Assembly (NCBI RefSeq): GCF_028714775.1
Contig: NZ_JAQTLS010000019.1
Location: forward strand, 1-64,000
Reading direction: 5' to 3'
Length of the DNA: 64,000 nt
Origin: Thiothrix sp.
GTDB lineage: Bacteria > Pseudomonadota > Gammaproteobacteria > Thiotrichales > Thiotrichaceae
Made by a program: the position numbers and the translations under genes. Shown here piece after piece: positions 1-64,000 of the stretch. Each line of letters starts with the position of its first letter. Within the stretch, counting starts at the first letter, position 1. The notes beneath the pieces were generated by a model. The model was given only the letters and a program-made list of their open reading frames with translations. It had not been told where the DNA came from and did no database searches.

Positions 1-14
1 TCGTTCAAATCCAT
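1..14 (-). CDS. 5' end of an unidentified gene running off the left edge
   Basis: An ATG at 14-12 on the minus strand is followed by codons for Asp-Leu-Asn before the window ends. It is preceded by a textbook ribosome binding site, AGGAG, six bases upstream. The strong site makes it likely that a real gene starts here, but four codons do not allow any identification. Confidence 0.55.
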
Positions 15-62
15 GACACTCTCCTGCTTGGTCGCTGAGAGTGGAGCAGATCCTCGGCGGGC

Positions 63-91
63 TTTCAACCTTTCAAGGTCAGGCTTATAAA
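63..91 (+). promoter_or_regulatory. possible sigma70 promoter for the acidic peptide gene
   Basis: TTTCAA (63-68) and TATAAA (86-91) are separated by 17 bases, about 65 bases upstream of the start of the small acidic protein. The match is moderate and unsupported by any other signal. Confidence 0.35.
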
Positions 92-157
92 ATCAATTGG
101 TTATGGTTTTTGTCGTGTACAGAGAATTTACCCATAACATTCAAAGAGGAACGTTTT

Positions 158-274
158 ATGTCAGACAATACTGAAACTGAAGTCGTCGAAACCATCGTCG
201 TTGCTGAAGACGCACCTGCTGAAGACGCACCTGCCGAAGACGCACCTGCCGAAGACGGCGCTCCGGCTGAATAA
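158..274 (+). CDS. 38-residue acidic protein with AEDAP repeats, unknown function
   Basis: The protein is very acidic. After an N-terminal segment rich in Thr, Glu and Val it has a tandem pentapeptide repeat, Ala-Glu-Asp-Ala-Pro, encoded by near-identical 15-base units at 203-217, 218-232 and 233-247 and a partial fourth. ATG 158 is chosen because AAAGAGGAACG sits just upstream. An in-frame ATG at 41 would add 39 residues of different composition without a binding site. A strong hairpin follows the stop, as expected for a small monocistronic gene. There is no signal peptide or membrane segment. I do not recognise a family. The repeats are the only feature and could have grown by slippage. Confidence 0.6.
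   Translation: MSDNTETEVVETIVVAEDAPAEDAPAEDAPAEDGAPAE
203..259 (+). repeat. 15-bp tandem repeat inside the acidic peptide gene
   Basis: GCTGAAGACGCACCT occurs twice, a one-base variant follows, then a truncated unit. The unit length is a multiple of three, so copy number could change without breaking the reading frame. Confidence 0.8.
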
Positions 275-282
275 GCCCCCCT

Positions 283-326
283 GTTTCCCCGGAATAACTG
301 CCTATAGGCAGCGGTTACGGGGAAAC
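283..326 (+). terminator. hairpin after the acidic peptide gene
   Basis: GTTTCCCC (283-290) pairs with GGGGAAAC (319-326), and the inside continues with AACTGCC/GGCAGCGGTT-type pairing around a TATA loop. There is no clear T-run, so it may be a weak terminator or a shared structure. It overlaps the last codons of the converging membrane protein gene. Confidence 0.5.
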
Positions 327-1070
327 CTCCTCGCACCCACATGATTCTTGATCTTGCTGGTATTCGTGCAAAACGGCGATCTTTTGCCAGATTTTCCGTG
401 ACAAGTCATTGGTGAGGGATTCCACATCATTCACTGCATCATACAGCACCGAGTCGTTGAAATTTTGCGCGTAATAAGCTGCCAATTTGCCAATAAGCGA
501 GAGCATCTCGCTGCAATAATCCAAATAACGGATCAGCGCAAACGCATCCAAGTTGCGTGATGGGGAAGAGGCGGTGCGTTCCGCCCGATTGAGGATGTAA
601 CTGGGGTCTTTGGTCAACTGGTGCATATCCACCACATGTGCGATAGCCCGCAACTCATGGATGGCAGCCAACGCACGGCTACGTTTGAAACGCTGTTCAT
701 AGGTAATCAGGAACAGTACCCACAGACCCAGCAGAAAAGTGCCGCTCATCACCGCTTCCACCGCTTGCAGAAAATTGCCCGCATCACCTGCTGGATTAGA
801 CAGCAACGCCATCAACGGCCCGTATGTGAAAATTAGCGGAACACCCAACACCCCCAACACGGAAACAAGCGCCAACAAACGTAAACCAAGATTCGGGCGG
901 GCAATCCAACACGCTTTGGCCTTAAGGGTATCGACCATACTGCTCAATTCTTGGCATACCCCAAGCAAATTAGCATCGGGGAAACGCTCCCGGATACGTT
1001 GGCACAAGCACTGGTTGGTTTGCTTGATACGGTCAACCTCCAAGCGCCGATAATAGGAAAATTGCGTCAC
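315..1070 (-). CDS. two-TM membrane protein of unknown function, last gene of the pyk-like/phoU operon
   Basis: The 251-residue protein has two hydrophobic segments, about residues 61-83 and 105-124, separated by a short loop. They are flanked by a Cys-containing N-terminal domain (about 1-55) and a mostly helical C-terminal domain (about 130-251) ending in a Cys-Gly-Cys motif. The start is GTG at 1070, overlapping the phoU stop by four bases (GTGA), so the two genes are probably translationally coupled. I do not recognise the family. Its operon with phoU and a pyruvate kinase-like gene, divergent from pstS, suggests a role linked to phosphate or energy status; that is inference from position only. 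Confidence 0.75.
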   Translation of the reverse strand: MTQFSYYRRLEVDRIKQTNQCLCQRIRERFPDANLLGVCQELSSMVDTLKAKACWIARPNLGLRLLALVSVLGVLGVPLIFTYGPLMALLSNPAGDAGNFLQAVEAVMSGTFLLGLWVLFLITYEQRFKRSRALAAIHELRAIAHVVDMHQLTKDPSYILNRAERTASSPSRNLDAFALIRYLDYCSEMLSLIGKLAAYYAQNFNDSVLYDAVNDVESLTNDLSRKIWQKIAVLHEYQQDQESCGCEEVSP

Positions 1071-1768
1071 ACTTTGACTCCGAACTTGGTATGGCGCACA
1101 TCCCTACCTTCCACCAGATAAACCACGTATTCACATAAATTTTTGGCGTGGTCGCCTATCCGCTCCAAAGAACGGGCATGACGCATGGTATTGAAACCAT
1201 GCCGGATATTGCGTGAGTCTTCGGTCATGTGCAAAAACAAGCAACGGGACAGGCGCTCAAACTCTTGGTCAACTGCCAAGTCACTGAGTGACACAACTTT
1301 GGCTTGTTCAACGTCCAGACGTTCAAATGCATCCAATGCATCACCCAACATGGTTTGGACTTGTTCCCCCAATTGGCGGAATTCAGTATCCAGTTCCCCC
1401 TCAAAAGTTCCTTTGCCAGATTTCCTAGAAAGGCCAACCACATGCCTAGCCATTTTCCCGGCTTCATCCCCAATCCGTTCCAAATCCGTGACAATCTTGA
1501 TCGCAACAATCAAAAAACGTAAATCGCTAGCAACAGGCTGGCGGCACGCAATGACATCCACACACAAGCTGTCTAACGAAACCTCCAGCGCATTGACCTT
1601 CTGATCCAATACCAACACCTCGGCAGCGTGCTTATGGTTTTGTGTCATCAGCGCATGAAGCGCGTAGGCCACTTGCGTCTCGACCAAACGCCCCATCAAG
1701 ATCAGTTTTCCCTTGAGGGTTGCCAACTCGTTGCTGTAACCCTGAGAGGTGTGCGTGTTTATTTCCAT
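1067..1768 (-). CDS. phoU: PhoU family phosphate-signalling regulator (first copy)
   Basis: The protein has about 233 residues, the usual PhoU length, and two copies of the three-helix PhoU repeat. Each carries the metal-binding signature, DLERIGDEA in the first half and SLERIGDHAKN in the second. PhoU links the Pst transporter to the PhoR sensor and restrains the Pho response when phosphate is ample. The start at 1768 (Met-Glu-Ile-Asn) matches the N-terminus of the second PhoU in this window and has GAAGGG upstream. An alternative ATG at 1822 overlaps the pyk-like stop (ATGA) and would add 18 residues. It is paralogous to the gene at 9562-10293 but sits in a different, minus-strand operon. 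Confidence 0.9.
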   Translation of the reverse strand: MEINTHTSQGYSNELATLKGKLILMGRLVETQVAYALHALMTQNHKHAAEVLVLDQKVNALEVSLDSLCVDVIACRQPVASDLRFLIVAIKIVTDLERIGDEAGKMARHVVGLSRKSGKGTFEGELDTEFRQLGEQVQTMLGDALDAFERLDVEQAKVVSLSDLAVDQEFERLSRCLFLHMTEDSRNIRHGFNTMRHARSLERIGDHAKNLCEYVVYLVEGRDVRHTKFGVKV

Positions 1769-1818
1769 ACTATTTGTACCCTTCACCGTAGCTGTTTGTT
1801 GATCCATTGCCATTACGC

Positions 1819-3645
1819 TCATAACCCGCCGTGCCGACACACCCGCAAAGGCCGCATCATCAGGCGACGTTTGTGGTAATGGCTTTCCATGCGTTGCATG
1901 ATCCCATCCAGAAAACGCACGGTTTCTACGATGTTCGGCCCTTTGTTGAGCATGGCGCATTCGGCACGGATGCTCATCGCGGCGTCGGTCACTTCAGCAC
2001 GCGAAGGCGCACCTTTTTTCGCCATGCTTTCCAGAATCTGGGTTGCCCAGATCACCGGGATGTGGGCGGCTTCGCACAGCCAAAGGATTTCTTCTTGCAC
2101 TTCAGAAAGGCGCTCAAAGCCAACTTCCACCGCCAAATCACCCCGCGCCACCATGACACCCAACTTGGGGGAACGCAGCGCGGTCAGCAAAATCGCAGGC
2201 AGGTTTTCAAACGCAGTACGGTTTTCGATTTTGAGGATAATGCCGGTATCGGGAATGCCCAGCCGTTGCAGGTGGGCTTGCAGGGTTGCCACATCTTGCG
2301 GAGCACGCACGAAGGACAGCGCCACCATATCGACTTTGCCCGCCATCGCTTCCAAGTCGGCTATGTCTTTATCGGTCAGCGCGGGGATGTGGAATTCAGT
2401 ATCCGGGAAGTTGATGCCTTTTTCTGTCCGCAGTTTTGCCCCACCCGGCGGGGTATGGGTAATGCACAAGCCAATTTCTTCCCCGTCGTTGGTTTCCACC
2501 ACGCCCCCAATTTTGCCGTCATCCAGCCACGCTTGCTGCCCTATGTGGACGGTGGTGAAAGCTTCCGCCAAGGTGCAATGGATACGCGCTGGCTCGATTT
2601 GCTCACCATCCGCATTGCGTTCAGCGGGATGCCCCGGTTCATCCAGACGGGTCAGGATCAAGCTGTCGCCCCGTTGCAAAGCAATCGGCGGAACCACCTG
2701 ACAAACATTAACCAGCCTGCCTTTACCGAGTTTCTTACCCGCCCGTTTGAAAATCAGCTTGGTGTGTTCTTCTAAATAGGTCGTATGCCCGACTTCCACC
2801 AAGCGGGCGTGCTGGTGTTCTGCCACGATGCGCAATTCGCGGTCGGCATCACGCCCATCGGTCAGTTGGATGTAATCGCCGCAGCGGGTTTCTGTCAGCG
2901 TCTTGCCGTGGACTTCCAGCGTGGGGGCATCATGCTCAACCGCTTCACCACCTTCGGGAACTAACCAGATACGCCCCGGCAATTGGATGCGCCCAAACAT
3001 ATCACGCACGGGTTTTACTTTAAGCACACGCCCAGCAACGCCAATACTGCCCGTGCGTAGTTTCGGCCCTGCCAGATCAAGCTCGGTTTTGCAGGTTTTA
3101 CCCGTCGCCGCTTCGGCACTGCGCAAATTGGCGAGCATCTGTTGCCAAACGGCGGCATTGTCGTGGGCGCAATTGATACGCATAACATCCATCCCCGCTT
3201 CCAGCAGGTTTTCAATCAACAGCGGGCTATCCGCAGCTTCGGATGGCATTGTCACCATAATACGGACTTCACGGTGCTGCGGGCGGGAACCGAACAAAGC
3301 ATCCGCACAAGCTTCCAACCGTTGGGTGCTCGACGTTACCGAAATTGGGGCAGGCGGTGCTACTGTCTGCGGGTTTCCGGTCAGGCATTGCAAGGCAGCA
3401 ATAACACTGTTGAGGGTTGCAAGGGTGTGTGCTTCCAGAATCCCCAGTGAAGATAAGCCGCGCTGAATCAACTCCAGTTGCACTTCCCGAAGCTCATGGC
3501 TGCGCACCGAAAGGTAATGCAACAGGTTTTGCGCCGAAGCCCCATGAACCGCATCGACAGCTTCAAGCTCTGGGTATTGTGCTGCAAAAACAATTGCTTG
3601 CTCACGAATTCTTAGCAACTCGCCCAGTAAATAGTCATCATCCAT
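1819..3645 (-). CDS. pyruvate kinase-like protein with N-terminal extension and no C-terminal domain
   Basis: The 608-residue protein has an unrecognised, largely helical N-terminal region (about 1-120) followed by a pyruvate kinase barrel. Visible elements: MRINCAH (155-161, normally RLNFSH), DLAGPKLRTG (190-199), an enlarged lid region (about 200-390), LKIEN with the catalytic Lys472 and metal-binding Glu474, ARGDLAVE with Asp503, and ATQILESM with Thr535. The usual C-terminal allosteric domain is missing; the chain ends about 70 residues after the active-site Thr. The catalytic residues I can check are kept, but a Ser of the potassium site appears replaced by Ala. It would convert PEP and ADP to pyruvate and ATP. 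Its operon with phoU, divergent from pstS, hints at control by phosphate. It is probably not the only pyruvate kinase of the cell. Confidence 0.8.
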   Translation of the reverse strand: MDDDYLLGELLRIREQAIVFAAQYPELEAVDAVHGASAQNLLHYLSVRSHELREVQLELIQRGLSSLGILEAHTLATLNSVIAALQCLTGNPQTVAPPAPISVTSSTQRLEACADALFGSRPQHREVRIMVTMPSEAADSPLLIENLLEAGMDVMRINCAHDNAAVWQQMLANLRSAEAATGKTCKTELDLAGPKLRTGSIGVAGRVLKVKPVRDMFGRIQLPGRIWLVPEGGEAVEHDAPTLEVHGKTLTETRCGDYIQLTDGRDADRELRIVAEHQHARLVEVGHTTYLEEHTKLIFKRAGKKLGKGRLVNVCQVVPPIALQRGDSLILTRLDEPGHPAERNADGEQIEPARIHCTLAEAFTTVHIGQQAWLDDGKIGGVVETNDGEEIGLCITHTPPGGAKLRTEKGINFPDTEFHIPALTDKDIADLEAMAGKVDMVALSFVRAPQDVATLQAHLQRLGIPDTGIILKIENRTAFENLPAILLTALRSPKLGVMVARGDLAVEVGFERLSEVQEEILWLCEAAHIPVIWATQILESMAKKGAPSRAEVTDAAMSIRAECAMLNKGPNIVETVRFLDGIMQRMESHYHKRRLMMRPLRVCRHGGL

Positions 3646-3735
3646 AAGTCATAATCCATCGTATGTGCATGTAAAATCCCAAGGATGCTACGCCGCGCAC
3701 ATTGCAAAATGATGACAGCCGCCGACAAAAGGTAT

Positions 3736-3790
3736 CGTCATCATTCTTTCATATAAGTGCCATAAAAATTTCATTAAGAACCGCTACGAT
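3736..3790 (+). promoter_or_regulatory. Pho box array and promoter for pstS
   Basis: Four 7-base units repeat with 11-base periodicity: CGTCATC (3736), TTTCATA (3747), TGCCATA (3758) and TTTCATT (3769), each separated by a 4-base AT-rich spacer. This is the architecture of PhoB binding sites (CTGTCAT direct repeats). TACGAT at 3785-3790 lies nine bases after the last unit, where the -10 element of a PhoB-activated promoter is expected. The array lies in the 189-base divergent region between the pyk-like gene and pstS, so it could serve both. Confidence 0.8.
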
Positions 3791-3834
3791 TCGCGCAAAT
3801 CCACTCCCGGATTCTTTTTTGCAGGAGACTTTTA

Positions 3835-4878
3835 ATGAAACAACTCACTCTGGCAGTCGCTTTGGGCTTAGTAGCTGCATCTGGTGTTGCGCAAGCACGC
3901 GATAACATCGAAATCGTTGGTTCTTCTACGGTATACCCATTCGCCACGGCTGTTGCGGAACAGTTCGCCAAGAAGACAGGCATGGCTGCACCGAAAGTTG
4001 AATCCACTGGTACTGGCGGTGGCATGAAGCTGTTCTGCGCAGGCGCTGGTGTCGATTCCCCAGACATCACCAATGCTTCACGCCGCATGAAAAAGAGCGA
4101 GATGGAAACTTGCCAGAAAAATGGCGTTGATGCTGTCACTGAAGTCAAAATCGGCTTCGACGGTATCGCTGTTGCTAACGCCAAATCTGCACCTGAAATC
4201 AAACTGTCCCGCCGTGAACTGTACTTGGCATTGGCGAAAGACGTGCCAACTGGCCCTAACGGTGAGTTGCAACCCAACACTTACACCACATGGAAGCAAA
4301 TCAACCCAGCGATGGCTGACGTGAAAATTGAAGTCATGGGGCCACCACCTACTTCCGGTACTCGTGACGCACTGGCTGAGTTGGGTATGGAAAAAGGCTG
4401 CTTGCTGTTCGCTGGTATGCCAGAACTGAAAAAGAAAGACGAAAAAGCTTTCAAAGCAGCCTGCACCACCGTGCGTGAAGACGGTGCTTACATCGAAGCA
4501 GGTGAAAACGACAACCTGATCGTACAAAAACTGCAAGCCAACCCAGATTCCGTTGGTATCTTCGGTTACAGCTTCCTCGACCAAAACCGTGACAGCCTGA
4601 AAGCCGCGCCTATTGATGGCGTTGACATCAGCTATGAAAGCATTTCTGGCGGTCAATATAAACTGTCCCGCCCCCTGTTCTTCTACGTGAAAAACAGCCA
4701 CGTTGACCAAGTAAAAGGCATCAAGGAATACATGGCAGAATTCGCCAGCGAAGCAGCCTTAAGTGCTGACGGTTACTTGGCAGAGAAAGGCTTGGTTGCC
4801 CTGCCTGCGGCTGAAAAGAGTGCATCCATCGCCGCTGCCACCGCCCTGACACCTGTCTCGATCAATGTATTAAAATAA
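3835..4878 (+). CDS. pstS: PstS, periplasmic phosphate-binding protein
   Basis: The 347-residue precursor starts with a signal peptide (about residues 1-21, ending Ala-Gln-Ala) and then the PstS hallmark VGSSTVYPF. Further phosphate-pocket elements are the TGTGGG stretch and the TSGTRD motif in the second lobe. It delivers inorganic phosphate to the PstCAB membrane complex. A good ribosome binding site (CAGGAGA) precedes ATG 3835. It is transcribed alone: Pho boxes stand upstream and an intrinsic terminator follows, and the permease genes come after olsB with their own Pho box. High, separate expression of the binding protein is common in Pst systems. Confidence 0.95.
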   Translation: MKQLTLAVALGLVAASGVAQARDNIEIVGSSTVYPFATAVAEQFAKKTGMAAPKVESTGTGGGMKLFCAGAGVDSPDITNASRRMKKSEMETCQKNGVDAVTEVKIGFDGIAVANAKSAPEIKLSRRELYLALAKDVPTGPNGELQPNTYTTWKQINPAMADVKIEVMGPPPTSGTRDALAELGMEKGCLLFAGMPELKKKDEKAFKAACTTVREDGAYIEAGENDNLIVQKLQANPDSVGIFGYSFLDQNRDSLKAAPIDGVDISYESISGGQYKLSRPLFFYVKNSHVDQVKGIKEYMAEFASEAALSADGYLAEKGLVALPAAEKSASIAAATALTPVSINVLK

Positions 4879-4905
4879 GGCGATCTCTCCACGTGTTGAA
4901 CCTTG

Positions 4906-4932
4906 AAGGGGCAGTTTTCTGCCCCTTTTTAT
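4906..4932 (+). terminator. intrinsic terminator after pstS
   Basis: AAGGGGCAG and CTGCCCCTT form a nine-base stem with a TTTT loop, followed by a T-run. It separates pstS from olsB. Confidence 0.9.
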
Positions 4933-4967
4933 TGTCCAAACAATAATTTAACCATCCTGCAAAATAA

Positions 4968-4985
4968 CTGTCATTCGCGTGTCAC
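4968..4985 (+). promoter_or_regulatory. Pho box upstream of the olsB-like gene
   Basis: CTGTCAT (4968-4974), TCGC, then GTGTCAC (4979-4985) is a near-perfect 7-4-7 Pho box. It lies 45 bases upstream of the olsB-like start. Possible -10 sequences are TTTAAG (4994-4999) or GATAAA (5007-5012). Confidence 0.75.
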
Positions 4986-5030
4986 ACGGGCTTTTTAAGC
5001 TGTCGGGATAAACTTATGAGGAGTGTATCC

Positions 5031-5837
5031 ATGACTGCTGCCATCCACCATGACGCACAAGACCTGCGCAAACCCCTGCCCCTGTTACGGGTAGAACTGG
5101 CAACTACCCCGGAGGACGTTTACGCCTCCCAGCGCCTGCGCTACGAGATTTTCGCCAAAGAGCAAGGCGCACACTTGGAAAGCGCCCGCGAAGGCATCGA
5201 CCGCGACTATTACGATGACTATTGCCACCATCTGCTGGTACGCCGCACCGACACCCATGAAGTGGTGGGTTCCACGCGCATCCTGACCACGCCGAATGCA
5301 CGCCGGGCAGGCAGCTTTTACTCTGAAACCGAGTTCGACCTGCACAAGCTGTTCCCCCAATTGCGCGGCAATGCGATTGAAATCGGGCGCACCTGCATCC
5401 ACCCCGATTTCCGTAATGGCGCGGGCATTGGCATGTTGTGGTTGGGCTTGGCGCAATTCATGGAAATGCACAAAGTGGATTACATGTTCGGCTGCGCCAG
5501 CATCAGCATGAATGACGGTGGTGCGCAAGTTTCAGCGATCATGAATGACGCCCGCCTCAATAACCTTGCCCCCGAAACGCTGCGGGTAAAACCTTTGATG
5601 CACCTGCTGCCCGCGCAGCCTGCCGCCAAGGTTGCGATGCCGCCGCTGCTGAAGGCTTACCTGAAACTCGGCGCATGGGTTGCGGGCGAACCGTGCCTTG
5701 ACCCCGATTTCAACGTGGCTGACATTTTCATCCTGCTGGACGTGAATAATTTGAACACCCGTTACCACCGCCATTTCGTACAAGGTAGTCTACAAAAGCG
5801 CCCAGCCAGCGAAGTCAGCCTGTTGCGGGCAGCGTAA
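5031..5837 (+). CDS. olsB: OlsB-like L-ornithine N-alpha-acyltransferase (ornithine lipid synthesis)
   Basis: This 268-residue protein belongs to the GNAT-related family that includes OlsB, which transfers a 3-hydroxyacyl chain from acyl carrier protein to ornithine in the first step of phosphorus-free ornithine lipid synthesis. Supporting stretches are RLRYEIFAKEQG near the N-terminus, the DYDDYCHHLLV region, EIGRTCIHPDFR, DYMFGCASIS and the C-terminal KAYLKLGAWV...DVADIFILL-like block with a terminal RYHRHF. ATG 5031 is chosen over 5016 because AGGAG lies seven bases upstream of it. A Pho box precedes the gene and pst genes flank it, fitting membrane lipid replacement during phosphate limitation. 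The partner O-acyltransferase (OlsA) is not in this window. A different N-acyl amino acid synthase of the same family is possible. Confidence 0.85.
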   Translation: MTAAIHHDAQDLRKPLPLLRVELATTPEDVYASQRLRYEIFAKEQGAHLESAREGIDRDYYDDYCHHLLVRRTDTHEVVGSTRILTTPNARRAGSFYSETEFDLHKLFPQLRGNAIEIGRTCIHPDFRNGAGIGMLWLGLAQFMEMHKVDYMFGCASISMNDGGAQVSAIMNDARLNNLAPETLRVKPLMHLLPAQPAAKVAMPPLLKAYLKLGAWVAGEPCLDPDFNVADIFILLDVNNLNTRYHRHFVQGSLQKRPASEVSLLRAA

Positions 5838-5885
5838 GGGCGTGCTGCTCAGTAAAAACGCTATCTACACAAAACCATTAACAGA

Positions 5886-5919
5886 ATGTAACAATTCTGT
5901 CATATTTCCCGCCTACAAT
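5886..5919 (+). promoter_or_regulatory. Pho box and -10 element for pstCAB-phoU
   Basis: ATGTAAC (5886-5892), AATT, then CTGTCAT (5897-5903) forms a 7-4-7 Pho box. TACAAT at 5914-5919 starts ten bases after its end, the ideal place for the -10 element of a PhoB-activated promoter. Confidence 0.8.
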
Positions 5920-5971
5920 CCGGGCATCTCCGCTGCCGTCCCGGCTGACCATTTCTGACTTAGGGGTTTCC

Positions 5972-7360
5972 ATGAGTACACTAGGCATATTGCTTACACT
6001 GTTGGCGCTAACAGCCTTCAGTTATTTCATAGGCCGTAAGCGCTCACTAGCGGTCGCAACCCGTAGCAAGCGCGGGGGCAATAACCTGCATTCCCTGCCC
6101 GGTTACTACGGTTATCTGGTCGCCGTTTGGTGCGGCATTCCTGCCTTGGTGATACTGCTGTTGTGGTCGGGACTATCCGATTCGATCATTACCCAAATGA
6201 CGCTGGCTCACTTGCCTGCTGAGTTGCAAAACCAGTCTGGCGACCAAGTGAGTTTGATCAGCAACCAAATCCGTAACCTTGTGGCTAACGGGATAGAAAC
6301 CGCCAACGACCCCGCAATGAAGGTTGCCGCCGAGGAATACAGCCGCCTGCAAACCATCAGCAGCATGGCGAAAACCGTAATGGTTTTGGTGGTGGCAATT
6401 GCCGGTTTTGCTGTCGGGATGCGCTTCATCAAGCCTAGCACCCGCGCCCGCAACCAAGTGGAACGGGTCATCCAATACACGATGATCCTGTGTGCTGCCA
6501 TTGCCATCCTCACCACTGTGGGCATTGTGATGTCAGTGCTGTTTGAATCAGTGCGCTTTTTTGGCGAAGTCCCTGCAACCGATTTCCTGTTCGGCACACA
6601 CTGGAGTCCACAAACCGCGATCCGTGCGGATCAGGTGGGTGGTTCAGGCTCATTCGGCGCTATTCCGCTGTTTGTCGGCACGTTGCTGATTTCTGCCATT
6701 GCCCTGCTGATTGCCGTGCCGTTGGGTCTAATGTCAGCCATTTACTTATCCGAATATGCTAGCCCCTTCATGCGTGCCTACATCAAGCCAGCGCTGGAAA
6801 TTCTGGCGGGCATCCCAACCGTGGTATACGGCTTCTTTGCCGCCCTCACGGTTGCCCCCTTCATCCGTGATATGGGTGCTGCCATTGGCTTGAACGTCGC
6901 CTCGGAAAGTGCCTTGGCTGCGGGCGTGGTTATGGGTGTCATGATCATCCCCTTCATGTCCTCGCTTTCGGATGACGTAATCAACGCTGTACCCCAAGCG
7001 ATGCGCGACGGCTCTTACGGCATGGGTGCAACCAAATCTGAAACCATCAAACAAGTGGTGTTACCCGCAGCCCTGCCGGGGATTGTCGGCGCATTCCTGC
7101 TGGCAGCTTCCCGTGCTATCGGTGAAACCATGATCGTGGTGATGGCGGCTGGCCTTTCTGCCAACCTTACCGTTAACCCGCTGGAAGCCGTGACCACAGT
7201 GACCGTGCAAATCGTCACCTTGCTGACGGGCGACCAAGAGTTTGACAGCGCGAAAACGCTGGCGGCCTTTGCCTTGGGCTTGGCACTGTTTGTTGTCACC
7301 CTGATCCTCAATATCCTTGCGCTGCACATCGTGCGCAAATACCGCGAACAGTACGAGTAA
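5972..7360 (+). CDS. pstC: PstC, phosphate ABC transporter permease
   Basis: The 462-residue inner-membrane protein is longer than E. coli PstC because of an N-terminal extension with its own TM segments (about residues 2-22 and 48-68) and a soluble loop before the conserved permease core (about residues 225-460). The core contains the binding-protein-dependent transport EAA-type loop (the DGSYGMGATKSETIKQVVLPAALPG region, about 345-370). It pairs with PstA to form the channel for phosphate from PstS. AGGGG precedes the start. It heads the pstC-pstA-pstB-phoU operon behind its own Pho box. Confidence 0.95.
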   Translation: MSTLGILLTLLALTAFSYFIGRKRSLAVATRSKRGGNNLHSLPGYYGYLVAVWCGIPALVILLLWSGLSDSIITQMTLAHLPAELQNQSGDQVSLISNQIRNLVANGIETANDPAMKVAAEEYSRLQTISSMAKTVMVLVVAIAGFAVGMRFIKPSTRARNQVERVIQYTMILCAAIAILTTVGIVMSVLFESVRFFGEVPATDFLFGTHWSPQTAIRADQVGGSGSFGAIPLFVGTLLISAIALLIAVPLGLMSAIYLSEYASPFMRAYIKPALEILAGIPTVVYGFFAALTVAPFIRDMGAAIGLNVASESALAAGVVMGVMIIPFMSSLSDDVINAVPQAMRDGSYGMGATKSETIKQVVLPAALPGIVGAFLLAASRAIGETMIVVMAAGLSANLTVNPLEAVTTVTVQIVTLLTGDQEFDSAKTLAAFALGLALFVVTLILNILALHIVRKYREQYE

Positions 7361-7372
7361 GCAGGAGTCCGT

Positions 7373-8656
7373 ATGAGTACCACGATTACCGAAAAAGTCC
7401 GCGCTGGCCTAAGCAAGCGTTACGCACGGGAAAAACGCTTCCGCGCTTATGGCCTCATCTCCATTAGCTTAAGCCTCATGTTCCTCGTGCTGCTGATGTT
7501 CAATATTTTCAGCAAAGGTTTGCCCGCTTTCACCAGCACCTACATCAAGCTGGATGTAACGCTGGATGCACAAACTTTGGGTGTAACACCCGCATCCACC
7601 CCGGAACAGTTGCGTGTTGCCAACTACAGCGGCGTAATTCAAGCTGGAGTGCAAAACCTAGTTCCCGGCGTGGAAGACCGCAAACAGAAAAAAGCACTGA
7701 AATCACTGGTGAGTGGCGACGCGCAATATGACTTGCAACGCATGGTCGTGGCTGACCCCAAGCTCATCGGCTCGAACCAAACCGTGTGGGTATTGGCGGA
7801 TGATGACATCGACATGTTCCAGAAAGGCTACGTCGACCGGAACGCCCCAGAAGCAGACCGCCGCATCAAAGATTTCCAACTGGTATGGTTGGATAAGTTG
7901 GAAGCCGAAAACCGTATTGAGCGTAAGTTCAACACCACCTTTTTCACCCGTGGCGATTCCCGCGAACCAGAGCAGGCAGGTATCCTGAGTGCGCTGATGG
8001 GTTCGGTTTACACCATGAGCTTGACCCTACTGTTTGCCTTCCCACTCGGGGTGATGGCAGCAATTTATTTGGAAGAGTTTGCGCCCAAAAACAACTTCTT
8101 CGTGGATTTCATTGAGGTCAACATCAATAACCTCGCTGCTGTGCCATCCATCATCTTTGGTTTACTGGGTTTGGCGATTTTCATCCAAGTGTTTGGAATG
8201 CCGCGCTCCTCGCCTCTGATCGGTAGCTTCGTGCTGACCTTGATGATTTTGCCGACCATTATCATTGCCAGCCGCGCTGCCCTGAAATCAGTGCCACCGT
8301 CCATCCGTGAAGCAGCGTTGGGCGTGGGTGCATCCAAAACCCAATCGGTGTTCCACCACGTTGTACCGTTGGCAATGCCCGGTATTTTGACGGGTACGAT
8401 CATCGGCATGGCGCACGCAGTCGGTGAATCTGCCCCGCTGCTGATGATCGGCATGGTTGCCTTCATTGTCGACGTGCCACATGGCATTACCGACCCGGCA
8501 ACCATCCTCCCGGTACAAATTTATTTGTGGGCAGACAGCCCGGAACGTGCCTTTACCGAGCGCACCTCCGCTGCCATCATTATCCTGCTGGCCTTCATGA
8601 TCACCATGAACTTGCTGGCAATTGTCTTGCGTAAACAGTTTGAGAGACGTTGGTAA
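7373..8656 (+). CDS. pstA: PstA, phosphate ABC transporter permease
   Basis: The 427-residue protein has a first TM segment (about residues 28-48), a large extracytoplasmic N-terminal domain of the DUF3333 type (about 50-200), and then a six-helix permease core with the [25 protein letters not shown] coupling loop near residues 312-337. Together with PstC it forms the phosphate channel. AGGAG lies five bases before the start, twelve bases after pstC. The extended N-terminal domain is typical of the long PstA subfamily in many proteobacteria; its function is not settled. Confidence 0.95.
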
Positions 8657-8660
8657 TCTT

Positions 8661-9545
8661 ATGATAGAAGCAACCATGAACACGGCGGCTGCTACGCCGC
8701 AAACCCATAAGCCTGCTGCTGGCGGTCGTGAAGAATTTGCGCATGACATCACTGGCACGGTCGGACGCCCATTCCTCGAAGGCAAGAACACCAAGTTCTT
8801 CTGCCGGGGCGTCAACGTCTTTTATACTGGCGACAAGCAAGCGATTTACGATGTAAGCGTCGACATCGGGCGCAACGAAGTTATTGCCATGATCGGCCCT
8901 TCCGGTTGCGGTAAATCCACTTTCCTGCGCTGCCTGAACCGCATGAATGACACGATTGCGGGTTGCCGCGTCACGGGTGAAATCAACCTTGATGGCGAAG
9001 ATATACACGCCAAGGAACAAGACCCGGTATTGTTGCGGGCGCGGGTCGGCATGGTATTCCAAAAACCCAACCCTTTCCCTAAATCCATCTATGACAACGT
9101 AGCCTATGGCCCGCGTTTGCATGGCTTGGCTGCTAACCGCGCCGAACTGGATGACATCGTGGAACAAAGCCTGACTAAAGCCGGTTTGTTCAAGGAAGTC
9201 AAAGACCGCTTGCAAACCCCCGGCACGGGTCTTTCCGGTGGTCAGCAACAGCGTCTGTGTATTGCCCGCACCATCGCGGTCAGCCCGGAAGTGATCCTAA
9301 TGGATGAACCGACTTCCGCGCTTGACCCAATTGCGACTGCGACTATTGAAGAATTGATTGATGAACTTCGCCAAAGTTTTACAATCTGTATTGTTACCCA
9401 CTCAATGCAACAGGCTGCACGGATTTCACAACGCACGGCCTATTTCCATTTGGGTAAACTGGTTGAAGTGAATGACACCAAAACGGTCTTTACTAACCCA
9501 CAACACCAATTAACTGAAAACTACATCACGGGCCGCTTTGGCTAG
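8661..9545 (+). CDS. pstB: PstB, phosphate transporter ATPase
   Basis: This 294-residue ABC ATPase shows Walker A GPSGCGKS (about 78-85), the signature LSGGQQQR (about 190-197) and Walker [14 protein letters not shown] (about 209-221). It energises PstCA. The chosen ATG is four bases after the pstA stop. A second Met six residues further is possible, and the first roughly 45 residues form a tail longer than in E. coli PstB. Confidence 0.95.
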
Positions 9546-9561
9546 AGGAGCGGTAAAGGGT

Positions 9562-10293
9562 ATGGATATGAATACAACACAACACACATCCCACCAGTAC
9601 AATCAAGAACTGGAAGATGCCCGTAGCAAACTGATGACGATGGGCGGCTTGGTGGAAACGCAAGTCAGCAATGCCATCAAAGCGTTACTGGAGCGGGATA
9701 GCTCGCTGGGTGAAAGGGTTTCGTTTTCCGACTACGAAATCAATACGATGGAAGTGGCAATTGATGAAGAATGTGCAGGAATTATTGCCCGCCGCCAGCC
9801 TGCTGCCAGCGATTTGCGCTTGCTGATCACCATCATCAAAATTATCACCGATCTGGAACGGATTGGCGATGAAGCCGAGAAGATTGGGCGTTACGCTGTA
9901 GAAATGACGGAAAGCGCCACCGCTGGTGACTTGCACAGCTCCCTGCGCCATTTGGGTGAGCACGTCAAAATTATGATGCGTGATACGTTGGATGCCCTTG
10001 CCCGCTTGGATGTCAAGCAAGCCATGCAAGTTGCCACCAATGACCAACAAGTTGATGCTGAATTTGACTCCATTTCCCGCCAGTTATTCACCCGGATGCT
10101 GGAAGACCCGCGCAATATCAAAGATAGCCTTAACGTGACATGGTGCGCCCGTTCAATGGAACGCATCGGCGACCACTGCAAAAACATCTGCGAATACGTG
10201 ATCTATCTGGTGAAAGGCAAAGACGTGCGCCACACCAATCTGGAACAGGTCAAGGACGAGATTCTAGGCGTATCGACAGGCTCAAACCGTTAA
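9562..10293 (+). CDS. phoU: PhoU family regulator (second copy, in the pst operon)
   Basis: The protein has about 243 residues with two PhoU repeats and the metal-binding motifs DLERIGDEAEK (about 96) and SMERIGDHCKN (about 198). It is the canonical copy, 16 bases after pstB, and should couple transport state to PhoR signalling. The start at 9562 is preceded by GGTAAAGGGT, and an earlier AGGAG sits 12 bases upstream; Met 9568 is an alternative. Its 3' end overlaps the converging lpxH gene by 12 bases. It resembles the minus-strand PhoU at 1067-1768 along the whole length. Confidence 0.93.
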   Translation: MDMNTTQHTSHQYNQELEDARSKLMTMGGLVETQVSNAIKALLERDSSLGERVSFSDYEINTMEVAIDEECAGIIARRQPAASDLRLLITIIKIITDLERIGDEAEKIGRYAVEMTESATAGDLHSSLRHLGEHVKIMMRDTLDALARLDVKQAMQVATNDQQVDAEFDSISRQLFTRMLEDPRNIKDSLNVTWCARSMERIGDHCKNICEYVIYLVKGKDVRHTNLEQVKDEILGVSTGSNR

Positions 10294-11010
10294 GCGCACT
10301 TCTCCAGCATCCACGCTGAGGAAACTCCCCCTGTCTTCATGCCAATCGCCCAACACAATCCGCTGTGCTGGGCGATTTGCTATGGTGACATCATGTACCG
10401 CAGGGCGGTGCGTATGCCCGTGAATCAAGCGTGACACCCCCGCAGCCGCCATCGTTTCAACTACTGCTTGTGGGTTTACATCCAGAATGGTTTCCGCCTT
10501 GCCCTGCATACGCATCCGGCTTTGCACCCGCATCGCTTCGGCCTGCTGGATGCGTTCCCCCAACGGTAAAGACAAGAATTGCTGCTGCCATTGCGGGTTG
10601 CGGAACAGCTTGCGTAGTTGCTGGTATTCCACATCATCGGTACACAAGCTATCGCCGTGTAACAGCAAGGTAGGCGTGCCGTAGAGGTCAATGACCTGCT
10701 GTTCCGGCAGCAAGGTGCAGCCCGTTGCCTTTGCGAAACCTTCCCCCACCAAGAAATCACGGTTGCCGTGCTGGAAATACATCGGCACGCCGCTAGCGCT
10801 GAGCCGTTGCAATGCATCCACCACGGGCAGGAATACGGCAGCGTGCGGCGTACCCAAAGCATCATCCCCAACCCAGTATTCAAAGAAATCCCCGAGGATG
10901 TAGAGCGCATCCGCCCTACCCTGTACGCTTGCCAGAAAGTCGAGCAACTGTTGGGTAATGCCGGGGCGGGAGGCATCCAAATGCAAGTCAGCGATGAACC
11001 ATGTAGTCAT
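10282..11010 (-). CDS. lpxH: LpxH, UDP-2,3-diacylglucosamine diphosphatase
   Basis: The 242-residue metallophosphoesterase carries the full set of calcineurin-type metal motifs: ADLHLD near the N-terminus, GDFFEYWVGDD, HGNRDFL, HGDSLCTDD and HGHTHRP. LpxH hydrolyses UDP-2,3-diacylglucosamine to lipid X and UMP in lipid A synthesis at the inner face of the membrane. The ATG at 11010 begins directly before the first metal motif, as in known LpxH proteins; longer in-frame starts upstream add unrelated sequence. It is a single gene here, with no ppiB or purE neighbour. Confidence 0.93.
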   Translation of the reverse strand: MTTWFIADLHLDASRPGITQQLLDFLASVQGRADALYILGDFFEYWVGDDALGTPHAAVFLPVVDALQRLSASGVPMYFQHGNRDFLVGEGFAKATGCTLLPEQQVIDLYGTPTLLLHGDSLCTDDVEYQQLRKLFRNPQWQQQFLSLPLGERIQQAEAMRVQSRMRMQGKAETILDVNPQAVVETMAAAGVSRLIHGHTHRPAVHDVTIANRPAQRIVLGDWHEDRGSFLSVDAGEVRLTV

Positions 11011-11076
11011 AAGGTGTCTTTTATCATGAAAACAGCCATTGTTTTCGCAGATGCAAAAAACAAAAGCAAGAGAACA

Positions 11077-11105
11077 TTGACCTTCTGTCCAGACTCTAAT
11101 AAGTT
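11077..11105 (+). promoter_or_regulatory. possible promoter for the Anbu-type gene
   Basis: TTGACC (11077-11082) and TAAGTT (11100-11105) are 17 bases apart, ending 28 bases before the start codon. The -35 match is good, the -10 match weak. Confidence 0.4.
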
Positions 11106-11133
11106 TGATGCACCTCAACCAACCTGAACCGAC

Positions 11134-11886
11134 ATGACATACTGCATAGGCATTTCCCTCGACGCAGGGCTTGTATTGACCTCCGACTCGCGCACCAACG
11201 CGGGCATCGACCATGTAAGCACTTACAGCAAAATGCACCGTTGTGAAACCAACCCTGACCGCTGTCTGGTGATTCTAAGTGCGGGCAACCTTGCCACAAC
11301 CCAAGGCGTCATCCAGCAAGTCCGCCGTGATGTGCAGGAAGGCCAACCGCGCAACCTCAATACGCTGAATTACCTTGCCGACATTGCCGAATATTTGGGT
11401 GATGTGCTGGTCAACAAAATCCGCAAACACACCGAACAGACGGGTTTCGTACCCGATGCCACGCTGATGCTGGGTGGGCAAGTCCACGGGCGCAACCCGA
11501 ACATGTACATGATTTACCCGCAAGGTAACTACATCAGCACCTCGGATGAAACGCCCTACCTGCAACTCGGTGAAAGCAAGTACGGCAAGCCCGTGCTCGA
11601 CCGCTTCCTCACCCGCGAAACTTCGCTGGAAGACGCCGCGATCTGCTCACTGATTTCGATGGACTCCACCATGAAAAGTAATGCCAGCGTGGGGCCACCG
11701 ATTGAAATGCTGATTTACCCGCGTGACCAGTTTAGAACCCCCCGGCATTACAAATTTGAAGCGGAAGACCCATACCTTATCGCCATCCGTCACGAATGGG
11801 CCAACCACTTGAACCGGGCGTTCCGCTCCATGCCGCGCTTTGAAGGCCATCACCCGCTGTCGAATGGGGATGTAAATATATTCTAA
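11134..11886 (+). CDS. Anbu-type proteasome-like peptidase
   Basis: The 250-residue protein begins Met-Thr-Tyr-Cys and continues with LDAGLVLTSDSRTNAG, the N-terminal pattern of the Anbu (ancestral beta subunit) proteasome-related family. Thr2 would become the N-terminal nucleophile after Met removal. DSR and later GGQV-type strands fit the Ntn-hydrolase fold related to HslV and proteasome beta subunits. In many genomes Anbu lies next to a transglutaminase-like, an alpha-E and an ATP-grasp gene; none is present here, so it stands alone. There is no clear ribosome binding site before the ATG. The substrate is unknown. Confidence 0.85.
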   Translation: MTYCIGISLDAGLVLTSDSRTNAGIDHVSTYSKMHRCETNPDRCLVILSAGNLATTQGVIQQVRRDVQEGQPRNLNTLNYLADIAEYLGDVLVNKIRKHTEQTGFVPDATLMLGGQVHGRNPNMYMIYPQGNYISTSDETPYLQLGESKYGKPVLDRFLTRETSLEDAAICSLISMDSTMKSNASVGPPIEMLIYPRDQFRTPRHYKFEAEDPYLIAIRHEWANHLNRAFRSMPRFEGHHPLSNGDVNIF

Positions 11887-12009
11887 TCGCCATGCATGTC
11901 AAAGAAGCCACGCCCGCATCACAATCAACAAATTGTTGGATGGATCGGGCTGGTGTTTTTTGATGATGACAAGCAAGCTCTATCAGGTTCAGGTATATGA
12001 TCTTATAAA

Positions 12010-12297
12010 TCAAGCGGCAATAGCCTGAATCACCGCCGCTGGATTCTTATCCATCACTTGCAACAACACCCGCGCCGCACCTCTAGGCACTCGTAAACCC
12101 TGTTCCCAGTGACGCAACGTACCTAAGGAAATGCCGAAGGTAGTGCAAAACTTTTGTTGGCTCATGCCCGTTTTCTGACGGATGCCCTTTACATCAACCA
12201 GCTTAGGTTTGTGTTCGACCACCTTGGATGGCTCGCCTTTGGCATGGGCAATGGCATCATCCAGCCCTGCCATGATTTCAGTGAATGCGTTGCTCAT
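12010..12297 (-). CDS. XRE/HigA2-NadS-like helix-turn-helix regulator
   Basis: The 95-residue protein has an N-terminal helical arm and a helix-turn-helix domain (about residues 38-90: IRQKTGMSQQKFCTTFGIS then LRHWEQGLRVPRG). This is the layout of HigA2/NadS-type antitoxins of type II toxin-antitoxin systems. The ATG at 12297 is preceded by GGAGGGAGCG; a longer frame upstream has no such signal. The upstream small reading frame that overlaps its start by 20 bases is interrupted by a stop codon, so no intact partner is present. It may act as an orphan repressor. Confidence 0.8.
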   Translation of the reverse strand: MSNAFTEIMAGLDDAIAHAKGEPSKVVEHKPKLVDVKGIRQKTGMSQQKFCTTFGISLGTLRHWEQGLRVPRGAARVLLQVMDKNPAAVIQAIAA

Positions 12298-12436
12298 TGC
12301 GCTCCCTCCAGTAATTGACCAGTTCCGTAACCACTTTGGCAAGCATTTGTTTTTCTTGGGTAGAAATATTGGCTTTGATGAATTCGGTTCATAAGTGCAT
12401 AACCCGTTGATCAATGCTGAAACCAAGCTGTTCCAT
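12278..12436 (-). pseudogene. interrupted small ORF before the XRE regulator, possible toxin remnant
   Basis: An ATG at 12436 overlaps the TSUP stop (TGATG) and opens a 53-codon frame with an in-frame TGA at 12391-12389 (codon 16). After the stop it reads on as EFIKANISTQEKQMLAKVV and ends 20 bases inside the XRE gene. That overlap and the charged, helical tail resemble the C-terminal end of RelE/HigB-type toxins preceding their antitoxins. Either a toxin gene has been mostly deleted or a small protein has gained a nonsense codon. Confidence 0.45.
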
Positions 12437-13203
12437 CACATGATCTCCTGCATAAAGATTTTCGCCGCAAGCAATCCCAATAGCCCAATGATCAGGATAT
12501 TCAGCGCCTTATCGGAGAGTTTGCCGCGTAACTTGTCGCCCCATTCTGCCCCAACCATTGCCCCTAACACCGTGATGACCACCAACGGCACATTGCTGAA
12601 CGCCATGCCATGCCACAAGCTGGCGGCAATGCCCGATCCGGTGGAAAACAGCACAACCAGCGGGGTCAGCAAAATGATGCTTTTGGGCTTCACCCCCAAC
12701 AACAGTGAAACCAGCGGTAGCATGAAAATCCCCCCGCCGATCCCAAACAAACCCGACGCTAAACCAACCACCCCACCAATGGCGCTGATCCCCATCAAAC
12801 TGCGCGGTGTATGGGAAAAGTCAGGCTGCGCGGGTGTTGTGTCATACAATTTCCGCATCAGCAGCAAGATGATAATGAGCAAAACCACCGCCAACGCCAG
12901 TAACAATGCCTTATCGCTGACAACATGGGGAATATTCGCCCCCACAACCGCCCCCAACACGGACGAAGCCACAAGGTATTTGGCGACCTGCCAATCAATG
13001 TTGTGACGGTTTCTAAATACGATGGGCGCAAGGCTGATAAAATTCATCATGTAACCCGTGAAGCGGATTTCCGCAGGCAACAGGCCGAAAACATCCGCCA
13101 TCACCGTTAACACCGGCACAAGCAACAACGCCCCACCTACCCCAACCGTCCCAGTCAAGGTACTGGCAACAATCGCGGCGACAGCAAGCATCAGATATTC
13201 CAT
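12436..13203 (-). CDS. TauE/SafE (TSUP) family membrane exporter
   Basis: The 255-residue protein has eight or so hydrophobic segments and the two internal TSUP repeats, with glycine-rich turns GTVGVGGALLLVP near residue 18 and GLFGIGGGIFMLP near residue 150. Family members export sulfite or sulfo-compounds, or take up anions. It lies nine bases downstream of a DsrE-like gene and probably forms an operon with it, which favours a sulfur-related substrate; the exact substrate cannot be read from sequence. Confidence 0.88.
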   Translation of the reverse strand: MEYLMLAVAAIVASTLTGTVGVGGALLLVPVLTVMADVFGLLPAEIRFTGYMMNFISLAPIVFRNRHNIDWQVAKYLVASSVLGAVVGANIPHVVSDKALLLALAVVLLIIILLLMRKLYDTTPAQPDFSHTPRSLMGISAIGGVVGLASGLFGIGGGIFMLPLVSLLLGVKPKSIILLTPLVVLFSTGSGIAASLWHGMAFSNVPLVVITVLGAMVGAEWGDKLRGKLSDKALNILIIGLLGLLAAKIFMQEIM

Positions 13204-13212
13204 GACGTTCCC

Positions 13213-13650
13213 CTAACGCAAGCTGGCCTGTATGCGGCGGTCAATGATATTTTCCAGATGTTGCTGGGTCATGCCTTGGAAAGTCAGGTTCAGGTCAGCC
13301 TGAATGGCATCTTCAACGTATTGGTAGAAAGAATCCGGGCTGATACCGTGGAAAGGCGCACCGTAGCTGTCATCCAAGGTACGGTCTTTGTAACATTTGT
13401 TGCAGATCAGGATGGTGACACCCGCATCCAGCATCGCGTCAACCCCCTGAATGATGTTATCCGCCACAGCATCATCCATGCACGCCTTACGGATACCGTT
13501 GGGAAAACCCATGTCTGCCCCGTCTTCAATCAAAAAAATCTGCACATCAAATTTTTTCTGCTGCAACATGCCGACTTGGCGGATCAACTCCAGCATCAGG
13601 TAAGGGTCATTCGACCACATTTGGATCAAAGCAAAACGGGCATCATCCAC
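13213..13650 (-). CDS. DsrE-like family protein
   Basis: The protein has about 145 residues with a DsrE/DsrF-type alpha/beta fold. It has a first strand ARFALIQMWS, a helix, then FDVQIFLIEDGADMG, and a Cys pair in ILICNKCYKDR where DsrE-type sulfur carriers have an active cysteine. The start is uncertain. GTG at 13650 has AGGA six bases upstream, whereas the ATG at 13665, five codons earlier, has no binding site. It probably shares an operon with the downstream TSUP exporter, suggesting a part in sulfur handling. Confidence 0.75.
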   Translation of the reverse strand: MDDARFALIQMWSNDPYLMLELIRQVGMLQQKKFDVQIFLIEDGADMGFPNGIRKACMDDAVADNIIQGVDAMLDAGVTILICNKCYKDRTLDDSYGAPFHGISPDSFYQYVEDAIQADLNLTFQGMTQQHLENIIDRRIQASLR

Positions 13651-13770
13651 AGGGCATCCTCGCATTAGTAATTCAGAATATGATGATGCGCCATCCTACT
13701 GGGAAATGGATTAGTTGGTATGATACAGGTCAATAATTCACATCCAGTTAACTGCCCTTCCTATTTTTAT

Positions 13771-14043
13771 TTACCCCACCCGCCCCATACTCAAGCACAA
13801 CCCCCGATACGCCTCATCCCAATGCTCCGCCGCACGGTTTTCTGGGCATCCCTTCCGCAACCAAATATAATAAGCCGCTTCACGGATCGCCGACTCGCTG
13901 GGCGTATTGGACTGAAACCATTCGCACGTCCCGCTCACCGCATCGTAAGGCAGTGACGCGAACCTGTCCCGCCCCGGCGATGGCTGGGTGTGGCGATAAC
14001 AGTCGTTGCGCAGTGGGCATGGCTCTCCGGGGCAATACAACAT
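13771..14043 (-). CDS. small Cys-rich protein with a DUF2934-like motif
   Basis: The 90-residue protein has four cysteines in its N-terminal half (CPGEPC, NDC and GTCEWF), a possible metal site. Its C-terminal half, IREAAYYIWLRKGCPENR followed by AEHW, matches the DUF2934 pattern. ATG 14043 is preceded by AGGAG eight bases upstream. Longer upstream frame is unrelated. The gene is divergent from the unknown gene at 14082 with 38 bases between. Function unknown. Confidence 0.75.
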   Translation of the reverse strand: MLYCPGEPCPLRNDCYRHTQPSPGRDRFASLPYDAVSGTCEWFQSNTPSESAIREAAYYIWLRKGCPENRAAEHWDEAYRGLCLSMGRVG

Positions 14044-14081
14044 AATCCGACTCCTGATGATTGAAAACGGGGAATAAAATA

Positions 14082-14585
14082 ATGACAGCAATGAAACCGT
14101 GGTGTTGGCAAGCGGCACAGGATGCGAAAGGCCCAGATTGGTTGCTACTTGCCAAAGTAACCCCCAGCAGCGAGCAAGTACTGACGCACACTGCCGCTGC
14201 GGCGAGCATTGAGGGCTACACTGCCTTCGCCAACACCGCAGAATATTGCCCAACGCACCAACAAACGTGCAGCTTCCACACCTTTATTGATACCACGAAT
14301 GCCGAAGCCTATCAGGCTAACCTGAGCGCTAAAGAACCGCGCAATATCTGGATATACAACCTGATCCAAATCCACCGTGATCAAGTCATAGTCGAATCGG
14401 GCTATGGCGGGCGGGGCGAAACCTATAATCAGGCTGAAACCGCATTCCTGCTGCGCCTATTCAACACGCCCGGCATCACCCTCGAAGCATGGCAAGTGTT
14501 TGCTGGTGGCAACGGCTACGATCATATCCTGATCCAAGAAGGCGCGGGGGTCGACAGCTTCCTTGCCTATCTCACCCCGCCCTGA
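14082..14585 (+). CDS. hypothetical cytoplasmic protein, 167 residues
   Basis: No signal peptide, membrane segment or recognised motif is visible. The sequence is of ordinary composition with several aromatic residues, and a Cys pair in AEYCPTHQQTCSFH could bind metal. ATG 14082 is preceded by GGGGAA at a good distance; the in-frame ATG at 14061 lacks one. It converges on the mutarotase gene with a ten-base gap. Confidence 0.7.
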   Translation: MTAMKPWCWQAAQDAKGPDWLLLAKVTPSSEQVLTHTAAAASIEGYTAFANTAEYCPTHQQTCSFHTFIDTTNAEAYQANLSAKEPRNIWIYNLIQIHRDQVIVESGYGGRGETYNQAETAFLLRLFNTPGITLEAWQVFAGGNGYDHILIQEGAGVDSFLAYLTPP

Positions 14586-14595
14586 AGGTATTCCC

Positions 14596-15498
14596 TTACA
14601 CGGCGTATTCCGCCACCATGCGGTGCTCATTCCCCGGCAGCACTTCCACCACATCGTGTGCGGCATTAGTGGTTTCGACGCACAGCAGGCGCAGGTAATC
14701 ATCGTCCTGCAAGTCCGCCATTTCCGCCGCGATTTTCGCCCACGGGTTCCACACCACCGCCGTATTGCTGCCACTTGAAGTAATGCGGATAGTGCGCCCC
14801 AATGCTGCGTCAACAATGTTCAATTCCGCCGGGGCGCTGGTGTAAATACGGTCAACTTCCGCATCAATTGTCACCGCGCCCACTTGCTGCTTGAGCGCAC
14901 CGTTTGCCCCTGCCGCTTTGTCGATGTATTGCGTGCCTTCCAACCCCGTGACTTGGGTTTGGGTAATATCGCCCACGGCAAAATAGGTGTGCAGCGCTTG
15001 CGTGATGGAAAAAGCCTGATCGCCCGTATTGCGCGTCACCAAGGCCAAGCGCAAGGTTTTGCCCACGGTGATTTCCAGCGCCAGTTTGAAAGCGTAAGGC
15101 CAGATCGCCTGCGTTTCGGGAGTATCCACCAAGCCCAGCGTTACTTGCGTTTCACCCGCAGCCGTAGTCGCCGTGCCCCATACTGACCACAGCCGGTTGC
15201 GCACGAAACCGTGTGCCGGACGCCCCAAGCCTTGTGGGTCAGCCCCAAACCAAGGCCAGCAAATTGGCACGCCGCCCTTGATGGCTTTACCCGCTTGGTA
15301 ATAAGCCTTGTCACTGAGGAACAAAACATCAGCTGGAGCGCTCTGCGGTTGGAACGACAATACCTGCCCCGCGTAAACGGAAATCACCGCGCTGGCATGA
15401 GCATTATTGATATTGATGAACGGCAAGCCACCTTTCCCTTCAACGAAGGTCAACTGGTCGGCAATCGCGTAATCGGCATTTAACTGTGCAATGGTCAT
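14596..15498 (-). CDS. D-hexose-6-phosphate mutarotase (YeaD-like)
   Basis: The 300-residue aldose-1-epimerase-fold protein shows the YeaD-type landmarks: GGVPICWPWFG (about 75-85), GRPAHGFVR with His96, ALHTYFAVGD near the middle, DAEVDRIY, and VVWNPW near residue 250. It interconverts anomers of glucose 6-phosphate and related hexose 6-phosphates in the cytoplasm. A TATAAT-type promoter lies upstream on the same strand and GAGAAG precedes the start. Confidence 0.88.
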   Translation of the reverse strand: MTIAQLNADYAIADQLTFVEGKGGLPFININNAHASAVISVYAGQVLSFQPQSAPADVLFLSDKAYYQAGKAIKGGVPICWPWFGADPQGLGRPAHGFVRNRLWSVWGTATTAAGETQVTLGLVDTPETQAIWPYAFKLALEITVGKTLRLALVTRNTGDQAFSITQALHTYFAVGDITQTQVTGLEGTQYIDKAAGANGALKQQVGAVTIDAEVDRIYTSAPAELNIVDAALGRTIRITSSGSNTAVVWNPWAKIAAEMADLQDDDYLRLLCVETTNAAHDVVEVLPGNEHRMVAEYAV

Positions 15499-15535
15499 GG
15501 TGCTTCTCTGCTTGAGTGGTTATAAATGTTGGCAA

Positions 15536-15564
15536 ATTATACCGTAAACACAAACAGGAAGGAA
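15536..15564 (-). promoter_or_regulatory. promoter of the mutarotase gene
   Basis: On the minus strand a perfect TATAAT lies at 15541-15536, with a weak TTTCCT-type -35 about 18 bases further upstream. It is 38 bases from the mutarotase start. Confidence 0.5.
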
Positions 15565-15775
15565 AAAATGGGACACCCACAGCATGGAACAGAGGTGGAG
15601 GAGGAGGAGATGCCTCGTCCATCACTGTGGGTGCTTGCAAATGATCCTAGCTAGGAGGAGAGGAGGAGGAGAGATCGGATCACCCGTCTATTGCAATGCA
15701 GCAAATAGTAGGAATTCCGGCGCAAACGCACAAGCTACAATTTCTCAACTCACAGGTTAGGAAAGCTAACCATTA
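15545..15775 (+). ncRNA. candidate GGA-rich structured RNA (CsrB/RsmZ-like architecture)
   Basis: The plus strand holds about 15 GGA triplets in roughly 160 bases. They cluster inside two hairpins. CACCCACAG (15574-15582) pairs with CTGTGGGTG (15625-15633) around a loop with four tandem GGA. TGATCC (15642-15647) pairs with GGATCA (15677-15682) around a loop with five GGA. A third stem, CTATTGC with GCAAATAG, follows near 15688. GGTTAG/CTAACC at 15755-15771 with a weak T-rich tail could end the transcript. CsrA/RsmA proteins bind GGA in loops, and sequestering RNAs carry many such loops. A plus-strand promoter is only weakly visible (TTGAGT at 15512, AATTAT at 15535). A simple GGA-repeat expansion is the alternative. 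Confidence 0.35.
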
Positions 15776-16726
15776 GTTATTTTGCAACGCGGCCTCTTCT
15801 TGCAACCATGCCACAAACGCGCCGACCGCCCGCTGGTTGCCTTCCTGCTGCTGCGGACGCACCACGTAATAAGCGTTTTCCAGCGGCATCCCCAATTCAA
15901 AGGGAATACAAAGCCTGCCCGCTTCAATATCGCACTGCGCTAGACGCCTGATGCTCAGTAACACGCCCTGCCCATCTATTGCCGCCTCCATCGCCAGCGA
16001 GACATGGTTGAAATGCAAACCCCGATTGGCATTAACCCCCTCGATCCCGTGCAACTCCAACCAACGCCGCCAGCTTGGATGCCCCACATAATCCGTGTCG
16101 TCGTGCAATAAGGTATGAAATTTCAGGTCTTGCGGCTGCTTTAGCGGATGCGGGTGAGCATCGCTAACCAAGGCAGGGCTGCACAACGGCATGGCAGAAA
16201 CCGCAAACAATTTTTCCACCCGGCAACCGGAATAATGCCCCGCGCCGAAACGGATCATGACATCGACGGCACGAGAGCGGAAAAACGCTTCCATAGACGT
16301 GCTTTCCGAAACCGCATCCGAATCCACCATGCCCGCATCACCACTGATTTTCATATCAATTTCGGGATGCCTACGGGAAAAACGGTGCAAACGCGGAACC
16401 AGCCATTTGGAAGCAAAAGAAGGTGCTACCCGCAATGTAATGCTATCGGTTTGGCCTTCGCCGCGCATCAGATGCACCGCCTGCGCCAGATGGTCAAACC
16501 CCGTGCGCAATTTAGGCAAGGCTGCCTCGGCCTTTTTGCTCAAAATAATCGTGCGGTTTTTGCGTTCAATCAAAGAAAAGCCAAGATAATCCTCCAGATA
16601 TTTAATCTGGTGGCTGATCGCGGCGCGAGTGACATTCAGTTCTGCGGCAGCCTTGGTAAAACTCCGATGGCGGGCAACAGCTTCAAACGCACGCAAGGCA
16701 TTAAGGGGGGGCAATTGTTGTGACAT
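15773..16726 (-). CDS. LysR family regulator, GcvA-like
   Basis: The 317-residue protein has an N-terminal winged helix-turn-helix (about residues 5-64; LRAFEAVARHRSFTKAA then TRAAISHQIKYLED) and a LysR substrate-binding domain (about 92-305) of the GcvA type. ATG 16726 gives the usual seven-residue lead to the DNA-binding domain; the frame is open 13 codons further upstream. The target genes are unknown. No divergently transcribed neighbour is present; the gene upstream runs in the same direction. Confidence 0.88.
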   Translation of the reverse strand: MSQQLPPLNALRAFEAVARHRSFTKAAAELNVTRAAISHQIKYLEDYLGFSLIERKNRTIILSKKAEAALPKLRTGFDHLAQAVHLMRGEGQTDSITLRVAPSFASKWLVPRLHRFSRRHPEIDMKISGDAGMVDSDAVSESTSMEAFFRSRAVDVMIRFGAGHYSGCRVEKLFAVSAMPLCSPALVSDAHPHPLKQPQDLKFHTLLHDDTDYVGHPSWRRWLELHGIEGVNANRGLHFNHVSLAMEAAIDGQGVLLSIRRLAQCDIEAGRLCIPFELGMPLENAYYVVRPQQQEGNQRAVGAFVAWLQEEAALQNN

Positions 16727-16758
16727 AGCGCAATTATGCCTTGAGTCACTGTGAAAGC

Positions 16759-16785
16759 AAACCACCGGATAAAATCCAGTGGTTT
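16759..16785 (-). terminator. hairpin between the small membrane protein gene and the LysR gene
   Basis: AAACCACCGGAT and ATCCAGTGGTTT form a 12-base stem with one mismatch and a three-base loop. Read on the minus strand it lies 22 bases after the membrane protein gene but has only a short T-rich tail. On the plus strand it is followed by a run of A. Confidence 0.45.
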
Positions 16786-16807
16786 CAAAAAAAAAGCAGA
16801 AATATAT

Positions 16808-17101
16808 TTACAGGGTGATATAAGACAGCAGTCCAACCTGCACGGCATAAGGCAACAAAATAATGCCCGCGCCCAACCACCGCAGCATCCCCCCCATGGA
16901 GCAACTCGCCTTAGCAAACTGACACCACAGCAACACCAGCAACGCGACCTGAGCTACCGCTACCGTCATGGAAAGCGTCGGCACAGCACTGCTAATGGAT
17001 AAAAGCGGATTAGAAAAGAAGTTAACAACAACAAACAAACTACCAAATAGCCATAACGACATAAACATGGCTTTCTGCGCAAACGTATAATGATACATCA
17101 T
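16808..17101 (-). CDS. small membrane protein of unknown function
   Basis: The 97-residue protein has three hydrophobic segments (about residues 12-32, 42-62 and 72-95) and no signal peptide. AGGGG lies just before the double ATG at 17101/17098. The family is not recognised. It stands between a LysR gene and a gene-free stretch. Confidence 0.6.
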   Translation of the reverse strand: MMYHYTFAQKAMFMSLWLFGSLFVVVNFFSNPLLSISSAVPTLSMTVAVAQVALLVLLWCQFAKASCSMGGMLRWLGAGIILLPYAVQVGLLSYITL

Positions 17102-17386
17102 CCGACCCCTAATCAGACAAACGTTAACACACTCAAACAGCGCAGCTAAGAGCCACCGAAACACACAGCCCGGTTTAAATTAAGACAGGAAAATCCCTAG
17201 AATGAAAGAAACCACCTTCGCAAAACCCAAATCCTTTTGAAGCCCGCCTGTCGCTTCAAAACCGGATTAGTAACCCGGAGCAAACCCTAACTAACACGGG
17301 GATATTCTCGCATTAATCAAATCTATTCTCAATAAGCGGGCGACAATCGGCGACAATTTTGACCATAAAAATGGTGCATAATTTGA
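17102..17386. other. 285-base gene-poor stretch with an inverted repeat
   Basis: The only clear structure is a perfect nine-base inverted repeat, TTTTGAAGC (17235-17243) and GCTTCAAAA (17253-17261), with a nine-base loop. A 12-codon mini-frame (plus strand, 17202-17240) ends in its left arm, but no gene follows on that strand. The A+T-rich stretch next to truB has no terminator-like hairpin. Confidence 0.6.
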
Positions 17387-18292
17387 TCAATACGACAAAA
17401 GGCGGCGCACACTCAAGCAAGTCCCTTGTAGACAGCCCAAGCCAATAAAGCCGCCCTGTTCATCATAAAGTTTTATTAATTCGGCATCGTCATTTCCGGG
17501 CAAGCAAAAGCGCTGGCCTTGCCGGATACGGGCAGTTTGCTCGGGGGTCAAATGCAATTCGGGGACGTGCGGCAGTGCAGCATCCAGCGGTAATAACACC
17601 GCATCCAGCGTTTCCTGCCCTTGTTCCGCCAGCGAACGCAGTTCTTCCAGCGTAAACATGCGCAAGGCACTGAAAGGTTCCACCGATTCGCGCCGCAGCA
17701 TCGAGACATACGCCCCGCAACCCAGCGCTTCGCCAATGTCTTCCACGAGGGTACGGATATACGTGCCTTTACTGCATACCACATCCAAGGTAATGGTGGT
17801 TGCGGTACGTTCCAAGACTTGCAGGGAATGGATGGTGACGGCACGGGCGGCACGCTCCACTTCCACACCTTGGCGGGCGAGTTTATAGAGTGGCTGTCCG
17901 TCTTTTTTCAGCGCGGAATACATCGGGGGGATTTGGCTAATAGCGCCGCGAAAAGCTTGTAGTGCGGCTTCAATATCTGTGTCACTTAGATCGGGAATGG
18001 GACGCGGATTGATTTTTTCACCTTCCGCATCACCTGTGGTACTCACATACCCCAAGGTTGCAGTCGTGACATAGCGCTTATCGGAATCCAGCAGCAAGCC
18101 GGAAACCTTGGTGGCTTCGCCAAAACACACGGGTAACATGCCGGAGGCTAAAGGATCAAGGCTGCCGGTATGTCCAGCTTTTTCCGCCTGAAATAGGAAA
18201 CGTGCATCCTGCAAGGCTTTGTTGCTGGATACGCCAAGGGCTTTATCCAACAACAGGATGCCGTTGAGTTTACGGAACGTGCGGCGGCTCAA
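17387..18292 (-). CDS. truB: TruB, tRNA pseudouridine(55) synthase
   Basis: The 301-residue enzyme has the catalytic motif GHTGSLDPLASG (about residues 40-51, Asp46 the nucleophile), the RRTFRKLNGILLLDK start and the conserved KGTYIRTLVEDIG block near residue 195. A C-terminal PUA-like segment follows. It makes pseudouridine 55 in the T arm of tRNAs. The start appears to be TTG at 18292, overlapping the rbfA stop (TTGA), which implies translational coupling. It is the last gene of the rimP-nusA-infB-rbfA-truB run. rpsO and pnp, which follow in E. coli, are absent. Confidence 0.93.
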   Translation of the reverse strand: MSRRTFRKLNGILLLDKALGVSSNKALQDARFLFQAEKAGHTGSLDPLASGMLPVCFGEATKVSGLLLDSDKRYVTTATLGYVSTTGDAEGEKINPRPIPDLSDTDIEAALQAFRGAISQIPPMYSALKKDGQPLYKLARQGVEVERAARAVTIHSLQVLERTATTITLDVVCSKGTYIRTLVEDIGEALGCGAYVSMLRRESVEPFSALRMFTLEELRSLAEQGQETLDAVLLPLDAALPHVPELHLTPEQTARIRQGQRFCLPGNDDAELIKLYDEQGGFIGLGCLQGTCLSVRRLLSY

Positions 18293-18723
18293 GACCCAAC
18301 CACACCTTCTGCATCGTCCGCATCACCTGCGTCTGCACCATTGTCGTCGTCTTCGTGGCGGTCAGAAGCCACTGCTTTGGCGATCAGAACGGACAAAGCA
18401 TTACCGCGTGACTGGGTATCGTCGTAGAAAAAGTGCAGCGCCGGAGTCATACGCAATTTCAACAGATGCCCCAATTCACGCCGCAGGAAACCCGCCGCAT
18501 GGTTCAGTGCTTCCTGCGCTTCAATGCCATGTTCCGGTTTCATCACGTCGAACCAGATTTTGGCATGGGCGAAGTCTTTCGACACTTCCACATCCAGCAG
18601 CGAAATCATGCCCACACGCGGGTCTTTCACCCGGTCGCGGATCAGCATCGCGAGGTCACGGCGGATTTGTTCGCCCACCCGGTCAGCGCGGGCGAATCCA
18701 TGAGGGTGTGAATGGTGTGGCAT
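18289..18723 (-). CDS. rbfA: RbfA, 30S ribosome-binding factor
   Basis: The 144-residue protein has the KH-type RbfA core: RADRVGEQIRRDLAMLIRD at the N-terminus, then VGMISLLDVEVSKDFAHAKIW and HLLKLRMTPALHFFYDDT. It matures the 5' end of 16S rRNA and supports growth in the cold. The C-terminus is an acidic tail rich in Asp and Ala (about residues 125-144). It begins three bases after infB and overlaps truB by four bases. Confidence 0.93.
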   Translation of the reverse strand: MPHHSHPHGFARADRVGEQIRRDLAMLIRDRVKDPRVGMISLLDVEVSKDFAHAKIWFDVMKPEHGIEAQEALNHAAGFLRRELGHLLKLRMTPALHFFYDDTQSRGNALSVLIAKAVASDRHEDDDNGADAGDADDAEGVVGS

Positions 18724-18726
18724 GGC

Positions 18727-21672
18727 TTAGATTTTCCTTGCCACTTCAACACGTTCGTAACATTCGATCTGGTCGCCTGCCTTCACGTCGGTATAGCCTT
18801 TAACCGCAATACCGCACTCAGTCCCCATGTGAACGTCTTTCACGTCATCACGGTGACGGCGTAAGGATTCCAGCTCACCGTCGAAGATCACCACGTTGTC
18901 ACGCAATACCCGGATCGGCAAGCCACGGCGTACCGTACCATCGACCACCAAGCAGCCTGCAACCTGACCAAAGCCAGAAGAGCGGAAGACATCGCGGACT
19001 TCTGCCAGACCCACAAAGACTTCACGGACTTCAGGTGACAGCAACCCGCTCATTGCGGCTTTCACATCATCAATGGCTTCGTAAATGATGCTGTAGTAAC
19101 GGATGGTCACACCCGCATCAACCGCATCTTTACGCGCACCGGCATCGGTACGCACATTGAATGCCATGATCGTTGCCTTTGATGCAGAAGCCAAATTCAC
19201 GTCACTGGCACTGATGCCACCGACGCCTGCGGCAACCACACGGACTTCAACTTCATCCGTAGACAGTTTCAGCACTTCGTTACGCAACGCTTCCACGCTG
19301 CCTTGGACATCAGCCTTAATCAGCAAGTTGACTTGCGCACGTTCGCTAGCCTTAACTTGTGAGAAGAAGTCTTCCGATTTCGCGGTATTTTGTGCCGCAA
19401 AACGGCTATCACGGCGGCTTTCACGGCGCAATTCAGCAATTTCACGCGCTTTACGTTCGTCAGTCAGCACAATAACTTCGTCACCGGCTTCTGGCGCGGC
19501 GGAAAGCCCCAAAATGGAAACCGGCATGGAAGGCCCAGCTTCTTTGGTAGGACGCCCAGTATCATCAAACAGCGCACGAACCCGACCGTATTCCGCACCG
19601 CAGAGGATCAAATCGCCACGGCGTAATGTGCCGCTACGTACCAATACCGTTGCTACCGCACCACGGCCTTTTTCAATACTTGCTTCAATGACATGACCTG
19701 TTGCTGGTGCATCTTTCGGTGCTTTCAGCTCTAAGGTTTCAGCAACCAACAGCAAGGTTTCCAGCAATTCGTCCACGCCCTGCCCGGTTTTGGCAGAAAC
19801 GTGCACCACTTCGACATCACCACCCCATGAGGTCGTGAGTACGTCGTGCTGGGAAAGCTCAGACAATACTTTTTCAGGGTCAGCCGCAGGCTTGTCAATT
19901 TTGTTGATAGCAACCACCAAAGGTACACCTGCCACTTTCGCGTGCTGGATAACTTCCTTGGTTTGTGGCATCACGCCATCGTCAGCCGCAACAATCAGGA
20001 CAACAATGTCAGTGACCGTTGCACCACGCGCCCGCATCTGGGAGAACGCCGCGTGTCCCGGTGTATCCAAGAATGTTACCGTGCCGTGCGCAGTATCAAC
20101 GTGGTAAGAATTGATGTGCTGGGTAATGCCGCCCGCTTCGCCCGCTGCGACACGGGTTTTACGGATGTAGTCCAGCAAGGAAGTCTTACCGTGGTCAACG
20201 TGACCCATGATGGTGACGACTGGCGGACGCGGGGAAGATTCATATTCCATATCCTGATCAATCATAGCCGCCAGCAATGCAGCATCATCCATTTCCTGCA
20301 TCGGCTTGCCCTTGTGCCCCAATTCTTCGGTAACAAGGATCGCGGTGTCTTGGTCAATGGATTGGTTGATCGTGACCATCATGCCCATTTTCATCATCGC
20401 TTTGATAATGTCAGTGGCACGGATAGCCAATTTCTGCGCCAGATCGGAAACCACGATGCTGGGCGGAATTTCAATTTCTTTAACAACTGGCGCAACCGGC
20501 TTTTCAAAACCGTGCTTGTTGGCAGCTTGGCGTGGATCAGGACGGCTAAAGCTTTGCTTGCCACCGCCGCCACCTTTCTTCTTGCCGTGACGGTTGCCAC
20601 CGGGGACATGCAACTCTTCACGGTCGCGCCCACCCGTTTTGCCTTTAACCGTTTTCTTGACAACTTTTTTGTCTTCAGCACGCTCTGGTGCAGCAAACGT
20701 TTCGGCAACCCGTTCAGCGACAACTTCCGCCACTGCGACTACCGGCTTTTCTTCCGGCACACTAGTATCAACCACGGTTTGTGGTGCAAGTGTAGGTTTC
20801 GGCTTAACTTTGAGCTTGGAAGGGCGACGTTTCAACGCAGAAGAAGCTTCTTCTTTAGCTGCTGCGGCGACGTATTCGCGCTGTTCTTTGGCACTCAGGT
20901 TATCGGTTGCTTCATTATTCGTTGTTACGGTCGTAACAGGCTGGACAGTAGCAACGGGTGGAGTACGTACAGGTTGCTGCTGAACCACAGGCTTCACCAC
21001 GGTTGGTTCAACGGGTTTAGGCTTAGGTACTTCCACAACTGGAGTGGGAACCGGCGCGGGAGTAGGCTCAGGTGCTGGTTTCGGGGTAACTTCAACCGCG
21101 ACCACTTCGGCGACAGGTGCTGGCACTACGGCTGGCTCTGGCACAACTGGCTCAGGCTCGGCGACTGCTACGGTAACGGGGGCAACCTTGGCGGGTTCAT
21201 TTTTTTGACGCTGCTGTTCCATGCGGCGGGCTTCCAATTGGCGACGTTCTTGTTCCGCCTTTTGGATAGCGGCTTCACGTGCCTTGCGTTCTGCTGAGAG
21301 TTGGCGGGTCAACTCTTCTGTGCGGCTGGAATTATCCCCGGTCGCAGAGAATGTTTCGTTTTGCCCTGTTGGCGCTTCTGAGCCAAAGGTCTTTTTACGT
21401 CTGACTTCAACACTGACGGTTGTTTTACCCTTGCCTGCCCCCACCGTCATTTCACTGGTGGAACGGCGTTTCAGGGTAATATTGCTGCCACCACCGGCGG
21501 GTGCTTTGGCAGCACCTTGGCGGATATGCGCCAGCAACGTAAATTTCTGTGCATCAGTAATCCATGCATCTGGGCCATTGACGTGGATGCCTGCGTCCTG
21601 CAACTGCTTGAGCAGAACTTCGACGGGGGCATTGATCACCTCGGCAAGTTTTTTAACAGCTATATCCGACAT
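18727..21672 (-). CDS. infB: Translation initiation factor IF-2
   Basis: The 981-residue GTPase has an N-terminal IF2_N domain (about 1-55), a long low-complexity linker rich in Pro, Val, Ala and charged residues (about 110-400), a second IF2_N-type domain, and a G domain starting at GHVDHGKT (about 488). DTPGHAAF and NKID complete the GTP-binding motifs. Domains II to IV follow. It brings initiator tRNA to the 30S subunit; the initiator tRNA gene is upstream in the same block. GGGAGGAAG precedes the start, 21 bases after nusA. The linker is longer than in many relatives. Confidence 0.96.
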
Positions 21673-21693
21673 TGTGTTCTTCCTCCCGCAGAA

Positions 21694-23193
21694 TTAGGCT
21701 TCTGCATTATTACCTTCCGCAAACCACGGAGCGCGTGCCGTCATAATCAGGCTAGCAGCGCGTGTTTCGTCAATTCCGGTCATTTCGACCAGCTCATCGA
21801 CAGCTTGTTCTGCCAAATCTTCCATTGTGCAGATACCGCTGGATGCCAGTTTGAATGCCAGTTCATCATCCATCCCATCCATGTGCAGCAAATCTTCCGC
21901 TGGCAAATGGCTGTCTTGGGAAATCGCTTGCGAGAGCAGTGCGGTTTGGGCACGGTCACGCAATTCATTCACGATGTCGGTGTCAAAACCTTCAATTGCC
22001 ATGAACTCTTCGATAGGTACATAAGCAACTTCTTCGAGGTTAGTGAAACCTTCTTCCACCAAAATCCCCGCCACTTCTTCGTCCACGTCCAGCTTGTCCA
22101 TAAACAAACTGACCAGCGCTTGCTGTTCTGCCTGCGTTTTGGCTTCAGCTTCTTCAACGCTCATCACGTTGAGTGTCCAACCAGTCAAATCGCTGGCAAG
22201 GCGTACATTTTGTCCGCCACGACCGATGGCTTGTGACAACTTTTCGCTGTCAACACCGATGTCCATCGTGCGGGTTTCTTCGTCAACCACAATGGACAGC
22301 ACTTCTGCCGGAGCCATCGCATTCATGACGTAAGTGGCAATGTCATCATTCCACAGCACGATGTCGACGCGCTCTTTACCACCAAGTTCGTTGGTAACGG
22401 TTTGGATACGTGAACCACGCATACCGACGCAAGCACCAATCGGGTCAACGTTTGGCAGGTTGGCACGTACTGCCACTTTAGCGCGGGAACCTGGATCGCG
22501 GGCAGCGCCCATTATATCAATCATTTCTTGGCTGACTTCAGGAACTTCCAGTTTCATGAGTTCAATCAGGAAATTGACATCAGCGCGGCTGATAATCATC
22601 TGCGGGCCACGTGCATCGTGACGGATTTCTTTCAGCAAACCCCGCACCCGTGCGCCGGTATGCAGGTTATCGCCGGGAATCATTTCTTCGCGTGGGATGA
22701 AGGCTTCGGCATTTTCGCCCAAGTCAATCACTACACCTTTGCGGTCAGTGCGTTTGACCACACCCATGATCAGTTGCCCAACTTTGTCGCGGTAAGCGGA
22801 AACGACTTTTTCGCGCTCAGCTTCACGTACCTTGGCAACAATGACTTGTTTGGCGGTCTGGGCGGCAATGCGCCCGAATTCGACGGAAGGGATGGCTTCT
22901 TCGATGTAATCACCGATTTGCGCATCCAAGCCACGGTCTTTAGCGTAGCTGATCAGGATTTGGCGTTCTGGGGTTTCAAACTCAGGGTCTTCGTCGTCCA
23001 TTACTTTCCAGCGGCGGAAAGTATCGTAATCGCCAGTTTGGCGGTTAACAGAGACACGGACATCCATACCCATGCCATAACGCTTGCGGGTTGCCATTGC
23101 CAGTGCAGTCTCGACAGCCTGAAAGATCAGGTCTTTGCCGACATTTTTCTCATTAGAAACTGCATCAACAACATAGAGAATTTCTTTATTCAT
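21694..23193 (-). CDS. nusA: NusA, transcription elongation/termination factor
   Basis: The 499-residue protein has the N-terminal RNA polymerase-binding domain (about 1-125), an S1 domain (about 135-200), two KH domains (about 205-345, with IGACVGMRGSRIQ and IGRGGQNVRLAS) and two C-terminal helix-hairpin-helix-like repeats (about 360-490), the gammaproteobacterial architecture. It modulates pausing, termination and antitermination. Its start overlaps the rimP stop by four bases (ATGA). Confidence 0.96.
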   Translation of the reverse strand: MNKEILYVVDAVSNEKNVGKDLIFQAVETALAMATRKRYGMGMDVRVSVNRQTGDYDTFRRWKVMDDEDPEFETPERQILISYAKDRGLDAQIGDYIEEAIPSVEFGRIAAQTAKQVIVAKVREAEREKVVSAYRDKVGQLIMGVVKRTDRKGVVIDLGENAEAFIPREEMIPGDNLHTGARVRGLLKEIRHDARGPQMIISRADVNFLIELMKLEVPEVSQEMIDIMGAARDPGSRAKVAVRANLPNVDPIGACVGMRGSRIQTVTNELGGKERVDIVLWNDDIATYVMNAMAPAEVLSIVVDEETRTMDIGVDSEKLSQAIGRGGQNVRLASDLTGWTLNVMSVEEAEAKTQAEQQALVSLFMDKLDVDEEVAGILVEEGFTNLEEVAYVPIEEFMAIEGFDTDIVNELRDRAQTALLSQAISQDSHLPAEDLLHMDGMDDELAFKLASSGICTMEDLAEQAVDELVEMTGIDETRAASLIMTARAPWFAEGNNAEA

Positions 23194-23669
23194 GCGTGCT
23201 TACCGCCCTTACGCTGAGGTCGAATATCATCTAAAACCAGTCTACCGCGATCAATGATGTCATACGGGATTGCGTATACCGTACCTTCCACATCCACGGA
23301 AATCTGCTCGTCATTTACATCCACCAATTTGCCGACAAAGTTACGCCGCTTTTCCACGGGTAAACGGGTGCGCACCTTAATTTGTCTGCCGAGATAGCGG
23401 GTATAGTGTGCTGGAATAAACAAAACCCGATCCAAGCCGGGTGAAGACACTTCCAGAATGTAGGCCAGTGGAATGAGGTCATCCACATCCAGCGCCGCAC
23501 CTAACTGGTTGCTGACACGTCCGCAGTCGTCCACTGTGATCCCTTGTTCGGCATCAATGAACACCCGCAGCAAAGCACTTTCTATTTGCGGACGGTATTC
23601 ATATCCCCACAGCTCGTAACCGAGGCCGGTAACAGTCGTGTTGATCAATGTATCGAGTTTTTCCTGCAT
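23190..23669 (-). CDS. rimP: RimP, ribosome maturation factor
   Basis: The 159-residue protein shows the RimP N-terminal domain with GYELWGYEYRP and LRVFIDAEQGITVDDC and the C-terminal SH3-like domain beginning near residue 90 (LEVSSPGLDRVLF). It assists 30S assembly. ATG 23669 is chosen because AGGAA lies before it; the preceding codon is an in-frame GTG. It follows the initiator tRNA gene with an intrinsic terminator between, so its transcription may depend on readthrough. Confidence 0.93.
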   Translation of the reverse strand: MQEKLDTLINTTVTGLGYELWGYEYRPQIESALLRVFIDAEQGITVDDCGRVSNQLGAALDVDDLIPLAYILEVSSPGLDRVLFIPAHYTRYLGRQIKVRTRLPVEKRRNFVGKLVDVNDEQISVDVEGTVYAIPYDIIDRGRLVLDDIRPQRKGGKHA

Positions 23670-23703
23670 CACGTTTCCTGGGCCATCCCATTAGGCAGAT
23701 AAT

Positions 23704-23729
23704 AAAAAAGCCCCGTAAAGGGGCTTTTT
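23704..23729 (-). terminator. terminator between tRNA-fMet and rimP
   Basis: AAAAAAGCCCC, a GTAAA loop and GGGGCTTTTT form a strong stem with T-runs in both directions. On the minus strand it would trim or attenuate transcription leaving the tRNA gene. Confidence 0.88.
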
Positions 23730-23734
23730 GTATT

Positions 23735-23811
23735 TGGTAGCGGGGGCAGGATTTGAACCTGCGACCTTCGGGTTATGAGCCCGACGAGCTGCCAGACTGC
23801 TCCACCCCGCA
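23735..23811 (-). tRNA. initiator tRNA-fMet (anticodon CAT)
   Basis: The 77-base gene folds as a cloverleaf with encoded CCA and anticodon CAT at 23777-23775. Initiator features are visible: no Watson-Crick pair at position 1:72 (T opposite T) and three G-C pairs at the base of the anticodon stem. Its position before rimP-nusA-infB matches metY of E. coli. Confidence 0.96.
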
Positions 23812-23823
23812 TCAGAGGTGTGA

Positions 23824-23852
23824 ACTATAGACACATTTACTAAGGCTTGCAA
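23824..23852 (-). promoter_or_regulatory. strong sigma70 promoter of the tRNA-fMet gene
   Basis: On the minus strand TTGCAA (23852-23847) and TATAGT (23829-23824) are separated by exactly 17 bases, ending 12 bases before the tRNA 5' end. Confidence 0.75.
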
Positions 23853-23876
23853 GGTCTATTATTAGCAAAAATCAAA

Positions 23877-24167
23877 TTACCTGACGTAACGGTAAATAAA
23901 GCCCGGAAACGCGGACACCATGAACAAGAAAAACGTTACCCAGTAGAACTCCCAGCCTTGGGGATAGATGCTACCGCTTACTTTGTACTCTAAGCCCATC
24001 GCCAATGCGCCACACAGCACATACAACAACAGCCATTCCAGCACCCGTAACCACGGCGACTTACTGTCACATTGCAGGATAAGGAAACAACGCTGGCTCA
24101 ACCACGGCAGGTTAGCCAGCAGCAAAGCAATGGCGAGGAATCCCCATTGCATAACAGACAAACTCAT
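23877..24167 (-). CDS. DUF2818 family small membrane protein
   Basis: The 96-residue protein has three hydrophobic segments (about residues 6-24, 39-59 and 72-92) and the FPGFIYRYVR C-terminus of the DUF2818 family, often encoded after nuoN in proteobacteria. ATG 24167 overlaps the nuoN stop by four bases, so it is the last gene of the nuo operon. A helper or accessory role for complex I is a guess from position. Confidence 0.85.
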   Translation of the reverse strand: MSLSVMQWGFLAIALLLANLPWLSQRCFLILQCDSKSPWLRVLEWLLLYVLCGALAMGLEYKVSGSIYPQGWEFYWVTFFLFMVSAFPGFIYRYVR

Positions 24168-25600
24168 AAACTTGCGACCACTGCTGCTGAACAAATACCC
24201 ATCAAGACGCTAGGAAAAATCCCCAGCACCACCATCAGTAGGCCATTTACGCTCAGAAGTATGGTGAAATCAAGCTCTGCTTCAATCGGTGCGGTGTTAT
24301 CCGGCTTATCGAAGTACATCATTTTGATGGCACGCAAGTAATAGAATGCACCGATAACCGACAGCACCACCATGAATACCGCAGGCCACAAATACCCAGC
24401 TTGCATAACCGCATCAATAATAGACAGCTTGGCATAGAAACCAACTGTCGGCGGAATCCCTGCCATCGAGAACAGCAGCATCATCATGATGAAAGCATAC
24501 CAAGGGTTACGCTCGTTTAAGCCTTTAATGTCGTCCAGCGTTTCAGCTTCAACACCTTCGCGGCTTAACAAAATCAGCACGGCAAACGCACCGGCTGCGG
24601 TCAATGCGTAAGTAATGGTGTAGAACAGTGCTGCACCGTACCCTTGCGTCGTCCCTGTCAAAGCACCCAACAGGATGAAACCCATGTGCGCAATGGTCGA
24701 ATAAGCCAGCATCCGTTTCAGGTTAAACTGGGCAATTGCCACCAGATTACCCAAGAATACCGACAGCAAACCAAACACCAGTAACATCTGCCCCCAACCG
24801 GGTTGCGCAACAGCCATCGACTCTGCCAGCACACGCAGGAACATTGCCAACGCCGCCAGCTTCGGCACACTCCCCAAGAACATGGTCACAGCAGTAGGTG
24901 CGCCTTGGTAAACATCAGGAACCCACATGTGGAACGGCACTGCCCCAAACTTAAAGGCAATCCCGGCAACCATAAACACCAGTGCAAACAGTAACGGGAT
25001 ATTCTGCATCACATTTTGGACGCTGACATAAGCCGCCACACCAGCAATATCCAGCTTGCCGCTCAGCCCGTACAAAATGGAAATACCGTACAACAACATG
25101 CCAGAGGCAACCGCACCCAGCACAAAGTATTTCATCGCTGCTTCGGTGGAACGCCCATCATCACGTTTGAATGCCACCAGCACATACATGGACAGCGCCA
25201 GCAACTCCAAGCCCAGATACACCACCAACAAATTATTGGCGGATGACATCACCATCATGCCCAATACCGAGAACAGGCTCAGCAAGAAAAACTCACTCTG
25301 CCACAAATCCTGTTCCCGCAAATATTTACGCGCGTAAACAAAGATGCCGACCGTCAATAACAGGATGCTGATTTTCAACACCCCACCGAGGTCATCACGC
25401 ACATACATATCGTGCAAGCCAGTGATCTTGTCACCGCCCATGGAGCTGTACACCAGCAAAGCGGTTGCCAGCAGTGCCACGATGGACAGTAAATATGTCA
25501 CCATGCGGCAGGCTTCGCCCAAGAACAAATCCATCAGCAAAATAAGGCAGATCGTGCTCAGCAGGAAAATTTCAGGTGTGGCAATTGCAATATTCATCAT
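24164..25600 (-). CDS. nuoN: NuoN, complex I membrane subunit N
   Basis: The roughly 478-residue antiporter-like subunit has about 14 hydrophobic segments and the proton-channel motifs of the NuoN/M/L family (AFKFGAVPFHMWVPDVYQGAPTAVT and LAYSTIAHMGF). It forms part of the proton-pumping arm of NADH:ubiquinone oxidoreductase. Two adjacent ATGs overlap the nuoM stop (CTATGATGAA); the first is at 25600. In-frame sequence upstream lies inside nuoM and is not used. Confidence 0.95.
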   Translation of the reverse strand: MMNIAIATPEIFLLSTICLILLMDLFLGEACRMVTYLLSIVALLATALLVYSSMGGDKITGLHDMYVRDDLGGVLKISILLLTVGIFVYARKYLREQDLWQSEFFLLSLFSVLGMMVMSSANNLLVVYLGLELLALSMYVLVAFKRDDGRSTEAAMKYFVLGAVASGMLLYGISILYGLSGKLDIAGVAAYVSVQNVMQNIPLLFALVFMVAGIAFKFGAVPFHMWVPDVYQGAPTAVTMFLGSVPKLAALAMFLRVLAESMAVAQPGWGQMLLVFGLLSVFLGNLVAIAQFNLKRMLAYSTIAHMGFILLGALTGTTQGYGAALFYTITYALTAAGAFAVLILLSREGVEAETLDDIKGLNERNPWYAFIMMMLLFSMAGIPPTVGFYAKLSIIDAVMQAGYLWPAVFMVVLSVIGAFYYLRAIKMMYFDKPDNTAPIEAELDFTILLSVNGLLMVVLGIFPSVLMGICSAAVVASL

Positions 25601-27171
25601 AGCTGACAAGCCTCCACAACACTCCGCCCAATGCAAATCTTGCTCTGCAAAGCTTGCGTCACCAAGTTTTTGATCGACATATCCATTACATCCGTCAAAG
25701 GCTGAGGCCACAAGCCCAACAGCAAGACCGCACCCGCCAGCAATGCCAGCATCACAAATTCACGTTGGCTGATGTCCTGCAATTCTGCGACTTCACCATT
25801 TTTGATGTCGCCGAAAATAACCCGCTTCACCAACCACAAGGTATACGCAGCCCCAATAATCAGGGTTGTTGACGCCAAGATTGCCACCCACGCATCCGAC
25901 TTGAAGCTCGCAAGGATTACCATGAATTCACCCACGAACCCAGATGTCCCCGGCAAACCTGTATTCGCCATCGCAAACAGCACGAAGAACGCCGCAAACA
26001 TCGGCATCCGGTTAGCGACACCACCGTAAGCATTAATGTCACGGGTATGCATCCGGTCATACAAGACCCCGATGCACAAGAACATTGCGCCGGAAATGAA
26101 ACCGTGCGACACCATCTGCACCATCCCGCCCTGCATTGCCAACATGGCACTCGCCATACTGGTGCTATTGGCCTGCGCGGATTCTGCAATGCTGTAAACG
26201 AGGAAGAAGCCCAAGGTAACGAAGCCCATGTGCGCGATGGAAGAGTAAGCCACCAGCTTTTTCATGTCCTGCTGCACCAATGCCACGAAGCCGATGTACA
26301 CCACCGCCGTCAAGGACATGAACAGCACCAACCAATCCAGTTGCGCAGCGGCATCCGGCACGATTGGCAGGGCAAAACGCAGGAAAGCATACCCACCCAC
26401 TTTCAAGGTAATCGCTGCCAAGATCACAGAACCGCCCGTTGGCGCTTCCACGTGCGCATCCGGCAACCACGTATGCACTGGCCACATCGGCACTTTCACC
26501 CCGAAAGCCAGCAGGAACGAAAGGAAAATCAAGATTTGCGGGGTACGTCCAATCGGCAGTTTTTGCAGGTCAGCAATCGCAAAGCTCGCGGTGAAACCTT
26601 CCGTACCACCGCCCAATTGATAGAGGTAGATCAAGCTGATCAGCAAGAACACCGAACCAAAGAAGGTGTAAAGGAAAAACTTGATGGTGGCATACACCCG
26701 GCGTGCGCCCCCCCAAATCCCAATGATCAGGAACAACGGAATCAGCATCCCTTCAAACATGATGTAAAACAACATCGCATCCAGTGACGCAAACACCCCG
26801 TTGACAACCCCTTCCATGATCAGGAAAGCCGCCAAATACTGGGAAATGCGGTACTTAATGACTTCCCAACCCGCAATCACCACCAACACCGTAATAAAGG
26901 TATTCAGCAAGATCAACGGCATGGAAATGCCATCTATACCCAGATGGTAATTAATGTTGAAGGATTCCACCCACGGCAGGAACTCCACGAACTGCATATT
27001 GGCAGTCGTGCGGTCGAACCAAGCATAGAGCGGCAGGCTGAGCAAAAAGGTCAGCAACGCAACCCCCAGCGCAAATTGTTTGGCACCGAAACGGTCGCCG
27101 ACAATCAGCACCCCAAAACCACCGACTATCGGTAGCCAGATCAGAAAACTCAGTATTGGCAAATCAAGCAT
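25597..27171 (-). CDS. nuoM: NuoM, complex I membrane subunit M
   Basis: The 524-residue antiporter-like subunit has about 14 TM segments, with GVKVPMWPVHTWLPDAHVEAP and AYSSIAHMGFVTLG motifs that contain the channel lysines and histidines. ATG 27171 has GGAA six bases upstream; two in-frame starts (ATG 27177, TTG 27183) lie just before. It is 27 bases after nuoL. Confidence 0.95.
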   Translation of the reverse strand: MLDLPILSFLIWLPIVGGFGVLIVGDRFGAKQFALGVALLTFLLSLPLYAWFDRTTANMQFVEFLPWVESFNINYHLGIDGISMPLILLNTFITVLVVIAGWEVIKYRISQYLAAFLIMEGVVNGVFASLDAMLFYIMFEGMLIPLFLIIGIWGGARRVYATIKFFLYTFFGSVFLLISLIYLYQLGGGTEGFTASFAIADLQKLPIGRTPQILIFLSFLLAFGVKVPMWPVHTWLPDAHVEAPTGGSVILAAITLKVGGYAFLRFALPIVPDAAAQLDWLVLFMSLTAVVYIGFVALVQQDMKKLVAYSSIAHMGFVTLGFFLVYSIAESAQANSTSMASAMLAMQGGMVQMVSHGFISGAMFLCIGVLYDRMHTRDINAYGGVANRMPMFAAFFVLFAMANTGLPGTSGFVGEFMVILASFKSDAWVAILASTTLIIGAAYTLWLVKRVIFGDIKNGEVAELQDISQREFVMLALLAGAVLLLGLWPQPLTDVMDMSIKNLVTQALQSKICIGRSVVEACQL

Positions 27172-27198
27172 GTGCATTTCCAAGTAAAACCTTAGGGG

Positions 27199-29184
27199 CT
27201 AGAAAAACAGGAGCCACGTGACCATCAACAAGATACCCACGAACATCGAGAAAGCGTAATGGAACAGATACCCCGTCTGGAGACGACGCGCCATCCCAGA
27301 GAACCATTCCACCGCTTTCGCCGAACCATTCACGATCAAACCATCAATCAGGAAGCGCTCACCGAATGCCCACAAAGCATTCCCCAAATTGAGCGAGCCT
27401 TTGGCAAAGACTTTCTGATTGAAATCATCCATGTAATATTTGTTGTCCAGCAAAGTGTGCAGCCAATGGAATTTGACATACGCCCACTTCGCAACCGCAT
27501 CGTTTTTCATGTAGATGTACCACGCCGCACCCAAGCCAGACATCGCCAGCCAGAACGGCGGAGCCATCAAACCGTGCAGGATGAAGCTGGAAATACCGTG
27601 GTAGCCTTCGCTGATTTCTTGGATCACCAAATGCGCTGACTGCAATTTGTCATTCTGCGGGATGAAACCGTGCAAATCATCGTGGACATAAATGGCGTCG
27701 AGGAAGAAATTACCCACCACCATCGGGTCAAGCAGATAACCTGCGAACACAGACGGAATCGCCAGCATGATCAATGGGATAGTTACTACCCACGGTGATT
27801 CATGCAAGTGGTGCATGGTATGGTCATCCATGCGCTCTTCGCCGTGGAACACCAAGAAGAACATACGGAAACTGTAGAACGCCGTGACAAATACACCCAG
27901 CAGCACCAGCGTATACGCATAACCGGATGCCCACAGGTGCGATTCATGTACCGCTTCGATAATCAGGTCTTTGGAGAAGAAGCCGGAGAAACCGGGAAAA
28001 CCAATCAGCGCCAACGAGCCAATCAAGGAAGTCCAATAGGTAATCGGCATGTATTTCTTCAAGCCACCCATCTTACGGATGTCCTGCTCATGGTGCATGG
28101 CGATAATGACGGAACCCGCCGCGAGGAACAGCAACGCCTTGAAGAACGCATGGGTCATCAAATGGAACACTGCCGCCGAGTAAGCCGAAGCCCCCAACGC
28201 CACGGTCATGTAACCGAGCTGCGACAGCGTGGAATATGCCACCACCCGCTTAATATCATTCTGCACGATACCAATCAGCCCCATGAAAAAGGCCGTGGTC
28301 GCGCCAATGATCAGAATCAGGTTCAACGCCGTATCGGACATTTCAAAGATCGGTGACATCCGCGCCACCATGAAAATACCCGCCGTTACCATTGTTGCCG
28401 CATGGATCAGTGCGGAAATTGGCGTAGGGCCTTCCATTGAATCTGGTAGCCACACATGCAACGGAACCTGTGCCGATTTGCCCATTGCCCCGATAAACAG
28501 GCAGATGGCAATAAAGGTCAACAACTCCCACTGGATGCCTGGCAGTACCTCAATCGGCGGTTTGCTGATGTGGATCGTGCCAAACACTTCTGCATAGCTC
28601 AGGGTTTCGTAGAAGGTGACAATCGCGGCAATCCCCAGTAAAAAGCCGAAGTCACCCACGCGGTTGACCAAGAATGCCTTCATATTGGCGTAAATGGCGG
28701 TATCTTTCTTGTACCAGAAACCGATCAGCAAGTAAGACACCAAACCCACCGCTTCCCAGCCGAAGAACAACTGCATGAAGTTGTTGCTCATGACCAGCAT
28801 CAACATGGAGAAGGTAAACAGGGAAATGTAGCTGAAGAAACGCTGATAGCCGGGGTCATCGTGCATGTAACCGATGGTGTAAATATGCACCATCAAGGAA
28901 ACAAACGTCACCACCAGCATCATCATTGCACTGAGGTTGTCGATCATGAAACCGACTTCAAAGTGGATTTTATCCACCACCGCCCACGTATAAACCGTGC
29001 CGTTATAATCATTGCCATTGAGCATGGTGTCGTTCGCCACCAGCAACGACAGCACGAAGGCTACCGCCACACCCAGCGTCGTTACCCAATGCGCCCCGGC
29101 ACGCCCAACTTTCTTGCCGAACAGCCCCGCAACAATTGCCCCAAATAAAGGTGCAAGCGGAATTGCCAGATAAATTGCTTCCAT
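27199..29184 (-). CDS. nuoL: NuoL, complex I membrane subunit L
   Basis: The 661-residue subunit has the antiporter core (GKSAQVPLHVWLPDSMEGPTPISALIHAATMV near residue 230 and AYSTLSQLGYM) and the long C-terminal lateral helix that braces the membrane arm. Its ribosome binding site AAGGGG is formed by the last codons of nuoK, four bases before. Confidence 0.96.
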   Translation of the reverse strand: MEAIYLAIPLAPLFGAIVAGLFGKKVGRAGAHWVTTLGVAVAFVLSLLVANDTMLNGNDYNGTVYTWAVVDKIHFEVGFMIDNLSAMMMLVVTFVSLMVHIYTIGYMHDDPGYQRFFSYISLFTFSMLMLVMSNNFMQLFFGWEAVGLVSYLLIGFWYKKDTAIYANMKAFLVNRVGDFGFLLGIAAIVTFYETLSYAEVFGTIHISKPPIEVLPGIQWELLTFIAICLFIGAMGKSAQVPLHVWLPDSMEGPTPISALIHAATMVTAGIFMVARMSPIFEMSDTALNLILIIGATTAFFMGLIGIVQNDIKRVVAYSTLSQLGYMTVALGASAYSAAVFHLMTHAFFKALLFLAAGSVIIAMHHEQDIRKMGGLKKYMPITYWTSLIGSLALIGFPGFSGFFSKDLIIEAVHESHLWASGYAYTLVLLGVFVTAFYSFRMFFLVFHGEERMDDHTMHHLHESPWVVTIPLIMLAIPSVFAGYLLDPMVVGNFFLDAIYVHDDLHGFIPQNDKLQSAHLVIQEISEGYHGISSFILHGLMAPPFWLAMSGLGAAWYIYMKNDAVAKWAYVKFHWLHTLLDNKYYMDDFNQKVFAKGSLNLGNALWAFGERFLIDGLIVNGSAKAVEWFSGMARRLQTGYLFHYAFSMFVGILLMVTWLLFF

Positions 29185-29187
29185 CGC

Positions 29188-29493
29188 TTACCCCTTCATC
29201 GCATCAAGTTCTTGGACATTGATCGTGCGCCGGTTACGGAACAAGACCACCAGTATCGCTAGGCCAATCGCCGCTTCCGCCGCCGCCACCGTGAGGATGA
29301 AGAACACGAACACTTGCCCCGCCATATCCCCCAGATAATGGGAGAAAGCGACAAAATTCAGGTTCACCGACAGCAACATCAATTCGATGCACATCAGCAG
29401 GATCAGCACGTTCTTGCGGTTCAAAAACATGCCAGCCACGCTGATGGAAAACAGCAAGGCGGCAACGATCAGGAAATGTGACAAAGGGATCAT
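29188..29493 (-). CDS. nuoK: NuoK, complex I membrane subunit K
   Basis: The 101-residue protein has three TM helices with the conserved membrane glutamates in [12 protein letters not shown] and [10 protein letters not shown]. It overlaps nuoJ by four bases. Confidence 0.95.
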
Positions 29494-30083
29494 GCTTTTT
29501 TCTCGGCCTTCATGTTAACCAGACGGATACGGTCGGCACGGCGTACCTGCACCTGTTGCCCAATATCCTGCTTCTTAGAGTCAGGACGGCGGCGCAAGGT
29601 CAGGACGATCGCCGCAATAATTGCCACCACCAAAATGACCGCAGCAATCTCGAACGGATACACATAATCGGTATACAACAACACGCCCAACGCTTCGGTG
29701 TTATTCGCAGGTGAGGGTACGGCTGCTTGGCTGGTTTGGAACGGGCCACTTTGCAGCACTAGCACCATTTCCACCGCCATCACCGTCGCGACCAGCAAAC
29801 CGACCGGCAAATACTTGGCGAACCCTTCTTTCAACGGGTCAAGGTTCAAATCCAGCATCATAATGACGAACAGGAACAGCACCATGACCGCCCCCACGTA
29901 TACCAACACCAGTACGATGCCGAGGAATTCAGCCTCCAGCAGCAACCACAACCCGGCGCTGGTAAAGAAACTCAAAATCAGGCACAACGCGGCATACACC
30001 GGGTTACGCACCGTTACCATCCCTACTGCCGCTGTTACCAGCACGCCAGCAAAGAGATAAAAAATGATCTGCTCAAATGTCAT
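29490..30083 (-). CDS. nuoJ: NuoJ, complex I membrane subunit J
   Basis: The 197-residue protein has five TM segments and the conserved [17 protein letters not shown] stretch (about residues 60-78) whose kinked helix lines the proton path. The hydrophilic C-terminus is rich in Arg and Lys. Nine bases separate it from nuoI. Confidence 0.95.
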
Positions 30084-30092
30084 GCCATTCCC

Positions 30093-30584
30093 TCAACGGT
30101 ACGGTGCATCGGCTGCTTTCATCTTGGCGATTTCAGCTTCATGCTTGTCGCCAACTGCCAGCAGTTTATCTTTGGTCTGGATGTTCTCGCCGCGATTCTC
30201 GAAGTGGTACTCGAAAATATTGGTTTCGACGATCGCATCTACCGGGCAAGCTTCTTCACAGAAACCGCAGTAAATGCACTTGAACATGTCGATGTCGTAG
30301 CGCGTGGTACGGCGTGTGCCATCCGGGCGCTCTTCCAAGTCAATGGTAATCGCCAGTGCGGGGCAAACGGCTTCGCACAGCTTGCAGGCGATGCAACGCT
30401 CTTCCCCGTTCGGGTAGCGGCGCAACGCATGATGCCCCCGGAAACGCACTGAAATCGGTGTCTTTTGCTCCGGGTACTGGATCGTAAGCTTGCGTTCAAA
30501 CAAGTACTTGCCCGTGACCCCCAAGCCCTGCATCAACTCATGCAAGCTGAAAGACTTGAGATAATGTTTCAGGTTTATGCCCAT
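30093..30584 (-). CDS. nuoI: NuoI, complex I iron-sulfur subunit I
   Basis: The 163-residue protein has two 4Fe-4S motifs, [12 protein letters not shown] (about 60-71) and [12 protein letters not shown] (about 99-110), for clusters N6a and N6b of the peripheral arm. ATG 30584 is preceded by AGGAGG at five bases; the frame upstream extends into a spacer and is rejected. Confidence 0.96.
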
Positions 30585-30594
30585 CGAACCCTCC

Positions 30595-31668
30595 TTACGA
30601 CAACCACGGCTGCCAGCCGAAGCCAATCGCAATACCTTCGGCGAAAATCCACACCAGCGTGACCGGAATCAATACTTTCCAGCCCAAACGCATGATTTGG
30701 TCATAACGGTAGCGCGGGAACGTAGCGCGGAACCAGAAAAACAACAGCATGAAGAACGATGCCTTCAACAGCAGCCAATGCACACCATTGCCAAAGAACA
30801 GCCCCAACACCGGCATTTCTGTGAGGAACGTCAGCCCTTGGAAAGGCGACAACCAACCACCGAGGAACATCAGCGAAGTCAGCGCTGAAATCAGCCACAT
30901 ATTGGCGTATTCCGCGAGGAAGAACACCGCAAAGGCCATGCCGGAATATTCCACATGGAAACCCGCCACGATCTCGGACTCACCTTCCGCCACGTCGAAT
31001 GGTGCACGGTTGGTTTCCGCTACACCGGAAATGAAATACACCAAGAACAGGCCGAACAAAGGCCACACGAACCAACTAAAGATACTGCCGGATTGTGCAT
31101 GGACAATATCGTTCAGGTTCAAGCTGCCTGATACCATCAGCACCCCGACCAACGCAAAGCCCATCGCAATTTCATACGACACCATTTGCGCCCCGATCCG
31201 CAACGCACTCAATTGCGCGTACTTGGAGTTGGATGACCAACCCGCGAGGATGATGCCGTACACGCCCAACGAGGTAAGCGCCAACAGGAACAACAACCCA
31301 GCATTAATGTTCGCCAGTACCATGCCATCCGCAAATGGGATAACTGACCATGCGGCAAACGCAGGCCCCATCGCCAACAGCGGTGCAATCAGGAACAGGA
31401 AGCGGTTGGATTTAGTCGGAACCACCACTTCCTTAAACATCAGCTTGAACATATCCGCAAACGGCTGGAGCAGACCTTTAGGCCCGACCCGGTTTGGCCC
31501 GATACGCACTTGCATGTAACCGATAACTTTACGTTCCGCGTAGGTAGCGTAGGCAACCAGCAAAATAAGCGGCACAACAATTGCCACAATCTTGATCACG
31601 ATCAAGACCACAGCCACCATCCACGCCGGGAGAAACGTACCAAAAAGACTTGCGAGTGTTTCCATCAT
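30595..31668 (-). CDS. nuoH: NuoH, complex I membrane subunit H
   Basis: The 357-residue protein has eight or nine TM helices and the quinone-chamber signatures [19 protein letters not shown] and [18 protein letters not shown]. The double ATG at 31668/31665 is preceded by AGGGGAA; spacing favours the second. It connects the peripheral and membrane arms. Confidence 0.95.
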
Positions 31669-31673
31669 TTCCC

Positions 31674-33980
31674 CTAACCTGCCTTTGTAATGTGGATGGA
31701 GCCGAAAGCCGCACCCAATACAGCCGAGATTTCAAGACCTGCCTGCAAACCCGCGCAGCCAGCCGGAATACCAACATCACGTTGCGCAGGCAATGTGACA
31801 GAGAATTCCCCCTGCCGGACTTTCAGCGTATCACCATCGGTAACACCCAGCGTGTCAGCATCTTGCGGGTTCAGGCGCACCACTGTTGTCGGGATCATCG
31901 CCTGCAAGGCTTTGGCACGGCGCACTAACAAGTCGGTGCGGTACATTTCCACGTCACCGATACGTTGGAACTCGCCGTCTTCCGCCCCTCTCCCCTTGAG
32001 GGAGAGGGGTTGGGGTGAGGGGTTCTTGTACGTGTTATCGCAGACTTCCGCGCCGTCCAGTTCTAAACGCAGTTCCGCAACAATTTCCTCTGTCCCCATC
32101 CAATCGAAGTCTGGAACGCCAACGGTATTACCGAGGACGCGCAAGATTTTCCATGTCGGGCGGGCTTCACCGACCGGCTCGGTTGCACCCTTGAAGGATT
32201 GCCAGCGGCCTTCGGTATTGCACAATGTGCCTGCACTTTCGGCAAACGTGGAACCGGGCAACAGCACCGTGGCGTACTTGCGTACTGTTTCATCCGCGAA
32301 TGGCGTAATCGCAATCACGTTATCGGCGGCAGACAAAACCTGCATGGCTTGTTGTGGGTTGGCGAAATCTGCCAATTCCGCATTCAACAGCACGAAAGTA
32401 CGGGTACTTTCATTCAGGAATTCACTGACGGGTACGCCGGGCTGCTTGAGTTCGCGCCCTGCGGAAAGGCGATGCGGCACTACGCCCGCCACCCATGCAC
32501 CGACGGTATTCGAGCTTTCAGCCAAATAGCCGAAGGTTGCGCCTGTTTGCTGGGCAATTTGGTTTGCCAATGCCCGCAAAGTGGAAAATGCCGGGTGTTG
32601 GACAGCAACATTACCGAGCAATACCACCGCGTGTTCGGCATTTTTCAGGGCAAGCATGGTGCTGTTGTCAGGATCGTCGAGCATGGCTTGCAGTGCTTGC
32701 ACCATCGCTGCCGGAGCGACTGCCTGTTGCGCGACATCGTAGTTAAAGTCGAATGCACGTGGGTTCACTGCCATGACTTTCGCACCATTCAGCGCAGCCT
32801 TGCGCAAACGGTGGTTCAGCATCGGCTGTTCTTGGCGCACATTGGAACCGATCAACAGTGCCGCATTTTGCTTTTCCAGTTCGCCCAACGGCATCCCCAG
32901 ATACGGGCAGATAGGTGCGGCATCTTGGTCAGCAAAATCAGTTTGCCCCAAACGGTGGTCAATGTTGCGCACATTCAAACCACGCATCAGGCGTTGGAAT
33001 AGGTAAAGTTCTTCCAGCGTGGAAGCGGCACTTGCCAGTGCGCCTGTACGGGCTGGATCAGCCGAGCGCAGGATTTCAGCCGTGGCATCCAAAGCCTGCT
33101 GCCAACTTACGGTGTACCAAATGCCATCGCGCTTAAGCATCGGCTTTTCGATACGTTCCGGGCTGTAAATGCCTTGGTAAGCAAAACGGTCGCGGTCGGA
33201 AATCCAGCATTCGTTAATCGCGTCATTTTCACGCGGTACGGAACGCACCACTTCCTTGCGGAAAGTATGAACTTGGATATTCGAGCCAACGCAGTCGTGC
33301 GGGGCAATAGCGTCGTGCGCTTGCAGTTCCCACGCCCGAGCCTTGTAACGTGACGGTTTGGCAGTCAGCGCACCGACTGGGCAAAGGTCAATCACGTTGC
33401 CGGAAAGTTCTGACTTGAGGGATTTTTCGATGTAAGTGCCGATTTCCAAACGGTCGCCGCGCCCTACCCCGCCCATTTCGCGCATCCCGGCAATTTCATC
33501 ACCGAAACGCACACAGCGGGTACATTGGATACAGCGGGTCATTTCGGTAGCAATCAGCGGGCCAATGTCCTTGTCCTGCACTACCCGTTTGACTTCGGCG
33601 TAGTTTGATTTGCAACTGCCGTAAGCCACAGACACATCCTGCAATTCGCACTCGCCGCCTTGGTCGCAAATCGGGCAATCCAGCGGGTGGTTAATCAGCA
33701 GGAATTCCATGATGGATTTCTGCGCATCGCGGGCTTTGTCAGTGCGCGTCCAGAACTTCATGCCAGCACCCACCGGGGTGGCGCAAGCAGGAACCGGCTT
33801 CCACGACTTTTCCATTTCCACCAGACACATACGGCAACTGGCAGCAATCGAGAGCTTTTTGTGGTAGCAGAAACGCGGGATGCTGATCCCATTCGCGTCC
33901 GCCACGTCAATCAGCATCGCGCCTTTGCGTGCCTCTATCGGCTGGTCGTTGATTTCAATTGTGACGAATTCTTCTGCCAT
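31674..33980 (-). CDS. nuoG: NuoG, complex I iron-sulfur subunit G, with an in-frame repeat insertion
   Basis: The 768-residue subunit has an N-terminal 2Fe-2S domain ([15 protein letters not shown], then CATP), the His-Cys motif [14 protein letters not shown], 4Fe-4S motifs [10 protein letters not shown] and CPVGA, and a molybdopterin oxidoreductase-like body. The start lies three bases after nuoF stops, with GGGG within the nuoF tail. About residues 653-665 read [13 protein letters not shown], encoded by a palindromic repeat element (31985-32022) that has entered the gene without shifting the frame. The insertion lies in a variable region near the C-terminus and probably is tolerated as a surface loop. 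Confidence 0.96.
31985..32022. repeat. palindromic repeat element inside nuoG
   Basis: CCCCTCTCCC (31985-31994) and GGGAGAGGGG (32000-32009) form a perfect ten-base inverted repeat with a CTTGA loop, followed by TTGGGGTGAGGGG. This sequence type recurs as an extragenic palindrome in many proteobacterial genomes; here it sits in a coding frame. Confidence 0.8.
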
Positions 33981-33983
33981 GTA

Positions 33984-35264
33984 TTACCCCTTCGCCACCA
34001 TGCTACGTCCGTGTTTGACGTAGTATTCAAATTCTTCGCGGAAGTGCTTGACGAAACTCCACACCGGCATTGCTGCCGCCTCACCCAAGGCGCAGATCGA
34101 ACGGCCTTCGATGTTGTGGGATATTTCTTCCAAGCGCGTAATGTCTTCCGGCTTGCCCTTGCCTTCCACAATCCGGGTCAACATGCGGTACAACCAGCCT
34201 GTACCTTCACGGCACGGCGTGCATTGTCCGCAGGATTCGGAAAAGTAGAAGCGTGAAATGCGTTGCAACACCTTGACCATATCGGTGCTGTCATCCATCA
34301 CGATCACCGCCCCGGAACCCAAGTATGAACCAGCTTTGGCAATGGTGTCGTAATCCATCGTCAAGCCCATCATCACGTCACCCGGCAGCACCGGCACGGA
34401 AGAACCGCCCGGAATGACCGCTTTCAGTTTGCGCCCAGTGCGTACCCCGCCTGCCATTGCCAGCAGTTCAGGGAATGGTGTCCCCATCGGAATTTCAAAG
34501 TTGCCGGGATTGTTCAAATGCCCGGACATGGAAAACAGCTTTTCGCCCCCAGCATTTTTCACACCCAGATCGGCAAACCACTTGCCGCCGTTGCGCATGA
34601 TTACCGGAATGGAAGAAAGCGTTTCGGTGTTATTGATCGTGGTCGGGCGACCGTAGAGGCCAAAACTCGCAGGGAATGGCGGTTTGAAACGCGGTTGGCC
34701 TTTTTTGCCTTCCAGCGATTCCAACAGCGCGGTTTCTTCGCCGCACACATACGCACCAGCGCCCAACGTGCCGTACAGGTCGAAATCGACGCCCGTACCT
34801 TGGATATTTTTGCCCAATAAACCGAGTTCGTAGGCTTCTTTCACCGCTTGCTCGAAACGGATGAAAGGCTCATCCATGAACTCGCCGCGCATGTAGTTGT
34901 AACCGACCGTCGCACCGATGCTGTAACCGGCAATTGCCATGCCTTCGACCAGCGCGTGCGGGTTGAAACGCAGGATGTCGCGGTCTTTGCAGGTTCCCGG
35001 CTCGGATTCGTCAGAGTTACACACGATGTATTTTTGACCCGGCATATTGCGTGGCATAAAGCTCCACTTCATGCCGGTAGGGAAACCCGCACCGCCGCGT
35101 CCACGCAGGCCGGATTCCTTTATATTTTCAATGATCGTTTCGGCAGGGGTCTTTTCTGCCAGAATTTTTTTCCACGCTGAATAGCCGCCGGTTTTCAGGT
35201 AGCTTTCCAAGGTATGGGCTTGGTCGCCGAATTGGGTGGTGGTGAAACAGACTTGATTTGCCAT
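33984..35264 (-). CDS. nuoF: NuoF, complex I NADH-binding subunit F
   Basis: The 426-residue flavoprotein shows the NADH/FMN site ([16 protein letters not shown] near residue 55, [13 protein letters not shown] near 175) and the 4Fe-4S ligands [11 protein letters not shown] plus a distant CALG. It takes electrons from NADH onto FMN. GGAG precedes the start, in the spacer after nuoE. Confidence 0.96.
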
Positions 35265-35268
35265 GTGC

Positions 35269-35775
35269 TTACTCCAGTCCGTCCAAAATCTCGTCCACTT
35301 TCGCAGGGGTGAGATGGGTGTGGTATACGTGGTTGACCTGCATCATCGGGGCGCTGCTGCACGCTGCCAAGCATTCTTCTTCCACTTTGAGGAAGAATTT
35401 GCCGTTCGATGTCGCCTCACCCAGTTTAATGCCCAGCTTGTTCTCAATGTGCTCAAGGATGTTGTCGGAACCGCACAACATGCAAGATACGTTGGAACAG
35501 ACCGAAATGCTGTATTTCGCTGCCGACTTCTTATCCATTTCAAACATGGAGTAGAAGCTGGCAACTTCGTACACGGCAATTTCAGGAATGCCGATGTAAT
35601 CCGCCACCGCATCCATTTTTTCCACGGATAGGTAATGGTCTTCGTGCATCACGGCACGCAGGGCTGCCAATAGCGCGGATTGCCGTTTGTCGGCAGGATA
35701 GCGCTGCAACCAGCTATCAATTTCCTCACGCTCGTGATGGCTGAGAAGGTCGCTTTTGCGTTTGAGTTCAGTCAT
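35269..35775 (-). CDS. nuoE: NuoE, complex I 2Fe-2S subunit E
   Basis: The 168-residue thioredoxin-like protein has the 2Fe-2S ligands in CSNVSC (about 99-104) and CLAAC (about 135-139). It belongs to the NADH dehydrogenase module with NuoF and NuoG. Its start overlaps the nuoD stop (TGATG). Confidence 0.95.
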
Positions 35776-37028
35776 CAGCGGTCAATCTCCCCGAATACAA
35801 TGTCTTGTGTGCCGATAATCGCCACCACGTCTGCCAGCATGTGGCCTTTCGCCATTTCGTCGATACCCGACAAGTGGGCAAAACCCGGCGCACGGATTTT
35901 CAGGCGGTAAGGCTTATTCGCCCCGTCAGAAACGATGTAGCAACCAAACTCACCTTTCGGATGTTCAACGGCTGCATAGGCTTCGCCTTCCGGCAAGCAG
36001 TAACCTTCCGTAGCCAGTTTGAAATGCTGGATCAGCGATTCCATGTCCTGCTTCATGTCAGTGCGTTTCGGCGGCGATGATTTCGCGCCTTCCAACATGA
36101 CTGCACCCGGATTGTGGCGCAACCAGTTGATGCACTGCTTGATAATGCGGTTGGACTGGCGCATTTCTTCGATACGCACCAAATAGCGGTCGTAACTGTC
36201 GCCTTGCACACCCACCGGGATGTCGAAATCGACTTTATCGTAAGCTGCGTAAGGTTGTTTCTTGCGCAAATCCCATTCAATACCAGAACCACGCAGCATC
36301 GGCCCAGAGAAACCCATTTGCAGGGCGCGTTCTGGCGATACCACGCCGATCCCGACCAGACGCTGTTTCCAGATACGGTTGTCGGTCAGCAGGGTTTCGT
36401 ATTCATCCACATAGCCGGGGAAACGGTTGGTGAAATCTTCCAAGAAATCCAGCAAGGAACCGCCACGGTTAGCGTTGAGGCGCTTGGCTTCTTTTTCTGT
36501 GCGGAAACGCGAGGTTTCAAACTGCGGCATGAAATCCGGCAGGTCACGGTAAACCCCACCCGGACGGTAATAGGTGGCGTGCAAACGTGCGCCGGATACC
36601 GCTTCGTAGGCATCCATCAAATCTTCACGTTCGCGGAAAGCATACAGGAACATGGTCATTGCACCCACGTCCAGCGCATGTGCGCCGATCCACAGCAAGT
36701 GGTTGAGGATGCGGGTCACTTCGTCGAACATGGTGCGGATGTAGAGTGCACGTTCCGGGGCAGTAATGCCCAGCAGCTTCTCAATCGCCAGCACATAACC
36801 ATGCTCGTTGCACATCATCGACACGTAGTCGAGACGATCCATGTAGCCAATGCTTTGGTTGTACGGCTTGCTTTCAGCGAGCTTTTCCGTACCCCGATGC
36901 AACAGGCCGATATGCGGGTCAGCACGGACGATGACTTCGCCATCCATTTCCAGTACCAGCCGCAGCACCCCATGCGCTGCCGGATGTGCCGGACCAAAGT
37001 TCAGCGTAAAGTTGCGGATTTCAGGCAT
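35775..37028 (-). CDS. nuoD: NuoD, complex I 49-kDa-type subunit D
   Basis: The 417-residue protein has the [16 protein letters not shown]-terminus, the [12 protein letters not shown] region of the quinone site, and the C-terminal [19 protein letters not shown] block ending in Asp-Arg. Separate nuoC and nuoD genes differ from the fused NuoCD of E. coli. It overlaps nuoC by one base (TAATG). Confidence 0.96.
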
Positions 37029-37744
37029 TAGTCATCATGCTCCTCTACGGCGGGGGAACGCTGGTCGGCACGGATTGTCCGTGGAACCAGTACACGCGGC
37101 TCAATTGACACAGGTTCGTATATGACGCGCTTTTGCTCAGCGTCGTAACGCATTTCCACATGCCCAATCAGCGGGAAATCTTTGCGGAACGGGTGTCCGA
37201 CGAAACCGTAATCGGTCAGGATGCGGCGCAGGTCAGGGTGTCCACTGAACATAATACCGAACATGTCAAACGCTTCGCGCTCGTACCAGTTGGTAGAACT
37301 CCAGATTTCCACCAGCGACGGAACCACTGGAAAATCATTGTCTTCGCACCAAGTACGCACCCGGATACGGATATTGTGGGCAACCGACAGCAAATGGATA
37401 ACAACAGCGAAACGCTTGCCATCAAAGGCTGGCTTCTCTTCCTGTCCCTCAAAATCGAAGGGGTCAGCACCATTTCCGCCAGAAACCGCACGGCTAAAAC
37501 CGCTACGGCTGGCAGTCGTCACATCCCATTCGACATCGCCATACGTCAGGTAGTCCACCCCGCACAAGTCGATCAACTGGGTAAAGCCTAGCACCTCATC
37601 GTGGCGCAGAAAACGAGCCACTTCGAGCCAATGCTCGGCAGGCACTTCCAAGGTCAGTTCATCCAGTGCGCATTTCGCCGATAACAGCTTGTCAGCCAAA
37701 CCGCCTTGGACATAATCCTTGATGAATTCGAGTTTCATATCCAT
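37028..37744 (-). CDS. nuoC: NuoC, complex I 30-kDa-type subunit C
   Basis: The 238-residue protein carries the 30-kDa subunit signature [39 protein letters not shown]. It has a slightly longer N-terminal half than the shortest homologs, including a Gly/Ser-rich insert near residue 85. ATG at 37738 is an alternative start two codons later. Confidence 0.95.
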
Positions 37745-37748
37745 GTGG

Positions 37749-38225
37749 TTATCGCGCTATGGTGTTGGTTCGACGGATTTTGTTCTGCAACTGCAAGATG
37801 CCGTACAGCAAGGCTTCTGCGGTCGGCGGACATCCCGGCACGTAAATGTCGACGGGGATTACCCGGTCACAACCACGCACCACGGCATAGGAATAATGGT
37901 AGTAGCCACCGCCGTTGGCACAAGACCCCATTGAGATCACCCAACGCGGTTCTGCCATCTGGTCATAGACCTTACGCAGTGCGGGAGCCATCTTGTTGGT
38001 CAGCGTGCCTGCCACGATCATGACATCAGACTGGCGTGGGCTGGGGCGAAATACGATACCGAAACGGTCAAGGTCATAACGTGCCGCACCTGCGTGCATC
38101 ATTTCCACCGCGCAGCAAGCCAAACCAAAGGTCATCGGCCACATCGAACCAGTACGCGCCCAATTGATGAGCTTGTCGGCAGTCGTAGTGACGAAGCCTT
38201 TTTCCAGAATACCCTCTACTCCCAT
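37749..38225 (-). CDS. nuoB: NuoB, complex I N2 iron-sulfur subunit B
   Basis: The 158-residue protein carries the cluster N2 ligands: tandem cysteines in [14 protein letters not shown] and VPGCPP. N2 hands electrons to quinone. ATG 38225 overlaps the end of nuoA by ten bases; the in-frame ATG at 38246 would lie deep in nuoA and is less likely. Confidence 0.95.
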
Positions 38226-38572
38226 TCCAGTGCCCCTTTCTTCCACTCGTAAACGAAACCGACAATCAAGATAGTTAGGAATATGCCCATTGCCACTAAG
38301 CCAAAGAGACCGATTTGGTCAAGCACGATTGCCCAAGGGAACAGGAAAGCGATCTCAAGATCGAAGATAATGAAGAGGATAGCGACCAGATAGTAACGCA
38401 CGTCAAATTTCATACGTGCATCTTCAAACGCAGGGAAGCCGCATTCAAACGGGGAATCTTTTTCTGCATCAGGGCGGCGTGGCCCTGCCAACAAGCCCAA
38501 GCCCAGCAATATGACTGCCAAGCCAAAGCCTACTCCCAGAAAAACGAGAATCGGAAGGTATTCACCTAACAT
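38216..38572 (-). CDS. nuoA: NuoA, complex I membrane subunit A
   Basis: The 118-residue protein has three TM helices and the family motif [37 protein letters not shown] lies five bases before ATG 38572; upstream in-frame sequence lacks support. It is the first gene of the nuo operon. Confidence 0.95.
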
Positions 38573-38668
38573 ACTAACTCCTGGTGTCAACCGTTGTGAT
38601 CTGTCAAAAGTACTCACCCGGTTATCTGTGGCGGTGATCGAAACACTTACGGTTCGTATCACAATTTC

Positions 38669-38697
38669 ATTATCAGCCGAATATAACGGCGCATGAA
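38669..38697 (-). promoter_or_regulatory. candidate nuo operon promoter
   Basis: On the minus strand TTCATG (38697-38692) and GATAAT (38674-38669), preceded by CT, are 17 bases apart, about 100 bases upstream of nuoA. Confidence 0.5.
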
Positions 38698-38800
38698 CCG
38701 CAGATTAATTCCCCAAAGTGGGTATTGTCAGTATACCAACACAAAACCATCCCCGTAGGAATGATTGCAAACACCAGACAATCTTGCTCTACCGAGACGA

Positions 38801-38862
38801 ATTGTCGACATTGTATGTAAAATATCGCTCATGTCAAACAAAAAACATCAATATTGTCGACA
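38801..38862. promoter_or_regulatory. paired TGTCGACA palindromes upstream of nuo
   Basis: The ten-mer ATTGTCGACA occurs at 38801-38810 and again at 38853-38862. The start-to-start distance is 52 bases, close to five helical turns, so both lie on the same DNA face. This suits a dimeric regulator binding twice; no regulator is identified. Confidence 0.4.
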
Positions 38863-38902
38863 CTTTAAAACAAGGCATTGAGGCAAAAAATATTACAGGC
38901 AT

Positions 38903-38939
38903 AAAAAAAGCCTGTTACCCAAAAGTAACAGGCTTTTTT
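38903..38939 (-). terminator. bidirectional terminator after tRNA-Leu
   Basis: AAAAAAAGCCTGTTAC and GTAACAGGCTTTTTT form a nine-base GC-containing stem plus an A/T extension around a CCAAAA loop, with T-runs in both directions. Confidence 0.92.
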
Positions 38940-38945
38940 CTCATT

Positions 38946-39030
38946 TGGTACCGACGACCGGACTCGAACCGGTACAGCTTTCGCCACTACCCCCTCAAGA
39001 TAGCGTGTCTACCAATTCCACCACGTCGGC
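38946..39030 (-). tRNA. tRNA-Leu (anticodon GAG)
   Basis: The 85-base gene has encoded CCA, a long variable arm typical of leucine tRNAs and anticodon GAG at 38996-38994 in a TTGAGGG loop. The acceptor stem ends with a G-T wobble at 1:72. It follows secG, as leuU does in E. coli, and is probably cotranscribed with it. Confidence 0.95.
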
Positions 39031-39054
39031 AAAGCAGGGGCGTATGTTACTCTA

Positions 39055-39528
39055 CTACTTCTTTTCTTGCACGGGTTTTTCGTCTTTTGCAGCATTTTTC
39101 TGATCCGCAGCAGGCTTGTCTTCCTTCTTAGCTGCGTCGGCCGCTGCTGGAGCAGGCGGAACATCACTGGCTTGAGGCTTATCAGCCGCTGCTGCACCCG
39201 GCACTGGCGGAACATCACCCACTGGCGCAGCAGGAGCTGGTTCAACAGTCACCGCTGGAGCTGTCGCATCCATAATGCTAGCTGGCGTTATGGTACGACC
39301 AGAAGCCAAGAATGCCAAAGCAATGCAGTTGAGGAAAAACACCGTCGCCAGAATCGCGGTCGTTCGGCTGAGGAAGTTGGCAGAGCCACGCGCACCGAAT
39401 ACCGTGCCGGAAGCACCGCTACCAAAAGCAGCACCTGCATCCGCGCCTTTACCTTGCTGCATCAATACCAACACGATGACAGCAACTGAAACAACGATCT
39501 GAACGATCAACAAGACGTTATATAACAT
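39055..39528 (-). CDS. secG: SecG, preprotein translocase subunit, with long C-terminal tail
   Basis: The 157-residue protein has two TM helices (about 3-23 and 53-75) and the cytoplasmic loop QQGKGADAGAAFGSGASGTVFG, diagnostic for SecG. The tail after residue 85 is extended by about 50 residues rich in Ala, Pro, Asp and Lys. SecG assists SecA-driven export through SecYE. It stands between tpiA and tRNA-Leu. Confidence 0.95.
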   Translation of the reverse strand: MLYNVLLIVQIVVSVAVIVLVLMQQGKGADAGAAFGSGASGTVFGARGSANFLSRTTAILATVFFLNCIALAFLASGRTITPASIMDATAPAVTVEPAPAAPVGDVPPVPGAAAADKPQASDVPPAPAAADAAKKEDKPAADQKNAAKDEKPVQEKK

Positions 39529-39545
39529 AGCCTTTTTTATTAACC

Positions 39546-40298
39546 TTAGTTACCGGCTTGGCAGATGGCCAAAAATTCCCGTGCATCCAATGCTGCACCA
39601 CCAATCAGACCACCATCAATATCCGGCATAGCAAACAATTCAGCGGCATTCGCGCCTTTGACGCTGCCACCATACAAAATTTGTACCTTCGCTGCCACGG
39701 CTTCATTCAGCCCAGCAATTTTACCACGGATGAAAGCGTGAACATCCTGTGCCTGCTGCGGACTAGCGGTTTTACCCGTACCAATCGCCCAAACAGGTTC
39801 ATAAGCAATCACACCATCAACCAGTGCTTCCACACCTTCCAACGCAATCACGGCATCCAGTTGGCGTGCAACCACGGCTTCCGTAATGCCACCTTCACGT
39901 TCTGCCAGCGTTTCACCGACACACAAGATAGGCTTCAAACCATGCTTGCGGGCAGCGGCAAACTTATGGGCAGTGTCACCATCTTGCTCACCATAAATGG
40001 CGCGGCGTTCTGAGTGACCGACAATCGCGTATCCGCAACCAAACTCATTCAACATTGGGCCAGAAACCTCGCCCGTGAATGCGCCTGCATCCTGATCAGC
40101 AATATCTTGCGACCCCAGACCAACGCGGCTTCCCGCCAGCAAGCCTTGTGTCATGGGAATGTAGACATACGGCGGACAAACCGCAACTGCCACATTATCC
40201 ATACCTTTCAGACCCGCCAGAATTCCCCCCACCAAAGACTCGATACTCGCTTTGGAGCCGTTGAGTTTCCAGTTACCTGCTACCAGTTTTTGACGCAT
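39546..40298 (-). CDS. tpiA: Triosephosphate isomerase
   Basis: The 250-residue enzyme has the catalytic residues in AGNWKLNGS (Lys11), GHSERR (His near 95) and AYEPVWAIGTGKTAS (Glu near 167), then YGGSVKG and GGAALDA of the phosphate site. It interconverts glyceraldehyde 3-phosphate and dihydroxyacetone phosphate. AAGGAGAGG precedes the start. Confidence 0.97.
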   Translation of the reverse strand: MRQKLVAGNWKLNGSKASIESLVGGILAGLKGMDNVAVAVCPPYVYIPMTQGLLAGSRVGLGSQDIADQDAGAFTGEVSGPMLNEFGCGYAIVGHSERRAIYGEQDGDTAHKFAAARKHGLKPILCVGETLAEREGGITEAVVARQLDAVIALEGVEALVDGVIAYEPVWAIGTGKTASPQQAQDVHAFIRGKIAGLNEAVAAKVQILYGGSVKGANAAELFAMPDIDGGLIGGAALDAREFLAICQAGN

Positions 40299-40374
40299 GA
40301 TTTCACCTCTCCTTCAAGCAAGGGCGAAAGATTACCTGCATAAGCCTTGGAAATCAATCTTCATTCCGGGCAGG

Positions 40375-41709
40375 TCAAGCCGCAGCACGCACCGCACTGG
40401 CAATATCCTCCGCCAAGGCGGCAGTTTCCGTAGCATCTTCGCCTTCCACCATCACACGGATCAGTGGTTCTGTACCGGAAGCACGCAACAATACCCGTCC
40501 GCGATCACCCAATTGCTGTTCAACTTGGTGCACCGCCTCTTGGATCGGGGCAGATTCATCCAGCTTGATTTTCTGCCGGGTCGGGACATTGATCAGGGTT
40601 TGCGGATACTTGGACATGACCTTTTTCAGCTCATGCAAGGGCTTACCGGAATCGTGCATCGCCCGCAGCACTTGCAAAGCGGCAATGATGCCATCCCCGG
40701 TCGTGATATGGTCGCGCACAATGATATGACCGGAAGATTCGCCGCCCAGCGGGCAATTATGCAGGTTCATTTGTTCAATGACGTAACGGTCGCCGACATT
40801 TGCACGGTAGAACGGCACATCCAAGGCCCGTATGGATTTTTCCAAGCCAAGGTTGCTCATCAATGTACCGACCACACCGCCTTGCAAGCCGCACTCCTGA
40901 TGGCGGTGGTGGGCAATGATCGCCAAAATTTCATCACCATCGACAATACTTCTCCGCTGATCAACCATGATCAGGCGGTCGCCGTCGCCATCCAGCGCAA
41001 CCCCAACATCAGCGCGGTAACGTTGCACTGCGTCCCGCAATTCCTCCACATGGGTTGCGCCACACTTATCATTGATGTTCAGCCCATCGGGTTCATTGGC
41101 AATGGCAATCACTTCTGCGCCCAACTCGCTGAATACATCGGGGGCGACATGGTAGGTTGCTCCATTCGCGCAATCGACCACAATGCGCAGCCCCTTGAGG
41201 GAGACATCGGTCGGCAGGGCGCGTTTACAGAATTCGATGTAACGCCCAGCAGCATCTTTCGCCCGCTCGACCTTACCGAGTTCTGCTGATGAAACGGTTT
41301 TGAAATCCTTCTCCAGCCACGCCTCGATTTCTTCTTCCACAGTATCCGGCAACTTGGTTCCGGTACTGGAAAAGAATTTCAAACCATTGTCATCATACGG
41401 GTTGTGTGACGCACTGATCACGATACCCGCCGAAGCACGGAAGGCGCGGGTCAAATAAGCCACCGCAGGCGTAGGCATCGGCCCCAACAAGCGGATATTC
41501 ACACCTGCCGCCACCAAGCCCGCTTGCAGGGCGGATTCCAGCATGTAACCGGAAATGCGCGTATCCTTACCGATCACCACCAGCGGATGCCCATTGCTTG
41601 CTAGTACTTTGCCTGCTGCCCAACCCAGTTTCAGCACGAAATCGGGGGTCATGGGGTAACGGCCGATCTTGCCGCGAATACCATCCGTACCAAAATATTT
41701 TCTAGCCAT
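40375..41709 (-). CDS. glmM: Phosphoglucosamine mutase
   Basis: The 444-residue enzyme shows FGTDGIRG at the N-terminus, the active-site serine in [15 protein letters not shown] (near residue 101), the metal loop DGDGDRL and the phosphate-binding [11 protein letters not shown] near the C-terminus. It converts glucosamine 6-phosphate to glucosamine 1-phosphate for UDP-GlcNAc synthesis. It lies between folP and tpiA. Confidence 0.96.
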
Positions 41710-41732
41710 TATTCCCTTAGAACCTCAATCGT

Positions 41733-42542
41733 TTATTCAAGGACTGCTTGTACAATCTTCATGGCATCAACCGTTGCCTTGACATCATGTACGCGAATGA
41801 TACGTGCGCCATGCATTGCTGCCACCACTGCCGCTGCCACACTGCCATGCAAGCGCCCGTCGACTGCCACATTGCCCATTAATGCGCCAATCATGGACTT
41901 GCGCGAAATGCCTACCAGTATAGGCAAACCCAACGCAGAAAAGGCATCCAAGCGACGTAATAAATCCAGATTATGCGGCAATGTTTTACCAAACCCAAAA
42001 CCAGGGTCAAGAACCAGCCGAGAACGCGCAATACCTGCCTGCCCACAGGCCGCAATACGCTCCTCAAAAAAGCGGCAAACATCCTGCACCACCTCGGTGT
42101 ACTGCGGACTGTGCTGCATAGTGCGTGGTTGCCCCTGCATATGCATCAGGCAAATCGGCACGGACAAGCCCGCACAGGCTTCCAATGCACCGGGTTCCTG
42201 CAAGGCACGTACATCGTTGATCAAATCCGCACCTGCTGCCACCGCAGCCTGCATAACTTCCGGCTTGCTGGTATCCACTGACACCGGCACATCAAAACGC
42301 TCCCGGATCGCAGCAATGATGGGCACAACACGCTCAAGCTCTTCCGACGTGGATACAGCTTGCGCACCGGGGCGGGTAGACTCGCCGCCGACATCAATAA
42401 TATCCACCCCTTCCACCAGCATTTGTTCCACATGCCGCAATGCCGCATCCCGCGCATGAAACTGCCCGCCGTCGGAAAACGAATCCGGGGTTACATTGAG
42501 GATACCCATGACCTGTACTGACGTTTTATCTGCTTGCCACAT
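41733..42542 (-). CDS. folP: Dihydropteroate synthase
   Basis: The 269-residue enzyme has GILNVTPDSFSDGG, DVGGESTRPGA and DPGFGFGKT, the pterin and pABA site motifs. It makes dihydropteroate in folate synthesis and is the sulfonamide target. ATG 42542 has GGTGG just upstream; the longer frame would run into the terminator that follows ftsH and is rejected. Confidence 0.95.
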   Translation of the reverse strand: MWQADKTSVQVMGILNVTPDSFSDGGQFHARDAALRHVEQMLVEGVDIIDVGGESTRPGAQAVSTSEELERVVPIIAAIRERFDVPVSVDTSKPEVMQAAVAAGADLINDVRALQEPGALEACAGLSVPICLMHMQGQPRTMQHSPQYTEVVQDVCRFFEERIAACGQAGIARSRLVLDPGFGFGKTLPHNLDLLRRLDAFSALGLPILVGISRKSMIGALMGNVAVDGRLHGSVAAAVVAAMHGARIIRVHDVKATVDAMKIVQAVLE

Positions 42543-42556
42543 GCTGCCACCACCCC

Positions 42557-42587
42557 AAAAGAAAAAGCGCGGAAACAATCTCCGCGC
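42557..42587 (-). terminator. intrinsic terminator between ftsH and folP
   Basis: On the minus strand GCGCGGA and TCCGCGC form a seven-base stem with a seven-base loop, followed by TTTTTCTTTT. It stands 27 bases after the ftsH stop and 15 bases before folP, so folP needs readthrough or a promoter of its own. Confidence 0.85.
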
Positions 42588-42613
42588 CTTACCCTATCAA
42601 GCTTACTGTTTAA

Positions 42614-44545
42614 TCAGTGGGAACTCGCCGCCCCACCAATGACGCCTTCACCTGTGGCTTTCTTGCCATTGCCCGATTGAGGCCGTGATGATGTACCTTT
42701 ACCACCGGAGGAATCGTCGTCAGTCCAATCCGCTGGTGGTGGCGGCTCTTCGCCGCGCATCAGGGCATCTACTTGCCCACGGTCAATGGTTTCGTACTTC
42801 ATCAGTGCTTGCGCCATCGCGTGCAAAACACTCATCCGTTCAGTCAGGATGGTTTTGGCACGGGTGTAGTTACGGTCAATGACTTCACGGATTTCACCGT
42901 CAATCGCATGGGCGGTTTCATCCGACACGTGCTTATGTTGCGTAACGGAACGTCCTAAGAATACTTCGCCCTCGTCTTCCGAGTACGCCAGTGGCCCCAT
43001 GCGGTTCGACAAGCCCCACTTCGTTACCATATTGCGAGCAATGCTGGTGGCGCGTTCAATATCGTTGGAAGCACCTGTAGTTACACCTTCAAAGCCATAA
43101 ATCAGCTCTTCGGCAATACGCCCACCGTACAAGCTGGAAATTTGGCTTTCCAAACGCTGCTTGCTGGCGCTGTAACGGTCTTCTTCCGGCAAGTACATGG
43201 TCACACCCAGCGCACGACCGCGCGGGATAATGCTGACTTTGTACACGGGATCATGTTCCGGCACGCTCAAACCAACGATAGCATGGCCTGCTTCGTGGTA
43301 AGCAGTCGCCAGCTTTTCCTCTTCCTTCATGACCATCGACTTGCGCTCAGCGCCCATCATGATCTTGTCTTTGGCTTTCTCGAATTCATTCATGTCAACG
43401 GTGCGCTTATTGGAGCGGGCAGCAAACAACGCCGCCTCGTTGACCAGATTCGCCAAATCAGCACCAGAAAAACCGGGCGTACCGCGTGCAATCAAGGATG
43501 GTTTTACATCATCGCCCAACGGCACTTTGCGCATGTGGACTTTAAGGATATGTTCACGACCACGCACATCCGGCAATGGAACAACAACTTGACGGTCGAA
43601 ACGACCGGGACGCAGCAACGCCGCATCCAATACGTCAGGGCGGTTAGTTGCGGCAATGACGATGATGCCTTCGCTGCCTTCAAAACCGTCCATCTCCACC
43701 AGCAATTGGTTGAGGGTTTGTTCACGTTCATCGTGACCACCACCCAGACCAGCGCCACGCTGACGGCCTACCGCATCAATTTCATCAATAAAGATAATGC
43801 AAGGCGCATGTTTCTTAGCCTGCTCGAACATGTCACGCACACGGGATGCACCGACACCGACGAACATTTCGACAAAATCAGAACCAGAAATACTGAAAAA
43901 CGGTACTTTCGCTTCACCAGCAATCGCTTTCGCCAACAAGGTTTTACCTGTACCGGGTGAACCAACCATCAGCACACCGCGCGGAATCTTGCCACCCAGC
44001 TTCTGGAATTTGCCCGGATCACGCAGGAACTCGACCAATTCGCCGACTTCTTCCTTGGCCTCATCGCAGCCAGCCACGTCATTGAAATTAATCTTGACCT
44101 GATCTTCGGTCATCATGCGGGCGCGGCTTTTACCGAAGGACATCGCCCCACGACCACCGCCGCCACCTTGCATCTGGCGCATGATGTAAATCCACAGCCC
44201 AATGATCAGCAGGAACGGAACCCAGCTAATGATGATGTCCCACAACAGGGAACGCTCTTCTGGCTTGCTCGCTTTGAATTTAACCCCATGTTTGACCAAA
44301 TCATTGATCAATTCAGGATCGTTAGGCGGGCTATACGTAATAAATTTGCTGTCGCCAGCCGTGACCACCAACGTCTGATCCTTAATTTCGACTTCCTTGA
44401 CCGAACCATCACGCACGCGGCTCAGGAACTCCGAATAAGGCATCGCTTCCGATGTCTGGGTTGGCACACTGAATTTGCTGAATACCGCAATCAAAACAAA
44501 TGCGATAACGGCCCAGATCAGCAAATTTTTGGTTAAATCGTTCAA
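42614..44545 (-). CDS. ftsH: FtsH, membrane ATP-dependent zinc metalloprotease
   Basis: The 643-residue protein has two TM helices (about 5-24 and 98-118) around a periplasmic domain, an AAA module with Walker A GSPGTGKT and Walker [10 protein letters not shown], and the zinc motif HEAGH (near residue 415). It degrades membrane and regulatory proteins such as LpxC and SecY. The start is TTG at 44545 with GGAG seven bases upstream. The glycine-rich C-terminal tail is typical. Confidence 0.97.
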
Positions 44546-44605
44546 GTGACTTCTCCACTATCAACTTCGAGGCGTTACTCGTATGTAACACCCAATGCGC
44601 GAATA

Positions 44606-45226
44606 TTACAACATAAAACCCTGTGCAAGCACATAAACTTCCCGGCTGCGGGGTCTTGATGCTGCTGGTTTCCTGACTTTTACTGTTTTGAAACTGCTGC
44701 GTACATCACGCATGAAGGCTTCTGAGCCATCCCCCTGAAACAATTTCACCAGAAAAGCACCACCCGGCTTTAATACCTGTCGCGCCATGTCCAATGCAAG
44801 TTCACACAGATGAATGGCGCGAGGTTGGTCAACCGCATCCACCCCACTCATATTGGGAGCCATATCGGAAATAACAAGGTCTGCTTTGTCATCACCCAAC
44901 AAACCCAATATTTCAGCCAACACCGCCTCTTCGCGGAAATCCCCCAACACAAACTCAACAAACGCCAACGGATCAAGCGGCAGGATGTCGCTTGCCACAA
45001 CCCTCCCCTTCCGCCCCACCACTTGGGTCGCGTACTGGCTCCATCCGCCGGGAGCCGCACCCAAATCCACCACTTTCATGCACGGTTGCAAGATGCGGTC
45101 TTTTTCCTGAATTTCCTTCAGCTTGTAAACCGCCCGCGAACGGTAGCCTTCCTGCTGTGCTTTTTTGACATATTCATCGCTAAAATGTTCACCTAACCAC
45201 CGTTGACTGCTTTTGCTTCTTGCCAT
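44606..45226 (-). CDS. rlmE: RlmE (FtsJ/RrmJ), 23S rRNA 2'-O-methyltransferase
   Basis: The 206-residue enzyme has the SAM motif [12 protein letters not shown], then [10 protein letters not shown] and FLVKLFQG, which supply the K-D-K-E catalytic set with an upstream lysine. It methylates U2552 of 23S rRNA. It is divergent from yhbY, as in E. coli. Confidence 0.95.
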
Positions 45227-45274
45227 GCCTCGTTATCACTCATTACACTTCATCAATTTACGCAAAAGAGTATC

Positions 45275-45586
45275 ATGGAACTGACCTCAACACTGACTGA
45301 AACGCAGAAAAAACGCCTGCGTACCCGCGCACATGACCTAAAACCTGTCGTTATGATCGGTCAGCATGGCCTGAAGCCGTCCGTACTGGAAGAAATCACT
45401 GGCGCACTCGACCACCATCAATTGATCAAAATAAAGCTGAGCGTCGGCGACCGCGAACTGCGTGACGACATGATCGCCCAAATCTTGCAATACAGCCAAG
45501 CACAACAAGTCCAACGGATCGGAAATATCGCCGTGCTGTACCGCCGCAACCCTGACAGGCCGGACATTTTCAAACAAGATTTCTGA
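45275..45586 (+). CDS. yhbY: YhbY family RNA-binding protein (CRM domain)
   Basis: The 103-residue protein is a single CRM domain: KKRLRTRAHDLKPVVMIGQHGL, containing the GxxG-type loop, and GDRELRDDMIAQIL. YhbY associates with pre-50S particles. ATG 45275 has AAGAG upstream; the in-frame ATG at 45203 would overlap rlmE. Confidence 0.93.
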   Translation: MELTSTLTETQKKRLRTRAHDLKPVVMIGQHGLKPSVLEEITGALDHHQLIKIKLSVGDRELRDDMIAQILQYSQAQQVQRIGNIAVLYRRNPDRPDIFKQDF

Positions 45587-45651
45587 TTTTGCGATTTCTC
45601 ATTGACGCCCATTGTAACTTCTGGGCTTGAACACACTCTAAATTCCCCATA

Positions 45652-45680
45652 GCATACGGCTATAAATCATAGCCGTATGC
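45652..45680. repeat. perfect 12-bp inverted repeat between yhbY and the thioredoxin gene
   Basis: GCATACGGCTAT (45652-45663) and ATAGCCGTATGC (45669-45680) form a hairpin with an AAATC loop. There is no T-run, so it may be a weak yhbY terminator or an operator for the following operon. Confidence 0.75.
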
Positions 45681-45712
45681 CCGTGCCTTAATAAACGCAG
45701 GAGGAATGTAGC

Positions 45713-46297
45713 GTGTTACGTACCCTTTTATTGACTGTGCTCATGTCATTGAGCGTTTCTATACCAGCCGTTTTTGCGGAAGATAAACCGCAGGCTGCCA
45801 CCACCAGCGACACGCCAGCCGCACCCACCGCCGTTGAAACCCGCGACGTTGATAAATTCTTCGACGACACCTTCAACAATATGAAGGAAGACCTTGAAAC
45901 CGCCAAAACTGACGGCAAAAAAGGCGTACTGATCATGTTCGAGATGGAAGAATGCCCGTTCTGCCACCGTATGAAAACGACTGTACTCAACCGCAGCGAC
46001 ATCCAAGATTACTACAAGGAAAACTTCCGCATCGTCAGCGTCGACATTGAAGGCGACGTGGAACTGACCAATTTCAAAGGCGAAACCACCACCCAGAAAG
46101 ATTTTGCCCTGAAAGATTTCCGTGTGCGAGCCACCCCGGTTTTCCAATTCATCGGTTTGGATGGCGAACCCATCAAAAATGGGCGCTTGACGGGAGCGAC
46201 CAAGGATGCCGAAGAATTCATGCAGTTAGGCAAGTACATTGCCGAGAAAAAGAACGAAGAAATGCCGTTTACCAAGTTCAAGCATGAGCAGAATTAA
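45713..46297 (+). CDS. Secreted SoxW-like thioredoxin-fold protein
   Basis: The 194-residue precursor has a signal peptide (about 1-22, ending Val-Phe-Ala), a short Pro/Ala/Thr-rich linker, and a thioredoxin domain with the redox motif CPFC in EMEECPFCHRM and a cis-proline in RATPVFQF. Such periplasmic thioredoxins of the SoxW type keep thiols reduced, for example in sulfur-oxidising systems. The start is GTG, seven bases after AGGAGGA. Its last codons overlap the next gene, so it heads a three-gene operon. No sox genes are nearby. Confidence 0.85.
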   Translation: MLRTLLLTVLMSLSVSIPAVFAEDKPQAATTSDTPAAPTAVETRDVDKFFDDTFNNMKEDLETAKTDGKKGVLIMFEMEECPFCHRMKTTVLNRSDIQDYYKENFRIVSVDIEGDVELTNFKGETTTQKDFALKDFRVRATPVFQFIGLDGEPIKNGRLTGATKDAEEFMQLGKYIAEKKNEEMPFTKFKHEQN

Positions 46298-47297
46298 ACT
46301 CGCATGGGGGGTATGCACTGCCCTCCTGTTCTTTCCTGCGAGCTACGCGGCTGATGAAGTCCCTAGCCCCATCAGCCTCGAACAGGCACTCACTTACGCC
46401 GACAAACACCCGCGTACTGCATTAGCGCCGGAGGTTGCATTACGCCATCCGCTGCGCCAGCCGCTGTACTTGGACTGCCACAACCTCGCCTACAACAATA
46501 ACAGCAGCCCAGATAACCAGCGCGATCAGCAATTACCCGCATTGGTTTCACCGCAGGACGCGCAACGGCTGGAAATCATGCAACGTTTCTTCGACGTAGT
46601 GCTAGCAGATTCCAGCGCGGTGCGCGATAGCGAAAACATGGCGGTCTACTACATCCCACTTGACCGCACCAAAACCCGGATGGAGTTGAAAGAGTTTTCC
46701 GAGTTGGATGTTGCCGAACTTGATGCCGAATATCAGGTTGTCCGCCAGCAAAGCGCTGCCAGTACCGCATCGCAACGCCTGACCCGCTCACTGTTGGCGC
46801 AAGCCATCAACACCCCGCTGAAATTGCCCAACGAACTCAACCCACCCACGCTTGGCACGTTCCCGAACGAACTTCCCGCACTGGATGAATTGGTCAAAAC
46901 CAGTCTGGACAACAATGCTTGGCTAGAGGAACGACGTGACGACGCCGATACCGACGAACAAGCCGTCATCGACATGGAAGTGCGCCAGCAAATCCTCGAA
47001 CTGTTGTTGCGGCTGGACGTTTTTAAGGTTGCGGAAGAACGTTCCAAGGCCGACATCCTTTGGCGCGATTATTACCTCGAACGTAGCCGCACCCTGTACG
47101 AACAGGAGGTCAAATCTGACCTCGGCGATGCCATGACCCAGCAAAGCAAAGCTCGCTTGCAACAACAACAAATCCAGTTCTGCCGCGCGATGGCACTGGC
47201 GCAACTGAATGCCCTACAAGGCAAACCTGTTTGGCCTTTACCAACAGCCGCAGCCAAAACGGAAACACCCGCCGCCAAAGAGGAACAACCCAAATGA
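46284..47297 (+). CDS. Exported TolC-like coiled-coil protein
   Basis: The 337-residue precursor begins with a signal peptide (about 1-22, FFPASYA). The body is rich in long amphipathic helices; LEQALTYADKHPR near the N-terminus and SRTLYEQEVKSDLGDAMTQQSKARL near the C-terminus recall outer-membrane factors of the TolC family. It is about 100 residues shorter than typical members and I cannot see convincing beta-barrel strands. The next gene encodes a HlyD-like adaptor that overlaps it by four bases. Transport role is inferred. Confidence 0.65.
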   Translation: MSRIKLAWGVCTALLFFPASYAADEVPSPISLEQALTYADKHPRTALAPEVALRHPLRQPLYLDCHNLAYNNNSSPDNQRDQQLPALVSPQDAQRLEIMQRFFDVVLADSSAVRDSENMAVYYIPLDRTKTRMELKEFSELDVAELDAEYQVVRQQSAASTASQRLTRSLLAQAINTPLKLPNELNPPTLGTFPNELPALDELVKTSLDNNAWLEERRDDADTDEQAVIDMEVRQQILELLLRLDVFKVAEERSKADILWRDYYLERSRTLYEQEVKSDLGDAMTQQSKARLQQQQIQFCRAMALAQLNALQGKPVWPLPTAAAKTETPAAKEEQPK

Positions 47298-48073
47298 AGA
47301 TACCCACGACCACAGGTTGGCTACTTTTTTGCGGGCTGATGCTGAACAGCGTTACCGCCTACGCGCTCGAACTCAAAGGCCGCTTGGAATGGGTACACAA
47401 AGTTGAAATGCGTGTGGTCGAAAATGGTGTGGTGGAAGAAGTCAATGTCACCACCGGGCAACACGTCAAACAGGGTGATCTGTTGCTGCGCATGGATCAA
47501 CGCAAACAAAAAGCCACCCTCTTGGAAGCCAAAGCCCGCGTTGCCCGCGCTAAACTCGGCACAGATGACGCGACCCGCGAAACTACCCGCACCCAAGAAT
47601 TGTTTGACCGTGGCCTGATTTCTGAAGAAGAACTCAAAGATGGCGAACTAAAAACCGCCGTTGCCAATACCGAAAGCGAATCCGCCAAAGCAGACGAAGA
47701 AGCCGCACAAGTTGCCCTAGAACGCAGTGAATTACACGCCCCCTTTTCCGGCATCATCGTCAGTAATACCGCATGGAAAGGCGCAGTTATCTTCGCCAAC
47801 CAACAGAAAGACCCGATAATTACCTTTGCGCCGGATGACCAAATGCTTGCCCGCGTGCTGGTCACTGCCGATGTTTTGCGCCACTACCCGGTAGGCTCGT
47901 CTGCGCAAGTGTTGGTAAATGGCGATAACCGTAGCGGCAAAGTTTACAGCCAAGGCGTAGAAGCAGTACGGATTGAGCCGGAAGGCGCGATCTACGAACT
48001 GGACATCATCTTCAAGCGTGACCCCAAAGAGTTGCTGAGACCCGCCGAATCGGTGAAAGTGATCCTGCCCTAA
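47294..48073 (+). CDS. HlyD-like periplasmic adaptor protein
   Basis: The 259-residue precursor has a signal peptide (about 1-24) instead of an inner-membrane anchor. It then shows a lipoyl-type hairpin (VVENGVVEEVNVTTGQHVKQGDLLLRMD), a coiled coil (about 70-140), the second lipoyl half (APFSGIIVSNTAWKGAVI) and beta-barrel strands. It resembles membrane fusion proteins of tripartite exporters. It overlaps the TolC-like gene by four bases. No pump gene follows; the next gene runs in the opposite direction. Confidence 0.8.
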   Translation: MKIPTTTGWLLFCGLMLNSVTAYALELKGRLEWVHKVEMRVVENGVVEEVNVTTGQHVKQGDLLLRMDQRKQKATLLEAKARVARAKLGTDDATRETTRTQELFDRGLISEEELKDGELKTAVANTESESAKADEEAAQVALERSELHAPFSGIIVSNTAWKGAVIFANQQKDPIITFAPDDQMLARVLVTADVLRHYPVGSSAQVLVNGDNRSGKVYSQGVEAVRIEPEGAIYELDIIFKRDPKELLRPAESVKVILP

Positions 48074-48768
48074 TCGAGCTTCTGCAAATACGCCGCCCCG
48101 CCAATCGAACGCATCTGACGTAAAATCCGGCTCTGGCGTGCGCGGACATACCCTGAAGGTTTCGCCGCATTGAACTTGGTCGGCGCAGGTAAAACTGCCG
48201 CCAACAACGCTGCATCTGCCGCCCCCAATTTGCCCACAGGCTTATTCAGCAGGTTTTGTGCCGCAGCACCCACGCCGTAATCGGCCTTACCGAACTGCGC
48301 GGTATTCAGGTACACCTCCAGAATGCGGTCTTTCGACCAGAGAATTTCGATCAGACCCGCGATTCCCCATTCCAAGCCTTTGCGCACGTAACTGCGCCCT
48401 TGCCACAGGAACAAGTTCTTCGCCAATTGCTGGGTAATGGTGCTGCCACCGCCGGTTTTACGCCCCTTCAATTCGGCATTGATCGCTGCGGTGGTCGCTT
48501 CCACATCAACGCCCCAATGTTCCGCGAAACGCTGGTCTTCGGAAGCAATCACCGCCAATTGCATCGGGCGCGGAATTTCATCCAAGCTCACCCAATCGTG
48601 GCGCACAAACGGCACGTCAGCACTGAAAATGGCCACCACATCCTGCCGCAACATGAAGGCGGAAGTAGGCACTGGAAGCCAACGAAAAATCAGCAACCAC
48701 ACACATAGCGCCACAAACAGCATTAGGGGAATACGCCACAAGCGGGCTATCCAAGGTTTTACAACCAT
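48070..48768 (-). CDS. mtgA: Monofunctional peptidoglycan glycosyltransferase
   Basis: The 232-residue GT51 enzyme has one N-terminal TM helix (about 12-32), the catalytic Glu in ASEDQRFAEHWGVD, and the GGSTITQQLAKNLFLW signature. It polymerises glycan strands from lipid II. ATG 48768 gives the usual length; upstream in-frame Met codons add unrelated sequence overlapping the divergent ABC gene. It converges on the adaptor gene with a four-base overlap. Confidence 0.92.
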   Translation of the reverse strand: MVVKPWIARLWRIPLMLFVALCVWLLIFRWLPVPTSAFMLRQDVVAIFSADVPFVRHDWVSLDEIPRPMQLAVIASEDQRFAEHWGVDVEATTAAINAELKGRKTGGGSTITQQLAKNLFLWQGRSYVRKGLEWGIAGLIEILWSKDRILEVYLNTAQFGKADYGVGAAAQNLLNKPVGKLGAADAALLAAVLPAPTKFNAAKPSGYVRARQSRILRQMRSIGGAAYLQKLD

Positions 48769-48879
48769 CGTTCTATAACAACCCATACTCAACACAATGG
48801 CGCGTATTATGCCACAACAAGCCCTCAGCGGTGAGAACATGCTAACATTCGCGCTTTCACCCCTGACAAGAACAAGCAC

Positions 48880-49806
48880 ATGACGGCAGCATTGGACATC
48901 CAAGGTTTGCGCAAAACCTACAGCAACGGTTTTACCGCCCTGAAAGGCATCGACTTGCGTGTGGAGCAAGGTGATTTCTTTGCCCTACTCGGTGCAAATG
49001 GTGCAGGCAAATCCACCACCATCGGCATTGTCAGCTCGTTGGTCAACAAAACCGCAGGCAGTGTCAGCATTTTTGGCTACGACCTTGATAACCAGCGCGA
49101 ACTCGCCAAAGCACAGATCGGGCTGGTTCCACAGGAATTCAATTTCAATATTTTCGAGCCAGTGGTGGAAATCATCGTCAACCAAGGTGGCTATTACGGT
49201 ATGCCACGCAGCGCCGCCTACGCCCGCGCCGAAATCCTGCTGAACCAACTCGGTTTATGGGACAAACGCCATGACCAAGCCAAAAGCCTTTCCGGCGGGA
49301 TGAAACGCCGCCTGATGATTGCCCGTTCGCTGGTACACAACCCGCGCCTGCTAATCCTTGACGAACCAACGGCTGGAGTCGACATTGAAATCCGCCGCTC
49401 CATGTGGGAATTCTTAAGCCAATTGAATGCCGATGGCACAACCATCATCCTCACCACGCACTATCTGGAAGAGGCCGAAAGCCTGTGCCGCAACATTGGC
49501 ATCATCGACAAAGGCGAACTGATCGAAAATACCAGCATGAAACAACTGCTCAACCGCCTAGATACCGAAAGCTACGTGTTTGACCTCGCCGAACCCATCG
49601 AAAGCCTGCCCGTCACCAGCAACTTGTGCCATTTTACCTTGCGTGACCCAACCACGCTGGAAGTGGTGTTCCACAAGGCGCATTACTCACTCAACCAAAT
49701 ATTCGCCTTCCTCAACGAACATGAGGTAAACATCCGCAGTATGCGCAATAAAACCAACCGCTTGGAACAGCTTTTCATGGATTTGGTCGAGGGCAATAAG
49801 GCATGA
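48880..49806 (+). CDS. ABC-2 type exporter ATPase (YadG-like)
   Basis: The 308-residue protein has Walker A GANGAGKST (about 38-46), signature LSGGMKRR (about 140), Walker B LLILDEPTAGVD (about 161) and the H-loop THYLEEAE. It pairs with the following permease gene, whose start overlaps its end by four bases. The pair resembles YadG/YadH of E. coli; the substrate is unknown. Confidence 0.9.
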   Translation: MTAALDIQGLRKTYSNGFTALKGIDLRVEQGDFFALLGANGAGKSTTIGIVSSLVNKTAGSVSIFGYDLDNQRELAKAQIGLVPQEFNFNIFEPVVEIIVNQGGYYGMPRSAAYARAEILLNQLGLWDKRHDQAKSLSGGMKRRLMIARSLVHNPRLLILDEPTAGVDIEIRRSMWEFLSQLNADGTTIILTTHYLEEAESLCRNIGIIDKGELIENTSMKQLLNRLDTESYVFDLAEPIESLPVTSNLCHFTLRDPTTLEVVFHKAHYSLNQIFAFLNEHEVNIRSMRNKTNRLEQLFMDLVEGNKA

Positions 49807-50576
49807 ATGCACAACAAAAATGGGTGGCCTACTACACCATACTGGTACGTGAAGTACTGCGTTTCACGCGCATCTGGGTGCAAACCATCATCCCGCCCGT
49901 GATTACTACCGCGTTGTATTTCGTTATCTTCGGTAACTTGATCGGCTCACAGATCGGCAAAATGGAAGGCCATTCCTACATTGAATTTATCGTGCCGGGG
50001 CTGATCATGATGAGCGTCATCACCAACTCCTATGCCAACGTGGTGTCATCGTTTTACAGCTCGAAATTTCAGGGCAATATTGCTGAAATGCTGGTATCCC
50101 CTACTCCTAACTGGATCATATTGCTGGGGTATGTCAGTGGTGGCGTGGCTCGCGGCGTTACCGTCGGGGTTGCGGTAACACTGGTTTCGCTACTGTTCAG
50201 CAACCTGTATATCCAGCACTTTTGGATTACCCTGACCATCGCCATCCTGACTTCAGCGCTGTTCGCACTAGCGGGGCTGATCAATGCCGCGTATGCGAAA
50301 AGCTTCGACGACATCACCATCATTCCCACTTTTGTACTGACACCGCTGACTTATCTGGGCGGGGTCTTTTACTCCATCGCCATGCTGCCGCCTTTCTGGC
50401 AAAAATTGTCGCTGCTCAACCCGGTGCTGTACATGGTGAACGGCTTCCGCTACGGCATTTTAGGGATCGCGGATATAAGCGTGTGGATCAGTTACGCCGT
50501 CATCAGTAGCTTCATCCTGCTGTTGGGCGGATTCGGCCTGTATTTGCTGAACAAAGGCATCGGCATCAGGAGCTGA
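49803..50576 (+). CDS. ABC-2 type permease (YadH-like)
   Basis: The 257-residue protein has six hydrophobic segments and the ABC-2 signature region TYLGGVFYSIAMLPPFWQKLSLLNPVLYMVNGFRYG. It forms an exporter with the ATPase before it. Its end overlaps the converging Wzc-like gene by 11 bases. It could export a lipid or polysaccharide, given the neighbouring cluster, but the family also occurs away from such clusters. Confidence 0.9.
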   Translation: MNAQQKWVAYYTILVREVLRFTRIWVQTIIPPVITTALYFVIFGNLIGSQIGKMEGHSYIEFIVPGLIMMSVITNSYANVVSSFYSSKFQGNIAEMLVSPTPNWIILLGYVSGGVARGVTVGVAVTLVSLLFSNLYIQHFWITLTIAILTSALFALAGLINAAYAKSFDDITIIPTFVLTPLTYLGGVFYSIAMLPPFWQKLSLLNPVLYMVNGFRYGILGIADISVWISYAVISSFILLLGGFGLYLLNKGIGIRS

Positions 50577-52836
50577 CGGGCGCTAGGTTCAATCCGCCGC
50601 GCTTACCTTTTACCTGTTTCGGACGTTCGCTGACCGGAATACGGGCTTGGTAACGGTTTGGATAGCGGTAATCGAAGGTACGGTCTTGCGATTTGACCAT
50701 CAAGAACCCCACCACATTCCGTTTTGCGCGGCGCAGTTGTTCAATGGTGTTCAACAGGCGTTTACGGTTGATGTTGTCTTCATCAGTAACGATCAGCGTT
50801 GCTTGTGCCATTGCGGACAGGTAAATCGCATCGGCAAACCCCGCAACGGGTGGCGCATCAATAATGACGCTATCAAAATGCCGAGGAGCAAGTGCCAACA
50901 ATTGCGCCATCGCAGGGCTAGAGACCATCCGTACCGGATCAGCATTTAGGGTTCCGGCAGTCACCAGATACAAACCTTTAACATCACGCACTGGCAGGGT
51001 AACAGTACCAATATCGACTTCTCCGCCCAGAAAATTACTTAAACCCTTGTAGTTATCCACCCCCATTTTCGTGTGGAGGGATGGCTTGCGCAGGTCAGCA
51101 TCAATCAACAGCACTTTGAAACCTTGCTGCGCTTGACTCACGGCAATATTGACCGCTGACGTAGATTTGCCCTCACCAGGATTGACACTGGTAATCAAAG
51201 TAACACGCGGCGCACCACCCGGCAGGATGAAGCGTAAGTTGGCTGTTGCCACCCGGTAAGCCTCCGCCAGCGAGGAGCCGACATCATGGATGACTGCGAT
51301 AGCCAATTTGTTTTTAGCCAAGTTGCGTACACGCGGAATTGTGCCCAATACCGGCAAACCACTGAGTGCCTGCAACTCACTGACCGAAGCCACCGTTTGC
51401 CCAAGGGTTTCCCGCAACAGTGCAATACCTGCCCCCAACATTAAGCCGACCAAACTGCCAATAATCAGGTTGAGCGTCCGTTTGGGACGGAAAATATCAT
51501 CGGATGGCACAGCAATATCCACAATTTTGATATTGCTGCTGGTCACATTGGCAGCAACGTTGACCTCTTTCATGCGCTGCAACAAACCGTCGTACAAGTT
51601 ACGGCTGGTTTCCACCTCACGTTTCAGGGCGTTGTATTCAATGCTGCGGTCACGCAGGTTGACCAACTCTCCCTTGAAAGCATCCAGTTCAGCACGCACC
51701 CCATCTTCCAACTTTTTCGCCGCTGCATAATCAGCCTGCAACGATTGTTTTAGCCCACCCACTTCGTTTTGCAGTTGGCTACGGGTTTCCTGTATTTGTT
51801 GTTGTAGGCTCTGCATTTCCGGGTAAGCGGGTTTGAACAGTTTGAGCTTTTCCTGATACTGCGCTTCCAACGTGACCAAATTTTGCTTGATGCCTGTGAT
51901 AACTGGATTATTCAGGACTTCACGCACATTGCCTGTCCTATTCCCTTGGATCATCAGGCTTTCCGCCTGAATCCGGTTACGTTCAGCAGCACCTAAGGCT
52001 AAATACAGGTCATCCAACTTTTTGGATTCGCTGGACTGCGCAGATTGCTCTGAGCCGCCATTATTCACATCCAAGATATTATTCTGCTTGGCGTATTCAA
52101 CCAATTTCGCCTCTTGCATGGTCAAGCGGGTACGGGCTTTCTCCATCTCCTGTTCCAGAAACGCTTTGGCATAGGAATCCGTTTCGCTCTGGGAGTTGAT
52201 GTTTTCTTTGATAAAAGCATTAACCAAGGCATTGACGATTTCCGCTGACAGCACCGGATCAGGGCTTTCGTAAAAGACTTTGACCAAATGGGTCTTTTCA
52301 ATCGGTTCGACATACAGGTTCTTGGCAAAAACTGCCACGTAATCAACTGGCTTGGCGGCATTATTACCCTCATCCCTAGTAGGCAACAGGCTTTTCAGGA
52401 ATGCTTTCAGCGGGTTGGGCTTGGGTGCTTTCCCAAACAAACGTTGTTGCAAGTTCAGCTCAGCCATCACCGTTTCCGCCAACTTGCGGCTTTTCAGTTG
52501 CTCGTATTGGGTGCGGAAGAAAGGGTCTTGTTCCCCCATGTCAGGTGAGGTAGTGCTTACCGTGCCAAAATTGACGACTTGCGCCCCTTCTTTTTCAATT
52601 TGTACCGTAGCACCTGCCCGGTATGAGGGCGGGGTTGTCCACGTAAAATAGGCCGTCAGCAACATGACCGTCAAAGCAATCAGCAATAATGTCCATTTTT
52701 GCCGAACCAGACGACGCCACACATCTTCAAGGCTCAAACCGTTTGCAGCCCCCGTAACAGGCAGCGTCATGCGGGGGGCAGGCACGCCAGCGTCCGGCGG
52801 GTAGTTGAGCATTTTTTCATTAGAAATAATTTGCAT
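50566..52836 (-). CDS. Wzc-like polysaccharide co-polymerase / tyrosine autokinase
   Basis: The roughly 756-residue protein has a Wzz domain with two TM helices (about 50-70 and 445-465) and a long coiled-coil periplasmic part (about 200-400). A cytoplasmic BY-kinase domain follows with Walker A NPGEGKST, Walker A' LLIDADLRKP and Walker B VIIDAPP. The C-terminus holds three tyrosines in DYRYPNRY, fewer than in E. coli Wzc. It controls polymer length and export in Wzx/Wzy-type systems. ATG 52836 is chosen; a later Met eight residues on is possible. Divergent from the FemAB gene. Confidence 0.9.
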   Translation of the reverse strand: MQIISNEKMLNYPPDAGVPAPRMTLPVTGAANGLSLEDVWRRLVRQKWTLLLIALTVMLLTAYFTWTTPPSYRAGATVQIEKEGAQVVNFGTVSTTSPDMGEQDPFFRTQYEQLKSRKLAETVMAELNLQQRLFGKAPKPNPLKAFLKSLLPTRDEGNNAAKPVDYVAVFAKNLYVEPIEKTHLVKVFYESPDPVLSAEIVNALVNAFIKENINSQSETDSYAKAFLEQEMEKARTRLTMQEAKLVEYAKQNNILDVNNGGSEQSAQSSESKKLDDLYLALGAAERNRIQAESLMIQGNRTGNVREVLNNPVITGIKQNLVTLEAQYQEKLKLFKPAYPEMQSLQQQIQETRSQLQNEVGGLKQSLQADYAAAKKLEDGVRAELDAFKGELVNLRDRSIEYNALKREVETSRNLYDGLLQRMKEVNVAANVTSSNIKIVDIAVPSDDIFRPKRTLNLIIGSLVGLMLGAGIALLRETLGQTVASVSELQALSGLPVLGTIPRVRNLAKNKLAIAVIHDVGSSLAEAYRVATANLRFILPGGAPRVTLITSVNPGEGKSTSAVNIAVSQAQQGFKVLLIDADLRKPSLHTKMGVDNYKGLSNFLGGEVDIGTVTLPVRDVKGLYLVTAGTLNADPVRMVSSPAMAQLLALAPRHFDSVIIDAPPVAGFADAIYLSAMAQATLIVTDEDNINRKRLLNTIEQLRRAKRNVVGFLMVKSQDRTFDYRYPNRYQARIPVSERPKQVKGKRGGLNLAPVSS

Positions 52837-53062
52837 AACGTTTCTAGTAATATCGTTGTTCTGACACCTGTATTGTCTGCGCCCTGCCCCACAGCCGCAA
52901 ACCATAAACTAGCATTCGTAAGCGTTTTATGGACAAACGGATAGCCCCCCAATTTTGCTTGCCTTTCACCCCACAAAGCCCGCCCGTTAATCTGCCGGAA
53001 CTGGCAAGCCTGCCTTGAAAACCCTACAAATGGGGGAATCAAAAAAATCAAGATGATGCCGC
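52837..53062. other. 226-base divergent intergenic region of the polysaccharide cluster
   Basis: The region separates the Wzc-like gene (minus) from the FemAB-like gene (plus) and must hold both promoters. No clear promoter, repeat or terminator is recognisable. Confidence 0.6.
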
Positions 53063-54061
53063 ATGACCCTACTGATAACACCCGACCCAAACTTGTTGGA
53101 ACAGCCTGTTTCCGCAGCGGTTTTCTCCACGCCAGCATTCCGCGCCATCATCGCCCACGAATTCAGGCTCAAAGCGGTGCAGATACACATGCAGGCCGAC
53201 GGGAAAAGCGTGCTGATCCCTGCATTTATGCGCCGCACGCTATGGGGAAAAAAGACCCTTATTCTTGGCGCGGGCTTCGATAAAACCGGCGTTATCCCAG
53301 ATATTGCTGCCAACGCTTACAGCCAAATTATCGAACAACTTGCACAGGAACTGAGCGCGACAGACATCAGTACGTTGGAAATTCGCACCACCCAACACAT
53401 CCCCTGCCTGACCGATGAGTCCGACAAGGTGGAACTGAACATTGATATAAACACTGGCGTCGAGGCCATCTGGAACGGGCTTTCCACCAACACCCGCAAA
53501 AATATTCGCCGTCCGCTGAAACAGGGGTTTACTGCCGTTGTAGGCAAAACACCTGCATTGCTGGATGAATTTTACCAACTCTACCGCATGAGCCTGCACG
53601 ATATTGGCAGCCTTCCACACCCACAACAATTTTTCACGGATTTATTGGCACAATGCCCCGAACATCTGGAAATTTTCGTTGGTTATATGGACGGCATCCC
53701 GGTGGTATCTTCGGTAAATTTTATCAGTACAGATGAAATTTACGGCGCGTGGTCAGGCATTCACAGCGCTTATAAAAAGCACAATGTTTTCATCGCCATG
53801 CTATGGAAAATGGTTGAACACTGCGGAACCCGCGGGCGCAAAACCTATAACTTGGGGCGCTCGTCAGAAGGCAGCAACCCCTACCTGTTCAAGCTAAAAC
53901 TCGCCAACCGGGCACACAAAATTTACTACTACCGAGTCAAGATTGCGCCCCCCCAAAAAACGCATTCGCGGGTACATGACGCCGCCTCATGGTTAATCCG
54001 CCATACCCCGGAAGCGGTGATGTACGGGCTTTCCCGCACCTTGATCCACAAATTTTATTGA
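53063..54061 (+). CDS. FemAB-like GNAT-fold protein of the polysaccharide cluster
   Basis: The 332-residue protein has the two GNAT-like halves of the FemAB family, with STNTRKNIRRPLKQG (about 140-155) and NLGRSSEGSNPYLFKLKLA near the C-terminus. Close relatives occur in exopolysaccharide loci linked to the XrtA/PEP-CTERM system. It may attach an aminoacyl or acyl group to the polymer or its precursor; the substrate is unknown. It is the first gene of a plus-strand trio with a glycosyltransferase and a deacetylase. Confidence 0.8.
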   Translation: MTLLITPDPNLLEQPVSAAVFSTPAFRAIIAHEFRLKAVQIHMQADGKSVLIPAFMRRTLWGKKTLILGAGFDKTGVIPDIAANAYSQIIEQLAQELSATDISTLEIRTTQHIPCLTDESDKVELNIDINTGVEAIWNGLSTNTRKNIRRPLKQGFTAVVGKTPALLDEFYQLYRMSLHDIGSLPHPQQFFTDLLAQCPEHLEIFVGYMDGIPVVSSVNFISTDEIYGAWSGIHSAYKKHNVFIAMLWKMVEHCGTRGRKTYNLGRSSEGSNPYLFKLKLANRAHKIYYYRVKIAPPQKTHSRVHDAASWLIRHTPEAVMYGLSRTLIHKFY

Positions 54062-54068
54062 AACACTA

Positions 54069-55229
54069 ATGACTAACAACATGAAAATCCTAGAAGTTTG
54101 CACCGTCAGCAGCTCTGCTTACGCACTGGTTTTCCAGCGTGCCCACGCGCTCAACCAACGCCATGCCGGACGTATGCAGGTTGACTTATTGTGCAGTGAT
54201 GGCCCGGAAGTCGCCTTGATGCAGGAAAAAGGGATGCAGGCGCTAGTCGAAACCCTACACCGCAGCTTAAACCCGCTACAACTGGCACGTTCTGCATGGA
54301 ATTTGCGCCGTGCTATCAAACGCGGCGGCTATGACGCAGTACACCTGCATTTCGGCATCCCCGGTCTGGTTGGGCGTTTTCTGGCTTTGTTCGACCAGCA
54401 AACGGTGTGGATTTACCAAAGTCACGGTTACAGCATTGCGGAAAATACCAGCCCATTAGCGCGTTGGGTTTACCTGCTGATCGAGAAAGCGCTGAAAAAA
54501 ACCGTACGCTATTCGCTGTTCCAATTGCATGGAGACATGGAACTGGCGCGGCAACACAAATTGCTCTCTGAAGAACAAATGGTTTATTTGGGAAATGGCG
54601 TTGACCTGCAACGGTTTGCCCCCGCCAGTGAGGAAAGGGACGCAGGACACCCAACCGTATTTGGAATGGTGGCGAGGTTTGAACCGATCAAGAACCATGC
54701 GTTATTGCTGGATGCGGTGGAATTACTGGCAAAACAGACCCGTGATTTCAAGGTAAAACTGATTGGTCAGGGGCATCTGAAGGCGCAAGTGCAAGCGCTT
54801 ATCCAGCAAAAAGGGTTGGCTGATGTGGTGGAAATTGCGGAATACAGCAACGACATGCCGGAATTTTACCGCAGCATTGATGTGGGGATGTTAACCTCGT
54901 TTGCCGAAGGCATCCCGCGTGCTTTGATTGAACCAATGGCCTGCGGCAAGCCCGTGATCTGCACCGATGTCAAAGGTAGCCGCGAAGCCATCATTGACCA
55001 GCAAACCGGATTCAAATCCCCCATTGGTTCAGCCGCAGAATTGGCGCAACACATGCTTTGGTTTATCCAACACCCGCAACAATGCCAGCAAATGGGTAAC
55101 GCCGCACGCGAACATGCCCTCCAACACTTTGCTGAAGAACGCATCATCAACGCGCTCGGCAAGCTCTACCTGTCTTGCGGCGAGCCCCTTCATCAGGAGA
55201 AAACCCATGATCTTCACTGCCGACATTGA
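54069..55229 (+). CDS. Family 4 glycosyltransferase (GT-B fold)
   Basis: The 386-residue protein shows a GT4 C-terminal domain: VFGMVARFEPIKNHALLLDA, then EYSNDMPEFYRSIDVGMLTSFAEGIPRALIEPMACGKPVI, containing the E-x7-E nucleotide-sugar motif. It is cytoplasmic and should add a sugar to the repeat unit. ATG 54081 is an alternative start. Its end overlaps the deacetylase gene by 23 bases. Confidence 0.88.
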   Translation: MTNNMKILEVCTVSSSAYALVFQRAHALNQRHAGRMQVDLLCSDGPEVALMQEKGMQALVETLHRSLNPLQLARSAWNLRRAIKRGGYDAVHLHFGIPGLVGRFLALFDQQTVWIYQSHGYSIAENTSPLARWVYLLIEKALKKTVRYSLFQLHGDMELARQHKLLSEEQMVYLGNGVDLQRFAPASEERDAGHPTVFGMVARFEPIKNHALLLDAVELLAKQTRDFKVKLIGQGHLKAQVQALIQQKGLADVVEIAEYSNDMPEFYRSIDVGMLTSFAEGIPRALIEPMACGKPVICTDVKGSREAIIDQQTGFKSPIGSAAELAQHMLWFIQHPQQCQQMGNAAREHALQHFAEERIINALGKLYLSCGEPLHQEKTHDLHCRH

Positions 55230-56013
55230 AGATTGGCAACAATCGGTATACGACTTTGATCGCCCCGTTTCCAACCGGGTATTGCGCAATACCAGCCGCT
55301 TGCTGGACATTTTGGGCAATCACGGCGTTACTGGCACATTTTTCGTGCAAGGCATGGTGGCGGAAAAATTCCCTCAACTGGTCAAAGCCATCGCCCACGC
55401 AGGTCATGAGGTCGCCTGCCATTCCTACAGCCACCGCCGAATTTACAACCTCACCGAAGCACAATTCCGTGAAGAAATGCGCCGTTCGGTCAGCTCGCTG
55501 GAAGACATTACTGGCAACAAAGTGATCGGTTTCCGCGCCCCAACCTTTTCGGTACGCGATGAGTTTTTGGACTGGTACTGTGACATCCTGCATGAACAAG
55601 GGATCATTTACGACTCCTCCATCATGCTGGCGACCGTGCGTAGCTGTTACGGTTTTAGCGATGACGGTATCTTGCAACGGCTTGCTGCACGTGGGCTGGA
55701 CAGTTACCCGATGAGTGTTACGCGCGTGCTGGGCAAGAACCTGCCGGTACTGGGCGGTGGCTATTTTCGCATTTACCCGTACTGGTTAACCCACTGGCTG
55801 GCGCGGGGGCTGGATCATCGCACCAGTATTTTTTACATGCACCCTTATGAGCTGGATACCCACGAATACCGCGAGATGTCGCAACTTGTCGATATTCCAC
55901 CCAAAATGGCAGTGCACCAGTTTGCACGACGCGGCAGCATGAAAATAAAACTGCAAAAACTGCTGCACGATTACCCGTTCAGTTCGTTTCGGGATGTTTA
56001 TTACCCGGCATAA
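55207..56013 (+). CDS. Polysaccharide deacetylase, XrtA-associated type
   Basis: The 268-residue NodB-fold enzyme has the first catalytic Asp pair in FTADIEDWQ, the zinc His pair in ACHSYSHRRI and the RAPTFSV motif. The layout fits the DUF3473-type deacetylases found in XrtA-linked exopolysaccharide loci. It would remove N-acetyl groups from the polymer. ATG 55207 has AGGAG eight bases upstream. It converges on the next glycosyltransferase with a 35-base overlap. Confidence 0.88.
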   Translation: MIFTADIEDWQQSVYDFDRPVSNRVLRNTSRLLDILGNHGVTGTFFVQGMVAEKFPQLVKAIAHAGHEVACHSYSHRRIYNLTEAQFREEMRRSVSSLEDITGNKVIGFRAPTFSVRDEFLDWYCDILHEQGIIYDSSIMLATVRSCYGFSDDGILQRLAARGLDSYPMSVTRVLGKNLPVLGGGYFRIYPYWLTHWLARGLDHRTSIFYMHPYELDTHEYREMSQLVDIPPKMAVHQFARRGSMKIKLQKLLHDYPFSSFRDVYYPA

Positions 56014-57148
56014 GTCCGCGTAGCAAACGGCGGTAAGCATCGACGACTGCATCCAAACTGTACAGTGCCGTTATGCGTTGCTGTGCCCGCTCGCCTAAAG
56101 TTTGGCGCTGCGCTGGCGTTTGTTGCAGAATAATTTCCCACGCTTTTGCCAAAGCACGCGCATCGCCTGAGGAGACAACCAACCCAGTATCTGCCACACA
56201 TTCGGCAATATCCCCAACATCGGTCGCCACACACGGCACGCCTTGCGCCATTGCTTCCGCCAAAAATAGCGGGAAAGCCTCGCGTTGCGACGACAGTGTG
56301 GCAATATCCAATGCCGCGATCAAACGGGATGCATCCGTGCGCACGTCTAACAGATGCACCTTGGACTGATCCGGCACAGTTTCCAATAAAGTTTTCAGCG
56401 CGGGATTCGCAGCAGACATCCCTTCACCCGCCAGCAAGAAATGTGCGGCTTGCCCACTTTGCTGCAACAAGCTGATGGCGGCGAACAAGTTAGGAATATC
56501 CTTTTCCGGGACGGCGCGAGTCAAACTGCCAATCAACAGCGCATCCGCAGGGATACCGAGTTCCTGCCGGACTTGGCGATAATACTCCTCTCGATGACTC
56601 TCTTGGTGCGATGGAATGCCATTGGCAATCACTTGTGCGTGTTCAGTCGCATACCCCAATTCCTGATGGCGCTGCATACTGCGGCGCGAAACATACACAA
56701 TCCGCTGGGGAAAACGGGATAACCACCGCCCGACTTTGAGCACCAGCGCATGTTGGAAACGCTCCAGCGTGGCCTGTTCCGGGGTGTGATGCATTCCCCA
56801 CAGCAAGAGCGGACGACGACCGGAAAACCACCAAAGCAAAGTGGCGAACAAATTGCCGTGATGCATCCAGCCGTGGATGATTTGTGGCTTGATTCCGCGC
56901 ACCCAAGCAAACAGGCGCAGCAACGACAAGGGCAGTTTCACTAAATGGTTCAAGCCCAGCACATACACGGGGATACCGGCTTGCGCAAACTGCTGTTGGA
57001 TGCCGTCCACCTCAACCAGCGACACCACACAAGGCTTGTAATCATCACTAAAATCCGAACACGCCAGATTCAATAAAGCTTTTTGCGCCCCACCGACACT
57101 CAAGGAAGTGATGACATACAAAATCGTTTTTTCAGGGTGATATGCCAT
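55979..57148 (-). CDS. Family 4 glycosyltransferase
   Basis: The 389-residue GT-B protein begins with TSLSVGGAQKALLNLA and has the C-terminal sugar-nucleotide motif SSQREAFPLFLAEAMAQGVPCVATDVGDI. It is the downstream end of the long minus-strand polysaccharide run. Its start overlaps the pectate-lyase-like gene by 17 bases. Confidence 0.88.
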   Translation of the reverse strand: MAYHPEKTILYVITSLSVGGAQKALLNLACSDFSDDYKPCVVSLVEVDGIQQQFAQAGIPVYVLGLNHLVKLPLSLLRLFAWVRGIKPQIIHGWMHHGNLFATLLWWFSGRRPLLLWGMHHTPEQATLERFQHALVLKVGRWLSRFPQRIVYVSRRSMQRHQELGYATEHAQVIANGIPSHQESHREEYYRQVRQELGIPADALLIGSLTRAVPEKDIPNLFAAISLLQQSGQAAHFLLAGEGMSAANPALKTLLETVPDQSKVHLLDVRTDASRLIAALDIATLSSQREAFPLFLAEAMAQGVPCVATDVGDIAECVADTGLVVSSGDARALAKAWEIILQQTPAQRQTLGERAQQRITALYSLDAVVDAYRRLLRGLMPGNKHPETN

Positions 57149-58724
57149 TCAGGAATGCCTCCAGATTGGTGTAGCCATCGCCATTGCTGTCGCTCGCGGC
57201 ATCGCTGCTGTCGGCGGGGTTTAACCCGAAACGTTTTTCCCAATCATCCGCCATACCGTCTTTATCCGCATCGGGGTACGGTTCTGCTGTTTTTGCAGGC
57301 ACAGGAAATCCACCGACTTGATCCTCATGCCACGGGAATTTTTCGTTTAAGTAAGTTCCCGTGCGGTACTCTTCCAGAAAACGCTGGTCAATCGTATCCC
57401 GCCCATCCAACCACACCCCATCTGCCCCCAAACGCTGGCTTGCACCGACACTGGCTTGCAACACGGCTTCCAGCTTTTCAGCATTTTGCACCGTAACGGG
57501 TATCTTGCTGGTGGCTACGGGTTTCGCGCTTTTCCACGCAGCATCTATTTGCCCATCAAGGCAATGCGCGGTTTTATTAGTGGTGTAATGGCAGACCAAT
57601 TCCCAATCGCTTGCCTGCCGATCTGCCCTGCTCTTATCCAAATTGCCTTGCAAATACAGGATTGGGAAACCGGATACGGCATTCCACCAAGCATTCGGAT
57701 CAGAGGGGGCGTATTCGGGGCGGTCAACAGCGGCTGGAACCAGATGGATAGGCCACCGCGACAATTCATCAGGGGAGGTTTGCGGGCCGGGTTTCCAAAT
57801 ATTGCCTACGATGTCCATCTTAATCCCTCCCGCAATCACCGTCGGCAACCACTGCCAGTTGTAGATAATATTGTTGATCAAGCTACCGCTTTTGATGAGG
57901 AAATCGGCATTGCGCTTTTGCGAATGCAGCAGCAGGTTATGGTGAAAACTGATCCGTTCCGGCGCGTGGTCACCCTCAAAACCTGCCATGAAACCACCGC
58001 CCGGATGTCCTAAACCCTTATCATCCTGAATCAGGGCTTCACCAATCAGGTTCCACGAAAGCGCTACATCCGTAAGGTCTGCGTGACCCATGTCGTAAAT
58101 GCTGACACCTTCGGCAGGCATCCAACTGACCGAACAATGATCAATGATGACATCGTGCGCCCCTTCGCCCACCATCAGGGTTTCAGGGTTTTGCTGATTG
58201 GGAATCGCTAAATCCTTATTCCTGCCCGTGCGCAAACGCAAATAGCGCAACACCACATCATGGGTTTCGATGGCAATCCCAGCATTGCGGACAGTAATCC
58301 CGCCCGCAGGTGCAGTCTGCCCCGCAACCGTCAAATAGGGGCTAGTAACACGGATGGTGGTATTGCGTGTGTAATCATAGCCATGCGCGGTGTTCTGGAG
58401 TTTGAATTCCTGTAAAGCAATGGTTCCTGCGACGCGGAATACCACGGTGCGCGGATACGGCTGGAGTAATGCCCAACGCAACGTGCCGGGAACCAGCTTG
58501 GCGGGGTCATTCAAATCTTCGGTGGTGCATTCCCCAACACATGGGTCATCCAAACGGTCAACAATCAGCACCTTGCCGCCCCGCCCGCCTTGCGCCAAAG
58601 CACCATCACCTTCCGCACCGGGAAATGCAGGCAATAGCCCCGCAGCATACCCCGCACCTGAGCAGACAAAAATTATCAGGCAAAGCACAAAAGCAAACTT
58701 CAACGGTGGAACAGCGTTACGCAT
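57132..58724 (-). CDS. Secreted pectate-lyase-like beta-helix protein with C-terminal calcium motif
   Basis: The 530-residue precursor has a signal peptide (about 1-27, ending Gly-Tyr-Ala). A right-handed beta-helix of the PL1/pectate lyase type follows (about 35-400; VAGTIAL, VIIDHCSVSWMPAEGVSIYD and FHHNLLLHSQKRN are typical). The C-terminal 50 residues carry two Asp-rich, EF-hand-like loops, DADKDGMADDWE and DSNGDGYTN, like thrombospondin type 3 or dockerin repeats. It is encoded inside the exopolysaccharide genes and probably cleaves or edits the exported polymer. GTAGGG precedes ATG 58724. Confidence 0.83.
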   Translation of the reverse strand: MRNAVPPLKFAFVLCLIIFVCSGAGYAAGLLPAFPGAEGDGALAQGGRGGKVLIVDRLDDPCVGECTTEDLNDPAKLVPGTLRWALLQPYPRTVVFRVAGTIALQEFKLQNTAHGYDYTRNTTIRVTSPYLTVAGQTAPAGGITVRNAGIAIETHDVVLRYLRLRTGRNKDLAIPNQQNPETLMVGEGAHDVIIDHCSVSWMPAEGVSIYDMGHADLTDVALSWNLIGEALIQDDKGLGHPGGGFMAGFEGDHAPERISFHHNLLLHSQKRNADFLIKSGSLINNIIYNWQWLPTVIAGGIKMDIVGNIWKPGPQTSPDELSRWPIHLVPAAVDRPEYAPSDPNAWWNAVSGFPILYLQGNLDKSRADRQASDWELVCHYTTNKTAHCLDGQIDAAWKSAKPVATSKIPVTVQNAEKLEAVLQASVGASQRLGADGVWLDGRDTIDQRFLEEYRTGTYLNEKFPWHEDQVGGFPVPAKTAEPYPDADKDGMADDWEKRFGLNPADSSDAASDSNGDGYTNLEAFLNGISP

Positions 58725-58729
58725 TAACC

Positions 58730-59476
58730 CTACCCTGCTTTCAGCCAAAACAAGTTGGCTTTCAAATCACGGATATGCAGCACGTACAACAACACTTTCT
58801 TGAATGTAGGGATATACCACGGCTCCTTTTCCGCCTGCGAAGACACCGCTCTTAAACCAACCGAGCTAAACAACGCCAGCCATTGCCGCTCGGAACGGTA
58901 GCACACCCCAACTCCGGCGGTGTTAGCCCCCAACTTTTTGGTCAACGGCGCTAACCAGCGGGACGAACTGATATAAAAAATCAGGTAGCTGGGCAAACCA
59001 TCCAGTAAGATGCCGTCGCACAGGTTCTCAAACACTGAAACCCGTCCCTTCGGCGTCAAATGCCGCCGCGCCAAACCCACGGCAGAACGCACGTTTTCGC
59101 GGGTTTGTGCGTAACTGTCAGCCACCAAATGGTGCAGCAGCCAATTCATGAAAACGATGTCAAATTGCTGCCCGGCAAGTTTGGCCTCCATGTCCTCAAC
59201 CGAGGCCAGCAAAATGGTTTTGCGCGGATTCGGTTTATTACGGCGGATCAGCAACTCCGAATTATCTAGCACCACAGCACGTGCTTCCGGGTAACGGTAC
59301 AGCAGCCGATCGGTAAAAATACCATTTCCCCCTCCCAAATCTAAAAAGCAAAACTTGCCATCAGGAAAATCCCGGTCAATACATTGGGTTATTAGGTTCC
59401 AACGTTCGACGAACATATCATCGGTATCAAATTCGCTCAGTTGCTCATCCGATAACTGCTTTAATTCCATTTGCAT
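58730..59476 (-). CDS. Class I SAM-dependent methyltransferase
   Basis: The 248-residue protein has the SAM motif I FLDLGGGNGIF (about 43-53), an acidic VLDNSE at motif II and FDIVFMNWLLHHL at motif IV. The target is probably a sugar of the exopolysaccharide, judging from the flanking genes. It starts nine bases after the GT2 gene and ends five bases before the lyase-like gene. Confidence 0.8.
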   Translation of the reverse strand: MQMELKQLSDEQLSEFDTDDMFVERWNLITQCIDRDFPDGKFCFLDLGGGNGIFTDRLLYRYPEARAVVLDNSELLIRRNKPNPRKTILLASVEDMEAKLAGQQFDIVFMNWLLHHLVADSYAQTRENVRSAVGLARRHLTPKGRVSVFENLCDGILLDGLPSYLIFYISSSRWLAPLTKKLGANTAGVGVCYRSERQWLALFSSVGLRAVSSQAEKEPWYIPTFKKVLLYVLHIRDLKANLFWLKAG

Positions 59477-59485
59477 AATACCTCC

Positions 59486-60379
59486 CTATGATTCCATCCG
59501 TGGTGATTTGAAAATGCCATCAAAGATCGGCTTTGCCAGATTTTTGATGATTGCCCACGAAAATCTTCCTTGCTTCAGGTATTCACCCCAACTTGAGATG
59601 TTTGATACCAACAGTAACAACCGTTCTTTGCGGTTCCATGCAGGACTCTTGAGCAGCCACAAGGCATTACGCACTGCAAAATACAAACGCCCACTGTAAA
59701 TATCCAATGGGGTATGCTTGGTTTTGGTCTTATGCTCAACAACCGAGGTTGACACCACGAAACCAATATTATCCCTTAACACCCGCGCTGAATATTCAAC
59801 ATCGTCACTCCAAATGAAATAATCAGCGATAGGCAAGCCAAACTGTTTAACGGCTTGCGTTGATAACAATAGAGAAACAAAGGAAGTGGAGCGGATTGGC
59901 AACATCTGTTTTTCTAAACAGGCGTAAGTCATATCCCAATCATTACCAAATACCTTAGGCATATTCATGGGATGGGGAGTACCATCCGTCCAGTTAACCC
60001 GACTAGCCATAATGAGCGGAGAAATTTGCTTACTTTCAGAAAACGCCAGCCCATCCAGCAACGCTGATAATGCCATAGGTGTGGCAATGGTATCATCATC
60101 CATAACCCATACCCAATCACAGCCATCTTGGTATGCCAATGCGATACCATAGTTAAAACCACCTGCCCCACCAATATTGGTTTTTAACCGTTCATACCTC
60201 AATGTAAAGTGCGTGGGCGCATAAGTGGCAAAGAATTCCTCTGTGCCATCAGTACTGGCATTATCTATAACAAAAATATTATCAGGAGGCCGTACTTGTG
60301 CCTCCAGTGCCGCCAAACACTCAGCCAACAATGCCTTGCGGTTATAAGTGACGACAACGGCGGTAATTTTTGGTTTCAT
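59486..60379 (-). CDS. Family 2 glycosyltransferase, possible galactofuranosyltransferase
   Basis: The 297-residue GT-A protein begins ITAVVVTYNRKALLAECL, has NIGGAGGFNYG and the metal-binding DDD in WVWVMDDDTI, then a W-x-DD-x-E-type acceptor motif in FIWSDDVEYSAR. This combination is seen in GlfT-like enzymes using UDP-galactofuranose. The gene overlaps the UDP-galactopyranose mutase gene by four bases, which supports that substrate. Confidence 0.8.
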   Translation of the reverse strand: MKPKITAVVVTYNRKALLAECLAALEAQVRPPDNIFVIDNASTDGTEEFFATYAPTHFTLRYERLKTNIGGAGGFNYGIALAYQDGCDWVWVMDDDTIATPMALSALLDGLAFSESKQISPLIMASRVNWTDGTPHPMNMPKVFGNDWDMTYACLEKQMLPIRSTSFVSLLLSTQAVKQFGLPIADYFIWSDDVEYSARVLRDNIGFVVSTSVVEHKTKTKHTPLDIYSGRLYFAVRNALWLLKSPAWNRKERLLLLVSNISSWGEYLKQGRFSWAIIKNLAKPIFDGIFKSPRMES

Positions 60380-61476
60380 TTTAATACCTCACACAAATGT
60401 TCGGCAGTTTTTAAGGCAGTGGCAACAACCTGATCCATATTGTAATAACGGTATTGTGCCAACCTGCCAACGAAGCTTACCCGCGTTTCCTGTTCTGCCC
60501 TCTGTTTGTATTGCTTATACAATGCTTCATTTTCTGCGCGGGGAATCGGGTAATAAGGCTCCCCTTGGGCTTGTGGGTATTCATACACAACCGAAGTGCC
60601 TGCACAATCTTGCCCTGTCAGATGCTTGAACTCTGTAATTCGGGTATATTCATGTGTATTAGGATAGTTAACCGTACCTACTGGTTGGAAAGGTTTAGCT
60701 TGCTCAAAATGTTGGTGCTCAAACGCTAATGAGCGATACGGCAACTTGCCATAACAATAATCGTAATACTCATCAACCGTTCCGGTATAAACAATGTGTT
60801 TAAAAGCATCCTTATCCTCAATATCGGCAAATGACACCCCGAAACTGGTGGTGATATTCGGATGCGCCAAGATGCGTTCAAACATGCGTGTATACCCCTC
60901 TAACGGCATAAACTGGTAAGTATCCGTAAAATAGCGGTCATCACTATTCGTCCGCACCGGAATACGCGAAGCCACCCCCGCAGACAACTGGGCAAGTTCC
61001 AGCCCCCATTGCTTGCGGGTATAGCCCCGGAAAAACTTGTCACACATATCCGCCCCCACGCTGGCAAGCACCACATCTTCGCTGGTCTGGATCACTGGCT
61101 TGTCGATGCGTACTTTTTCCAGAAACTGTTGCGCTTCTTCCTCACTCAAATTCAATCCATACAAGCTATTGATCGTTTGCCGATTGACGGGAATCGGATA
61201 CAAAACCGAGTCCACCTCTGCCAACACCCGATGCTCATAGAAACGCCAAGCAGTAAAACGTGACAGCCAGCGTACAATTCGCTCGCTGTTAGTATGAAAT
61301 ATGTGCGGCCCGTAACGGTGGACTAATACGCCTTTTTCATCGTGACAATCGTATGCATTACCTGCCAGATGTTCACGTTTATCAATCACCAAGACCTTGT
61401 GTCCGTGATCCGCCAATTCCCTTGCAACCACACTACCGGCAAAGCCTGCCCCAACTACCAATACCCTGTCATTCAT
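60376..61476 (-). CDS. glf: UDP-galactopyranose mutase
   Basis: The 366-residue flavoenzyme has the FAD motif VLVVGAGFAGSVVARELA, RYGPHIFHT at the active site, the KQWGLELAQLS and RIPVRTNSDDRYFTD regions, and conserved tyrosines near YTGTVDEYYDY. It converts UDP-galactopyranose to UDP-galactofuranose, predicting galactofuranose in the polymer. It overlaps the flippase gene by eight bases. Confidence 0.95.
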   Translation of the reverse strand: MNDRVLVVGAGFAGSVVARELADHGHKVLVIDKREHLAGNAYDCHDEKGVLVHRYGPHIFHTNSERIVRWLSRFTAWRFYEHRVLAEVDSVLYPIPVNRQTINSLYGLNLSEEEAQQFLEKVRIDKPVIQTSEDVVLASVGADMCDKFFRGYTRKQWGLELAQLSAGVASRIPVRTNSDDRYFTDTYQFMPLEGYTRMFERILAHPNITTSFGVSFADIEDKDAFKHIVYTGTVDEYYDYCYGKLPYRSLAFEHQHFEQAKPFQPVGTVNYPNTHEYTRITEFKHLTGQDCAGTSVVYEYPQAQGEPYYPIPRAENEALYKQYKQRAEQETRVSFVGRLAQYRYYNMDQVVATALKTAEHLCEVLK

Positions 61477-62773
61477 ATACCCGCCCTGCCATTGGCCAAT
61501 TTAATAGTTTATTTTTAACCAGAATCAAGAACATACTGACAGTAACGAAACATTCTGCCAAAAGAATACTGCTTGCCGCTCCCGCCGCGCCATGATAATA
61601 ACTTAAAGGAATAATCATCAGGATATTCAGCAAGCCAGAAATTATCACCACCTTAGAGAATTCGGCTTTCAGACCAAAATTCAACATAATCTGGATACCA
61701 AAAACGTTGGATAAACCAATAGCAAATGGCATAAACGCCATAATTCTGAGAATTATCACACTAGCTGCATAAGCGTTACCAAATATCAACCAAACGATCA
61801 TATCTGCCAGTGTAAATAACAGCAGGGAAACACCCAACGTTATCCCGCCTTGCACCAAAATCAATTTCTTAATGAACACCAACGCCTGTTCAGCCGAGTG
61901 CTCTTTTATTCCAGCAATATGCGGATAAACTGACTGCGAAATCGGCAAAATCAATTCATTCACCATTTTTATGATTTTTTCTGCTGCGGCGAAATAACCT
62001 AAGGCCACGGGGGACACCATTAAGCCAAGGATAAACGTGGCGCTATTTGTGTAAAAACTGATGGCAACCGTAGACAGGAAAACATGCCACCCTTCTTGCA
62101 ATGCAACCCGCATACTGTCTATGGATGGAATATAGAACCTAATATCTGCTACTTTTCGGATAAAAAACCATGAAACAATGCCAGCCAAGACAAAACTGCC
62201 CGACTGTACACCTGCCGCCACCACATAATCAGAACTGTCCTTAACGAATAGCAGTATTCCCGCCACCATGCACGAGCGGGAAATGACATTCACCACCGTC
62301 AGGTATTTCATTTGCCCCATGCCTTGAAAAAACCATACAGGGAACAATACATTACCAACAACCACCAGATAAACCAGCAAATAAAGGCTGGCTTCTTGGC
62401 GCATGGCAGGGATAAAAGCCACCAGCAAAAACAGCACGCAGAAACCAATACTTGCCAAGATTGCCTTAACACTCATAACAGCGCTGAAGGTTTCAGAAAT
62501 CTTCTGGGTATCCTGATTGGCTGCTGCTACCGCAACGGCACGGGTAGCACTCAGGTTAAACCCATAATCCACTAAAATATTGAAGAAAATAACTATCGCC
62601 GAAGCAAAAGCAGTCACACCAAACTTTTCCGCGCCCAATACCCGCACCAAATACGGCACGGTAATCATCGGCAACAAATAGGTAAAGCCCTGCAACAGGA
62701 ACAACGACAGGATGTTGCCCCCTAATTTGGAACGCAACAGGCTGCGGATACGGCTGATCACACCGCTAACCAT
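61469..62773 (-). CDS. Wzx-type polysaccharide flippase
   Basis: The 434-residue protein has about 12 to 14 hydrophobic segments and the N-terminal pattern LLQGFTYLLPMITVPYLVRVLGAEKFG of the PST/Wzx family. It moves the lipid-linked repeat unit across the inner membrane. ATG 62773 overlaps the upstream glycosyltransferase by 16 bases; a GTG at 62761 with a GTGA overlap is possible. Confidence 0.92.
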   Translation of the reverse strand: MVSGVISRIRSLLRSKLGGNILSLFLLQGFTYLLPMITVPYLVRVLGAEKFGVTAFASAIVIFFNILVDYGFNLSATRAVAVAAANQDTQKISETFSAVMSVKAILASIGFCVLFLLVAFIPAMRQEASLYLLVYLVVVGNVLFPVWFFQGMGQMKYLTVVNVISRSCMVAGILLFVKDSSDYVVAAGVQSGSFVLAGIVSWFFIRKVADIRFYIPSIDSMRVALQEGWHVFLSTVAISFYTNSATFILGLMVSPVALGYFAAAEKIIKMVNELILPISQSVYPHIAGIKEHSAEQALVFIKKLILVQGGITLGVSLLLFTLADMIVWLIFGNAYAASVIILRIMAFMPFAIGLSNVFGIQIMLNFGLKAEFSKVVIISGLLNILMIIPLSYYHGAAGAASSILLAECFVTVSMFLILVKNKLLNWPMAGRVYE

Positions 62774-63825
62774 GCGTCTGCCACACTGCTGATGTCATTG
62801 CCGCGCACGGATTCCGGCGCTTGCAAACGCATCTGCTCCCGCAGCGCCACATCATGGAACAGGGTATCAATCCCCGCCGCGATGGCATCTGCATTGCCTT
62901 TTTCAACCAGCAAACCGTTTTTCCCGTGCTGGACGATTTCGCGTGGGCCGGTCGGACAATCTGTTGACACAATCGGGCAACCCAAGGACAGTGCTTCAAT
63001 CAAAACCAGTGGATAGCCCTCGTAATCACTGCTCATCACCAGAAATTCGGCTTTTGCCATGTATTTGTAGGGGTTACTGTCAAGGCCAGCCAGCGTGATC
63101 CTGTTTTCCATCCCCAGTGCGCTTATCTGTTGCGCCAACGCTTCCCGCAGACTTCCCTGCCCTAAAATAACCAGTTGGCAATCTGTTTGGGCTTGGGTAC
63201 GGGCAAATGCAGCAATCAACAAATCGAAACGTTTCTGGTGCTCCAAACGCCCTACCGCCAAAATGAACTTACCGTCAATGCTGATGCTTTCTACTGCCTT
63301 CTGCCGGATTAAATGCCCATTGACCGGGTTGTAAATACACTTGACGTTTTTCAAGTGCGCCCCCGTTTCCAACAATTCTTGCATCTGGCGGGAGACAGCG
63401 ATGACGCCTTTGGCACGCGGGTATAACCAGCGGAACGCAAACCATTCGCTGCGGGTCATTACACCGGGATCAAGATGGACGGACAAAACTGCCTTAGGGC
63501 TGGCAAGCACGCAAGGCACATTCGCTGCTTCCAGAAAGGAGAAAATATGGTCGAAACGTTGTTGGCGGAAAATCTTACGGAAACGCCATGCCCGGTATAA
63601 TAAGATAGCAAGCTGTATGAAAAATCCGCCTGGCCTTTCGGGAATGTCCAGCGGAACGATTTTTGCCTTGACCTCATAGCGCGATTCACCCGCTTTCAGA
63701 CCGACGAAAGTCAGGATGCTTACTTCATACCCAAGATCACTGAATGCATCGGCAAGATCAGCCGCAACTTTTTCTGCCCCACCGCCTTTGGCTAGTTCAG
63801 CAATTACAATCGCTATTTTTTTCAT
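62758..63825 (-). CDS. Family 4 glycosyltransferase
   Basis: The 355-residue GT-B protein begins IVIAELAKGGGAEKVAADLA and has the C-terminal motif SDYEGYPLVLIEALSLGCPIVSTDCPTGPREIV with the E-x7-E pattern, as in GalNAc/Gal transferases of the PglA/EpsF group. It is cytoplasmic and should add a sugar to the lipid-linked unit. Confidence 0.9.
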   Translation of the reverse strand: MKKIAIVIAELAKGGGAEKVAADLADAFSDLGYEVSILTFVGLKAGESRYEVKAKIVPLDIPERPGGFFIQLAILLYRAWRFRKIFRQQRFDHIFSFLEAANVPCVLASPKAVLSVHLDPGVMTRSEWFAFRWLYPRAKGVIAVSRQMQELLETGAHLKNVKCIYNPVNGHLIRQKAVESISIDGKFILAVGRLEHQKRFDLLIAAFARTQAQTDCQLVILGQGSLREALAQQISALGMENRITLAGLDSNPYKYMAKAEFLVMSSDYEGYPLVLIEALSLGCPIVSTDCPTGPREIVQHGKNGLLVEKGNADAIAAGIDTLFHDVALREQMRLQAPESVRGNDISSVADAWLAV

Positions 63826-63845
63826 GGCATTACCAAAACCTTCTT

Positions 63846-64000
63846 TTAACTTAGCGGCCTTATATTCGCGTTATTTTTAATATAAAAGCTCAACACCACC
63901 AGCGCGTAGGAAAACCAGATATGCATCCTGTCCTGCAATGTGAGTGATAACTGCCCAATTGCCACAATCAGCAACATGGACAGCATCAAAATCCGGTTAT
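63846..64000 (-). CDS. C-terminal end of a membrane protein, probable Wzy polymerase or O-antigen ligase (partial)
   Basis: An open minus-strand frame enters from the right edge and ends at TAA 63848-63846. It encodes a hydrophobic segment (LMLSMLLIVAIGQLSL), a short loop, another hydrophobic stretch and a basic tail. Position before the glycosyltransferase and flippase genes suggests the polymerase that such clusters need, but the part visible is too short to prove it. Confidence 0.5.
   Translation of the reverse strand, partial: NRILMLSMLLIVAIGQLSLTLQDRMHIWFSYALVVLSFYIKNNANIRPLS

Follow-up and report, generated by a model that had tools for sequence, protein, structure and literature searches.

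A trans-acting small RNA with anti-Shine-Dalgarno loops is, in our reading, encoded on the minus strand of an intergenic region of Thiothrix sp., within the window analysed here (the whole stretch of DNA, 64 kb long); this riboregulator would be activated by GcvA and possibly repressed by PhaR, wired like GcvB and pairing like AbcR. We assign to this reading a probability of roughly 0.78. The region is flanked by an aldose-1-epimerase (mutarotase) gene (14596-15498) and by a LysR regulator gene of the gcvA type (15773..16765), both on the minus strand. The element is conserved and structured, it displays a strand preference and a fixed promoter geometry, it co-occurs with gcvA in Thiothrix, and its upstream box is shared with DUF1127 genes. 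In the model that we infer, GcvA from the neighbouring gene would bind a T-N11-A box near -65 and activate the promoter, and a PhaR-type repressor may occupy a palindrome lying over the start site. The transcript, of about 140 nt, would fold into two hairpins, the second of which would be its own intrinsic terminator; the single-stranded CUCCUCC repeats of both hairpins would pair, probably with the assistance of Hfq, with GGAGGAG Shine-Dalgarno sequences, and the translation of metabolic mRNAs would be blocked.

The predicted RNA (15560..15701, minus strand, ~140 nt) is delineated by a covariance model, a DNA search for orthologs, a sequence-based alignment (A1) and covariation. Its 5' end would fall at about 15698, as judged from the -10 hexamer, and its 3' end at about 15560-15567, within a T-rich tail. 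The covariance model R1, which was built from 15 sequences including the window's own, matches the locus (G000:C19:15560-15701:-) at 114.5 bits. Hairpin 1 (15638..15686, minus strand) is composed of a stem pairing 15677-15686 with 15638-15647 and of a loop of CUCC repeats at 15648-15676. Hairpin 2 (15573..15634, minus strand), the putative terminator stem, carries its CUCC loop at 15596-15612 and is followed by the T-run. The T-rich tail (15560..15572, minus strand) is a predicted intrinsic terminator, with a terminator-like site at 15580-15568 containing TTTTTCCTTC, and the last 14 nt hold 5 to 11 T across the 15 orthologs. In the window's sequence the CUCCUCC cores are predicted to be unpaired, with a mean probability of 0.86 in hairpin 1 and 0.96 in hairpin 2, and the same prediction is obtained for both loops of 15/15 orthologs (mean probability 0.80-1.00), among which the number of cores varies from 1 to 7 in one loop and from 2 to 4 in the other. 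Reading of all 15 sequences shows that the single-stranded loops are CU-rich, without a G/U-rich seed of the GcvB kind. The linker between the hairpins, UUGCAAGC (15633-15640 in the window, and its counterparts in the orthologs), is nearly invariant; it may pair with the 5' end of the RNA or serve as a second seed.

Two perfect stems that had been noticed in the sequence-only reading (15574-15582 with 15625-15633, and 15642-15647 with 15677-15682) are indeed present, and the comparison for compensatory changes proposed there gives a positive answer, as both stems covary across orthologs. Changes on both sides are observed in six of the nine consensus pairs of hairpin 1 and in nine of the 11 outer pairs of hairpin 2; over alignment A1, 96.9% of the cells are paired and two-sided changes occur in 15 of 24 pairs. 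Shuffles give a covariation score of 0.22, compared with 0.42 for the alignment, and 0/500 of them are as high on score, pairing or two-sided changes, counts that are not to be taken as probabilities because the sequences are related and kinship can inflate covariation counts. When the structure is slid along the alignment, pairing drops to 30-56%. The number of further pair types is unexceptional (150/500 shuffles as high), and helix 1 (UUGC with GCAA) presents no two-sided change among the 15 orthologs.

The small RNA is present in 15 of the 16 Thiothrix genomes searched and, in a diverged form, in the sister genus g5. In a DNA search of 57 genomes, 14 of the 16 belonging to Thiothrix, the window's own among them, have matches with E < 1e-5, and the fifteenth ortholog (G013) was identified from weak hits and by visual reading of its sequence. 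The covariance model recovers its 15 source sequences, by construction; it gives no match in the Thiothrix genome G008, and it scores in seven of the nine g5 genomes, with E from 1.5e-6 to 0.0033. One of the g5 loci (L056) displays the same box and promoter, two CTCCTCC hairpins and a T6 terminator; two CTCCTCC stretches are also read in L055 and L057, one in L054, L058 and L061, and a tandem pair in L060. In this last locus (genome G080, ~1450-1850) two candidate CUCC hairpin small RNAs stand in tandem. In both, CTTG is immediately followed by a TGCTGCA-N2-GCAGCA palindrome, and a DUF1127 gene located further on has CTCCTCC ahead of its terminator. In genera g2 and g4 a CTCCTCC stretch is located just before a terminator-like hairpin, downstream of gcvA, in 5/5 genomes having gcvA at 1e-80, and these stretches are preceded by a similar box and promoter. 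Seven gcvA-bearing genomes of g7 and g3 give no match to the covariance model, and CTCCTCC is absent from the three gcvA loci of these genera that were scanned (L086, L087, L091). One match in g7 (L059, genome G076, E 1.6e-4) was discarded; CUCC is absent from its sequence, and model E-values near 1e-4 can therefore be false. Of the six named contigs that the promoter pattern matches, five bear Thiothrix in their title and the sixth 'Gammaproteobacteria bacterium'. Contigs of T. caldifontis, T. lacustris and T. fructosivorans have the element.

Upstream of the predicted RNA, the minus strand carries a -10 hexamer TACTAT (15705..15710) and, across a 17-nt spacer, a -35 hexamer TTGTGC (15728..15733), preceded by a predicted GcvA (LysR-type) box, TTAG-N5-CTAA or T-N11-A, at 15757..15769, which starts 59 nt before the -10 and is centred at about -65. 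This arrangement is kept in 15/15 Thiothrix orthologs, where, counted from the start of the box, TTGT lies at +36 and a TA-rich hexamer at +59; in three of them the box reads TAAG instead of TTAG. The hairpin GGTTAG-N5-CTAACC (15755-15771) was previously taken for a possible end hairpin of a plus-strand RNA, and a simple scan also scores it as terminator-like on that strand; the hairpin is real, and its position and conservation make it look like an operator upstream of the minus-strand promoter. E. coli gcvB resembles the Thiothrix locus in having a candidate T-N11-A stretch, TTAGTTTTTTTAA, 59 nt before the -10 TATAGT and centred at -65 from the annotated start, with a -35 at +36, where both the choice of this stretch and the -35 are our own reading. 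The published GcvA consensus, as it appears in an excerpt of its source (PMC3658693), is T-N11-A with CTAAT, whereas the Thiothrix box has CTAAC.

The regulator gene is the upstream neighbour of the small RNA on the same strand. Its product is GcvA according to NCBIfam NF008352 (317.1 bits, cut-off 288), of the two genomic matches to E. coli GcvA it is the better one, with 43% identity, and its top PDB chain is GcvA 8y6u. The gcvA gene adjoins the small RNA in 12 of the 15 Thiothrix loci; in G001, G005 and G009 it is located elsewhere and the box and the RNA are still together. Within Thiothrix, gcvA occurs in the same 15 genomes as the small RNA, G008 alone being without both. The g5 RNAs are not beside gcvA, and this genus contains exceptions to the co-occurrence: G079 has the RNA and the box without a gcvA match at 1e-80, and G030 and G077 have gcvA without a match to the RNA.

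A second putative control is suggested by TGCAATGCAGCA (15692..15703), a predicted PhaR box that overlaps the predicted start site and is the only exact match in the window to the PhaR consensus TGCRNYGCASMA, given here after an excerpt of PMC6201568. The PhaR-type box is exact in nine of the 15 orthologs and has at most one mismatch in 13, against a background of 0.6% per 24 nt for such matches in random stretches of the window, although these are not 15 independent events because the orthologs are related. It is lost in G004 and G013. Among the 24 sister or DUF1127 promoters read, a PhaR-like box with at most one mismatch is found in eight (background 2.7% per 70 nt) and is absent from 16. 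A relationship between this palindrome and the Brucella VtlR motif, CAATGCAGCCATGCA, was considered.

The LysR-type box also precedes genes of the DUF1127 family. The pattern CTAACC-N5-GTTGA-N10-CTTGT was searched with at most two mismatches in 63 genomes, and an independent search for DUF1127 gives 73 matches in 37 of them; when the two sets are compared by hand, the box pattern (at most two mismatches) is located 118-150 nt upstream of at least 11 of the 73 DUF1127 matches, on the same strand (G011, G018, G019, G024, G064, G074, G075, G076, G077, G081, G083). Four more DUF1127 genes have the box at 3-4 mismatches. All three DUF1127 genes found in Thiothrix (G007, G011, G015) carry it, two of them at three mismatches, and those of G080 and G082 carry it at four; two DUF1127 genes in L171 (G030) have no box within four mismatches. 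Downstream of gcvA in G018 and G024 (L153, L154), a predicted CUCC transcript and a DUF1127 gene that has CTCCTCC ahead of its terminator stand one after the other, and each of the two is preceded by the same LysR-box promoter. Two further matches at two mismatches, L164 (G063) and L165 (G064), closely resemble the promoters of the small RNA and of DUF1127; a script scan of the fetched loci finds neither DUF1127 nor CUCC beside them.

Candidate targets were searched as AGGAGGAG-N2-9-ATG. The window's own genome contains 20 such sites, the small RNA locus itself being one of them, against 8 for the reversed control, and seven more genomes contain 158 against 45. From the sites listed in these seven genomes 80 were fetched, leaving out the seven sites of G001, and 80 of the resulting 100 sites (80 fetched and 20 own) give an ORF of at least 50 aa. 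Recurrent candidates among the sampled sites are prpE-like genes (five genomes), a regulator-like protein (five), prpC-like genes (two) and glnA-like genes (two); prpE and prpC were named after the top NCBIfam hits of partial sequences, which in both cases stay below the cut-off, and the other names were given by eye. The regulator-like protein, SQRR...SSWQRS, has AGGAGGAG as its Shine-Dalgarno sequence at L178, L244, L257, L288 and L295, that is, in five sampled genomes, which makes its gene a candidate conserved target. The prpE gene keeps a GGAGGAG Shine-Dalgarno in all 15 genomes read (G004 left out), including G008, which has no small RNA, so that conservation of a target is not diagnostic; a strong Shine-Dalgarno may simply mark highly expressed genes. 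The target search is thus suggestive only. The genome encodes Hfq. GGAGGAG Shine-Dalgarno sequences recur on the same Thiothrix genes (prpE-, prpC-, glnA-like and others). Repression of translation by anti-Shine-Dalgarno pairing appears to be the likeliest mode of action, by analogy with AbcR and NmsR.

The minus-strand RNA could instead act mainly as a sponge for other RNAs, or bind a protein, through its CU-rich loops. The varying number of CUCCUCC repeats is what a sponge might show, and the promoter type is shared with DUF1127 genes, one of whose proteins is described in an excerpt of PMC10253847 as binding RNA and acting on the CcsR RNAs. On the other hand, the CUCCUCCC loops of AbcR1/2 act on ribosome-binding sites according to a mutational test in S. 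meliloti (PMC8844928, in part), and no DUF1127 match was obtained in the genome of the window; we regard a sponge or protein-binding function as unlikely, though by no means negligible.

The sequence-only reading had placed the RNA on the plus strand, as a CsrB/RsmZ-like molecule whose GGA loops would sequester CsrA. Several observations agree with it. It counted about 15 plus-strand GGA triplets; in 15545-15775 there are 16, a maximum reached by 3 of 11,596 segments of 231 nt (mean 3.1) taken every 11 bases on both strands of the 64 kb. The folding that it proposed to run favours the plus strand over 200/200 dinucleotide shuffles (z -3.82), and the plus fold is the more stable one in the window's own sequence, as well as in L014. 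Moreover, csrA is present in the genome, so absence of the gene does not speak against a CsrA route.

The minus strand, which had been ignored, is also well folded (z -2.93; 2/200 shuffles at least equal), and its fold is the more stable in 13 of the 15 orthologs. Wobble pairs favour this strand: the minus-derived structure contains 27 G-U against 2 A-C cells (two helix-end pairs account for 19 of the 27, the remainder being 8 G-U against 2 A-C), whereas the plus-derived structure contains 2 G-U against 8 A-C. Mean identity is 63% over the 70 nt that precede the minus RNA (54% in a diverged subset of nine), but 31% over the 70 nt past the terminator, the expected place of a plus promoter (28% in the same subset; all values ungapped). 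On the minus strand the last stem runs into a T-rich tail, and the conserved parts outside the hairpins, namely the LysR-type box, the -35, the -10 and the T-rich tail, are all read on minus. A strict sigma-70 consensus scan returns 0 promoters at the locus and plain hexamer scores fail to separate the strands; weak consensus scores could be expected of an activator-dependent promoter. The GGA triplets are arranged as long GGAGGAGG tandems, which also argues against a CsrB-like RNA. The Rfam comparison with CsrB and RsmX/Y/Z turns up nothing in the window or in the 15 loci: the gathering scan of the whole window returns only two tRNAs, and a scan of the 15 loci up to E 5 returns three unrelated sub-threshold matches, with no CsrB/Rsm, GcvB or AbcR-type family among them. 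From the sequence comparisons, the transcribed strand is most likely minus, in which case the RNA would expose CUCCUCC, an anti-Shine-Dalgarno motif, and not GGA. A structured small-RNA gene with trinucleotide repeats in its hairpin loops was therefore rightly recognised from the letters, and the strand assigned to it, and with the strand the CsrA sponge, is most likely wrong; a CsrB/RsmZ-like function is in our opinion very improbable.

A cis-acting element, which would serve the mutarotase gene as 5' leader or attenuator or would simply terminate lysR, is suggested by the mutarotase gene that starts downstream on the same strand (15498). This explanation is hardly credible: in none of the 14 other Thiothrix loci does the mutarotase protein have a match within ~1.5 kb of the element, lysR is not adjacent in three loci where box, promoter and RNA remain, and a T-tract terminator closes the predicted RNA. 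Of the 15 Thiothrix loci compared, only that of the window has a mutarotase gene beside the small RNA, and in several of the others a convergent gene end faces the small RNA, as read by eye. Functionless slippage of a GGA/TCC simple repeat can be practically dismissed, as the repeat number does differ among orthologs, yet the flanking stems covary (the sequence-only reading was correct in holding that slippage could not explain them), both loops keep a CUCCUCC core in 15/15 and the promoter geometry is fixed.

The anti-Shine-Dalgarno RNA proposed here can be compared with several known systems. It is like GcvB of E. coli and other enterobacteria in having its gene beside gcvA and, putatively, a GcvA-family regulator. 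The body of the Thiothrix RNA is unrelated, with CU-rich loops in contrast to the G/U-rich stretch of E. coli gcvB, and the small RNA gene is placed in tandem with gcvA and not divergently.

AbcR1 and AbcR2 of the Rhizobiales belong to the family named alpha-r15 and, together with LsrB/VtlR, offer a second likeness: a small RNA near a LysR-type gene, with an anti-Shine-Dalgarno motif in a hairpin loop. According to excerpts of three papers (PMC8844928, PMC7486931, PMC12595884), AbcR1/2 adjoin the gene of a LysR-type regulator by which one of them is activated, and carry CUCCUCCC in the loop of a 5' hairpin; through these loops they pair with mRNAs at ribosome-binding sites and repress them (PMC8844928, in part). 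The same excerpts give conflicting accounts of a control of abcR by LsrB in S. meliloti (PMC8844928, PMC7486931, PMC12595884), and a passage of PMC11975290 describes LsrB as unique to Rhizobiales. VtlR is also described as an activator of genes for small DUF1127 proteins (excerpts of PMC7486931 and PMC12595884). The published VtlR box is different, GCAT-N3-TG-N3-T. By analogy, the combination of a LysR regulator, an anti-Shine-Dalgarno small RNA and DUF1127 seems to parallel VtlR of Rhizobiales.

The CcsR1-4 small RNAs of Rhodobacter carry a CCUCC motif. They are associated with the DUF1127 gene of the CcaF1 locus (PMC10253847, in part), a situation similar to the CUCC motif near a DUF1127 gene in G018 and G024. 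The CcsR RNAs depend on an RpoHI/RpoHII promoter and on processing from one operon, unlike the LysR-box promoters of the Thiothrix-type loci. NmsRA and NmsRB of Neisseria share with our RNA the presence of two anti-Shine-Dalgarno motifs per molecule; an excerpt of PMC5362039 reports their predicted pairing with the prpB, prpC, gltA and sucC leaders and their regulation of central-metabolism mRNAs via anti-Shine-Dalgarno motifs, and prpC- and prpE-like genes carry GGAGGAG Shine-Dalgarno sequences here. That excerpt mentions no LysR neighbour (PMC5362039), and the Thiothrix RNA matches no Rfam family. Finally, MmgR (alpha-r8) of S. meliloti is like the Thiothrix RNA in having a PhaR-type palindrome in its promoter, and is described in parts of PMC12542648 and PMC8401924 as repressed by AniA/PhaR and tied to PHB storage; it differs in its length of 77 nt and in its positive control by NtrC, and the Thiothrix RNA has no Rfam match.

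Putting these comparisons together, we tentatively propose, as a possibility that we rate below even odds, that Thiothrix presents a third and independent solution: a gcvB-type GcvA promoter driving an unrelated anti-Shine-Dalgarno RNA, with the same box on DUF1127 genes, would form a VtlR-AbcR-like module provided with a PhaR box, which would integrate amino-acid (GcvA) and carbon-storage (PhaR) signals and shut down acyl-CoA and nitrogen enzymes (prpE, prpC, glnA). If so, a gcvB-type arrangement of regulator and promoter would have been retained with a wholly different RNA body and pairing chemistry, and the wiring would either be inherited from a common ancestor, with another RNA put in place of the original one, or have evolved twice. 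It would also add a small-RNA family in Thiothrix; no paper on a Thiothrix small RNA is among the literature matches listed, which cover open-licence papers. The box shared with DUF1127 links three literatures, those of GcvA/GcvB, VtlR/AbcR/DUF1127 and PhaR/MmgR, and no open-licence paper containing both GcvA and DUF1127 was found. The predictions (start site, activator, repressor and loop seeds) are specific and could be tested in few experiments.

A separate observation concerns a weak second match to the covariance model in G002 (L062), which is not the ortholog and corresponds to the terminator of a phasin-like gene (1019-1577, reverse strand; named by eye). Close to its start this gene carries two exact PhaR-type boxes, and the loop of its terminator hairpin is CCTCTCCTCCTCCTCTC; the terminator could possibly represent a 3'-UTR anti-Shine-Dalgarno small RNA tied to PHB granules.
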